From assembly GCA_017519005.1 (NCBI GenBank), contig JAFWTG010000030.1, positions 1 to 34,295 on the forward strand: DNA of 34,295 nucleotides, written 5' to 3'. Origin of the DNA: Oscillospiraceae bacterium. GTDB taxonomy: Bacteria > Bacillota > Clostridia > Oscillospirales > Oscillospiraceae. The notes under the pieces were generated by a model that worked only from the letters and a program-made list of their open reading frames with translations, was not told the origin of the DNA and ran no database searches. This document shows, piece by piece, positions 1 through 34,295 of this stretch; the first letter of the stretch is position 1, and every line of letters starts with the position of its first letter. Both the position numbers and the translations under genes were made by a program.

Positions 1-83
1 GCCCCGAACCTCTCGTTATCTGATACCTGCGGGCCGTCGAGGACGCCGCCCCCTACGGCGGGAGCTCACCAAATCCGAATTTG
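1..83. repeat. Right-hand part of a dispersed repeat with the 17-bp terminal motif (truncated by window edge)
   Basis: The first 60 bases hold a GC-rich palindromic segment (GTCGAGGACGCCGCCCC) followed by CTACGGCGGGAGCTC. Bases 67-83 end with CACCAAATCCGAATTTG, which matches the right ends of the repeats at 1714-1841, 2751-2885, 17621-17748 and 28135-28364. The left end lies outside the window. The right end stops 20 bp before the -35 box of deoC. Confidence 0.65.
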
Positions 84-103
84 ACGAAGCGGTGAAAAAA
101 ATC

Positions 104-132
104 TGTACATTTATCGGACAGCGTGATATAAT
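104..132 (+). promoter_or_regulatory. Sigma-A-type promoter for deoC
   Basis: A -35 box TGTACA at 104-109 is followed by a 17-bp spacer and a perfect TATAAT at 127-132. TG at 124-125 gives an extended -10. Predicted transcription starts near 139, leaving a leader of about 25 nt with a ribosome site (AAAGGA) before the deoC ATG. Confidence 0.75.
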
Positions 133-164
133 AAGAACAATTCAAAACAGAAAGGACGATCCGT

Positions 165-836
165 ATGAGCATCCAGCTGACTCCCGCCGAAATGGCAAAG
201 TATATCGATCACACCTATCTGAAGCCCCAGGCCAGCCGGGCCGATATCAAAAAGATCTGCGACGAGGCCAAGGCCATGAACACCGCCTCTGTCTGCGTCA
301 ACCCCAACTGGATCAAGTTTGTGGCCCAGGAGCTGAGCGGCAGCGACGTGACGCCCTGCTGCGTCATCGGCTTCCCTCTGGGGGCTACCACCCCCAACGC
401 CAAGGCCTTTGAGGCCGCCGAGGCCGTGGCCAACGGCGCGGGCGAGGTGGATATGGTCATCAACCTGGGCGCCGTCAAGTCCGGCGACTGGGCGCTGGTG
501 GAGCGGGACATCGCCGCCGTCGTCACCGCCGTGGACGGCGAAGCCAAGGTCAAGGTCATCATCGAGACCTGCCTGCTGACCGACGAGGAGAAGGTCCTGG
601 CCTGTCAGGCCGCCAAGCGCGTGGGCGCGGACTTCGTTAAGACCTCCACCGGCTTCTCCACCGGCGGCGCCACCGTGCATGACGTGAAGCTGATGCGAGA
701 GACCGTCGGCCCCGAGATGGGCGTCAAGGCCTCCGGCGGCGTGCGGAGCTACGAGGACGCCATCGCCATGATCGAGGCCGGAGCCTCCCGCCTGGGCGCC
801 TCCTCCGGCAAGGCCATCATCGAAGGCTACAAGTAA
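165..836 (+). CDS. deoC: Deoxyribose-phosphate aldolase
   Basis: This 223-residue class I aldolase splits 2-deoxyribose-5-phosphate into glyceraldehyde-3-phosphate and acetaldehyde in the cytosol, during deoxynucleoside catabolism. The family landmarks are present: Asp96 in EVDMVIN, the Schiff-base Lys159 in VKTSTGF and the proton-relay Lys188 in VKASGG. The length equals the usual 220-225 residues. The ATG has an AAAGGA ribosome site about 9 nt upstream. The next gene is tpiA, whose substrate is the glyceraldehyde-3-phosphate made here, which makes metabolic sense. The 78-bp gap has no strong terminator, so deoC and tpiA may share the promoter at 104-132. Uridine phosphorylase at 11139, another nucleoside-salvage gene, is not in the same unit. 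Confidence 0.97.
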
Positions 837-860
837 TTCATATCGCGGAAACCCCACTGC

Positions 861-877
861 GGCGCACAGCGTGCGCC
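861..877. repeat. Short GC-rich hairpin of the variable-palindrome family
   Basis: GGCGCACAGCGTGCGCC is a near-perfect palindrome preceded by ACTGC and followed by AT. It has the same form as the hairpins at 5295-5311 and 5369-5385. It lies in the deoC-tpiA gap and has no T-tract, so it is not a typical terminator. Confidence 0.55.
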
Positions 878-914
878 ATACTATATCATCTATATCAAAA
901 AGGAGATTATTCAA

Positions 915-1658
915 ATGAGAAAACCCATGATCGCCGGCAACTGGAAAATGAACAAGACCCCCGCTGAGACCAAGGCCCTGATCGAGGACCTGAAGCAGAT
1001 CGAGAACCGCAGCGGCGCGGAAGTCGTCGTCTGCCCCATGACCGTCTGCCTGGCCACCGCCGCCGAAGCCCTGAAGGGCAGCGCCATCCACCTGGGCGCG
1101 CAGAACGTCCACTTTGCCGATAAGGGCGCCTACACCGGCGAGTGCAGCGCGGCCGCTCTGAAGGAGCTGGGCGTGGAGTACGTTATCATCGGCCACTCCG
1201 AGCGCCGCCAGTACTTCGGCGAGACTGACGTCACCGTCAACCAGCGGACCCTGAAGGCCCTGGAGGCCGGCCTGAAGCCCATCGTCTGCGTCGGAGAGAG
1301 CCTGGAGCAGAAGCAGCAGGGCATCACCAACGAGGTCGTCTGCCTGCAGACCAAGGTGGCCCTGCTGAACGTGGGCGAGAAGATCGACGACGTGGTTGTG
1401 GCATATGAGCCCGTCTGGGCCATCGGCACCGGCCTGACCGCCACTCCCGAGGACGCCAACGCCACCATCGGCGCCATCCGCGGCGCCATCCGCGAGGTCT
1501 TCGGTGAGGCCGCGGACCGGGTCCGCATCCTCTACGGCGGTTCCATGAACGACAAAAACGCCCACGACCTCATGGCCCAGCCCGAGATCGACGGCGGTCT
1601 GATCGGCGGCGCCTCCCTGGTGGCCGAAAAGTTCTCCGGCGTCATCAACTTCAACTGA
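915..1658 (+). CDS. tpiA: Triosephosphate isomerase
   Basis: This 247-residue TIM barrel interconverts dihydroxyacetone phosphate and glyceraldehyde-3-phosphate in glycolysis and gluconeogenesis. Visible active-site residues are Asn9 and Lys11 (AGNWKMN), the electrophile His94 in GHSERR, the catalytic base Glu165 in AYEPVWAIGTG, and the phosphate-binding YGGSM near the C terminus. Flexible loop 6 (VWAIGTG) is canonical. The start is the ATG 7 nt after AAGGAGATT. In many Firmicutes tpiA sits in a gap-pgk-tpiA-gpmI cluster. Here it stands alone beside deoC, and a strong hairpin terminator follows 15 bp after its stop. Confidence 0.98.
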   Translation: MRKPMIAGNWKMNKTPAETKALIEDLKQIENRSGAEVVVCPMTVCLATAAEALKGSAIHLGAQNVHFADKGAYTGECSAAALKELGVEYVIIGHSERRQYFGETDVTVNQRTLKALEAGLKPIVCVGESLEQKQQGITNEVVCLQTKVALLNVGEKIDDVVVAYEPVWAIGTGLTATPEDANATIGAIRGAIREVFGEAADRVRILYGGSMNDKNAHDLMAQPEIDGGLIGGASLVAEKFSGVINFN

Positions 1659-1673
1659 TTGCCCTTCCGCCAA

Positions 1674-1705
1674 CCGCCCGCCGCACACCCGCGGCGGGCG
1701 GTTTT
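1674..1705 (+). terminator. Rho-independent terminator after tpiA
   Basis: An 11-bp perfect stem (CCGCCCGCCGC at 1674-1684, GCGGCGGGCGG at 1691-1701) with a 6-nt loop is followed by TTTTG. It ends the deoC-tpiA unit. Confidence 0.85.
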
Positions 1706-1713
1706 GCGTCCCG

Positions 1714-1841
1714 GAAATCGGAATTTGATGAGCTCCCGCCGTAGGGCGGCCTGACCCCAGGCCGCCGCTGACACGCTGGTGGTTATCGCGGCGGCCAGAG
1801 GTCTGGCCGCCCTACGCAACATCCATACAAATCCCAATTTG
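1714..1841. repeat. 128-bp MITE-like element with 17-bp inverted ends (copy A)
   Basis: The left end GAAATCGGAATTTGATG (1714-1730) and right end ATACAAATCCCAATTTG (1825-1841) are imperfect inverted copies of one motif. The interior carries two hairpins, GGCGGCCTGACCCCAGGCCGCC near 1745 and GCGGCCAGAGGTCTGGCCGC near 1791, bounded by CGTAGGG and CCCTACG. The element is the same length as, and very similar by eye to, the copy at 17621-17748, in the same orientation. It encodes no protein. No target-site duplication is obvious. It lies between the tpiA terminator and the cdsA promoter. Confidence 0.8.
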
Positions 1842-1859
1842 CTCCGCGATTCCCTGAGA

Positions 1860-1888
1860 TTGACAATCCCACTGCTTTGTGGTAAACT
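1860..1888 (+). promoter_or_regulatory. Sigma-A-type promoter for the cdsA-dxr-rseP-ispG-polC run
   Basis: A perfect -35 TTGACA (1860-1865), a 17-bp spacer and a -10 TAAACT (1883-1888) with TG at 1880-1881 form an extended -10 promoter. It begins 18 bp after the end of the 128-bp repeat. The same TTGACA-17-TAAACT arrangement recurs in front of the GH3 lipoprotein gene. Confidence 0.75.
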
Positions 1889-1940
1889 ATCTCTGTTAAA
1901 TGGGTTCATATGCGATTCTTTCAAAAAGGAGTTGGTTTTC

Positions 1941-2753
1941 ATGAAAACCCGGATTTTGGTTGCTTTGATCGGCCTGCCGCTGCTGCTGGCGGTTGTGCTG
2001 CTCCTGCCCTCCGCAGCCACGGCGATCCTGGTGGCGGCCATGTGCATCTTGGCGGTTCATGAGCTGCTGCGCGGGGCGGGCTTCTGCGATCACGTCCGCA
2101 TTTTTGCCTACGCCTCCTGCATGGCCCTGGCGGTCTGTCTCTGGAGCTGGCTGGGGAGCCCTGCTGTCGGCGTCATCGCCTTGCTGGTCTTTCTCTGCGC
2201 GCTCTTCGGCGAGATGCTGGCGGCCCACGCCAAGCTGGACTTCCGCACGGTCTGCGCCGCCATTTTTGCAGGGGCGGTGGTACCCTATCTGCTGGGCGCT
2301 CTGATCCGTCTGCGGGTCCTGGAAAACGGCAAGTTTTTCGTGATCCTGGTCTTCGTCCTTACCATGGTTCCGGACTCCGGCGCCTATTTTGCCGGCAAGG
2401 CCTTCGGCAAGCACAAGCTCTGCCCGGTCATCAGCCCCAAGAAGACCGTGGAGGGGGCCGTCGGCGGCGTGGTCAGCACCGTGATCTGCATGGTGATCTA
2501 CGCACTGATTCTGCAGCTGGCCTTTGAATTCAAGGTCAATTATTTCCTGGCGGTGCTCTATGGCATCCTGGGGGCCGGGGCCTCCATGCTGGGCGACCTG
2601 ACCTTCTCCGTTATCAAGCGCCAGGCCGGCATCAAGGACTACGGCGCCCTCCTGCCCGGCCACGGCGGCATCCTGGATCGCTTTGACTCCACCACCGTGG
2701 TAGCCCCTCTGGTGGAAGCCCTGCTGCTGATCGCGCCCTTTGCGGTCAAGTAA
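1941..2753 (+). CDS. cdsA: Phosphatidate cytidylyltransferase (CDP-diglyceride synthase)
   Basis: This polytopic membrane enzyme converts phosphatidic acid and CTP into CDP-diacylglycerol, the precursor of bacterial phospholipids. The protein has 270 residues with many hydrophobic helices. The CDP-synthase signature spans about residues 223-250, with the key sequences KRQAGIKD and PGHGGILDRFD. I chose the ATG at 1941 because AAAAGGAG lies 9 nt upstream and the sequence then opens directly into a membrane helix. The reading frame stays open back to 1779, but that part is translated repeat. The gene heads a run (cdsA, dxr, rseP, ispG, polC) that is conserved in Clostridia. The usual upstream neighbours frr and uppS are absent. 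The TAA stop falls inside the left end of the next repeat element. Confidence 0.95.
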   Translation: MKTRILVALIGLPLLLAVVLLLPSAATAILVAAMCILAVHELLRGAGFCDHVRIFAYASCMALAVCLWSWLGSPAVGVIALLVFLCALFGEMLAAHAKLDFRTVCAAIFAGAVVPYLLGALIRLRVLENGKFFVILVFVLTMVPDSGAYFAGKAFGKHKLCPVISPKKTVEGAVGGVVSTVICMVIYALILQLAFEFKVNYFLAVLYGILGAGASMLGDLTFSVIKRQAGIKDYGALLPGHGGILDRFDSTTVVAPLVEALLLIAPFAVK

Positions 2754-2885
2754 GTCGGGGTTTGTCTGGCTGAGGCAATAGGCACCAGGCAATAGGCAAT
2801 AGGAGAACGGCGAGACAAGACCGCATCTCCGTCTCCTACTGCCTATTGCCTATTCAACTATTGCCTGATCGACAAATCCGAATTG
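2751..2885. repeat. Repeat element with 17-bp inverted ends and an AATAGGC-type stem (cdsA-dxr junction)
   Basis: The left end (2751-2767, TAAGTCGGGGTTTGTCT) and right end (2870-2885, CGACAAATCCGAATTG) are diverged inverted copies of the motif that bounds the 128-bp elements. The interior differs: copies of AATAGGC form a 19-bp arm (2788-2806) that pairs with 2832-2850 with one mismatch. The first three bases of the left end are the cdsA stop codon. No gene lies here. A TATAAT at 2888-2893 has no good -35 and would start transcription on top of the ribosome site, so I do not call it a promoter. Confidence 0.65.
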
Positions 2886-2909
2886 AATATAATAACACAG
2901 GTGAACGAA

Positions 2910-4049
2910 ATGACACAAGTATTATCCATTCTGGGCTCCACCGGCTCCATCGGCCGCCAAACCCTGGACGTTGTCCGCCATCTTCCCGTAAAGGTGGCGG
3001 CTCTGACCGCCGGGACCAACGTAGAGCGCATGGCGGAGCAGGTCGCGGAGTTCCGACCCCGCCTGGTCTCCATGGCCACCAAGGAGGCAGCGGAGCGCCT
3101 GCGGGCCTTGCTGCCCGCCCAGCAGCCTGAGATCCTCTGGGGAGAAGCGGGACTGCTGGCTGCAGCCTCCATGGAGGAGGCCGATACCGTCATCACCGCC
3201 GTCGTCGGCATGGTGGGGCTCAAGCCCACGCTGGCCGCCCTGGAGCGGGGCAAGCGCATCGGTCTGGCCAACAAGGAGACCATGGTCTGCGCCGGCGAGC
3301 TGGTGATGCGCACGGCCCGGGAGCACGGCGCGGAGATCATCCCTGTGGACTCCGAGCACTCCGCCATCTTCCAGTGCCTCATGGGCAGCCGCGGCCGGGA
3401 GGAGGTCAAGCGCATTATTCTGACCTGCTCCGGCGGTCCCTTCTTCGGCAAGAGCCGGGCGGAGCTGCAAAGCGTCACCCGGGACGACGCCCTGCGCCAT
3501 CCCAATTGGAAGATGGGCGAGAAGATCACCGTGGACTGCGCCACCCTCATGAACAAGGGCCTGGAGGTCATCGAGGCCATGCGGCTCTACGAGCTGCCTC
3601 CGGAGCAGGTGGACGTGGTGATCCACCGCCAGTCCATCGTCCACTCCCTGGTGGAGTACGTGGACGGAGCCATGCTGGCCCAGCTGGGCGTGCCGGATAT
3701 GCGCATCCCCATCCAGCTTGCCCTGACCTACCCGAACCGGGTGGAGAACCCGGCGCCGGGCCTGGATCTGCTGTCCTGCCCGCCGCTGACTTTCGCGGCC
3801 CCGGACCCGGAGGTTTTCCCCTGCTTCGCCATCGCCCGGGCCGTCGCCAAGGCTGGCGGCAGCGCCTGTGCCGTCATGAACGGGGCCAACGAGGCCGCCG
3901 TGGCGAAATTCCTCCGCCGGGAGATCGGCTTTTACGACGTCTCCGACCTGGTCCAAAAGGCCCTGGACACGGTGCCGTTCATCGCAAATCCCAGCCTGGA
4001 GCAAATCCTGGAAGCGGACCGGCTCGCCCGCTGCGCGGCTTCTATATGA
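2910..4049 (+). CDS. dxr: 1-deoxy-D-xylulose 5-phosphate reductoisomerase
   Basis: DXR catalyses the NADPH-dependent conversion of DXP to 2-C-methyl-D-erythritol 4-phosphate, the committed step of the MEP isoprenoid pathway. The 379-residue protein shows the nucleotide-binding GSTGSIGRQTLDVV near the N terminus, NKETMV, the metal-binding VDSEHSAIFQ, and the conserved blocks HPNWKMG and NKGLEVIEA. The substrate loop reads TCSGGPF, where TASGGPF is more usual in my memory of the family. The ATG at 2910 follows CAGGTGA and opens directly into the Rossmann motif, whereas an upstream in-frame ATG at 2883 lies in repeat sequence. Its partner ispG lies two genes downstream. Confidence 0.96.
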   Translation: MTQVLSILGSTGSIGRQTLDVVRHLPVKVAALTAGTNVERMAEQVAEFRPRLVSMATKEAAERLRALLPAQQPEILWGEAGLLAAASMEEADTVITAVVGMVGLKPTLAALERGKRIGLANKETMVCAGELVMRTAREHGAEIIPVDSEHSAIFQCLMGSRGREEVKRIILTCSGGPFFGKSRAELQSVTRDDALRHPNWKMGEKITVDCATLMNKGLEVIEAMRLYELPPEQVDVVIHRQSIVHSLVEYVDGAMLAQLGVPDMRIPIQLALTYPNRVENPAPGLDLLSCPPLTFAAPDPEVFPCFAIARAVAKAGGSACAVMNGANEAAVAKFLRREIGFYDVSDLVQKALDTVPFIANPSLEQILEADRLARCAASI

Positions 4050-4161
4050 AATTATGAAAATAATAAACTATGAAAATATTATGGTATTTTCCATATCTCC
4101 GATATGGAAAATGATTTCAAATCGTCCCGAAGGGACACCGAAATAGTTTCATAATTTCATA
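4045..4161. repeat. AT-rich nested inverted repeat at the dxr-rseP junction
   Basis: The outer arms TATGAAATTATGAAA (4045-4059) and TTTCATAATTTCATA (4147-4161) are perfect inverted copies. Further TAGTTTCAT units follow to about 4176. Inside is a perfect 12-bp hairpin, ATTTTCCATATC (4086-4097) with GATATGGAAAAT (4101-4112), and a small GTCCC/GGGAC hairpin near 4124-4136. The dxr stop codon (4047-4049) lies in the left arm. The segment is far more AT-rich than its surroundings and holds no gene. Confidence 0.7.
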
Positions 4162-4204
4162 GTTTCATAGTTTCATTCCGAAATAATGAAAGGTTTTATG
4201 AATA

Positions 4205-5278
4205 ATGACTGTATTCTATATTTTATTAGCCATCCTGATCTTCGGCTTTCTGATCTTCATCCATGAGCTGGGACATTTCCTCACTGCCAAGCTCTGCGGG
4301 GTGCGGGTCAACGAATTTGCCATCAACATGGGTCCCAAGCTCTTCGGCTGGAAGCGGGGGGAGACCCAGTACTCCTTCCGCCTCATCCCCATCGGCGGCT
4401 ACTGCGCCATGGAGGGGGAGGACGAGGACACCGGCGACCCGCGCTGCTTCGTCAACGCCGCCTGGTGGAAGCGGCTGATCATCCTCTGCGCCGGCTCCTT
4501 TATGAATCTGCTGACGGGCTTCGTGGTGATGTGCCTGCTGCTGGCCTTTGCCTACGGTCCCACCCAGACCGCGAAGATCACCGGCGTCATGCCCGGCAAC
4601 ACCGTGGAGGCCCAGGGCCTGCGGGTGGGGGATACCCTCTACGCCATCGACGGCCGCCGCATTTATATGCGCTCGGATTTCGACCTGCTGGAATCCCGCC
4701 TGCCCACGGAGCACTGCGAGCTCACCGTGCTGCGGGATGGGGAGAAGCTGGTGCTCCACGACTTCAACCTGACCCGCACCGAGCTGACGGACCGGGATGG
4801 CAACCGGGGCAAATACCTGGGCATCTATCTGGAGGAGTACGAGGAGAAGAACCTGGGCTCCGTGCTGAAATACGGCGTCTATGAGTGCATCGACTTCACC
4901 CGCATGGTCTGGTATGGCCTGACGGACCTCTTTACCGGCAAGGCCGGCCTGAAGGATATGGGCGGCGTGATCGGCGTGGTGGACGTGATGGTGCAGTCCG
5001 GCGAGACGGCCAAGACCGTCTCCCACGGCGTCGAGAACGTGCTCTATCTGGGGGCTTTTATCGCGGTGAACCTGGCGGTCATGAACATGCTGCCCATCCC
5101 CGCCCTGGACGGCGGCCGGGTCCTCTTCCTGCTGATTAACACCGTCTTTACCAAGGTCACCGGCAAGAAGGTGGATCCCAAATACGAGGGTTATCTCCAC
5201 GCCGGCGCCATGGTCCTCCTCCTGGGACTCATGGCAGTCCTGATGATCAAGGACGTGCTGATGATTATCAATCGGTGA
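4205..5278 (+). CDS. rseP: RseP/SpoIVFB-type site-2 zinc metalloprotease
   Basis: This is an intramembrane zinc protease that cleaves transmembrane segments of substrates such as anti-sigma factors and signal-peptide remnants. The 357-residue protein begins with a membrane helix carrying the zinc motif HELGH (about residues 20-24). It then has a PDZ domain (about residues 115-200) and, near residue 300, NMLPIPALDGGR with the third zinc ligand Asp, then a final helix. This is the standard topology and length. GAAAGG lies about 10 nt before the ATG. Its position between dxr and ispG is conserved in Firmicutes. It is a candidate enzyme for releasing membrane-tethered regulators, which matters for the sigma fusion at 28622; any such link is inference. 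Confidence 0.95.
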   Translation: MTVFYILLAILIFGFLIFIHELGHFLTAKLCGVRVNEFAINMGPKLFGWKRGETQYSFRLIPIGGYCAMEGEDEDTGDPRCFVNAAWWKRLIILCAGSFMNLLTGFVVMCLLLAFAYGPTQTAKITGVMPGNTVEAQGLRVGDTLYAIDGRRIYMRSDFDLLESRLPTEHCELTVLRDGEKLVLHDFNLTRTELTDRDGNRGKYLGIYLEEYEEKNLGSVLKYGVYECIDFTRMVWYGLTDLFTGKAGLKDMGGVIGVVDVMVQSGETAKTVSHGVENVLYLGAFIAVNLAVMNMLPIPALDGGRVLFLLINTVFTKVTGKKVDPKYEGYLHAGAMVLLLGLMAVLMIKDVLMIINR

Positions 5279-5504
5279 AGCCTACGGCTGTAGCGGCGCA
5301 CAGTGTGCGCCACCCTGTACCTCGCTCAGACGAGGCGTCAGACATCGGGCGTCAGACTCGCCTGCAGCGGCGAACATTGTTCGCCACATATACCCCGCAC
5401 GGACAGGGCAACAGACCCACCGCAGGGGCGGCGGCTTGACGCCCCGCTTACGATTCAAAACACACCAAAATTCTGCATTTTGCACTCCCGACGGAGGTTA
5501 TCTT
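5279..5504. repeat. Repeat-filled rseP-ispG gap: three variable-palindrome hairpins
   Basis: The 226-bp gap carries GGCGCACAGTGTGCGCC (5295-5311), GGCGAACATTGTTCGCC (5369-5385) and a GGGGCG...CGCCCC hairpin (5425-5445). The second is followed after 5 nt by TACCCCGCACGGAC (5391-5404), a 14-mer that also follows hairpins at 13774-13790 and 13871-13889. From 5465 the sequence turns into ATTCTGCATTTTGCA-like words. I see no promoter and no protein-coding signal. The ispG ribosome site GGAGG lies at the right edge. Confidence 0.7.
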
Positions 5505-6542
5505 ATGACAAAACAAATTCAAGTAGGGAATGTTCAGATCGGCGGCGGCGCGCCGGTTTCCATCCAGTCCATGTGCAACACCAAGACCACCGACGTGGAG
5601 GGCAGCCTGGCCCAGATCAAGGCCCTCTATACCGCTGGCTGTGAGATCGTCCGGCTGACGGTCCCGACCCTGGAGGCCGCCGAGACCTTCGGCAGGATCG
5701 CGGCCCAAAGCCCCCTGCCCCTGGTGGCGGACATCCATTTTGACTACCGCTGCGCCATCGCCGCGGCGGAGCACGGGGCTGCCAAGATCCGCATTAACCC
5801 CGGCAACATCGGGGGCGAGGACCGGGTGAAGGCCGTGGTGGACTGCTGCAAGGCCCATCATATTCCCATCCGCGTGGGCGTCAACGGCGGCAGCCTGGAG
5901 AAGGAGCTGCTGGAGAAGTACGGCCATCCCACCCCGGAAGCCCTGGTGGAGTCCGCCTTCGGCCACATCCGCCTGCTGGAGAAGTACGGCTTCTACGACA
6001 CCTGCGTGTCCATGAAGTCCTCCAACGTACCCCTGATGATGGCGGCCTACCGCCTCTTCGCGTCGCAGTCCGACTATCCCCTCCACGTGGGCGTCACCGA
6101 AACCGGCACAGAGTATATGGGCACCGTCAAGTCCGCCATGGGCATCGGCGGCCTGCTCTGCCTGGGCATCGGCGACACCATCCGGGTCTCCCTCACCGCC
6201 GACCCGGTGAAGGAGGTCACGGCGGCCAAGGCCATCCTGAAGGCCGCCGGTCTGCGGAAGGACGGAGTCAACATCGTGTCCTGCCCCACCTGCGGCCGGA
6301 CGCAGATCGACCTGATCGGCCTGGCAAACCGGGTGGAGGAGGCCCTGAAGGACTGCAAAAAGCCCATCACCGTGGCGGTCATGGGCTGCGTGGTCAACGG
6401 CCCCGGCGAGGCCCGGGAGGCCGACGTGGGCGTGGCCGGCGGCGACGGCTGCGGCGTCCTCTTCGTCAAGGGCGAGCTGAGAGAGAAGCTGCCCTACGAC
6501 CAGCTGCTGCCCGCCCTGCTCCGATACGTAGACGCCCTGTAG
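5505..6542 (+). CDS. ispG: 4-hydroxy-3-methylbut-2-enyl diphosphate synthase (flavodoxin type)
   Basis: IspG (GcpE) is the iron-sulfur enzyme that reductively converts MEcPP to HMBPP, the penultimate MEP-pathway step. The 345-residue protein begins MTKQIQVGNVQIGGGAPVSI and has the TIM-barrel half followed by the cluster half. The three [4Fe-4S] cysteines are in SCPTCGRTQIDL and MGCVVNGPGEA. The start at 5505 follows GGAGGTTATCTT, whereas the open frame back to 5436 is repeat sequence. With dxr it supplies isoprenoid precursors, for example for the undecaprenyl carrier. The ORF ends 176 bp before polC. Confidence 0.97.
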   Translation: MTKQIQVGNVQIGGGAPVSIQSMCNTKTTDVEGSLAQIKALYTAGCEIVRLTVPTLEAAETFGRIAAQSPLPLVADIHFDYRCAIAAAEHGAAKIRINPGNIGGEDRVKAVVDCCKAHHIPIRVGVNGGSLEKELLEKYGHPTPEALVESAFGHIRLLEKYGFYDTCVSMKSSNVPLMMAAYRLFASQSDYPLHVGVTETGTEYMGTVKSAMGIGGLLCLGIGDTIRVSLTADPVKEVTAAKAILKAAGLRKDGVNIVSCPTCGRTQIDLIGLANRVEEALKDCKKPITVAVMGCVVNGPGEAREADVGVAGGDGCGVLFVKGELREKLPYDQLLPALLRYVDAL

Positions 6543-6575
6543 GGGCGGAACGGGCAGGAAGTAAGAATTAAGATA

Positions 6576-6695
6576 TTCCGCAGGGGTGGTCACCGGCCGC
6601 CCTCCCGCCGCGGGGCCGGTCATCGGCCGCCCTCCCGCCGCAGGGCCGGTCATCGGCCGCCCTCCCATCGTAGGGGCGGTCACTGGCCGCCCTCC
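6576..6695. repeat. Four tandem 30-bp GC-rich units between ispG and polC
   Basis: Units at 6576-6605, 6606-6635, 6636-6665 and 6666-6695 each end in GGCCGCCCTCC. They share a core near CGCAGGGCCGGTCATCGGCC; units 2 and 3 are almost identical. Each core is partly palindromic, resembling the hairpins elsewhere in the window. There are no spacers of changing sequence, so this is not a CRISPR array. The block ends 23 bp before the polC start. Confidence 0.85.
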
Positions 6696-6718
6696 AAAAA
6701 ACGTGTAAAAAGCAGTAC

Positions 6719-9700
6719 ATGAAAGATAATATTTCCCTTGCGGAGCTCTTCTCCGATCTGTACGCGGGAGAAGAACTCGACGAAGCCTTAAAACAGAATA
6801 CAGTGGAAAACGTCGAGCTCCGTGTCAAGGAACGGGAGATTACCGTTCGTCTGAAAAGCGAGGTCTATCTTCCCATCCCCTTGCTCTCCCGGATGGAACA
6901 GTCCGTCAAGGAGCGCTACGAGCTGAACGCCGTCTCAATCGAGCCGCGATATGAGCCCGATCTGCTCGCTTCGATGGACTTTACCGATCTGACCGGCCTG
7001 CTTTCGGGCTTCTGGCCCCCGGCCGTGGCCATGCTGGCGGGTTGCCGCTGGGAGGCGGAGGGGAGCACCCTCCACGCCCATCTGCGGGGGAACGGCCTTT
7101 CCGATCTGAAGCCCCATCTGCCCCGGGCGGAGGCCTGGCTCAGTGAAAGCTTTGGCGCTCCGGTGCGGATCGAGCTCCACGTCGGTAAGGAGCTGACTGC
7201 CGAGGAGCTCTTCGCCGAGACCAAACGAATCCGGGAGGAGGCGAAGGAGCAGAGCCCCGCGCCGACCCTCCGCAGCGCCGACGCGCCCGCCGCGGCGAAG
7301 GCCCAGCCCCAGGCCGCGGATCTGATTTTCGGCAAGCCCTTCTTCCAGGAGCCCGTCCCCATGCGGGACCTGAACGTGGACATGTTCAAGGTCTGCGTGG
7401 AGGGCGAGGTCTTCGCCATCAACCACAAGGAGCTGCCCAAGGCCAAGGCCTGGGTGGTCAGCTTCTACATGACCGACCACACGGGCTCCGTCTGCGTCAA
7501 CCAGTACATGGAGGAAACGAAGGCCAAGCCCATTCTGGAGGCCATCCACGGTCCCAACCCCAAGAAGCACAAGCCCGGCTCCTACGTCCGGGTCTTCGGC
7601 AAGGTGACGGTGAGCCGCTACGACAACGAGCTGGTGCTGCAGCCCTATTCGATCCGGGAGGTCCCCCGGCCGAGCCGGCGGGATACCGCCCCGGAAAAGC
7701 GGGTGGAGCTGCATCTGCACACCAAGATGTCCGCAATGGACGCCCTCACCGATACCGCCGAGGCCATCGCCCGGGCGGCGGCCTGGGGCCACAAGGCCCT
7801 GGCCATCACCGACCACGGCGTAACCCACTCCTTCACCGACGCTCTGGCCAACTCCAAAACCAAGGTGGCCGGTACCGACGAGCCCATCAAGCTGCTCTAC
7901 GGCTGCGAGGGCTACTTCATCAACGACGTGGACCTGGACGCCACTCCGGAGAGCACGAAGAGCTTCCGGACCTGCGTCTTCGGGGAGGGCGACGCCCCCC
8001 TGAACGGGGAGTTCGTGGCCTTTGACGTGGAGGCCACCGGCCTGTCCCCGGAGCGGGACCGGCTCATCGAGATCGGCGCGGCCCGGATGCGGGGCGATCA
8101 GGTGCTGGAGACCTTCAACAGCTTCGTGGACCCCCAGCGTCCGCTGCCGGACAATATCGTGGAGCTCACCGGCATCACCGACGAGATGCTGGAGGGCGCG
8201 CCCTCGGAGCGGGAGGCCCTGGAGGGCTTCCTGGCCTTCTGCGGGGAGCTGCCCCTGGTGGCCCACAACGCCAACTATGACCTGAGCATGATGAAGGCTG
8301 CCTGCCGCCGCCTGAATCTGCCCTTCCATCCCACCTGCGCCGACACGCTGGGCCTGGCCTACGACCTGCTGCCCCAGTTCACCAAGCGCAAGCTGGACGT
8401 GCTGGCGGAGTACTTCGAGCTGCCGGACTTTGCCCACCACCGGGCCACCGACGACGCCGTCACCTGCGGCCTGCTCTACGACCGCTTTGCCCGGATGCTG
8501 CTGGACCGGGGCGTGGACCGGCTCCGCGCCGTCAACCACGCGGCGGCCACCATGGACTTCGGCTCTCGCCCCACCCCCAAGGACCGGCGCATCCACCATA
8601 TCATTCTCTTCGCCAAGAATTCCCTGGGTCTGCGGAATCTCTACCGCCTGATCTCCTTCTCCAACCTCTACTACTTCCACGCCCGCCGGGGCGGCAACGG
8701 GGCTCCCGTCATCCCCAAGTCGGAGCTTCTGCGCTGGCGGGAGGGGCTGATCGTGGGCTCCGCCTGCGAGGCCGGCGAGCTGTTTACCGCCATCGTGGCG
8801 AAGAAGCCCTGGGAGGAGCTGAAGCGCATCGCGGAATTCTACGACTTTCTGGAGGTCCAGCCCCTGTCCAACAACCGCTTCATGCTGCAAAACGGCATGG
8901 CGCAGTCCGAGGAGGAGCTGAAGGATTTCAACCGCACGGTGGTTCGCCTGGGCGAGGCGCTGGACAGGCCCGTCTGCGCCACCGGCGACGTCCACTTCCT
9001 GGACCCGGAGGACGAGGTCTTCCGCCGCATTCTCCTGGCCTCCAAGGGCTTCGACGACTGCGACCGGCCAAACCCGCTCTATTTCCGCACCACCGACGAG
9101 ATGCTGGAGGAATTCTCCTATCTGGGCCGGGAAAAGGCCCACGAGATCGTGGTGAAGAACACGAACCTGATTGCGGATATGTGCGACTGGGTCCGGCCTC
9201 TGCCCCACAACCTCTACGCTCCCAAAATCGAAAACTCCGTGGAGGACCTGAAATCCCTGGTCTACGGCAAGCTCCGCCGGCTCTACGGCGAGCACCCGCC
9301 GGAGCTGATTACCAAGCGGGTGGAGACCGAGCTGGGCGACATCATCAACTGCCACTACGACGTCATCTATATCTCCGCGCAGAAGCTGGTGCTGAACTCC
9401 CTGGAGCACGGCTATCTGGTGGGCTCCCGGGGCTCCGTGGGCTCCTCCCTGGTGGCCTTCCTCTCCGGCATCACGGAGGTCAACTCTCTGCCGCCGCACT
9501 ACCGCTGTCCCAACCCGGCCTGCAAGTACACCACCTTTGAAGTGCCGGAGGGCTGCAAGTGCGGCGCGGACCTGCCGGACGCGGTCTGCCCCAAGTGCGG
9601 CGCGAAATTTGAAAAGGACGGCTTTGCCATCCCCTTTGAGACCTTCCTGGGCTTCGGCGGCGACAAGGTCCCCGATATCGACCTGAATTTCTCCGGCGAA

Positions 9701-11104
9701 TACCAGGCCAAGGCCCACGCCTACTGTGTGGAGATGTTCGGCAAGTCCCACGTCTTCCGGGCCGGCACCATTGGCGACGTGGCGGAAAAGACCGCCTTCG
9801 GCTACGTGAAGAAATACCTGGCCGAGCGGGACCAAAAGGCCAGCCGCGCCGAGGAGACCCGCCTTGCCACAGGTTGCGTGGGCGTGAAGCGCACCTCCGG
9901 CCAGCACCCGGGCGGCCTGGTGGTCATCCCCCAGGAGAACCAGATCTGGGACTTTTGCCCGGTCCAGCACCCGGCGGACGACCACGAATCCGAGTGGATC
10001 ACCACCCACTACGACTATCACCCCATGGAGGAGAACCTGCTGAAGCTGGATATGCTGGGCCACGACGACCCCACCATGATCCGCATGCTCCAGGATATGA
10101 CCGGGGTGGACCCCCAGAAGATCCCCCTGGACGACAAGGACACCATGTCCATCTTCACCTCCTCCAAGGTCCTTGGCTATGAGGACGACCCGATCTTAGG
10201 CGAGACCGGGGCCGTGGGCATTCCCGAGTTCGGCACCGGCTTCACCCGGGGTATGCTCAAGGAGACCCAGCCCACCCAGTTCGACGTGCTGATCCGCCTC
10301 TCCGGCTTTTCCCACGGCACCGACGTCTGGCTGGGCAACGCCCGGGATCTGATCCTCTCCAAGACCGCCTCCGTCTCCCAGGCCATCGGCTGCCGCGACG
10401 ACATCATGAACTATCTGATCTCCTGCGGGATGCCGGACAAGCGCTCCTTCAAGATCATGGAGGCGGTGCGAAAGGGGAGAGGCCTGCCCGACGGCGCCGA
10501 GGAGGAGATGAGGGCCGCCGGTGTGCCGGACTGGTACATCGGCTCCTGCAAGAAGATCAAATATCTCTTCCCCAAGGCTCACGCGGCGGCCTACGTGATG
10601 ATGGCCTTCCGCATCGCCTGGTTCAAGGTCCACGAGCCTCTGGCCTTCTACGCGGCCTATTTCTACCGCCGCAGCCAGAAGGGCGGCTTCGACGCCTCCC
10701 TGATGTGCAAGGGCAAGGACGAGTGCCTGGCGGCCATCCAAGCCATTCAGAACATGGAGAACGCCACGGACAAGGACGATCAGCTCCTGACCACCCTGGA
10801 GGTGGTCTACGAGTTCTATCTCCGGGGCTTCGATTTTCTGCCCCTGTCGGTCTACGAGTCCGACGCGCTGAAATTCCTGCCCAAGGACGGTAAGCTCCTG
10901 CCGCCCTTCGTGGCCATCGGCGGCCTGGGCGAGAACGCGGCCAAGGACATCGCCGACGGCCGCCGGGGCAAGACCTTCATCTCCATTGAGGAATTCTGCG
11001 CTGCCTGCCCGAAGGTCTCCCAGGCCCACGTGGACGCGCTCCGCGCCGCCGGCGCCTTCGGAGATCTGCCGGCCACCAGCCAGGTGAGCATGTTTGATAT
11101 GTGA
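6719..11104 (+). CDS. polC: DNA polymerase III alpha subunit, PolC type
   Basis: PolC is the replicative polymerase of low-GC Gram-positives and carries its own proofreading exonuclease. In this 1461-residue protein the order is: N-terminal domain, OB fold (about residues 225-320), PHP domain beginning at [14 protein letters not shown] (about 328), DEDDh exonuclease inserted in PHP ([16 protein letters not shown], about 432, through [10 protein letters not shown]), then the polymerase core. A zinc-binding module has four Cys pairs around 927-962. The catalytic acidic pair is in PDIDLNF (about 987), followed by HPGGLVV and [11 protein letters not shown] (about 1109). Length matches PolC (about 1440 residues). 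No good Shine-Dalgarno precedes the ATG at 6719, but no better start exists until residue 59. The next gene, udp, begins 34 bp after the stop. Confidence 0.97.
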
Positions 11105-11138
11105 GCAAATCCTGAATTATCATGAAAGGGTGACCAAT

Positions 11139-11906
11139 ATGCAACAGCTTGACAAGCAATTCCATATCCACTGCGTCGAGGGGGACGTGGGCCGCTACGT
11201 GATCCTGCCCGGCGACCCGGGCCGCTGCGCTTCCATTGCCGCCCTCTTTGACGACGCCCATCACGTGGGCCAGAACCGGGAGTACAACGTCTACACCGGT
11301 TATCTGCTGGGTGAGAAGGTCTCGGTCTGCTCCACCGGCATCGGCGGCCCCTCCGCCTCCATCGCCATGGAGGAGCTCCACAACATCGGCGCGGACACCT
11401 TCATCCGTACCGGCACCTGCGGCGGCATCAACCTGAAGGTCAAGTCCGGCGACATCGTGGTGGCCACCGGCGCCATCCGCTTCGAGCACACCTCCCGGGA
11501 GTACGCCCCCCTGGAGTACCCTGCCGTGGCGAACCTGGACGTGACCCTGGCCCTGCGGGACGCGGCCCTGGCCCTGGGAAAGACCACCCACGTGGGCGTG
11601 GTCCAGTGCAAGGACGCCTTCTACGGCCAGCACAGCCCCCACAAGATGCCCGTCTCTTACGAGCTGCTGAACAAGTGGGAGGCCTGGAAAAAGCTGGGGG
11701 TCCTGGCCTCCGAGATGGAGTCCGCGGCCCTCTTCGTGGTGGCCGACGCCCTGGGCGTCCGCTGCGGCTCCTGCTTCCACGTAATCTGGAACCAGGAGCG
11801 GGAGGCCGCCGGACTGGACCAGACCATGAACGAGGACACCTCCGCCTCCGTCCGCGTCTCCGTCGAAGCCCTCAAACGCCTCATCGCTCAGGACAAAGGC
11901 CTGTAA
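11139..11906 (+). CDS. udp: Uridine phosphorylase
   Basis: This phosphorolytic enzyme splits uridine to uracil and ribose-1-phosphate. The 255-residue protein has the PNP/UDP fold signatures: the phosphate-binding GDPGR near residue 28, [24 protein letters not shown], and SEMESAALF with the ribose-binding Met-Glu pair. I chose ATG 11139, preceded by GAAAGGGTGACC. The frame stays open upstream only by overlapping the end of polC. The 34-bp distance to polC suggests co-transcription with the replication gene, an unusual partner. The purine nucleoside phosphorylase DeoD is the closest alternative, but the overall pattern fits uridine phosphorylase better. Confidence 0.88.
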
Positions 11907-11964
11907 GCGCAAACAGAACGAGACGGGAAGTCCATCGACTTCCCGTCTCGTTCTGTTTGCGCTT
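11905..11964. terminator. Bidirectional terminator with a 28-bp perfect stem
   Basis: Bases 11905-11932 and 11937-11964 are exact inverted copies with a CATC loop. The left arm starts inside the udp stop codon, and the right arm ends 3 bp before the stop of the convergent minus-strand gene. T-richness after the stem is modest on both strands. The length of the perfect stem is remarkable. Confidence 0.8.
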
Positions 11965-11967
11965 GTA

Positions 11968-12951
11968 TTATTCCAGCAGCATGTCCGTAAAGTCCATCAG
12001 CGGACCGTACAGACGGTGGGCCTCCCGCTTGAGCTGGGGGAAGCAGAAGGGACAAAGGGGCTCCCAGCGGCGGTTGAAGGAGCGGCGGCGGATCAGGATG
12101 TGGATGCAGCCCCGGCGGAAAATGACGCTGAAATCGGGGTAACGCTCCGTCATGGCCAGCAGCTTTTCCGCCATCTCCACGGTGATGAGACTGCGGAAGT
12201 CCTCGGGGGAGTCGGCAAAGCAGCGGAACTGCTGGGCCAGACCCTCGTGATCCGGCTGAAGCTCCACCATTTTTTTGGCCATGCCCCGGTGGGAGAAGCG
12301 ATTTTTCGTCTCGCGGCACTCCAGGATCACCGTCCCCTCAAAGTCCACGTTGAGCCGGATGGTCAGCCATTGACCGCGGACCTTGACCTTATGGCTGGTG
12401 TAATCGTCGGCGTAGACGCCGCCGCAGACAATCTCCTGCGCGGCCACCCAGCAGTCCCGGTAGAGCCCCTCCAGCCGGTTTGCGGTATAGTAGCGCTCCA
12501 CCTTGTTCAGGAGGTTCACGTCGCAGAGCGTCTCCTCCACGGCGCTGCGCCGCTTGGCCTCATAGGAGAGGTCGGAGAAGGTCTGCTCCAGCACCTCGGG
12601 CATATAGCGCTGCTTGAAGCTCCGCTCCAGCCGACGCATCCCCAGCCGGGCCAGCGTGAAGGCGGCGAACCCGGCTGCCAGCAGGATCCCGCTTCGGATC
12701 AGCAGGGCCACGGCGGTCTTGCCGCTCATGCCGGTGGCAAAGAAGCGGAGATATTTGCCGGCAAAGGCCACCCGCTCCGGCAGACCGTCGGCAATCTCGG
12801 GCAGCAGATTGGGGTCAAAGGCGGCGAGCACGTATTGGATCGCGTACCAGAGTACCTTGACCGTGGCGTAGCCGATCAGCGCTACGCAGGCCAGCTCCGC
12901 CAGCAGCAGAAGCACCTTCCCGGCCTCGTACAGTACCATGCGTCTTGTCAT
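11968..12951 (-). CDS. DUF3137-like membrane protein
   Basis: This 327-residue protein has two hydrophobic helices near the N terminus (about residues 10-40 and 80-105) followed by a long soluble domain. The soluble part carries a beta-rich stretch (VKVRGQWLTIRLNVDFEG) and later a segment ending FRRGCIHILI. This resembles the DUF3137 pattern, in which a short basic TM region precedes a domain of unknown function. I infer this family from pattern memory only. No catalytic motif is visible. The ATG at 12951 follows GGAGG with an 8-nt spacer. It lies downstream of hpf on the same strand, 141 bp away, and may be read through from it. Confidence 0.7.
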   Translation of the reverse strand: MTRRMVLYEAGKVLLLLAELACVALIGYATVKVLWYAIQYVLAAFDPNLLPEIADGLPERVAFAGKYLRFFATGMSGKTAVALLIRSGILLAAGFAAFTLARLGMRRLERSFKQRYMPEVLEQTFSDLSYEAKRRSAVEETLCDVNLLNKVERYYTANRLEGLYRDCWVAAQEIVCGGVYADDYTSHKVKVRGQWLTIRLNVDFEGTVILECRETKNRFSHRGMAKKMVELQPDHEGLAQQFRCFADSPEDFRSLITVEMAEKLLAMTERYPDFSVIFRRGCIHILIRRRSFNRRWEPLCPFCFPQLKREAHRLYGPLMDFTDMLLE

Positions 12952-12993
12952 AGGCGAGTCCTCCGATGGGGGAGTGGTAATGAGTCATACAAG

Positions 12994-13019
12994 CTGGGGT
13001 ACGGCGAACCGTACCCCAG
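12994..13019. terminator. Perfect 11-bp hairpin between hpf and the DUF3137-like gene
   Basis: CTGGGGTACGG (12994-13004) and CCGTACCCCAG (13009-13019) enclose CGAA; read on the minus strand the loop is TTCG. There is no proper T-tract on either side, so it may be an mRNA-stabilising hairpin or a leaky terminator downstream of hpf. Confidence 0.5.
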
Positions 13020-13065
13020 GGTGTTCAAGCATTTGAAACGATTCCTGCCAACAGACTGTCCTGTG

Positions 13066-13088
13066 ATACTGTTATGGGATAACAGTAT
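13066..13088. other. Perfect 10-bp hairpin directly after hpf
   Basis: ATACTGTTAT (13066-13075) and ATAACAGTAT (13079-13088) flank GGG, a few bases downstream of the hpf stop in the minus direction. It lacks a T-tract. With the second hairpin at 12994-13019 it could form a two-hairpin mRNA 3' structure. Confidence 0.45.
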
Positions 13089-13092
13089 TATA

Positions 13093-13635
13093 TCAACGAA
13101 CGTCCTCCAGAAGACCGTAGTCGCCGTCGTTCCGCCGGTAGACGACCGCAAAGGCGCCCTCGGCGTCCTCGTCACGGAAGGCAAAGAAGTTGTGACCCAG
13201 CAGATTCATCTGCAGAATGGCCTCGTCGCGGCTCATGGGCATCATGGTGAATTCCTTGATTCTGATGAGCTTATAGTCCTCGGTATCCTCCACGTCGGGG
13301 ACGAAGGAGGTGGCGTTCTCCGCGCTGCGGACGAACGCATCCTGACGGATTCTGCGGGCCAGGCGGGTCTTGTTCTTACGGATCTGACGTTCAATGTCGG
13401 AGACGGCTGCATCGACGGAGGCGTACATGTCGGAGGTGCTTTCGCTGGCGCGGAAGTACATGTTGGAGGCATGTACGGTCAGCTCGACCTTGTTGCGGTT
13501 TTTCTCGACGGAAAAAGCGACAAAGGCTTCTGCGTCATCCCGGAAATAGCGGTCCAGCTTGGAGACCTTCTTTTCGGCATAGGCGTGAACGCTCTGCGGA
13601 AGGGAGACCTTCTTCTCGTTGATCTGGATTTTCAT
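13093..13635 (-). CDS. hpf: Ribosome hibernation promoting factor, long form
   Basis: Long HPF binds the 30S subunit and dimerises 70S ribosomes into inactive 100S particles when growth slows. The 180-residue protein has the N-terminal ribosome-binding domain (about residues 1-100; MKIQINEKKVSLPQSV at its start, AFVAFSVEKNRNKVELTV within it). A variable linker follows, then the C-terminal dimerisation domain (about 122-178) with KEFTMMPMSRDEAILQMNLLGH and FFAFRDEDA. It has the two-domain long-form architecture typical of Firmicutes. AAAGGAG lies 9 nt before the ATG. A strong sigma-A promoter stands at 13689-13716. Confidence 0.96.
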   Translation of the reverse strand: MKIQINEKKVSLPQSVHAYAEKKVSKLDRYFRDDAEAFVAFSVEKNRNKVELTVHASNMYFRASESTSDMYASVDAAVSDIERQIRKNKTRLARRIRQDAFVRSAENATSFVPDVEDTEDYKLIRIKEFTMMPMSRDEAILQMNLLGHNFFAFRDEDAEGAFAVVYRRNDGDYGLLEDVR

Positions 13636-13688
13636 ATTGCGTCGCTCCTTTCAAGTGCTCTGAGAAGCCTGCTGGCTCCTCTGGTATT

Positions 13689-13716
13689 ATTATACCACAA
13701 ATCACGGCATAATCAA
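13689..13716 (-). promoter_or_regulatory. Sigma-A-type promoter for hpf
   Basis: On the minus strand a -35 TTGATT (13716-13711), a 16-bp spacer and a perfect TATAAT (13694-13689) preceded by TGG form an extended -10 promoter. No stress-sigma sequence was evident. Confidence 0.75.
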
Positions 13717-13719
13717 GGA

Positions 13720-14060
13720 GAAATTTAGGGATTAAGGAATAGGGATTAAGGATTAGGGGAACCCGCCCGTAGCGGCGAGCATTGCTCGCCACGGATACCC
13801 CGCACGGATCAGGGATTAAGGATCAAGGATCAGGGATCAGGGTGAGGAAAGGGAACAGGGCCGCCTGTAGGGGCGGTCATTGACCGCCCGCCGTACCCCG
13901 CACGGACGAGGGAACGGGGAACAGAGAACAGGGAACAGGGAACAGGGAACAGGGAACAGGGAACAGACCCGCCCGTAGGGGGCGGCGTCCTCGACGCCCC
14001 GTTCTTCTCAATAAAAGAACAGGGAACAGGGACCAGGGAACAGACAAGCCCGCGGGGGCC
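13720..14060. repeat. Repeat-dense intergenic island with three hairpins and GGGAACA tandem words
   Basis: About 340 bp without a gene. Degenerate GGATTAAGGATCAGG-type words (13728-13850) give way to GGGAACA words (13850-14045), including at least six consecutive 8-9 bp copies around 13929-13966. Three hairpins are embedded: GGCGAGCATTGCTCGCC (13774-13790), GGGCGGTCATTGACCGCCC (13871-13889) and a GGGGCGTCGAGG-type stem (about 13979-14000). The first two are each followed by TACCCCGCACGGA (13796-13808, 13894-13906). I see no coding potential. Confidence 0.8.
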
Positions 14061-14075
14061 GTTCCGGGCAGCCGG

Positions 14076-14615
14076 TCAGTTCTCCGCTTCCGCTTCGTCC
14101 TTTGCCAGCAGAGTCTCCGTAATCAACTGGTACAGCTTGTCCGCTCTGGCGGGAAAGGCCTTGGTCAAAAACGCCGCCTGTCGTGGAGAGGGACAGGCGT
14201 ATTCCAGGGTGAAGAGATTGCCCAGCTCGTCGTCCAGGTGCATCACGGCCAGAGCCTCGCCGTTGGGCTGCTCCAGAATTTCCGTGCGCACGAAGCTCTG
14301 CCGCCGGACCTCCCGGTTGAAGCGCTCCACCGCGCGGGACGCCCGCTGCTGTACGGGAAAGGCCAGGGAGTCCTTGGTGATCTTCGCCGTCTCGCGGCCC
14401 TTTTCAGTGATAACGTAGCCACCCTCGGTCTCGGTCAGATGTCCGGATTCCACCATCTGCGGCACCGCCTGCATCACGTCGAAGTAGCTCAGCTTGTCAT
14501 CCTGGAGGCAGAGCTCATAGAGAGCCTGCGTGTCTACAGGATAGAGCAGCTTATCCGTAATATACAAAATCAGGAGCTTTACGTCCAGCATATCGTTGAT
14601 AAAGCCGTGGGGCAT
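14076..14615 (-). CDS. DUF4364 family protein (winged-helix-like regulator)
   Basis: This 179-residue protein opens with DVKLLILYITDKLLYPV, followed by a helix-turn-helix-like stretch (about residues 27-60: ALYELCLQDDKLSYFDVMQ) and a wing (GGYVITEKG). This is the N-terminal pattern of DUF4364, a family common in Clostridia. The remaining alpha/beta domain has no recognised motif. The role is unknown; DNA binding is inference from the N-terminal fold pattern. The ATG at 14615 follows GGAGGTGTTCCC. It has its own promoter at 14644-14672. The gene ends at the edge of the repeat island, and I saw no clear terminator. Confidence 0.82.
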   Translation of the reverse strand: MPHGFINDMLDVKLLILYITDKLLYPVDTQALYELCLQDDKLSYFDVMQAVPQMVESGHLTETEGGYVITEKGRETAKITKDSLAFPVQQRASRAVERFNREVRRQSFVRTEILEQPNGEALAVMHLDDELGNLFTLEYACPSPRQAAFLTKAFPARADKLYQLITETLLAKDEAEAEN

Positions 14616-14643
14616 GGGAACACCTCCTTCAAAGAGTCATTCT

Positions 14644-14672
14644 ATTATACACCAAAATCCCGTGAATTACAA
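14644..14672 (-). promoter_or_regulatory. Sigma-A-type promoter for the DUF4364 gene
   Basis: On the minus strand TTGTAA (14672-14667), a 17-bp spacer and a perfect TATAAT (14649-14644) precede the gene, with a leader of about 20 nt. Confidence 0.75.
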
Positions 14673-14721
14673 GCCCCGCGCAAAGAAACGCAGCAAATCG
14701 CGATTGATTTTCCGGGAGCGC

Positions 14722-14766
14722 AAAACGCCGGGACCCCGTCGGCTTGACGGGTCCCGGCGTTTTTTT
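14722..14766 (-). terminator. Terminator after yajC (hairpin with T-tracts on both strands)
   Basis: ACGCCGGGACCC pairs with GGGTCCCGGCGT, with the inner GTC/GAC pair extending the stem. The plus strand has seven T after the stem and the minus strand reads TTTTG, so it can work in both directions. In the minus direction it lies just after yajC. Confidence 0.85.
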
Positions 14767-14779
14767 CGGTCCGATGCGC

Positions 14780-15187
14780 TCAGTTGAGCCCGGACTTCTT
14801 TTCCGCCTTGGCGCGGGCCTTTTCTTCCTTGGCCTTCTGCGCGGCCTCCTTGGCCTCGGCAGCGCGCTTGGCCTTTTCCTTTTCCGCGGTGTCGTTGGTC
14901 ATAACGGCCCACTTCTGCAGCTCCATGCGGACCTGATCCTCGCCGGTCTCAATGACGATCTTCTCGTCTTTGATGTCCACGATTTTGCCGATAATACCGC
15001 CGATGGTGGTGATCTTGTCGCCCCGGTGCAGAGAGTTGCGAAGCGCCTCCGCGTCCTTCTTCTTCTTGTTCTCCGGACGGAGGATCATGAAGTAGAAGAT
15101 GGCGATGAACACCGCGATCATAATGAGCATGTAGGGACCGCCGAACAGACCGCCGGCCTGGTCCTGCGTCAGGATAAGGTGAGTCAT
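14780..15187 (-). CDS. yajC: Preprotein translocase subunit YajC
   Basis: YajC is a small accessory of the SecDF-YajC complex at the Sec translocon. The 135-residue protein has one N-terminal transmembrane helix (about residues 18-36) followed by the family hallmark FMILRPENKKKK. A compact domain follows with LHRGDKITTIGGIIGKI, then a Lys/Ala/Glu-rich charged C-terminal tail of about 38 residues. The tail (SEKEKAKRAAEAKEAAQK-like) is longer than in many homologues and likely helical. The ATG follows GGAGGTAATCCT. Tgt and QueA upstream on the same strand reproduce the widespread queA-tgt-yajC order, although yajC also has its own promoter here. secD and secF are not in the window. Confidence 0.94.
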   Translation of the reverse strand: MTHLILTQDQAGGLFGGPYMLIMIAVFIAIFYFMILRPENKKKKDAEALRNSLHRGDKITTIGGIIGKIVDIKDEKIVIETGEDQVRMELQKWAVMTNDTAEKEKAKRAAEAKEAAQKAKEEKARAKAEKKSGLN

Positions 15188-15216
15188 AGGATTACCTCCG
15201 TTTTGAAATCTTGTAT

Positions 15217-15245
15217 ATTATACACGGGACTTGCTGAGATTGCAA
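15217..15245 (-). promoter_or_regulatory. Sigma-A-type promoter for yajC
   Basis: On the minus strand TTGCAA (15245-15240), a 17-bp spacer and a perfect TATAAT (15222-15217) lie in the 164-bp tgt-yajC gap. No convincing terminator separates tgt from this promoter. Confidence 0.72.
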
Positions 15246-15351
15246 GCAGAATTTCGCCTTTTTCGGCCCTGTTCCGGAAATCGTACGAATCCTTGCCCGA
15301 GAAGCTCGGTTTTCGCCGGAACGAATCGAAGCATTTCGTCAAATAGTTGGA

Positions 15352-16482
15352 TCAGATCCTTCTGCCGAGCTTTTCCGCGTATTTCGCCCGGAAGGCGGCG
15401 AAGCTGCCCTGGTCCAGGGCCTCCCGGATGCGCTCCATCAGCTTGTTGTAGAAGTACAGGTTGTGCATCACGCTGAGCCGCAGGGCCAGAATCTCCTCCG
15501 CCTTGAACAGATGGTGCAGATAGGCCCGGCTGTAGCGGCGGCACACGGGGCAGTCGCACTGGGGGTCGATGGGACTGTCGTCCAGCTCGTATTTGGCGTT
15601 TTTCAGGTTGATGGCGCCCTCCCAGGTGAAGAGCCGGGCGTGGCGGGCGTTTCGGGCTGGCATCACGCAGTCGAAGAAGTCCACGCCCCGCCATACCGCC
15701 TCGATGATATTGGAGGGGGTGCCGACGCCCATCAGGTAGCGGGTCCGGTCGGCGGGCAGGTAGGGCTCAACGGCCTCGATGATCTCGTACATGACCTCCG
15801 TGGGCTCGCCCACGGCCAGGCCGCCGATGGCGTAGCCCGGCAGCTCCAGGTCTGCGATCATCTTGGCGTGCTCGATCCGCAGGTCGGCGTAGGCCCCGCC
15901 CTGGTTGATGCCCCAGAGCATCTGCTGCGGGTTCACGGTGTCGGGAAGAGCGTTGAGTCGGGCGTTTTCGGCCTTGCAGCGCAGCAGCCAGCGGTAGGTG
16001 AGGGCCATGGATTGTTTCACGTAGTCCCTGGGGGACGGGTTCTCCACGCACTCGTCGAAGGCCATGCAGATATCCGAGCCCAGATTGGACTGGATGCGCA
16101 TGCTCTCCTCCGGCCCCATGAAGATTTTCCGTCCGTCGATGTGGGAGGCGAAGTAGACGCCCTCCTCCTTGATCTTCCGCAGGCTGGCCAGGGAGAAGAC
16201 CTGGAAGCCGCCGGAGTCCGTCAGGATGGGTCCGTCCCAGGTCATGAATTTATGTAAACCGCCCAGCTTCCGCACGATCTCATCGCCGGGCCGCAGATGC
16301 AGGTGGTAGGTGTTGGAGAGCTCCACCTGGCAGCCGATTCGCTTCAGATCCTCGGCGCTGAGGCCGCCCTTGATGGCAGCCTGGGTGCCGACGTTCATGA
16401 ACACCGGCGTCTGGACGACGCCATGGGCGCAGGTAAAGACGCCCCGCCGGGCCTTGCCCTCGGTTTTCAGGATCTCAAACAT
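15352..16482 (-). CDS. tgt: tRNA-guanine(34) transglycosylase
   Basis: Tgt exchanges guanine at the wobble position of tRNAs for Asp, Asn, His and Tyr with preQ1, the first tRNA-bound step of queuosine synthesis. The 376-residue TIM barrel has the general acid/base Asp89 in TDSGGFQVF and the nucleophile Asp271 in FFDCVMP. The zinc site is Cys309, Cys311, Cys314 and His340. The pocket sequence GGLAVGE (Val224) is the form associated with bacterial preQ1 use. The QGG loop reads GINQGG rather than the more usual GIVQGG. The ATG follows GGAGGACCT placed directly after the queA stop, so the two genes are coupled. Confidence 0.97.
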   Translation of the reverse strand: MFEILKTEGKARRGVFTCAHGVVQTPVFMNVGTQAAIKGGLSAEDLKRIGCQVELSNTYHLHLRPGDEIVRKLGGLHKFMTWDGPILTDSGGFQVFSLASLRKIKEEGVYFASHIDGRKIFMGPEESMRIQSNLGSDICMAFDECVENPSPRDYVKQSMALTYRWLLRCKAENARLNALPDTVNPQQMLWGINQGGAYADLRIEHAKMIADLELPGYAIGGLAVGEPTEVMYEIIEAVEPYLPADRTRYLMGVGTPSNIIEAVWRGVDFFDCVMPARNARHARLFTWEGAINLKNAKYELDDSPIDPQCDCPVCRRYSRAYLHHLFKAEEILALRLSVMHNLYFYNKLMERIREALDQGSFAAFRAKYAEKLGRRI

Positions 16483-16491
16483 AGGTCCTCC

Positions 16492-17514
16492 TCAATAGAT
16501 AAACATGGCGTCGCCGAAGCTGAAGAAGCGGTAGCGCTCCTCCACGGCAATCCGGTAGGCGTTCAGCACCTGCTCGCGTCCCGCGAAGGCGGAAACCAGC
16601 ATGATCAGCGTGGACTCCGGCAGGTGGAAGTTGGTGATCAGGGCGTCCATGGCCTTGAAGCGGTAGCCGGGGTAGATGAAGATGTCGGTCCAGCCGGACT
16701 TTTCGGTAAAGTGACCGTTCTCGTCGGCAAAGCTTTCGACGGTCCGGCAGGAGGTGGTCCCCACGCAGACGATCCGGCCCCCCTTGGCCCGGGTCTCGTT
16801 CAGCAGGGCGGCGGTCTCGGCGGAGAGCATGCAGAACTCCGAATGCATGTGGTGGTCGGTGATCTCCTCGACCTTTACGGGGCGGAAGGTCCCCAGACCC
16901 ACGTGGAGGGTCACCCAGGCCGGCTTGACGCCCTTGGCCTCGATGGCCGCCAGCAGCTCCGGCGTGAAGTGGAGGCCCGCGGTGGGAGCAGCGGCGGAGC
17001 CGTTGACCTTGGAGTAAACGGTCTGGTAGCGCTCCTGGTCCTGCAGCTCCTCCTTGATATAGGGGGGCAGGGGCATCTTGCCCAGCTGTTCCAGGATTTC
17101 CAGGAAGATGCCGGTATAGTGGAACTGCACCAGCTTATTGCCGTCCTCCTTCGCGCCAACCACCGCAGCGGTGAGCAGGCCCTCGCCGAAGGAGAGCTCC
17201 GCTCCCACGGGCGTCTTGCGGCCGGGCTTGGTGAGGCACTCCCAGACGTCGTTTCCCGTATCCTTCAGCAGCAGGACCTCCACAGCCCCGCCGGTGGCCC
17301 GCCTGCCCAGCAGCCGGGCGGGCAGGACCCGGGAGTTGTTCAGCACCAGGCAGTCGCCGGGATTCAGGTAATCCAGAATATCGTGGAAATGCCGATGCTC
17401 CACGGAGCCGTCGGACTTGTTCAGTACCAGCAGCCGGGAGCTGTCCCGCTGCGCCAGCGGCGTCTGGGCAATCAGCTCCTGGGGCAGATCATAATAGAAA
17501 TCGTGTGTTTTCAT
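16492..17514 (-). CDS. queA: S-adenosylmethionine:tRNA ribosyltransferase-isomerase
   Basis: QueA transfers and rearranges the ribosyl part of SAM onto preQ1 in tRNA to give epoxyqueuosine. The 340-residue protein shows the family blocks [19 protein letters not shown], the central [17 protein letters not shown] and the C-terminal [16 protein letters not shown] set the start at 17514, where GAGGT lies 6 nt upstream and homologues begin [11 protein letters not shown]-like. The frame is open for seven more codons. It is first in the queA-tgt unit. Its presence indicates that preQ1, not preformed queuine, is the base inserted by Tgt. queC, queD, queE and queF are not in the window. Confidence 0.96.
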
Positions 17515-17542
17515 AGGTACCTCGATGACAGACATTTGCTAT

Positions 17543-17571
17543 ATTATACATGATTTCCCATCTTTCGTCAA
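17543..17571 (-). promoter_or_regulatory. Sigma-A-type promoter for queA-tgt
   Basis: On the minus strand TTGACG (17571-17566), a 17-bp spacer and a perfect TATAAT (17548-17543) precede queA by about 30 nt. The leader is too short for a preQ1 riboswitch. Confidence 0.78.
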
Positions 17572-17620
17572 CGGCATAATCTTGATCCGTCGGGAATATA
17601 GTATTGCGTCAAGACCGGCA

Positions 17621-17748
17621 CAAATTGGGATTTGTCGGGTTCTTGCCGTAGGGCGGCCTGACCCCAGGCCGCCGCCGTCACGCTGGCGGGCATCGCGGCG
17701 GCCAGTGGTCTGGCCGCCCTACGCAGCATCTCGACAAATCCCGATTTG
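17621..17748. repeat. 128-bp MITE-like element with 17-bp inverted ends (copy B)
   Basis: The ends CAAATTGGGATTTGTCG (17621-17637) and CGACAAATCCCGATTTG (17732-17748) are inverted copies with one mismatch. The interior repeats the two hairpins of copy A (CGTAGGGCGGCCTGACCCC near 17649 and GGCCAGTGGTCTGGCC near 17701). It lies between the divergent queA promoter and dapA, ending 36 bp before the dapA start. No dapA promoter could be identified outside it. No coding sequence and no clear target duplication. Confidence 0.82.
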
Positions 17749-17784
17749 CCTGAACACAAAATGCCCGAAATGGAGGAATCCACA

Positions 17785-18654
17785 TTGAAAACACCCATCT
17801 TTCGCGGAACCTGTACGGCTCTGGTGACGCCCTTTCACGAAACCGGCATCGACTTCGCCGCCCTGGACCGGCTGCTGGAGAGCCAGCTGGAGGCCGGCGT
17901 GGAGGCGCTGGTGATCGGCGGCACCACCGGCGAGGCCGCTACCCTGGAGCATACGGAGCTGATGGCCCTGATCGCCCACTGCGTCCGCTTCTGCCAGGGC
18001 AGAACGAAGTTGATTGCGGGGACCGGGGGCAGCGACACCCGGAAGGCCGCCGAGACCGCCCGGGCCGCCGCGGCCCTGGGCGCCGACGCGCTGCTCTGCG
18101 TGACGCCCTATTACAACCGCTGCACGCAGTCCGGTCTGCTGGCCCACTACGAGACTGTCGCCGGCGCTACGGAGCTGCCCATCCTGCTCTACAACGTGCC
18201 CGCCCGGACCACCGTCCGCATCGAGCCGGAGACCTGCGCCGCCCTGTCCCGGCTGCCCACGGTGGCGGGCATCAAGGACGCAGACCCGGACGTGGGCCGG
18301 GTGCTGAAGCTGCACGCCCTCTGCGGCGAGGACTTCCCGGTCTACTGCGGCTGCGACGACCGAATCCTGCCCTTTATGGCCTGCGGAGCGCTGGGGGCGG
18401 TGTCCGTGCTCTCCAATCTCCGCCCCGGGGCCGTCAAGGCGTTGACCGATGCGGCGCTGCGGGGGGAATACGCCCGTGCTCTGCGTCTGCAGCGGGAGCA
18501 GCAGCCCCTGATCGAGGCCCTCTCCGCCGCAGTGAATCCCATTCCGATCAAGGCGGCGCTGGCCTTGTCGGGTCTGAACTGCGGCGTCTGCCGTCTGCCG
18601 CTGACACCCGCCGATCCCGAGCTGTCCGAACGGCTCCGCGAATTGCTCGAATAG
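17785..18654 (+). CDS. dapA: 4-hydroxy-tetrahydrodipicolinate synthase
   Basis: DapA condenses pyruvate with aspartate semialdehyde at the entry to lysine and diaminopimelate synthesis. Numbered from the chosen start (289 residues) the active site is complete: Thr47-Thr48 in GGTTGE, Tyr110 in TPYYN, Arg141 in NVPART and the Schiff-base Lys164 in AGIKDAD, with NPIPIKAAL near the C terminus. I prefer the TTG start at 17785 because a strong GGAGG (17772-17776) lies 8 nt before it and the protein then begins MKTPIFRGTCTALVTPF as in homologues. In-frame ATGs at 17761 and 17770 lie on or before that ribosome site. dapB and other lysine genes are not in the window. Other members of the DapA/NAL superfamily are a weaker alternative. 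Confidence 0.9.
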   Translation: MKTPIFRGTCTALVTPFHETGIDFAALDRLLESQLEAGVEALVIGGTTGEAATLEHTELMALIAHCVRFCQGRTKLIAGTGGSDTRKAAETARAAAALGADALLCVTPYYNRCTQSGLLAHYETVAGATELPILLYNVPARTTVRIEPETCAALSRLPTVAGIKDADPDVGRVLKLHALCGEDFPVYCGCDDRILPFMACGALGAVSVLSNLRPGAVKALTDAALRGEYARALRLQREQQPLIEALSAAVNPIPIKAALALSGLNCGVCRLPLTPADPELSERLRELLE

Positions 18655-18666
18655 GGCGGAAAAAGC

Positions 18667-18695
18667 TTTACTTTGCCGCCGTTTTCCTGTATAAT
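18667..18695 (+). promoter_or_regulatory. Sigma-A-type promoter for the small lipoprotein
   Basis: TTTACT (18667-18672), a 17-bp spacer and a perfect TATAAT (18690-18695). A GGCGG/CCGCC hairpin followed by GTTTTCC (18656-18686) overlaps it and may terminate dapA. Confidence 0.68.
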
Positions 18696-18736
18696 CAGAG
18701 CGTATCCGCCTCGTGAAATTGGAAAGGAGAACGGAA

Positions 18737-19162
18737 ATGAAAAAGCTTCTCGTCGTCATCCTTGCGCTGCTGACGCTTGCCGCGCTCTGCGGCTGCAGCT
18801 CCGGCCATGAGTTGATCATCCGCAACGATCTGGATGTGGTGGTCTACAGCGTCTACATCAGCCCAAGCTCCGATGAGCAGTGGGGCGATCCGGTGAACTA
18901 CACGCTGATCCGCCCCGGCGCGAAGCTCCGCGTGGACTATGAAACGCTCGCCACAGACACCGCCTATTATGATTTCATCGCGGTAGATGAAAACGAACTG
19001 TACTACGACGTTCGCGACTTCTCCCTGCGTGTCGGCGATACGCTGGCGCTTTCTGTGGACGGCGATACGGCGCTTCTGACCGTCACCAGGGAGGACGGCA
19101 AGTCCAGTACCTACGACGGCTACGCCTACCACCCCGACGTGTTGGAGTCCGGGGCGGGCTGA
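18737..19162 (+). CDS. Small predicted lipoprotein of unknown function
   Basis: The 141-residue protein has a lysine-led hydrophobic signal (MKKLLVVILALLTLAALCGC) with a loose lipobox LCGC, so it is probably lipid-anchored on the outer face of the membrane. The mature part is beta-rich and begins with IIRNDLDVVVYSVYISPSS followed by DEQWGD. This reminds me of small proteins with a NxxxxxIxxxYISPSxxxxWG pattern seen in varied bacteria. I do not know a function. I chose ATG 18737, preceded by AAAGGAG; the frame continues eight codons upstream without a ribosome site. It has its own promoter and converges on the AlkD-type gene 17 bp away. Confidence 0.72.
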   Translation: MKKLLVVILALLTLAALCGCSSGHELIIRNDLDVVVYSVYISPSSDEQWGDPVNYTLIRPGAKLRVDYETLATDTAYYDFIAVDENELYYDVRDFSLRVGDTLALSVDGDTALLTVTREDGKSSTYDGYAYHPDVLESGAG

Positions 19163-19179
19163 ACGAACTGCGGCCCGGA

Positions 19180-19893
19180 TCAACCGGGTTGGGCTTCCCG
19201 GCTCCGCAGGGAGCGCAGCAGCTCCTTCTGCGCCTCCGGGATCCGCCGGCTTTCCACAGCCTTCCGGATGCTTTTGCTGTGGACCCAGGGGCTCAGCCGC
19301 CGCTCGGTGAGCCAGGGCAGGGCGGCATCCCACTGCTTGGCCAGAGCCGTGGCGAAGTACCAGGCCTGCATCATGTTGACGTAATATTCATCCGAGCGGA
19401 CGGAGCCCGCCAGCTCCATGGCGGCGGGCGTGAACTCGGCGTCCAGGAACTGATCCATGAGCTGCTTGAGGCCGAAGCGGACTGTGTACACCTGCTCCGA
19501 GGCCAGCCAGCGCGGGATGCGCTCCAGCAGCTCGGCCCGATGCTTTCGGAAGCAGGGCAGAGAGAGCTGGTCACAGACGGCCCAGTTGTCCACGAAGGGC
19601 AGAAAGGCCTCCGTCCGGGCCAGACAGCGGGCAAAGTCCCGCTCATATGCCAACAGGAAAGCGTGGAGCAGATTCTCCTCCTGATACCGGTGGGGGAGGG
19701 CGTCCAGAAAGGCCTTCGCCGCGGGCGTCCCCCGGAGCTCCCTTGCCAGCGCCCGCAGGGCCGGGGTCCGCACGCCCAGAATCCGCGCCGGGTCCAGGCT
19801 GGGAATCAGTTTGGCCGTGAAGGACTGATAGTCCGGCTCCGCCAGACGGTACAATTGTTCCGTGATCGGATTGCTCGCTTTTTGCGTCTGCAT
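19180..19893 (-). CDS. AlkD-family DNA alkylation repair protein
   Basis: This 237-residue, all-helical HEAT-like repeat protein fits the AlkD/DNA-alkylation-repair family, whose studied members excise alkylated purines such as 3-methyladenine and 7-methylguanine. Supporting sequences are LGVRTPALRALAREL near the N terminus, FVDNWAVCDQLS, YTVRFGLKQLMDQF, YYVNMMQAWYFATALAKQW and WVHSKSIRKAVESRRI. Length equals the B. cereus AlkD size. I set the start at 19893, where GGAGG lies 6 nt upstream. The open frame to 20136 is misleading because it runs antisense through the tRNA-Arg gene. Glycosylase activity is inferred from family only. Confidence 0.85.
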   Translation of the reverse strand: MQTQKASNPITEQLYRLAEPDYQSFTAKLIPSLDPARILGVRTPALRALARELRGTPAAKAFLDALPHRYQEENLLHAFLLAYERDFARCLARTEAFLPFVDNWAVCDQLSLPCFRKHRAELLERIPRWLASEQVYTVRFGLKQLMDQFLDAEFTPAAMELAGSVRSDEYYVNMMQAWYFATALAKQWDAALPWLTERRLSPWVHSKSIRKAVESRRIPEAQKELLRSLRSREAQPG

Positions 19894-19981
19894 GCCGCCG
19901 CCTCCGTCCCTGTCGTTTTCTTCATTATAGGGAACGCCGCAGGAAAAGTCAAAAATATTTTTCGGAAAGACAAAATAATGC

Positions 19982-20010
19982 TTTACATTTGGCTTTGTCT
20001 TTGCTATAAT
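19982..20010 (+). promoter_or_regulatory. Promoter of tRNA-Arg
   Basis: TTTACA (19982-19987), a 17-bp spacer and a perfect TATAAT (20005-20010), ending 12 bp before the tRNA 5' end, in a locally AT-rich stretch. Confidence 0.78.
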
Positions 20011-20022
20011 ACTTGAGCAAAC

Positions 20023-20098
20023 GCGCCGGTGGCTCAATGGATAGAGCATCAGATTCCGGTTCTGAGGGTTGGGGGTTCGAGTCCCTTCCGGCGTGCCA
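20023..20098 (+). tRNA. tRNA-Arg (anticodon CCG)
   Basis: The cloverleaf folds fully by eye. The acceptor GCGCCGG (20023-20029) pairs with CCGGCGT (20088-20094) with one G-U. There is a D-arm with GGCTC/GAGC, and an anticodon stem TCAGA/TCTGA with loop TTCCGGT giving anticodon CCG (20056-20058). The T-arm has the loop TTCGAGT, the discriminator is G95, and CCA is encoded at 20096-20098. It reads CGG arginine codons. Confidence 0.96.
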
Positions 20099-20132
20099 AA
20101 ACAGCCAGCGCCCCTGCGGGTGTTGGCTGTTT
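20099..20132 (+). terminator. Hairpin terminator after tRNA-Arg
   Basis: A 15-bp stem (AAACAGCCAGCGCCC with GGGTGTTGGCTGTTT, two G-U pairs) follows the CCA end immediately. Its T-run is short (TTTGC). Just after it, TTTGCAATAATAGC occurs twice in tandem (20130-20159). Confidence 0.75.
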
Positions 20133-20211
20133 GCAATAATAGCTTTGCAATAATAGCGGAGTTCGGCCTCTAAATCCTCCGCGATATAAATCAAAACCAA
20201 GGAGAACGACA

Positions 20212-20958
20212 ATGAAATATCACAACGAAAAAGCCCCGTGGCTCCGGCGCGAGGCTGAAATGCTTGCAGCCTTGCTCAGGTCTATCCCCTGGGCAGTGAC
20301 GGTCCTCTTTATCCTGGCGGTGGTCGGAATGAATTTCCTGGCCCGCTATACCATCCTGTCGCTGCCCTGGCTCGCGGTCACCGCGGGGATCTTCGTGTCA
20401 TGGCTGGCTTTTTTATTGCTGGATATCGTGGTGAAGCACTTCGGCGCGCCGGCAGCCAATCTGCTCTCTCTGCTGGCGATTACGGTGAATCTGATCGTGA
20501 CCCTGTGCTGCGCGCTGATCGGGCGGATCTGGAATCATCCCTCCCTGGACAGCCTGGTGGGCGGTCAGTGGTCCGTTCTGTTGGCCAGCACCGTTGCCTA
20601 CGTGCTCTCGGCTCTGACCAATAACTATACCAACGTCAGCATCGGCCGCCGCTTCCGCCGGAATCCCGACGGCGCAGCCGCCTATGCGGCCCGCAGCTTT
20701 GGCTCCACCCTCCTGTCTCAGATGGTGGATAATTTCCTTTTCGTCTTTCTGGCCTTCGTGGTTTTCCCGCTGATTCCCGGGGCGCTGCCCGTCCGCTGGA
20801 CCGTTTTCCAGTGTCTGGGCGCTTCTGCCGCCGGAGCGGTGCTGGAGCTGCTGACGGAGGCGCTCTTCGCGCCCATCGGTTATCGGATGCTGCAGAACTG
20901 GAAGCGCCGGGACGTGGGCCGGGAGTACCGTCTGCGCTACTGCGCAGCGAGGAACTGA
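20212..20958 (+). CDS. VUT family transporter (possible queuosine-precursor transporter)
   Basis: This 248-residue membrane protein has about six hydrophobic helices. The pattern FLLLDIVVKHFGAPAANLLSLLAIT, ASTVAYVLSALTNNYTN and RSFGSTLLSQMVDNFLFVFLAF matches what I know of the VUT/DUF165 (YhhQ-like) family, whose studied members import queuosine precursors (preQ0, preQ1). The role here is inferred. The genome encodes Tgt and QueA about 3 kb away, which need preQ1. The ATG follows AAGGAGAACGACA. The stop lies 3 bp before the amidase ATG, so the two are co-translated. The tRNA hairpin upstream may separate it from the tRNA unit; no convincing promoter was seen between. Confidence 0.8.
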   Translation: MKYHNEKAPWLRREAEMLAALLRSIPWAVTVLFILAVVGMNFLARYTILSLPWLAVTAGIFVSWLAFLLLDIVVKHFGAPAANLLSLLAITVNLIVTLCCALIGRIWNHPSLDSLVGGQWSVLLASTVAYVLSALTNNYTNVSIGRRFRRNPDGAAAYAARSFGSTLLSQMVDNFLFVFLAFVVFPLIPGALPVRWTVFQCLGASAAGAVLELLTEALFAPIGYRMLQNWKRRDVGREYRLRYCAARN

Positions 20959-20961
20959 GTC

Positions 20962-22446
20962 ATGGGAAGCGCCATCCATCAGCTGGAGAAGCTTTCCGCG
21001 GCGGAGCTGGGCCGCGCGGTGCGGAAGGGCGAGCTCTCGCCCACGGAGGTAATCCGCTTCTTTGAAGAACGGATCGAGACCCGCAACCCCAGCATCAATG
21101 CCTTCGTCTATACCCGTTTCGAGGAGGCCGAGGCCGCTGCCAGAGTCTTGGAGAAGCGGCTGGCGGCCGGGGAAGCCGTCGGCCCCTTTGCCGGCGTTCC
21201 CTTTGGGCTCAAGGATTTTCTGCCCTCCAAGCAGGGCTGGCCCAACTCCCACGGCGGCGTGAAGGCCCTGATCCGGGAGGACCCGGAGAGCTCCGAATTC
21301 TGCAAGGCCATGGAGGCCGCCGGCGGCATTGCCGTCGGCAAGACCAACGCCCCGGCCTTTGGCTTCCGGGGCACCTGCGACAACGCCCTCTACGGCCCCA
21401 CTTCCACGCCCTTTGCCGTGGGCTGGAACTCCGGCGGCTCCTCCGGCGGCAGCGCCGCGGCGGTGGCCGACGGCCTGGCCCCCATCTCCGAGGGCGGCGA
21501 CGGCGGCGGCTCCATCCGGGTACCCGCGGCCTGGTGCAATCTCTTCGGCTTCAAGGCCTCAGTTGGCACAGTGCCCAGCGTGTGCCGACCCGACGCCTGG
21601 ACCGCCACCCATCCCTACTGCTGCAACGGCGGACTGACCCGTACCGTGGAGGACGCGGCGATCCTGCTGAACTACATGGCCCGCCACGATCCCCGGGACC
21701 CCCTGAGCCTGCCGCGGACCGAGCCGGACTACACCCGGCACCTGGGCCGCTCCCTGAAGGGCTGGAGGATCGGCTACACCCCGGATTTTGGCGTCTTCCC
21801 CGTGGAGCCCGAGGTAGCCAGCCTGGTGGAGCGGGCTGCCCGGCGCTTTGCCGAGGCGGACACGGAGCTGGTTCCCCTCTCCTTTTCCTTCTCCTGCAGC
21901 GCGGACGAAATGGGCGAATGCTGGTGCCGCGCCATCAGCGTGGACACCGCCGTGGAGCTGGAGCTCTGGAAGCGACAGGGTCTGGACCTGGTGCGGGACC
22001 ACCGGGCCGAGCTGCCCGAGGCCTTCATCCGCTATAACGGGCTGGCGGCCCGGGGCGGCATCCTGGACTACTACCGCTTCAATTGCATCCGGACGGAGAT
22101 TTTCGACCAGCTGCAAAACGCTCTGAGCGACTGTGAGCTGATCATCTCGCCAACGGTCAGCTGTCTGCCGGTGAAGAACGCCGCGGACCGCAACACCACC
22201 GGTCCCTCCGTCGTCAACGGCCGGGCGGTGAATCCGCTGATCGGCTTCTGCCAGACCTTCCTGGCCAACTTCACCGGCCACCCGGCAGCCTCCGTCCCGG
22301 CGGGTCTGTCCGAGGGCGGCTTCCCCGTGGGCATGCAGCTCATCGGCCGCCGCTTCCGGGACGGAGACCTGCTGGCCGCGGCGAGCGCCTTCGAGCAGAT
22401 CCAGCCCTGGCGTCCGCTCTATGAGATCCCCTTTGGAAGAATGTAA
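20962..22446 (+). CDS. Amidase-signature family hydrolase
   Basis: This 494-residue enzyme carries the full Ser-cisSer-Lys triad of the amidase-signature family. Lys84 lies in GVPFGLKDF, the cis-Ser in GGSSGGSAAA (Ser160/161) and the nucleophile Ser184 in GGDGGGSIRVPA. A GatA role is unlikely because gatB and gatC are not adjacent and the C-terminal half is different. The substrate cannot be told from sequence; it would be an amide such as an aryl, aliphatic or peptide amide. No signal peptide is seen, so it is cytoplasmic. It is coupled to the VUT transporter, suggesting that the imported compound or a relative is the substrate; this is inference. Confidence 0.88.
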   Translation: MGSAIHQLEKLSAAELGRAVRKGELSPTEVIRFFEERIETRNPSINAFVYTRFEEAEAAARVLEKRLAAGEAVGPFAGVPFGLKDFLPSKQGWPNSHGGVKALIREDPESSEFCKAMEAAGGIAVGKTNAPAFGFRGTCDNALYGPTSTPFAVGWNSGGSSGGSAAAVADGLAPISEGGDGGGSIRVPAAWCNLFGFKASVGTVPSVCRPDAWTATHPYCCNGGLTRTVEDAAILLNYMARHDPRDPLSLPRTEPDYTRHLGRSLKGWRIGYTPDFGVFPVEPEVASLVERAARRFAEADTELVPLSFSFSCSADEMGECWCRAISVDTAVELELWKRQGLDLVRDHRAELPEAFIRYNGLAARGGILDYYRFNCIRTEIFDQLQNALSDCELIISPTVSCLPVKNAADRNTTGPSVVNGRAVNPLIGFCQTFLANFTGHPAASVPAGLSEGGFPVGMQLIGRRFRDGDLLAAASAFEQIQPWRPLYEIPFGRM

Positions 22447-22460
22447 TACGAATAATCAGA

Positions 22461-22494
22461 AAAAAACAGGCAGCCGCGCGGCTGCCTGTTTTTT
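22461..22494. terminator. Bidirectional terminator between amidase and MalY/PatB genes
   Basis: CAGGCAGCC/GGCTGCCTG with a GCGC loop is flanked by A6 on the left and T6 on the right, giving T-tracts on both strands. It serves the two convergent genes. Confidence 0.92.
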
Positions 22495-22515
22495 GATTGT
22501 CCCGAGCAGGGGCGC

Positions 22516-23727
22516 TCAGGCGTTGAAGACGTACTTGTCCAGCCGATCAAAGGCTTCCCGGACCACCCGATTCGGCAGGGCCAGGTTCATACGGATGCCC
22601 CAGGGATCCAGGAACATGCCGCCGTCCTGCCAGGCCACGCCCACGTCGGTTCCCAGCTTCTGCAGCTCGGCCATGGTCTTCCCGTGGTCCCTGCACCAGT
22701 CCTCGCAGTGCAGGAAGAGCATGTAGGTTCCCTCCGGCCGCATCAGCGTCACGCCCCGGAAGCGCTCCGTGATGAAGCGATATGCAAACTCGACGTTCTC
22801 GGTGAGCACGCTCCGCAGCTCGTCCACCCAGGCCTGGCCCGCCTCGCCGTAGGCGCCGATCAGCGCGTGCATGGACAGCACGTTCATGGAGTTGTAGGCG
22901 CAGAGGGAGGCCTCCTTGGCCTGCCGGTCCCGGAGCCAGTCGTTGTAGATCACGTGGTAGCTGCCGATCAGACCCGCCAGGTTGAAGGTCTTGGAGGGGG
23001 CGTACATGGCTGCCGCGTGCTCCCGGGCCCAGGGGCTGACGGACTGGGTGGGGATGTGCCTGCTGCCCGCCAAAGTCAGATCCGACCAGATCTCGTCGGA
23101 GACCACCCAGACGCCGTGCTTTTCAAAGACAGCCATGGCGGCCTCGATCTCCCAGCGCTCCCAGACCCGGCCGCAGGGATTGTGGGGGCTGCAGAAAATC
23201 GTGGCGTGGATGTGCCTGTCCACGATTTTCCGTTCCAGATCCTCATAATCTATCCGCCAGACGCCGTTTTCGTCCCGGTACATGGGATTGTGGACGATCT
23301 CATAGCCGTTGTTCTCCAGCACGTGGGTGAAGCCCACGTAGGTGGGACTCTGCACCAGCACCGGGTCGCCCCGGGAGCAGAGCACGTTCAGGGTGGAGAT
23401 CACCCCGCCCAGCACGCCGTTCTCGTAGCCGATGTGCTTCTTTTCCAGGCCCATGACGCCGTTGCGCAGCCTCTGCCAGTTGATGATGCTGTTGTAGTAG
23501 GCGTCGGAGGCCTCAAAGTAGCCGAAGGCCGGGTGCTCCGTCCGGCGGATCACCGCCTCCTGAATGGCCGGGCAGGCCAGGAAGTTCATGTCTGCCACCC
23601 ACATGGGGATCAGGCTGAAGCCCTCCTTGGGTCCCGCAGGGGCGAAGCCGCCGGGCCTGCCCACCATATCCACCGCGATGGCGTCTCGGCCCCGCCGATC
23701 GGGCAGGGTGGTGAAATCAAATCTCAT
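22516..23727 (-). CDS. MalY/PatB family PLP-dependent C-S lyase (cystathionine beta-lyase type)
   Basis: This fold-type I PLP enzyme has 403 residues. The family landmarks are PMWVADMNF near residue 41, substrate/PLP-binding HNP at 182-184, Asp211 in SDEIWSD and the PLP lysine Lys246 in YAPSKTFNLAG, with the substrate-carboxylate Arg near the C terminus in IRMNLALP. Members split cystathionine or other cysteine conjugates into a thiol, pyruvate and ammonia; some also act as regulators (MalY). I chose ATG 23727, 10 nt after AGAGGT. A TTG at 23736 is too close to that site. It is last in a three-gene operon after an esterase and a folate enzyme. Confidence 0.92.
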   Translation of the reverse strand: MRFDFTTLPDRRGRDAIAVDMVGRPGGFAPAGPKEGFSLIPMWVADMNFLACPAIQEAVIRRTEHPAFGYFEASDAYYNSIINWQRLRNGVMGLEKKHIGYENGVLGGVISTLNVLCSRGDPVLVQSPTYVGFTHVLENNGYEIVHNPMYRDENGVWRIDYEDLERKIVDRHIHATIFCSPHNPCGRVWERWEIEAAMAVFEKHGVWVVSDEIWSDLTLAGSRHIPTQSVSPWAREHAAAMYAPSKTFNLAGLIGSYHVIYNDWLRDRQAKEASLCAYNSMNVLSMHALIGAYGEAGQAWVDELRSVLTENVEFAYRFITERFRGVTLMRPEGTYMLFLHCEDWCRDHGKTMAELQKLGTDVGVAWQDGGMFLDPWGIRMNLALPNRVVREAFDRLDKYVFNA

Positions 23728-23749
23728 GCTGTTCAATACCTCTTTCCGT

Positions 23750-24592
23750 TCAGCCTGTTATGGTGTTTGGATTGATATAGACTCGTTCCTCCGTAAAGAC
23801 CATCTCGACGGGGCGGTCCCAGGGGTCCGCGGGGACCGCCGGGAGCTTCTGCGCCTCGAAAGCGGCCATGACGATTCGGGCGTTGACGCAACGGGGCAGA
23901 TAGCGGTCATAGTAGCCGCCGCCCATGCCCATGCGGCGGCAGTCCTCGTCGAAGGCTGTGCCGGGGCAGATCACCAGGTCCAGCGCCTCCGGGGGGACCT
24001 CCTCCGAGCGCTCCCGCACCGGCTCCCGGATGCCGTAGGCCCCGAGCTTCCAGGCGCCCGGCACCATGGCGATCATCTCGGTTTTGCTGACGCAGAGGGG
24101 ATAGCAGAAGCGCTTCCCCGCGGCGGCGGGCAGGCGTGGCAGAGCGTCCAGCGAGAGCTCGCCGCCCACGTGGTCGTAGATCATCACGGTCCGGGCCGCC
24201 TGAAAGACCGCGCTCTCCGCCAGCAGGGCCACGGCCCGGGCGGAGCGGGCCTCCCGCTCGGGCGCGGGGATGGCCTCCCGGGCCTTGATTTTCCGGCGCC
24301 GCAGCCACTTGCGCCAGAGGGGACGGAACTGCGCCCGGATCGACGCTGCCTGTTCCGCAGCGCCCAGGATCAGCAGGGTTCCGTTCTCTCCGGCCTCGTC
24401 CAGGGCCGCCCGGAGGGCGGCGGGGAAGTCCGCCGCCGCGTCAAGCCGCAGAATTACGGCTCGCTCCAGGCCCGGCAGGGCTTGGAGCGCGGCAGGGGAG
24501 CGGGCGTTTTCCGCCGCCGGCAGATACAGCACCGCCGGGGTTTCCGCCAGCCGCTCCGCTCCCGGCAGGGCAGCGTTCAGCGGCTCAGTCAT
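23750..24592 (-). CDS. 5-formyltetrahydrofolate cyclo-ligase with N-terminal extension
   Basis: The C-terminal 185 residues (from about 95) match 5-formyl-THF cyclo-ligase, which converts 5-formyl-THF to methenyl-THF with ATP. Landmarks are a basic N-terminal KWLRRRKIKAREA, YDHVGGELSLD, LGAYGIREPV, LVICPGTAFDEDCRRMGMG, and GGYYDRYL. The first 95 residues are an extra alpha/beta-looking segment (AVLYLPAAENARS; TLLILGAAEQAAS) with no recognised homologue; the usual family length is about 180-200. The ATG at 24592 overlaps the upstream stop as ATGACTGA, which supports this start and therefore the extension. It lies between the esterase and the MalY/PatB gene in one operon. Confidence 0.85.
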   Translation of the reverse strand: MTEPLNAALPGAERLAETPAVLYLPAAENARSPAALQALPGLERAVILRLDAAADFPAALRAALDEAGENGTLLILGAAEQAASIRAQFRPLWRKWLRRRKIKAREAIPAPEREARSARAVALLAESAVFQAARTVMIYDHVGGELSLDALPRLPAAAGKRFCYPLCVSKTEMIAMVPGAWKLGAYGIREPVRERSEEVPPEALDLVICPGTAFDEDCRRMGMGGGYYDRYLPRCVNARIVMAAFEAQKLPAVPADPWDRPVEMVFTEERVYINPNTITG

Positions 24593-25388
24593 AGTAGCCC
24601 TCGCCCTGCAGCTGCTCCTCCGAACCGTCCGCGGGGTGCAGCAGATAGTCCATAAAGATCGGAATGCGCTTCTCCCAGGCGGCCTCGTTGTGGACCGCAC
24701 CGGGGACGACCCTGGCGGCCACCTCCGCGCCGGCGCTGCTCAGCGCCGCCGCAGCCTCAAAGAGCTCCGCCAGCGGCGCCCGATCCCCCGGAGGCAGCTC
24801 GCCGGTGCCCAGGTCCAGATACACCCGGGTGGGGCTGCGCAGAGGCGTTTCGGCCATGAGGGCGCGCAGGTCCCAGCCTCCGGCCCAGATGCTGGGGGAA
24901 ATCGCCGCCGCGCCGCCGTAGAATTCGTTGTAGGCGGTAACGGCGTAGAGGGTAATCAGGCCGCCGAAGGAGCTGCCCGCGATCAGGGTGTTGGCGCGGT
25001 CCGGCAGGGTCCGGTACTCCCGGTCGATCTGCTCCTTCAGGGGGCCGGTGAACCAGTCCATGGTGGCCTTGCCCAGACCCTCCATATGGTCCATGCCGTC
25101 ATAGTCGAAGTCAAAGGGGGCGTACTCGTTGAGCCGCCGGTTTCCCTCGGGGTTGCACTCCACGGCCACCACGATGATGGGCAGGCTGGATTTGCGCAGG
25201 TACTCCTTCATGCCCCAGCTCTTGCCGTAGGTGGCGTGGGAGTCGTAGAAGACGTTGTGGCCGTCGAACATATAGAGCACAGGGTAGCGCCGTTCGGAGC
25301 GGGCGTAGTCTCTGGGCAGACAGACGTAGAGTCGCCGGGGCTTTTTCGTGGGCAGCCCGGGGATCTGGATGTGCTTGACACGGATCAT
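24585..25388 (-). CDS. Putative esterase, alpha/beta hydrolase (esterase D/Fes-like)
   Basis: This 267-residue protein fits the putative-esterase (PF00756-like) family. The sequence RLYVCLPRDY and PVLYMFDGHNVF open the fold. The nucleophile is Ser140 in GSSFGG. An acidic residue follows LDLGTGE, and the histidine is in PGAVHNEAAW. Members hydrolyse feruloyl, enterobactin, S-formylglutathione or acyl esters; the natural substrate here is unknown. There is no signal peptide, so it is cytoplasmic. The start is at 25388, with GGAAAGGAACTGAAGG upstream. It leads the operon and its stop overlaps the next start. Confidence 0.86.
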   Translation of the reverse strand: MIRVKHIQIPGLPTKKPRRLYVCLPRDYARSERRYPVLYMFDGHNVFYDSHATYGKSWGMKEYLRKSSLPIIVVAVECNPEGNRRLNEYAPFDFDYDGMDHMEGLGKATMDWFTGPLKEQIDREYRTLPDRANTLIAGSSFGGLITLYAVTAYNEFYGGAAAISPSIWAGGWDLRALMAETPLRSPTRVYLDLGTGELPPGDRAPLAELFEAAAALSSAGAEVAARVVPGAVHNEAAWEKRIPIFMDYLLHPADGSEEQLQGEGYYD

Positions 25389-25428
25389 TCCTTCAGTTCC
25401 TTTCCGTTGGCGATGATGGGATAAGTAC

Positions 25429-25457
25429 AGTATAACACGTTTTCATTCCATACGCAA
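25429..25457 (-). promoter_or_regulatory. Sigma-A-type promoter for the esterase-led operon
   Basis: On the minus strand TTGCGT (25457-25452), a 17-bp spacer and TATACT (25434-25429). It is divergent from the EIIC promoter about 65 bp away. Confidence 0.7.
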
Positions 25458-25520
25458 GCCAAACCAGCGGAAAGCGCGTACTTTTGACGGGAATTGTCGG
25501 CCAGGGAGGGCTCCGGGCGC

Positions 25521-25549
25521 TTGACTTTTCCGGGACTTTCGTATATGAT
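25521..25549 (+). promoter_or_regulatory. Sigma-A-type promoter for the EIIC gene
   Basis: TTGACT (25521-25526), a 17-bp spacer and TATGAT (25544-25549). The leader contains a GCGGA/TCCGC hairpin (about 25567-25589) before the ribosome site. Confidence 0.7.
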
Positions 25550-25603
25550 GAATGACAGAAATAATTGCGGAACGCGGCGAACGCTCCGCGAAAGGAGATC
25601 TGC

Positions 25604-26662
25604 ATGAATCGCTTCAAGAGCTATCTGAAAGAGCAGAACGTCGAGTTCTCCGCCAAGCGCTACTTCATCGACGCCATGGGCGCTATGGCGCAGGGCCTCT
25701 TTGCCTCCCTGCTGATCGGCACCATCCTCAAAACCCTGGGCGAGCAGCTGCACTGGGAGGTGCTGGTCACGGTGGGCCAGTTCGCCTTCGACATGTGCGG
25801 CCCGGCCATCGCGGTGGCCATCGGTTACGCCCTCCACGCCTCGCCCCTGGTGCTCTTTTCCCTGGTGGCCGTGGGCTTTGCCGGCAACAAGCTGGGCGGC
25901 GCCGGCGGCCCTCTGGCGGTCTACGTCATCGCCATCATCGCCTGCGAGTGCGGCAAGCTGGTCTCCAAGCGGACCAAGGTGGACATCCTGGTGACGCCCG
26001 CCGTCACAACCCTGGCGGGCTGTCTGCTGGCCCTGCTGATCGCCCCCTTCATCGGCCAAGCGGCCAGCAAGCTGGGCGAGCTGATCCGGTGGGCCACAGA
26101 GCTGCAGCCCTTCTTCATGGGCATCCTGGTCTCCGTCCTGGTGGGCGTGGCCCTGACCCTGCCCATCTCCTCCGCCGCCATCTGCGCGGCCCTGGGTCTG
26201 ACGGGGCTGGCGGGCGGCGCCGCCGTGGCCGGCTGCTGCGCCCAGATGGTGGGCTTTGCGGTGATGAGCTTCCGCGAGAACCGCTGGGGCGGCCTGGTCT
26301 CCCAAGGCATCGGCACCTCCATGCTGCAGATGCCGAATATTGTGAAGAATCCCCGGATCTGGATTCCGCCCATCCTGGCCAGCGCAATCACCGGTCCTCT
26401 GGCCACCTGCCTCTTCCGCCTGGAGAACAACGGCCCCACCGTGGCCTCCGGCATGGGGACCTGCGGCCTCGTGGGCCAGATCGGCGTCTACACCGGCTGG
26501 GTCAACGACGTAGCCGCCGGGGCCAAGGCCTCCGTCACGGCCATGGATTGGCTGGGCCTGGCGCTGATCTGCTTCATTCTGCCCGCCCTGCTGAGCCTGG
26601 GCTTCTGCGAGCTGGAACGCAGGCTGGGCTGGATCAAGCCCGACGACCTGAAGCTGCACTGA
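25604..26662 (+). CDS. PTS-like EIIC membrane transporter (PTS_EIIC_2 / PfoR-like)
   Basis: This 352-residue polytopic protein has about ten hydrophobic segments rich in Gly/Ala. The N terminus MNRFKSYLKEQNVEFSAKRYFIDAMGAMAQGLFASLLIGTI and later GIGTSMLQMPNI, MGTCGLVGQIGVY fit the PTS-EIIC-2 family, which includes proteins annotated as the PfoR toxin regulator. Members are presumed sugar permeases. No EIIA or EIIB domain is fused and no other PTS gene is adjacent, so the phosphotransfer partners and substrate are unknown. I chose ATG 25604 behind AAAGGAGATCTGC. It converges on the GH3 lipoprotein gene; a shared terminator separates them. Confidence 0.83.
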   Translation: MNRFKSYLKEQNVEFSAKRYFIDAMGAMAQGLFASLLIGTILKTLGEQLHWEVLVTVGQFAFDMCGPAIAVAIGYALHASPLVLFSLVAVGFAGNKLGGAGGPLAVYVIAIIACECGKLVSKRTKVDILVTPAVTTLAGCLLALLIAPFIGQAASKLGELIRWATELQPFFMGILVSVLVGVALTLPISSAAICAALGLTGLAGGAAVAGCCAQMVGFAVMSFRENRWGGLVSQGIGTSMLQMPNIVKNPRIWIPPILASAITGPLATCLFRLENNGPTVASGMGTCGLVGQIGVYTGWVNDVAAGAKASVTAMDWLGLALICFILPALLSLGFCELERRLGWIKPDDLKLH

Positions 26663-26670
26663 AGCAAGCT

Positions 26671-26707
26671 GCAAAAAACGACCTCTCCGAGAGAGGTCGT
26701 TTTTTGC
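26671..26707. terminator. Bidirectional terminator between EIIC and GH3 genes
   Basis: A 17-bp perfect inverted repeat with a CGA loop; the core CGACCTCTC/GAGAGGTCG is flanked by A6 and T6. It provides T-tracts on both strands. Confidence 0.93.
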
Positions 26708-26718
26708 GGATGGGACGC

Positions 26719-28071
26719 TTACGGCAGCCGCAGCTTGGCCCGCAGGATGCGCAGGACGCTCCGGTCGATCCGCTCCTCCGGGATGGTGCCGTCGCGGACG
26801 GCGGCCAATACGGCCTCGTAGGCCTCCTGCAGAGCTTCAGGCTCCAGCAGCAGGTCGCTGCCCGCCAGAACCGCCCGGACAGCCGCTTCCCCCGGGCCGT
26901 ATCGCTGGGTGATTGCCCCCATGTTCAGCGCGTCGGTGACGATCAGGCCCTCGTAGCCCACGCCGTCTCCGCGCAGCAGATCCATCAGGGTCCTGGACAG
27001 GGAGGCGGGCAGCTCGTCCCCGCCGGCCTGCGGCACGGAGATATGGCCCGCCATCATCATCGGAGCGCCCCAGCCCGCCGCGTCCAGGAAGGGCGCCAGC
27101 TCCGGGCTCCGTTTCAGGGTCTCCAGGTCCATTGGCAGCACGGCAAAGCCCAGATGGGAGTCCTCCGCGGTGCCGCCGTGGCCGGGGAAGTGCTTGCAGC
27201 AGGGGAGGACTCCCTGCTCCAGCAGACCCTCGGAGAAGGCCCGCGCCATCCGCGAGACCAGGGCCGGGTCCGAGCCGAAGGAGCGGCTGCGGACGATGCG
27301 GTTCTCCGGGTTGGTCAGCACGTCGGCGCAGGGGGCGAAGTCCAGATTGAAGCCCAGCTCCCGCAGATACGCGCCGATGGTCCGCCCGGCCTCCTTTGCG
27401 GACTGCGAATCTCCGGTCTTGCCGATCTCCGCCATGGGCGGCAGCTTCGGCACGCCGAAGGCGGGGTTATTGCCGATCCGGGCCACCGGACCGCCCTCCT
27501 CGTCCACGCAGAGAAAGGGGACGAGGCCGATCCGCTCCCGGCTGATCTCCCGCATGCCGGCCAGCAGGGCCTTTGTCTGCGTCGGATTCTCCAAATTCCG
27601 GGCCATATAGAGGATTCCGCCCACGGGGATCCGTTCAAAGGCGTTTTGGGTGGTCTGTCCCGCCACGGTGGCCGTGCCGCTGATGCCGGTGAGGGCCTCG
27701 GGCGTCACGATGAACATCTGCGCCACCTTTTCCTCCAGGGTCATCTGGGCCAGCTTGGCCTCCGGCCAGCCTCCGGCGGGAAGGGACTCCGGCGGGACGG
27801 CTGTTTCGGCGTCTGGTCCGCGCCCTTCGGCGGGCTCCGTGTCGGCTGCAGGCGTCTCTCCGGGACCTTCGTCCGCCGGGAACGTCTCCGGCTCCCGCGT
27901 TTTTGACGTGTGAGCCGGCAGGGGCCGCGCCGTCTCCGGCGGAGCCGGCGTCACCGGGTCCATCGGCTCTGCCGGCTTGGGCTCCGGCTCCGGTGCCGCC
28001 GTCCCGCAGCCGGAGAGCAGAAGCAGCCCCAGCAGACAGCCGGTCAGCAGCAAAGCAAGCGTTGCTTTCAT
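26719..28071 (-). CDS. GH3 beta-N-acetylhexosaminidase lipoprotein (NagZ-like)
   Basis: This 450-residue secreted enzyme likely removes terminal N-acetylglucosamine from muropeptides or chitin-type glycans. The N terminus is a lipoprotein signal (MKATLALLLTGCLLGLLLLSGC, lipid Cys22). A Pro/Glu/Thr-rich linker runs to about residue 105. The GH3 barrel carries the NagZ signature KHFPGHGGTAEDSH (about 290) with the catalytic His/Asp pair, and the nucleophile Asp in VTDALNMG (about 377). There is no C-terminal second domain. The start at 28071 follows AGGAGGAGATTCT. In Firmicutes such secreted NagZ enzymes act in cell-wall turnover; partners such as an amidase are not adjacent. Confidence 0.92.
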   Translation of the reverse strand: MKATLALLLTGCLLGLLLLSGCGTAAPEPEPKPAEPMDPVTPAPPETARPLPAHTSKTREPETFPADEGPGETPAADTEPAEGRGPDAETAVPPESLPAGGWPEAKLAQMTLEEKVAQMFIVTPEALTGISGTATVAGQTTQNAFERIPVGGILYMARNLENPTQTKALLAGMREISRERIGLVPFLCVDEEGGPVARIGNNPAFGVPKLPPMAEIGKTGDSQSAKEAGRTIGAYLRELGFNLDFAPCADVLTNPENRIVRSRSFGSDPALVSRMARAFSEGLLEQGVLPCCKHFPGHGGTAEDSHLGFAVLPMDLETLKRSPELAPFLDAAGWGAPMMMAGHISVPQAGGDELPASLSRTLMDLLRGDGVGYEGLIVTDALNMGAITQRYGPGEAAVRAVLAGSDLLLEPEALQEAYEAVLAAVRDGTIPEERIDRSVLRILRAKLRLP

Positions 28072-28090
28072 AGAATCTCCTCCTAAGGAC

Positions 28091-28119
28091 AGTTTACACG
28101 CCAAAACCCGTTTTGTCAA
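28091..28119 (-). promoter_or_regulatory. Sigma-A-type promoter for the GH3 lipoprotein
   Basis: On the minus strand a perfect TTGACA (28119-28114), a 17-bp spacer and TAAACT (28096-28091). It overlaps an AAACGGGTTTT palindrome. Confidence 0.75.
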
Positions 28120-28134
28120 CGGGATCGGCCGCGG

Positions 28135-28364
28135 CAGATGCGGATTTGTCGAGCTCCCGCAAAACCTCCCCTGGTAAGGGGAGGTGCCCCAGTGCGCACA
28201 CTGGGGCGGAGAGGTAAGGTATCAGAGATTGAGCGCTCCCAGGCAACGACGGCAAGACCCAACGCGACCCCTCCACCGCCCTTGCGGGCGGTCCCCCTCC
28301 CCTTTGCAGGGGAGGTTTGTCTGAAGCTCGATCCGCTGGCATCAGTTCGACAAATCCCGATTTT
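28135..28364. repeat. 230-bp element with the same 17-bp inverted ends but a different interior
   Basis: The ends CAGATGCGGATTTGTCG (28135-28151) and CGACAAATCCCGATTTT (28348-28364) match the ends of the 128-bp elements. The interior is unrelated. CCTCCCC...GGGGAGG stems occur near each end, with a GCCCCAGTGCGCACACTGGGGC hairpin (about 28187-28208) and an ACCGCCCTTGCGGGCGGT hairpin (about 28276-28293). No protein is encoded. It lies between the GH3 promoter and the sigma operon promoter, ending 20 bp before the latter's -35. Confidence 0.8.
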
Positions 28365-28384
28365 CAGGAAAAATTTCAAAAATC

Positions 28385-28414
28385 TGTCAACCGTTTTTCG
28401 ACTCGCAGCGTCTA
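28385..28414 (+). promoter_or_regulatory. Candidate ECF-sigma promoter upstream of the sigma operon
   Basis: TGTCAACC (28385-28392) and CGTCTA (28409-28414) place AAC and CGTC 17 bp apart, which is the general form of ECF promoters (AAC in -35, CGTC in -10). A T5 run after the -35 also fits. No sigma-A boxes are seen here. It suggests autoregulation by the sigma encoded at 28622; not proven. Confidence 0.5.
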
Positions 28415-28446
28415 TGAGGCAGAGCCCGAAAAACGGAGGTGGTCGT

Positions 28447-28629
28447 ATGGAAGACTTTGACGGTTTCAATCACTTATATCAGGCGCTGATGGAATACTAC
28501 CGGCTGCCGCCGGAAACGTCCTCGAAGCAGCTCAGCGCCATTCTGCGGCAGGTGGACGCCGTGAGAAGCGCCGCGGGCGTCCGGACCGGCGCGTTCCGGA
28601 CGGCGGCAGGAGGTTCGGTATATGGATAA
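28447..28629 (+). CDS. Small protein (60 aa) overlapping the sigma gene start
   Basis: A strong GGAGGTGGT lies 5 nt before an ATG that opens a 60-residue frame (MEDFDGFNHLYQALMEYYRL at the start). The predicted protein has an acidic, aromatic N-terminal helix and a basic, Ala-rich C-terminal part. There is no membrane segment and no known motif. Its stop TAA overlaps the next start as ATGGATAA, so translation of the sigma factor is probably coupled to it. It could be a small regulator, an anti-sigma-like peptide or only a translational leader. I do not recognise it. Confidence 0.65.
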   Translation: MEDFDGFNHLYQALMEYYRLPPETSSKQLSAILRQVDAVRSAAGVRTGAFRTAAGGSVYG

Positions 28630-30559
28630 CAGAGAGAATAAGACGACCGCGGTGGATTATGCCGCCCTGGTGGCCCGGGCCAGGACCGGGGATCAGGACG
28701 CCTATACCGCCCTCTACGAGGCAACCAGCCAGGAGCTCTACCGCACGGTCCGCTCGATGGTCCGCACCGAGGACCAGACCCTGGATATCCAGCAGGAAGC
28801 CTACGTATACGCCTTCACGCATCTGGACCAGCTGGGCGAACCCGCCAAATTCCGCGCCTGGCTCCACACCATCGCCGTGAACCGGACCCGCTCCGTTCTG
28901 CGCAGGCAGACGGCCCTGCTCTTCTCCGAGCTGGAGACGGAGGAGGGGAGCGGTCTGCCGGAGCTGGCGGACGAGAGCCCCGACAATTCGCCGGAGCTGG
29001 CCCTGGAGCGCAAGGAGACGGCGGAGCTGATCCGGGAGATTCTGGACAGCCTCAGCGCCGGCCAGCGACTGCTGGTGGGCCTGTACTACTACGAGCAGAT
29101 CCCCCTCCACAAGATCGCCGAGGACCTCGGCGTCAGCGCCGGCACGGTGAAGACGCAGCTCTTCCGCAGCCGGAAGAAGATCGAGTCCGCCGTGGAGCAG
29201 CTTCAGAAGAAGGGCGTCAAGCTCTTCGGCCTGAGCCCGCTGCCCTTCCTGCTGGCCCTGCTGAGGAAGGCGGAGCCCGCCGCGGAGGAAACGGAAAAGG
29301 CCGTTCTGGCCGGGAGCCTCAGCAAGGCCGGGATCGTCGCGGAGAGCGCCGCCGTCCATCTGGGCCGCAGCTTCTTCCAGACAGCCCTGGGCCGGGTGAC
29401 CCTTGGCCTGATCGCCGCGCTGAGCGTCGCAGGCGGCGTTCTGGGTTACAGCTGGATCAAAAATCACCTGATGAGCCCCTTGGGCGACGTCCGGCCCACC
29501 GAGACCGTGGAGAGCGCAGAGGACCTGAGCACGGAACCGGAGAGCACCGAGCCCGACGACACCGAGACCCTGCCCCCGGACAGCAGCGAGGATCTGGTCA
29601 CAGAACCCGTCACGACGGAGCCCACGGAACCGGAGACAACAGAACCTGCGGAATCGGAAACTGCGGCGCCCACGGACCCCGCACCGCAGCCCACTGACCC
29701 CACGAACCCCGGGACCGGTGCCCACAGCGGCCCTGACCACACCGATCCCACGAACCCCGGTGCCGGAGACCACAGCAACCCCACCGGTCCTACGGGGGAA
29801 CCGACGCCTTCTTCCACGTCCTCCGGGCATTCGTCAGAAGACGAGCCGCGGGTTGTGAATTGCTACTGGGATTATGGAAATGGCAAGGATCTATACGATC
29901 AGCCGTGGGGAAGCTCCCAACGCATCAAGATCATAACGGTAAATGGCGCACAGCCGTATCTCTATACGGACAACGATAAGGCCGTTCAGCTTAAATCTCA
30001 AGGTCAGTTTTACGGCGGAGGCTTGGAGGAAGGTCAAAAGGGCTACTACTGGTCTGTGACATTCCTTGGCAGCGGCACAGCGCACATCTACTGCGAACTG
30101 AACTTCAAGGTCACCCATGTGCTGACGGTCACAAATCCGGAATACCCTGAAACGATCCTCGAAACCTATATTGACGATCATAATACGACAAACCAATTTA
30201 GTCTGAAGCTCGACCTGTGGGAACGTATCTCGATCCTGGTACAGGGCATGACAAAACCAACGGTGTATACGGACCATCCGGAGATCGTGCAGGCGGATTA
30301 TCTCAGCGGGTTCTCCGGCAGTCAGACGAGCTGGATCCACAAAGGGTATCATTTGGATGTTCATCCCTTGAAGCCGGGGACCGCCCATATCTATATCGCG
30401 CTGAACGGCAAAGTGTATAAGACCTATACCGTGACGGTATTGAACGAGTATCAGCGGCCGCCGGAGACGGAGCCGACGGAACCGCCGACGGAACCGCCTA
30501 CGGAGCCGCCCACGGAGCCGACGGAGCCGCCGGAAGAACCGACGGACGCTTCGGAATGA
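28622..30559 (+). CDS. ECF sigma factor fused to a transmembrane helix and extracellular sensor-like domains
   Basis: This 645-residue polypeptide starts as a sigma-70-family ECF factor. Sigma2 (about residues 15-95) includes DQTLDIQQEAYVYAF, and sigma4 (about 134-195) includes the helix-turn-helix HKIAEDLGVSAGTVKTQLF. A hydrophobic patch (201-214) and one clear transmembrane helix (257-279) follow. Next comes a Pro/Thr/Glu/Ser-rich stalk (about 291-405). Two tandem modules (about 411-507 and 517-611) share GTAHIY and LNxKV, and a final Thr-Glu-Pro-Pro-rich tail ends the protein (612-645). There is no stop or frameshift between parts. The N-in, C-out topology would put sigma in the cytosol and the modules on the cell surface. 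The start codon overlaps the stop of the small gene. The modules are AT-richer than the sigma half. The function as a surface sensor is inferred. Confidence 0.9.
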   Translation: MDNRENKTTAVDYAALVARARTGDQDAYTALYEATSQELYRTVRSMVRTEDQTLDIQQEAYVYAFTHLDQLGEPAKFRAWLHTIAVNRTRSVLRRQTALLFSELETEEGSGLPELADESPDNSPELALERKETAELIREILDSLSAGQRLLVGLYYYEQIPLHKIAEDLGVSAGTVKTQLFRSRKKIESAVEQLQKKGVKLFGLSPLPFLLALLRKAEPAAEETEKAVLAGSLSKAGIVAESAAVHLGRSFFQTALGRVTLGLIAALSVAGGVLGYSWIKNHLMSPLGDVRPTETVESAEDLSTEPESTEPDDTETLPPDSSEDLVTEPVTTEPTEPETTEPAESETAAPTDPAPQPTDPTNPGTGAHSGPDHTDPTNPGAGDHSNPTGPTGEPTPSSTSSGHSSEDEPRVVNCYWDYGNGKDLYDQPWGSSQRIKIITVNGAQPYLYTDNDKAVQLKSQGQFYGGGLEEGQKGYYWSVTFLGSGTAHIYCELNFKVTHVLTVTNPEYPETILETYIDDHNTTNQFSLKLDLWERISILVQGMTKPTVYTDHPEIVQADYLSGFSGSQTSWIHKGYHLDVHPLKPGTAHIYIALNGKVYKTYTVTVLNEYQRPPETEPTEPPTEPPTEPPTEPTEPPEEPTDASE

Positions 30560-30603
30560 GCCGCCCGACGAGAAACGCAGGGCAATGAAAGGAATGACAC
30601 AAG

Positions 30604-32409
30604 ATGTATAAAAAACTGATTTCCGTTCTCCTCGCGGTGCTGATTTTGACAAGCCTGCTCGCGCTTCCCGCCGATGCGGCTTCCTATTCCAGCGCGTTCA
30701 ACTGTCTGAAGGAATTTGCCATGCAGGGAACTTATGACAGTGGTGATAATACAGATTTCTATGTGAATGCAATCGCATTGGATGATTACGGAAACTACAA
30801 GATCGGCATAACATACTATGTCAGAGCGGAACCAAGCTGTAATTATTTCGAGCTCTTTACCGACGCTGAGTCAACGGCTCCGGTTATCTCGCTCTACTAT
30901 TATCAGAAAAATGAGGACAGAAGCGAATGCTGGACGATGATCCGGTTTACACCGCAGCAGCGGGACAGCTGTACGGTCGCCCTGGATATCTCTCCCGGCA
31001 ATGAGCTCCCCGGCTGTATGGCGACGGCGACGATCCACCCGTCCACTTATAAAACCTCTGCAAAGCTGAGCTTTGAGCGGTACGATGACTGGGGCGCGGG
31101 CTATATGCGGGAGACCTATCAGGAGTATATGCGGGCGTCCCTCGCGCTGCTGCTGGAATACGCGAGAAAAATCCTGGTGGAAAACGGCTCCGATTTACAG
31201 AGCCTGGGCTTTTCAAAGTTTGATCAACATACCGTTCACGCCATTGACTACAGTGACAGTGTGATCCTGCATCAGGAGCCCCGGTGCAACAGCAAAGGGA
31301 TCATCGAGTACAGCTGCGCCATCTGCGGACAGCGGATTCTGGAATATCTGCCTATGACCCCCGGCGAACACAATTGGGACGATGGCATTTTGACGGATCC
31401 CCCAAGCTGTAAGACGGAGGGGAAAATCACCTACACCTGCGTCTGGTGCGGAGAAAAGAAATATGAGTATCTTCCGCCCGATCCGGACGCGCACGTTGTG
31501 TATGGCGGGACGGTTGAGCAGGAACCGACCTGTACGGAGGACGGCACGAAAACCGGAAGCTGTTTCTTCTGTATGCAAACAGTGACTGTTTCGGTCCCTG
31601 CTTTGGGTCATCTTTGGGATGAAGGCGAGGTGGCGCAGGAGCCGGGCTGCACAGAAGACGGCGTGTGGCAGTGTACCTGTGTCCGCTGCGGTGAGACCGA
31701 GGAGGAAGCAATCCCGAATCTCGGAGGCCACCTCTGGACATTTACCGAGCTTTTGACGGAAGCGGAGGAGGGTGGCCCCCACGCCTGCACCGGCCTCTAC
31801 ACCTGCTCGCGCTGTAGCGAGACCAAGGAAGACAAGCTCTGCGCCGGCATGGTCTTCAAGGACATGCCGCCCGAGGACTTCTGGTCCCACGATCCCATCG
31901 ACTGGGCCTGGTACAACGGCATCACCGGCGGCACCGGCCCCGATACCTTCTCGCCCGACCTGACCGTCACCCGCTCCCAGGTCGTGACCTTCCTCTGGGC
32001 CGCGGCGAAGAAGCCAGCGCCCGAGACCGCGACGAGCCCCTTCACCGACGTGAAGGAGGGCGACTGGTTCCTGAGCCCGGTCCTCTGGGCCGTGGAGCAC
32101 GGCGTGACGGGCGGCATTGGCAACAGCCAGTTCGGACCCAACGCGGTCTGCACCCGCGCGCAGATCGTCACCTTCCTCTGGGCGGCCGCCGGGAAGCCAA
32201 CGCCTGAGACGACCGAGAGCCCCTTCACCGACGTCAAGGAAGGCGACTGGTATCGGAGCGCCGTGCTCTGGGCCGTGGAGAACGGCGTGACGGGCGGAGT
32301 CGGCAACAATCAATTCGGCCCCGACCTGGTCTGCACCCGCGCCCAGGCGGTGACCTTCCTCTATAAGGCAAGTCAGATTCCTGCCACCGAGGCGCCTGCC
32401 GAGCCCTGA
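30604..32409 (+). CDS. SLH-anchored surface protein with CxxC modules
   Basis: This 601-residue protein has a signal peptide (cleavage after Ala25 in ALPADA), an unrecognised N-terminal domain (about 27-205), and about five modules (about 215-410) each with Cys, then CxxC, and a His-Leu-Trp or His-Asn-Trp tail, as in TCTEDG, SCFFC and GHLWDEG. Three SLH repeats follow (about 419-598; ITGGTGPDTFSPDLTVTR in the first). SLH domains bind pyruvylated secondary wall polymer. The module Cys sets could bind zinc or form disulfides. It starts 44 bp after the sigma fusion with no promoter or terminator between, so it is probably co-transcribed. The first part (to about 31730) is AT-richer than the SLH part. 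Confidence 0.9.
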   Translation: MYKKLISVLLAVLILTSLLALPADAASYSSAFNCLKEFAMQGTYDSGDNTDFYVNAIALDDYGNYKIGITYYVRAEPSCNYFELFTDAESTAPVISLYYYQKNEDRSECWTMIRFTPQQRDSCTVALDISPGNELPGCMATATIHPSTYKTSAKLSFERYDDWGAGYMRETYQEYMRASLALLLEYARKILVENGSDLQSLGFSKFDQHTVHAIDYSDSVILHQEPRCNSKGIIEYSCAICGQRILEYLPMTPGEHNWDDGILTDPPSCKTEGKITYTCVWCGEKKYEYLPPDPDAHVVYGGTVEQEPTCTEDGTKTGSCFFCMQTVTVSVPALGHLWDEGEVAQEPGCTEDGVWQCTCVRCGETEEEAIPNLGGHLWTFTELLTEAEEGGPHACTGLYTCSRCSETKEDKLCAGMVFKDMPPEDFWSHDPIDWAWYNGITGGTGPDTFSPDLTVTRSQVVTFLWAAAKKPAPETATSPFTDVKEGDWFLSPVLWAVEHGVTGGIGNSQFGPNAVCTRAQIVTFLWAAAGKPTPETTESPFTDVKEGDWYRSAVLWAVENGVTGGVGNNQFGPDLVCTRAQAVTFLYKASQIPATEAPAEP

Positions 32410-32415
32410 GCGCTG

Positions 32416-32450
32416 AAACGCCCCGTGCGGTCCCGCCGCATGGGGCGTTT
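32416..32450 (+). terminator. Hairpin terminator after the SLH protein gene
   Basis: A 15-bp stem (AAACGCCCCGTGCGG with CCGCATGGGGCGTTT, one G-T) and a 5-nt loop, ending in TTTGC. The T-run is short. Confidence 0.75.
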
Positions 32451-32481
32451 GCGGTCCCGCGGCGCGCCGTTTTACGGGGAC

Positions 32482-32510
32482 TTGCATAATTCCAAAAAAT
32501 GGTGTATAAT
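32482..32510 (+). promoter_or_regulatory. Sigma-A-type promoter for the SGNH-SLH gene
   Basis: TTGCAT (32482-32487), a 17-bp spacer and a perfect TATAAT (32505-32510), just before the ribosome site AAGGAGGG. The gene is therefore transcribed separately from the sigma operon. Confidence 0.78.
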
Positions 32511-32532
32511 ATCCCCCAAGGAGGGATATTCC

Positions 32533-34140
32533 ATGAAAAAACGACTGCTTGCGGCGGCGCTGGCGCTGCTCTGCCTGCTCTCACTGCTGCCCGCGGCCTC
32601 GGCCACGGCCACGGCCCCCTGCCTGATCCTGGACAGCAAGACCGTCCTGATCGGGGACTCCAATACCGTCGGCCTCAAACGGAACAACACGGACATCCGT
32701 GCCGCCCGAATCTTTGCGAGGGTCAACGGCAGGATCGAAGAATGCGTCAAGGATTACCCCAGCTGGATCGTGGACGGCTACAGCCAGAGCATGTACCAAC
32801 TGATCACCGGTCTGAGCAAAAGCAGCTTTCATACCGTCGTGATCAATATGGGCACCAATAACTGCGGCTCCAGCGTAAGCACCTTCAAGAACAAATACCG
32901 GGAGCTTCTGAATCTTCTGCTGACCAAGAATCCCGCGGCGGTGATCTACGTCTGCAAGATCCTCCCCATCAATCCGAACAATTATACCGGCAGCTATCCA
33001 GGCGCCTTTACGCTGGAGAACGTCAACAAAATCAACGCCGCCGTGGCGCAGCTTCAGGCGGAGTTTGCCGGCAGCGGCCGCGACGTGCGCCTGCTGGACC
33101 TGCATACCCCCATGGCGGACAGCGCCGGGCGGCTGAAGGCGGAGTACGACTCCGGCGGCGGCATCCACCTGAGCGCTAAGGGCTACAAGTACATGAACAC
33201 GCTGATCCAGACGGCGCTGGCCAAGGGGAATCCCAACGGAAATCACCAGTGGGGCAGCCCCACCAGCTACACGGCCCCCACCTGCACCGAGGCCGGCTGG
33301 GCGGAATACCGCTGCAGCGTCTGCGGCGCGCAAAAGGGCGTGGTCCTGCCCGCCGGCGGCGCCCACCAATGGGACGGCGGCACGGTCCTCTCTGTCCAGA
33401 GCTGCGAGACCCCCGGCCAGGTCCGCTACGTCTGTACCCGCTGCGGCACGACCCGGACCGATACGACGCCCGCCCTGGGCCACGCCTGGGTCGTGACGGA
33501 GCGCCTGGTGGAGCCCGGCACGGACGGCGCGCATTCGGGCCAGGCCCGCTATACCTGTACCCGCTGCGGCAAGACCAAGACGTCGCGGCTATGCGCCGCG
33601 GAGGTGTTCATTGATATGCCGCCTGAGGGCGACTGGTCCCACGATCCTCTGGACTGGGCCTGGATCAAAGGCGTCACCGGCGGCACCGGACCGAACACGA
33701 TCTCGCCGGAGCAGACGGTCACCCGCGCCCAGGCCGTCACCTTCCTTTGGGCGCTGGCCGGCCGTCCGGCCCCGGCCGGGACGGAATCCCCGTTCAGCGA
33801 CGTCTCCGCAGGCGTCTACTACTACAGCCCGGTCCTCTGGGCTGTGGAGCAGGGGATCACCGGCGGCACCGGCGACGGGAAATTCAGCCCCGACGCCCCC
33901 TGCAGCCGTGCCCAGATCGTCACCTTCCTCTGGGCCGCCGCGGACAAACCGGAGCCCGCGCTGACGCAGAACCCCTTTACGGACGTCCGGGAGAGCGATT
34001 TCTACTATCAGGCCGTGCTCTGGGCCGTGGAGAACGGCGTCACCGGCGGCGTGGGCGGCGGCAAATTCGCCCCCGACCAGAGCTGCACCCGCGCCCAGGC
34101 CGTGACCTTCCTCTACAAGGCCAGCCAAATCGCGGAGTAA
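32533..34140 (+). CDS. SGNH/GDSL-type hydrolase with CxxC modules and SLH anchor
   Basis: This 535-residue secreted protein has a signal peptide (about 1-24), an SGNH hydrolase domain (about 30-232), CxxC modules (about 238-365) and three C-terminal SLH repeats (about 368-533). The SGNH blocks are GDSN (41-44, nucleophile Ser43), GTNN (107-110) and IHLS (211-214, His212). The expected Asp three residues before the His is a glycine; the nearest Asp is 206 in YDSGGGIH. Members remove acyl groups from sugars or lipids. Its modules and SLH part resemble the previous gene, suggesting domain sharing. The start is at 32533 behind AAGGAGGGATATTCC; a longer open frame upstream covers the promoter. Confidence 0.9.
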   Translation: MKKRLLAAALALLCLLSLLPAASATATAPCLILDSKTVLIGDSNTVGLKRNNTDIRAARIFARVNGRIEECVKDYPSWIVDGYSQSMYQLITGLSKSSFHTVVINMGTNNCGSSVSTFKNKYRELLNLLLTKNPAAVIYVCKILPINPNNYTGSYPGAFTLENVNKINAAVAQLQAEFAGSGRDVRLLDLHTPMADSAGRLKAEYDSGGGIHLSAKGYKYMNTLIQTALAKGNPNGNHQWGSPTSYTAPTCTEAGWAEYRCSVCGAQKGVVLPAGGAHQWDGGTVLSVQSCETPGQVRYVCTRCGTTRTDTTPALGHAWVVTERLVEPGTDGAHSGQARYTCTRCGKTKTSRLCAAEVFIDMPPEGDWSHDPLDWAWIKGVTGGTGPNTISPEQTVTRAQAVTFLWALAGRPAPAGTESPFSDVSAGVYYYSPVLWAVEQGITGGTGDGKFSPDAPCSRAQIVTFLWAAADKPEPALTQNPFTDVRESDFYYQAVLWAVENGVTGGVGGGKFAPDQSCTRAQAVTFLYKASQIAE

Positions 34141-34153
34141 TCACAAAAACGCG

Positions 34154-34199
34154 GAAAGGGCGCGTTGCAAAACGAAAGAATTGCAGCGCGCCCTCTTTC
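34154..34199 (+). terminator. Terminator after the SGNH-SLH gene
   Basis: GGGCGCG-T-TGCAA (34158-34170) pairs with TTGCA-G-CGCGCCC (34181-34193), extended by GAAAG and CTTTC and followed by T-rich CTCTTTCT. It lies 14 bp after the stop. Confidence 0.8.
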
Positions 34200-34226
34200 T
34201 ATGCGGTTTGGTGTCGTCATGGCAGC

Positions 34227-34267
34227 AAAAAGCGCCCGGACTGTGGAAAACCTCACGGTTCAGGCGC
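34227..34267 (-). terminator. Candidate minus-strand terminator for a gene beyond the window
   Basis: On the minus strand GCGCC (34267-34263), an inner AACC/GGTT hairpin (34260-34249) and GGCGC (34236-34232) are followed by T5. Nothing that I can identify as a gene is visible in the last 28 bases. Confidence 0.45.
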
Positions 34268-34295
34268 ACCTAAATTGGCGTTGTCTTGTTTTCGC

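Follow-up and report, generated by a model that had tools for sequence, protein, structure and literature searches.

A clostridial family of one-piece, membrane-tethered ECF sigma factors with a conserved small partner protein and a shared promoter element

The window analysed here, a 34,295-nucleotide stretch of DNA from an Oscillospiraceae bacterium (GCA_017519005.1, contig JAFWTG010000030.1), carries a gene in which an ECF sigma factor is joined to a membrane anchor and an extracellular region. The gene reads through 645 codons without interruption, and its product runs from sigma regions 2 and 4 (sigma2 and sigma4) through a linker, one membrane helix and a Pro/Thr/Glu stalk to a pair of Ig-like modules followed by a PT-rich tail (Table 1). 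A gene for a 60-residue protein lies directly upstream, behind an ECF-type promoter, and a gene for a secreted-looking protein with SLH repeats lies 44 bases past the sigma stop. From this layout, the sigma factor is likely to be encoded by the second gene of an operon composed of promoter, small protein, sigma factor and secreted surface protein.

Table 1. Features of the window that are discussed in the text
Feature	Position	Strand	Evidence
Homologue of the site-2 protease RseP, candidate protease for release	4205..5278	+	TIGR00054, 222.5 bits against a cut-off of 147.55
ECF-type promoter: -35 TGTCAACCGTTTT (28385-28397); -10 and start region GTCTATGAGGCAGAG (28410-28424)	28385..28424	+	matrix score
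Small 60-residue protein, conserved family	28447..28629	+	8-base overlap with the sigma start
Membrane-tethered ECF sigma factor, 645 residues	28622..30559	+	single open frame; Pfam and NCBIfam sigma matches
Sigma region 2, residues 31-97	28712..28912	+	Pfam Sigma70_r2 (PF04542), E = 1.8e-9
Sigma region 4, residues 135-187	29024..29182	+	Pfam Sigma70_r4_2 (PF08281), E = 2.2e-10
Post-sigma4 linker, residues 196-256, hallmark GVKLFGLSPLPFLLALL, cysteine-free	29207..29389	+	hallmark pattern; AlphaFold2 helices
Transmembrane helix, Gly/Ala-rich, about residues 257-279	29390..29458	+	hydropathy (window, relatives); AlphaFold2
Pro/Thr/Glu/Ser-rich stalk, residues 283-405	29468..29836	+	composition
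Ig-like module 1, residues 410-505	29849..30136	+	phmmer/BLAST self-similarity; AlphaFold2; Foldseek
Ig-like module 2, residues 506-602	30137..30427	+	phmmer/BLAST self-similarity; AlphaFold2; Foldseek
PT-rich C-terminal tail	30458..30556	+	direct reading
Protein with signal-peptide-like start and three SLH repeats, probable operon partner	30604..32409	+	PF00395, three stretches

The N-terminal part has the make-up of an ECF sigma factor: sigma2 and sigma4 are its only sigma regions, and it scores 92.2 bits against NCBIfam TIGR02937 (sigma70-ECF; curated cut-off, 42.9). Outside these two regions, Pfam at E-values up to 1 matched nothing in the protein. SigW is the nearest solved sigma factor by sequence (E = 2.8e-16). 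An AlphaFold2 model of residues 1–289, made with a 50-sequence alignment (mean pLDDT 81.9), predicts sigma2 and sigma4 well, and its best solved matches in Foldseek are ECF sigma factors, with SigW bound to RsiW in first place (TM-score 0.72 by target and 0.42 by query; rmsd 8.5). The model places helices in the linker at residues 206–216 and 225–235 and the membrane helix at 255–283. The hydrophobicity peak of the protein is the 19-residue segment 256–274 (mean Kyte–Doolittle value 1.78, compared with a maximum of 1.31 elsewhere). The modelled arrangement of these parts is no proof of autoinhibition, because confidence in the linker is low past residue 220 (pLDDT 91 at residues 201–210, falling to about 48–50 at 221–250), and the ranking of anti-sigma-bound SigW above holoenzyme forms in Foldseek was not decisive on this point either. 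A zinc-finger anti-sigma domain hidden in the linker could be ruled out, as the cysteine pairs are missing: residues 1–256 of the window sigma contain no cysteine, and among 78 linkers examined CxxC is absent from all and a single cysteine occurs in 8. The hallmark pattern of the linker is present in 78 of 82 relatives.

Beyond the membrane, the stalk is made up largely of four residues (23 P, 23 T, 16 E and 15 S among 123 positions). The two modules that follow are true repeats, 33% identical over 87 residues; BLAST of the two sequences gave E = 1e-12, and a phmmer search among 83 proteins gave 1.6e-9. AlphaFold2 models the ectodomain as beta sandwiches, nearly all beta (mean pLDDT 86.8). Among the Foldseek matches listed, most are Ig-like domains, the best E-value belongs to the S-layer protein SbsC and TM-scores are modest; on the strength of these matches, the predicted ectodomain fold is called Ig-like. 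An extracellular GDxRP-like motif after the helix was dropped as a candidate cleavage site, being present in only 33 of 82 members. The original prediction of a one-piece ECF sigma factor with membrane helix, stalk and tandem modules is borne out by the reading frame, Pfam, hydropathy, AlphaFold2 and BLAST/phmmer; the domain scan and structure prediction it had called for returned the sigma domains, the helix and the Ig-like modules.

The fusion belongs to a large family. Three more fused paralogues are encoded in the window genome (141 contigs, completeness 86%), on contigs C48, C91 and C116. The one on C48 has an ectodomain of the same type as the window sigma, and the gene after it encodes a relative of the window's SLH protein (56% identity). 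A profile (A4) covering sigma factor, linker and helix was built from 50 of 83 proteins; at E = 1e-40 it matched at 87 places, distributed over 21 of the 24 genus genomes with 1 to 14 places in each. From 88 open reading frames at the fetched genus loci we kept 82, leaving out five fragments and one ordinary unfused ECF sigma factor (L013); homologues with the same fusion, which the original prediction had proposed to collect, are thus plentiful. Each of the 82 has a hydrophobic 19-residue segment after the linker (mean 1.56 or more), and the short frames inspected among the genus matches end at contig ends. Pfam was run on 77 of the 83 proteins, window included and six truncated ones left out, and found sigma domains in all 77, BspA-type leucine-rich repeats (LRR_5) in 37 and Peptidase_S41 in two. 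Ten members, the window sigma among them, have the Ig-like type of ectodomain. The part beyond the helix thus differs from paralogue to paralogue as sensors do.

Outside the genus, matches were sparser: with at most 8 or 16 candidates scored per genome, A4 matched at least 9 of 150 genomes at family level (E = 1e-40), at least 86 of 295 at order level (1e-30; many of these matches cover the sigma part only) and at least 11 of 291 at class level (1e-38), the window genome being included each time. A scan with close alignment gave 64 loci in named genomes. Several of these lie in MAGs labelled Oscillospiraceae, Ruminococcaceae or 'uncultured Clostridia', and the source, where given, is the rumen, omasum or duodenum of ruminants. 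Among 16 more distant loci, fused frames with a hydrophobic helix were found in the isolates Blautia sp. An249, Anaeromassilibacillus sp. An172, Oliverpabstia intestinalis, Pseudoflavonifractor phocaeensis and Intestinimonas butyriciproducens; at another of the 16 (L225), the contig ends before any helix.

The short frame upstream of the window sigma, whose possible relevance had been suspected at the outset, is a member of a conserved small-protein family. A profile of such frames located one upstream of 71 of the 83 family members. Run over the 24 genus genomes, such a profile found 80 places in 20 of them, and 77 of these 80 lie no more than 450 bases upstream of a tethered sigma gene; two of the three unpaired places are located where a contig stops, and for the third no sigma gene is present in the 1.2 kb that remain of its contig. 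Of 72 small frames, 59 went into A8. Conversely, the small gene is present at 77 of 88 sigma places (the 87 of the genus search at 1e-40 plus one fragment) and missing at 11. It is absent from three genomes with no sigma match at 1e-40 (G004, G010 and G016) and from one with a single distant sigma (G012). In many members the two reading frames overlap or abut. Weaker relatives of the small protein lie before the fused sigma genes in an Anaerostipes MAG (E = 3e-6) and in Blautia sp. An249 (E = 3e-5), and a clearer one (E = 6e-13) lies before a sigma gene (L129) from a different genus within the family.

We could assign the small protein to no known family, as matches in Pfam, NCBIfam and the PDB were all at E = 0.02 or worse: across 59 members, Pfam and NCBIfam gave scattered weak matches (best E = 0.021) and none in the window member, and a profile search of the PDB gave no structure match. 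The window protein has no hydrophobic 19-residue segment (best mean 0.46). A separate membrane anti-sigma gene, a usual though not obligatory neighbour of ECF sigma genes, was not found beside the window sigma, whose neighbours are the small protein and the SLH protein. When the small-protein profile was aligned with the sigma linker in hhalign, it scored 19.1, above the best of 100 column shuffles (11.7) and the reversed profile (14.6). The resemblance of the small protein to the linker is a hint only, given an hhalign probability of 13% and the score of 14.6 reached even in reverse.

A recurring bipartite element lies before the small gene, consisting of TGTMAACCKTTTT, a spacer of 12 (11–14) bases and RTCTWAtAGACAGAA, and usually ending 20–25 bases upstream of the gene. 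A first strict regular expression recovered it in only 11 of 83 cases and was replaced by a matrix. With this matrix, which was trained on the same regions that it scores (one further region being too short), 67 of 71 upstream regions held an element scoring higher than any of 355 shuffles; shuffles reached at most 8.4 bits and the window copy 33.1 bits. The -35 part is of the TGTMAACC type, with an ECF-like AAC, in 67 of the 71. One bipartite ECF-type promoter is therefore common to 67 of 71 upstream regions. A stricter pattern matched 57 places in the 24 genus genomes, compared with 18 for a reversed-pattern control, and five compared with none in the window genome, where it found the operons on C48 and C91 and missed the window and C116 copies (two of four operons). 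It had no match in G004, G010, G012 and G016, which have no tethered sigma or one distant one, nor in G011, G017, G020 and G021, although tethered sigmas are present there.

Copies of this element are not confined to the operons. Among 33 of the 57 strict-pattern places that were read, 18 do not stand directly before a small gene, and most of these 18, judged by eye, precede a gene whose product has a signal peptide, lipobox or membrane segment; one (L230) has no convincing gene after it. Pfam on the products of ten of the 18 found LRR_5 in five, SLH in one, DUF4358 in two (one below its cut-off) and nothing in two, so that in six of the ten scanned the further motif copy precedes a secreted LRR or SLH protein. 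On C94 of the window genome the additional target encodes a secreted protein with LRR_5, and on C140 a lipoprotein. SLH domains occur in 16 and LRR_5 in 10 of 31 secreted-looking proteins encoded downstream of the sigma genes (window's included, L072 left out), shares that do not describe a random sample because the 31 were chosen for looking secreted. The downstream protein is homologous to the ectodomain of its sigma factor (E below 1e-10) in 11 of 31 pairs (L072 included, window left out). When each of 32 ectodomains was compared with all 32 downstream proteins, matches of any kind were seen for 13, the protein from the same locus ranked best in only three of these, and no homology was found between the window ectodomain and its SLH protein; we do not claim that each sigma factor and its downstream protein share the same ectodomain. 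The promoter, the size of the family and the secreted partner gene had not figured in the original prediction.

Variation in the promoter is partly matched by variation in the sigma factor. We compared 65 sigma–promoter pairs over 189 sigma columns by mutual information and by identity-matched pairs in three overlapping identity ranges. Where the first -10 base is C, residue 94 is R in 33 of 35 sigma factors, and where it is G, residue 94 is S, A, G or T in 17 of 18. This residue, within sigma region 2, has the highest mutual information for that base and ranks first of the 189 columns in each identity-matched test; in pairs of 50–90% identity, it differs in 83% of those with different bases compared with 24% of those with the same base. 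Similarly, base 4 of the -35 element is accompanied by T, S or K at residue 178 when it is C (24 of 27) and by A, N or V when it is A (31 of 37). Residue 178 lies in helix two of the sigma4 helix-turn-helix; it comes second by mutual information and, in the matched tests, first in two ranges and third in one. The positions of residues 94 and 178 are expected to contact DNA, as in ECF sigma factors generally. For two other letters the methods diverge: the top residue for the second -10 base is 91 by mutual information and 44 by the matched test, and for -35 base 9 it is 163 and 78, respectively; the fifth letter, after TCT, points to residue 159 in the mutual information scan, the only one applied to it. 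Promoter letters and sigma residues 94 and 178 thus vary together, and two of four tested letters map cleanly to the expected contact helices, in a signal that is partly confounded by the relatedness of the members. Co-variation at two of four letters argues that each sigma factor reads its own promoter, for which we consider the case good but not conclusive. With an ECF-type promoter that co-varies at two letters with the expected DNA-contacting parts of the sigma factor, the window sigma most likely drives its own operon.

We regard it as probable that the window sigma is a one-component trans-membrane signalling factor that would be released on a signal from outside and would drive its own operon and surface genes. 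At rest, the sigma factor would be kept inactive at the membrane by the linker, the small cytosolic protein or both. The Ig-like modules would sense an alteration of the cell wall or S-layer, and this would lead to a first cut close to the helix and a second within it, made by an RseP-type protease. Once freed, the sigma factor would transcribe its own operon as well as other surface-protein genes (SLH and LRR). Proteolytic release is likely. The RseP homologue in the window is weak evidence for it, a candidate and no more, because such proteases are common in bacteria and have general duties. In favour of signalling by release are also the architecture kept throughout the family, the variable ectodomains, the shared promoter, the co-variation, the further motif copies before secreted LRR or SLH proteins and the proteolytic activation reported for IutY and proposed for SCO4117; against it stand the confounding of the co-variation, the self-trained matrix, the operons and genomes in which the strict pattern has no match, the 11 of 88 sigma places that lack the small gene and the motif copies that do not precede a surface gene.

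Other explanations fit parts of these data. Doubts about the fusion itself, including a sequencing error that splits the frame or homologues that always keep the two parts in separate genes, were not upheld: the frame is open, three paralogues occur in the same assembly and the 82 relatives kept are all fused. Although the genome is a draft in 141 contigs, an assembly chimera or a chance joining of a sigma gene to a surface-protein gene is refuted as an account of the locus and has next to no probability, because 82 relatives from 21 of 24 genus genomes share sigma factor and membrane helix (87 places in the profile search), and comparable fusions are found in Blautia sp. An249, Intestinimonas butyriciproducens and other named isolates. 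A sigma factor that is active while anchored, catching RNA polymerase and promoters near the membrane with no release, would resemble activators of the ToxR/CadC type, which work membrane-anchored. The roughly 45–95 residues between sigma4 and the helix could give it reach, and no cleavage motif was found; yet known fused ECF sigma factors are thought or reported to be cut, and the Gly/Ala-rich helix would suit intramembrane cleavage, and we judge this explanation quite improbable.

The small protein might instead be the real switch, as a cytosolic anti-sigma or co-sigma factor, with the tether merely positioning the sigma factor where surface proteins are exported. Its genomic pairing (77 of 80), its overlapping or abutting frames in many members, its absence from the three genomes without a sigma factor and its profile likeness to the linker, as if both shared a binding place, would all fit. 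Against this, the likeness has a low hhalign probability, no family or structure match exists, 11 of 88 sigma factors lack the gene and the variable ectodomains would be left unexplained; we hold it to be unlikely, if less so than activity at the anchor. In a bolder proposal, which we put forward tentatively and consider possible though rather doubtful, the small protein would represent a new class of sigma-factor partner that mimics the post-sigma4 helical segment and competes with it. Each paralogue would then be a two-key switch, in which an outside signal frees the sigma factor and an inside partner gates it, and the genus would possess up to 14 one-piece sensors, each with a slightly different promoter, that choose which surface proteins (SLH, LRR) are displayed.

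One-piece membrane ECF sigma factors are few and have been little tested. A clostridial family that is multiplied within single genomes and carries exchangeable sensors offers a map of sensor, sigma factor and promoter, which could be tested in named isolates with fused relatives (Blautia sp. An249, Intestinimonas butyriciproducens and Pseudoflavonifractor phocaeensis). The family is likely to be one means for such bacteria to select the surface proteins they make, and it offers many naturally distinct sigma–promoter pairs. Clostridia also possess the SigI/RsgI systems, which are likewise multiplied per genome, have variable extracellular sensor modules and control surface proteins. There, sigma factor and sensor are two proteins, whereas here they are one, and the sigma factor is an ECF factor and not SigI; Pfam found no RsgI domain in the window sigma or in six other window proteins scanned. 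SigW of Bacillus, the closest solved sigma factor by both sequence and Foldseek, differs in that its anti-sigma factor RsiW is a separate zinc-binding protein, according to the title of structure 5wuq. A FecR-type domain like the fused anti-sigma part of IutY from Pseudomonas putida was not found in the window sigma (Pfam, E up to 1), nor among the families listed for its relatives (25 of 31 in one list).

The covalent joining of sigma factor, membrane segment and sensor had been taken as a departure from known systems, and here the original prediction did not hold: two papers describe precedents in IutY (ECF243), ECF48, ECF52, ECF53 and some ECF36 members (PMC8999054) and in SCO4117 of Streptomyces, an ECF52 factor for which self-regulation has been suggested and proteolytic activation proposed (PMC5826349). 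Within the literature searched, which included PMC8999054, PMC10766802 and PMC8103513, no clostridial ECF fusion was found; this does not establish its absence from print. In IutY, as in the window protein, the C terminus of the sigma factor is fused to a membrane-bound part, there an anti-sigma part; its release or activation by Prc and RseP has been reported, and it differs in serving iron/siderophore cell-surface signalling (PMC8999054). ECF52 is closer in outline, combining an ECF sigma factor, a membrane helix, a proline-rich extension or stalk and an extracellular domain in one protein. According to PMC5826349, however, ECF52 has a zinc finger between sigma factor and membrane and a carbohydrate-binding module outside, and is called exclusive to Actinobacteria, whereas the window family has no CxxC in its 78 linkers, carries Ig-like or LRR ectodomains (Ig-like, with no such Pfam match, in the window sigma) and is clostridial, with up to 14 copies per genome and a small partner gene. 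The family thus works like the ECF52 and IutY systems but lies outside both, set apart by the features compared here, and would be a variant of the known fused ECF sigma factors that has no zinc finger, is clostridial and expanded, and is accompanied by a small partner protein.

The pentanucleotide CAGAA directly 3′ of the −10 element of the promoter preceding the small gene and the tethered sigma factor (within window 28410-28424, and at the equivalent position in related loci) is conserved to about the same degree as the −35 core, at 83-95% per base, and sits close to the expected transcript start. A 27-base promoter match recurs, identical, in two species of the genus, at C94:1221-1247 in the window's own genome (G000) and at C67:4773-4799 in G006, another genome of that genus; the G000 copy stands before a secreted LRR_5 (BspA-type LRR) protein. 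Small membrane proteins were also seen downstream of a variant motif, TGTCAACCGTTT...CGTCTAATAGAATAGAGG, at two further loci (L246 and L254) and of a looser form at a third (L260), those of L254 and L260 looking related by eye. Upstream of the promoter, window 28160-28320 contains short palindromic stretches (CTCCCCT...AGGGGAGG) that, on visual reading, resemble interspersed repeats.

Features in the window and at a fetched locus
Feature	Position	Remark
RIP metalloprotease RseP homologue	window 4205-5278	TIGR00054
GDSL-type lipase with three SLH repeats	window 32425-34140	adjoins tethered-sigma operon
ECF sigma with long C-terminal extension	L163 1450-3537	similar ~1050-aa frames among order-wide and class-wide profile matches

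The RseP homologue is flanked by genes that we judged by eye to be dxr-like and ispG-like.

ECF sigma factors with long C-terminal extensions, such as that of L163 and the ~1050-aa frames, possibly constitute another recurring class, found in several clostridial families; from one sequence read, the extension looks soluble. At L013 (G000:C134), an ordinary unfused ECF sigma factor is followed by a frame whose N terminus reads by eye as a zinc-finger-like anti-sigma domain, and G000 therefore has both the fused and the unfused layout.
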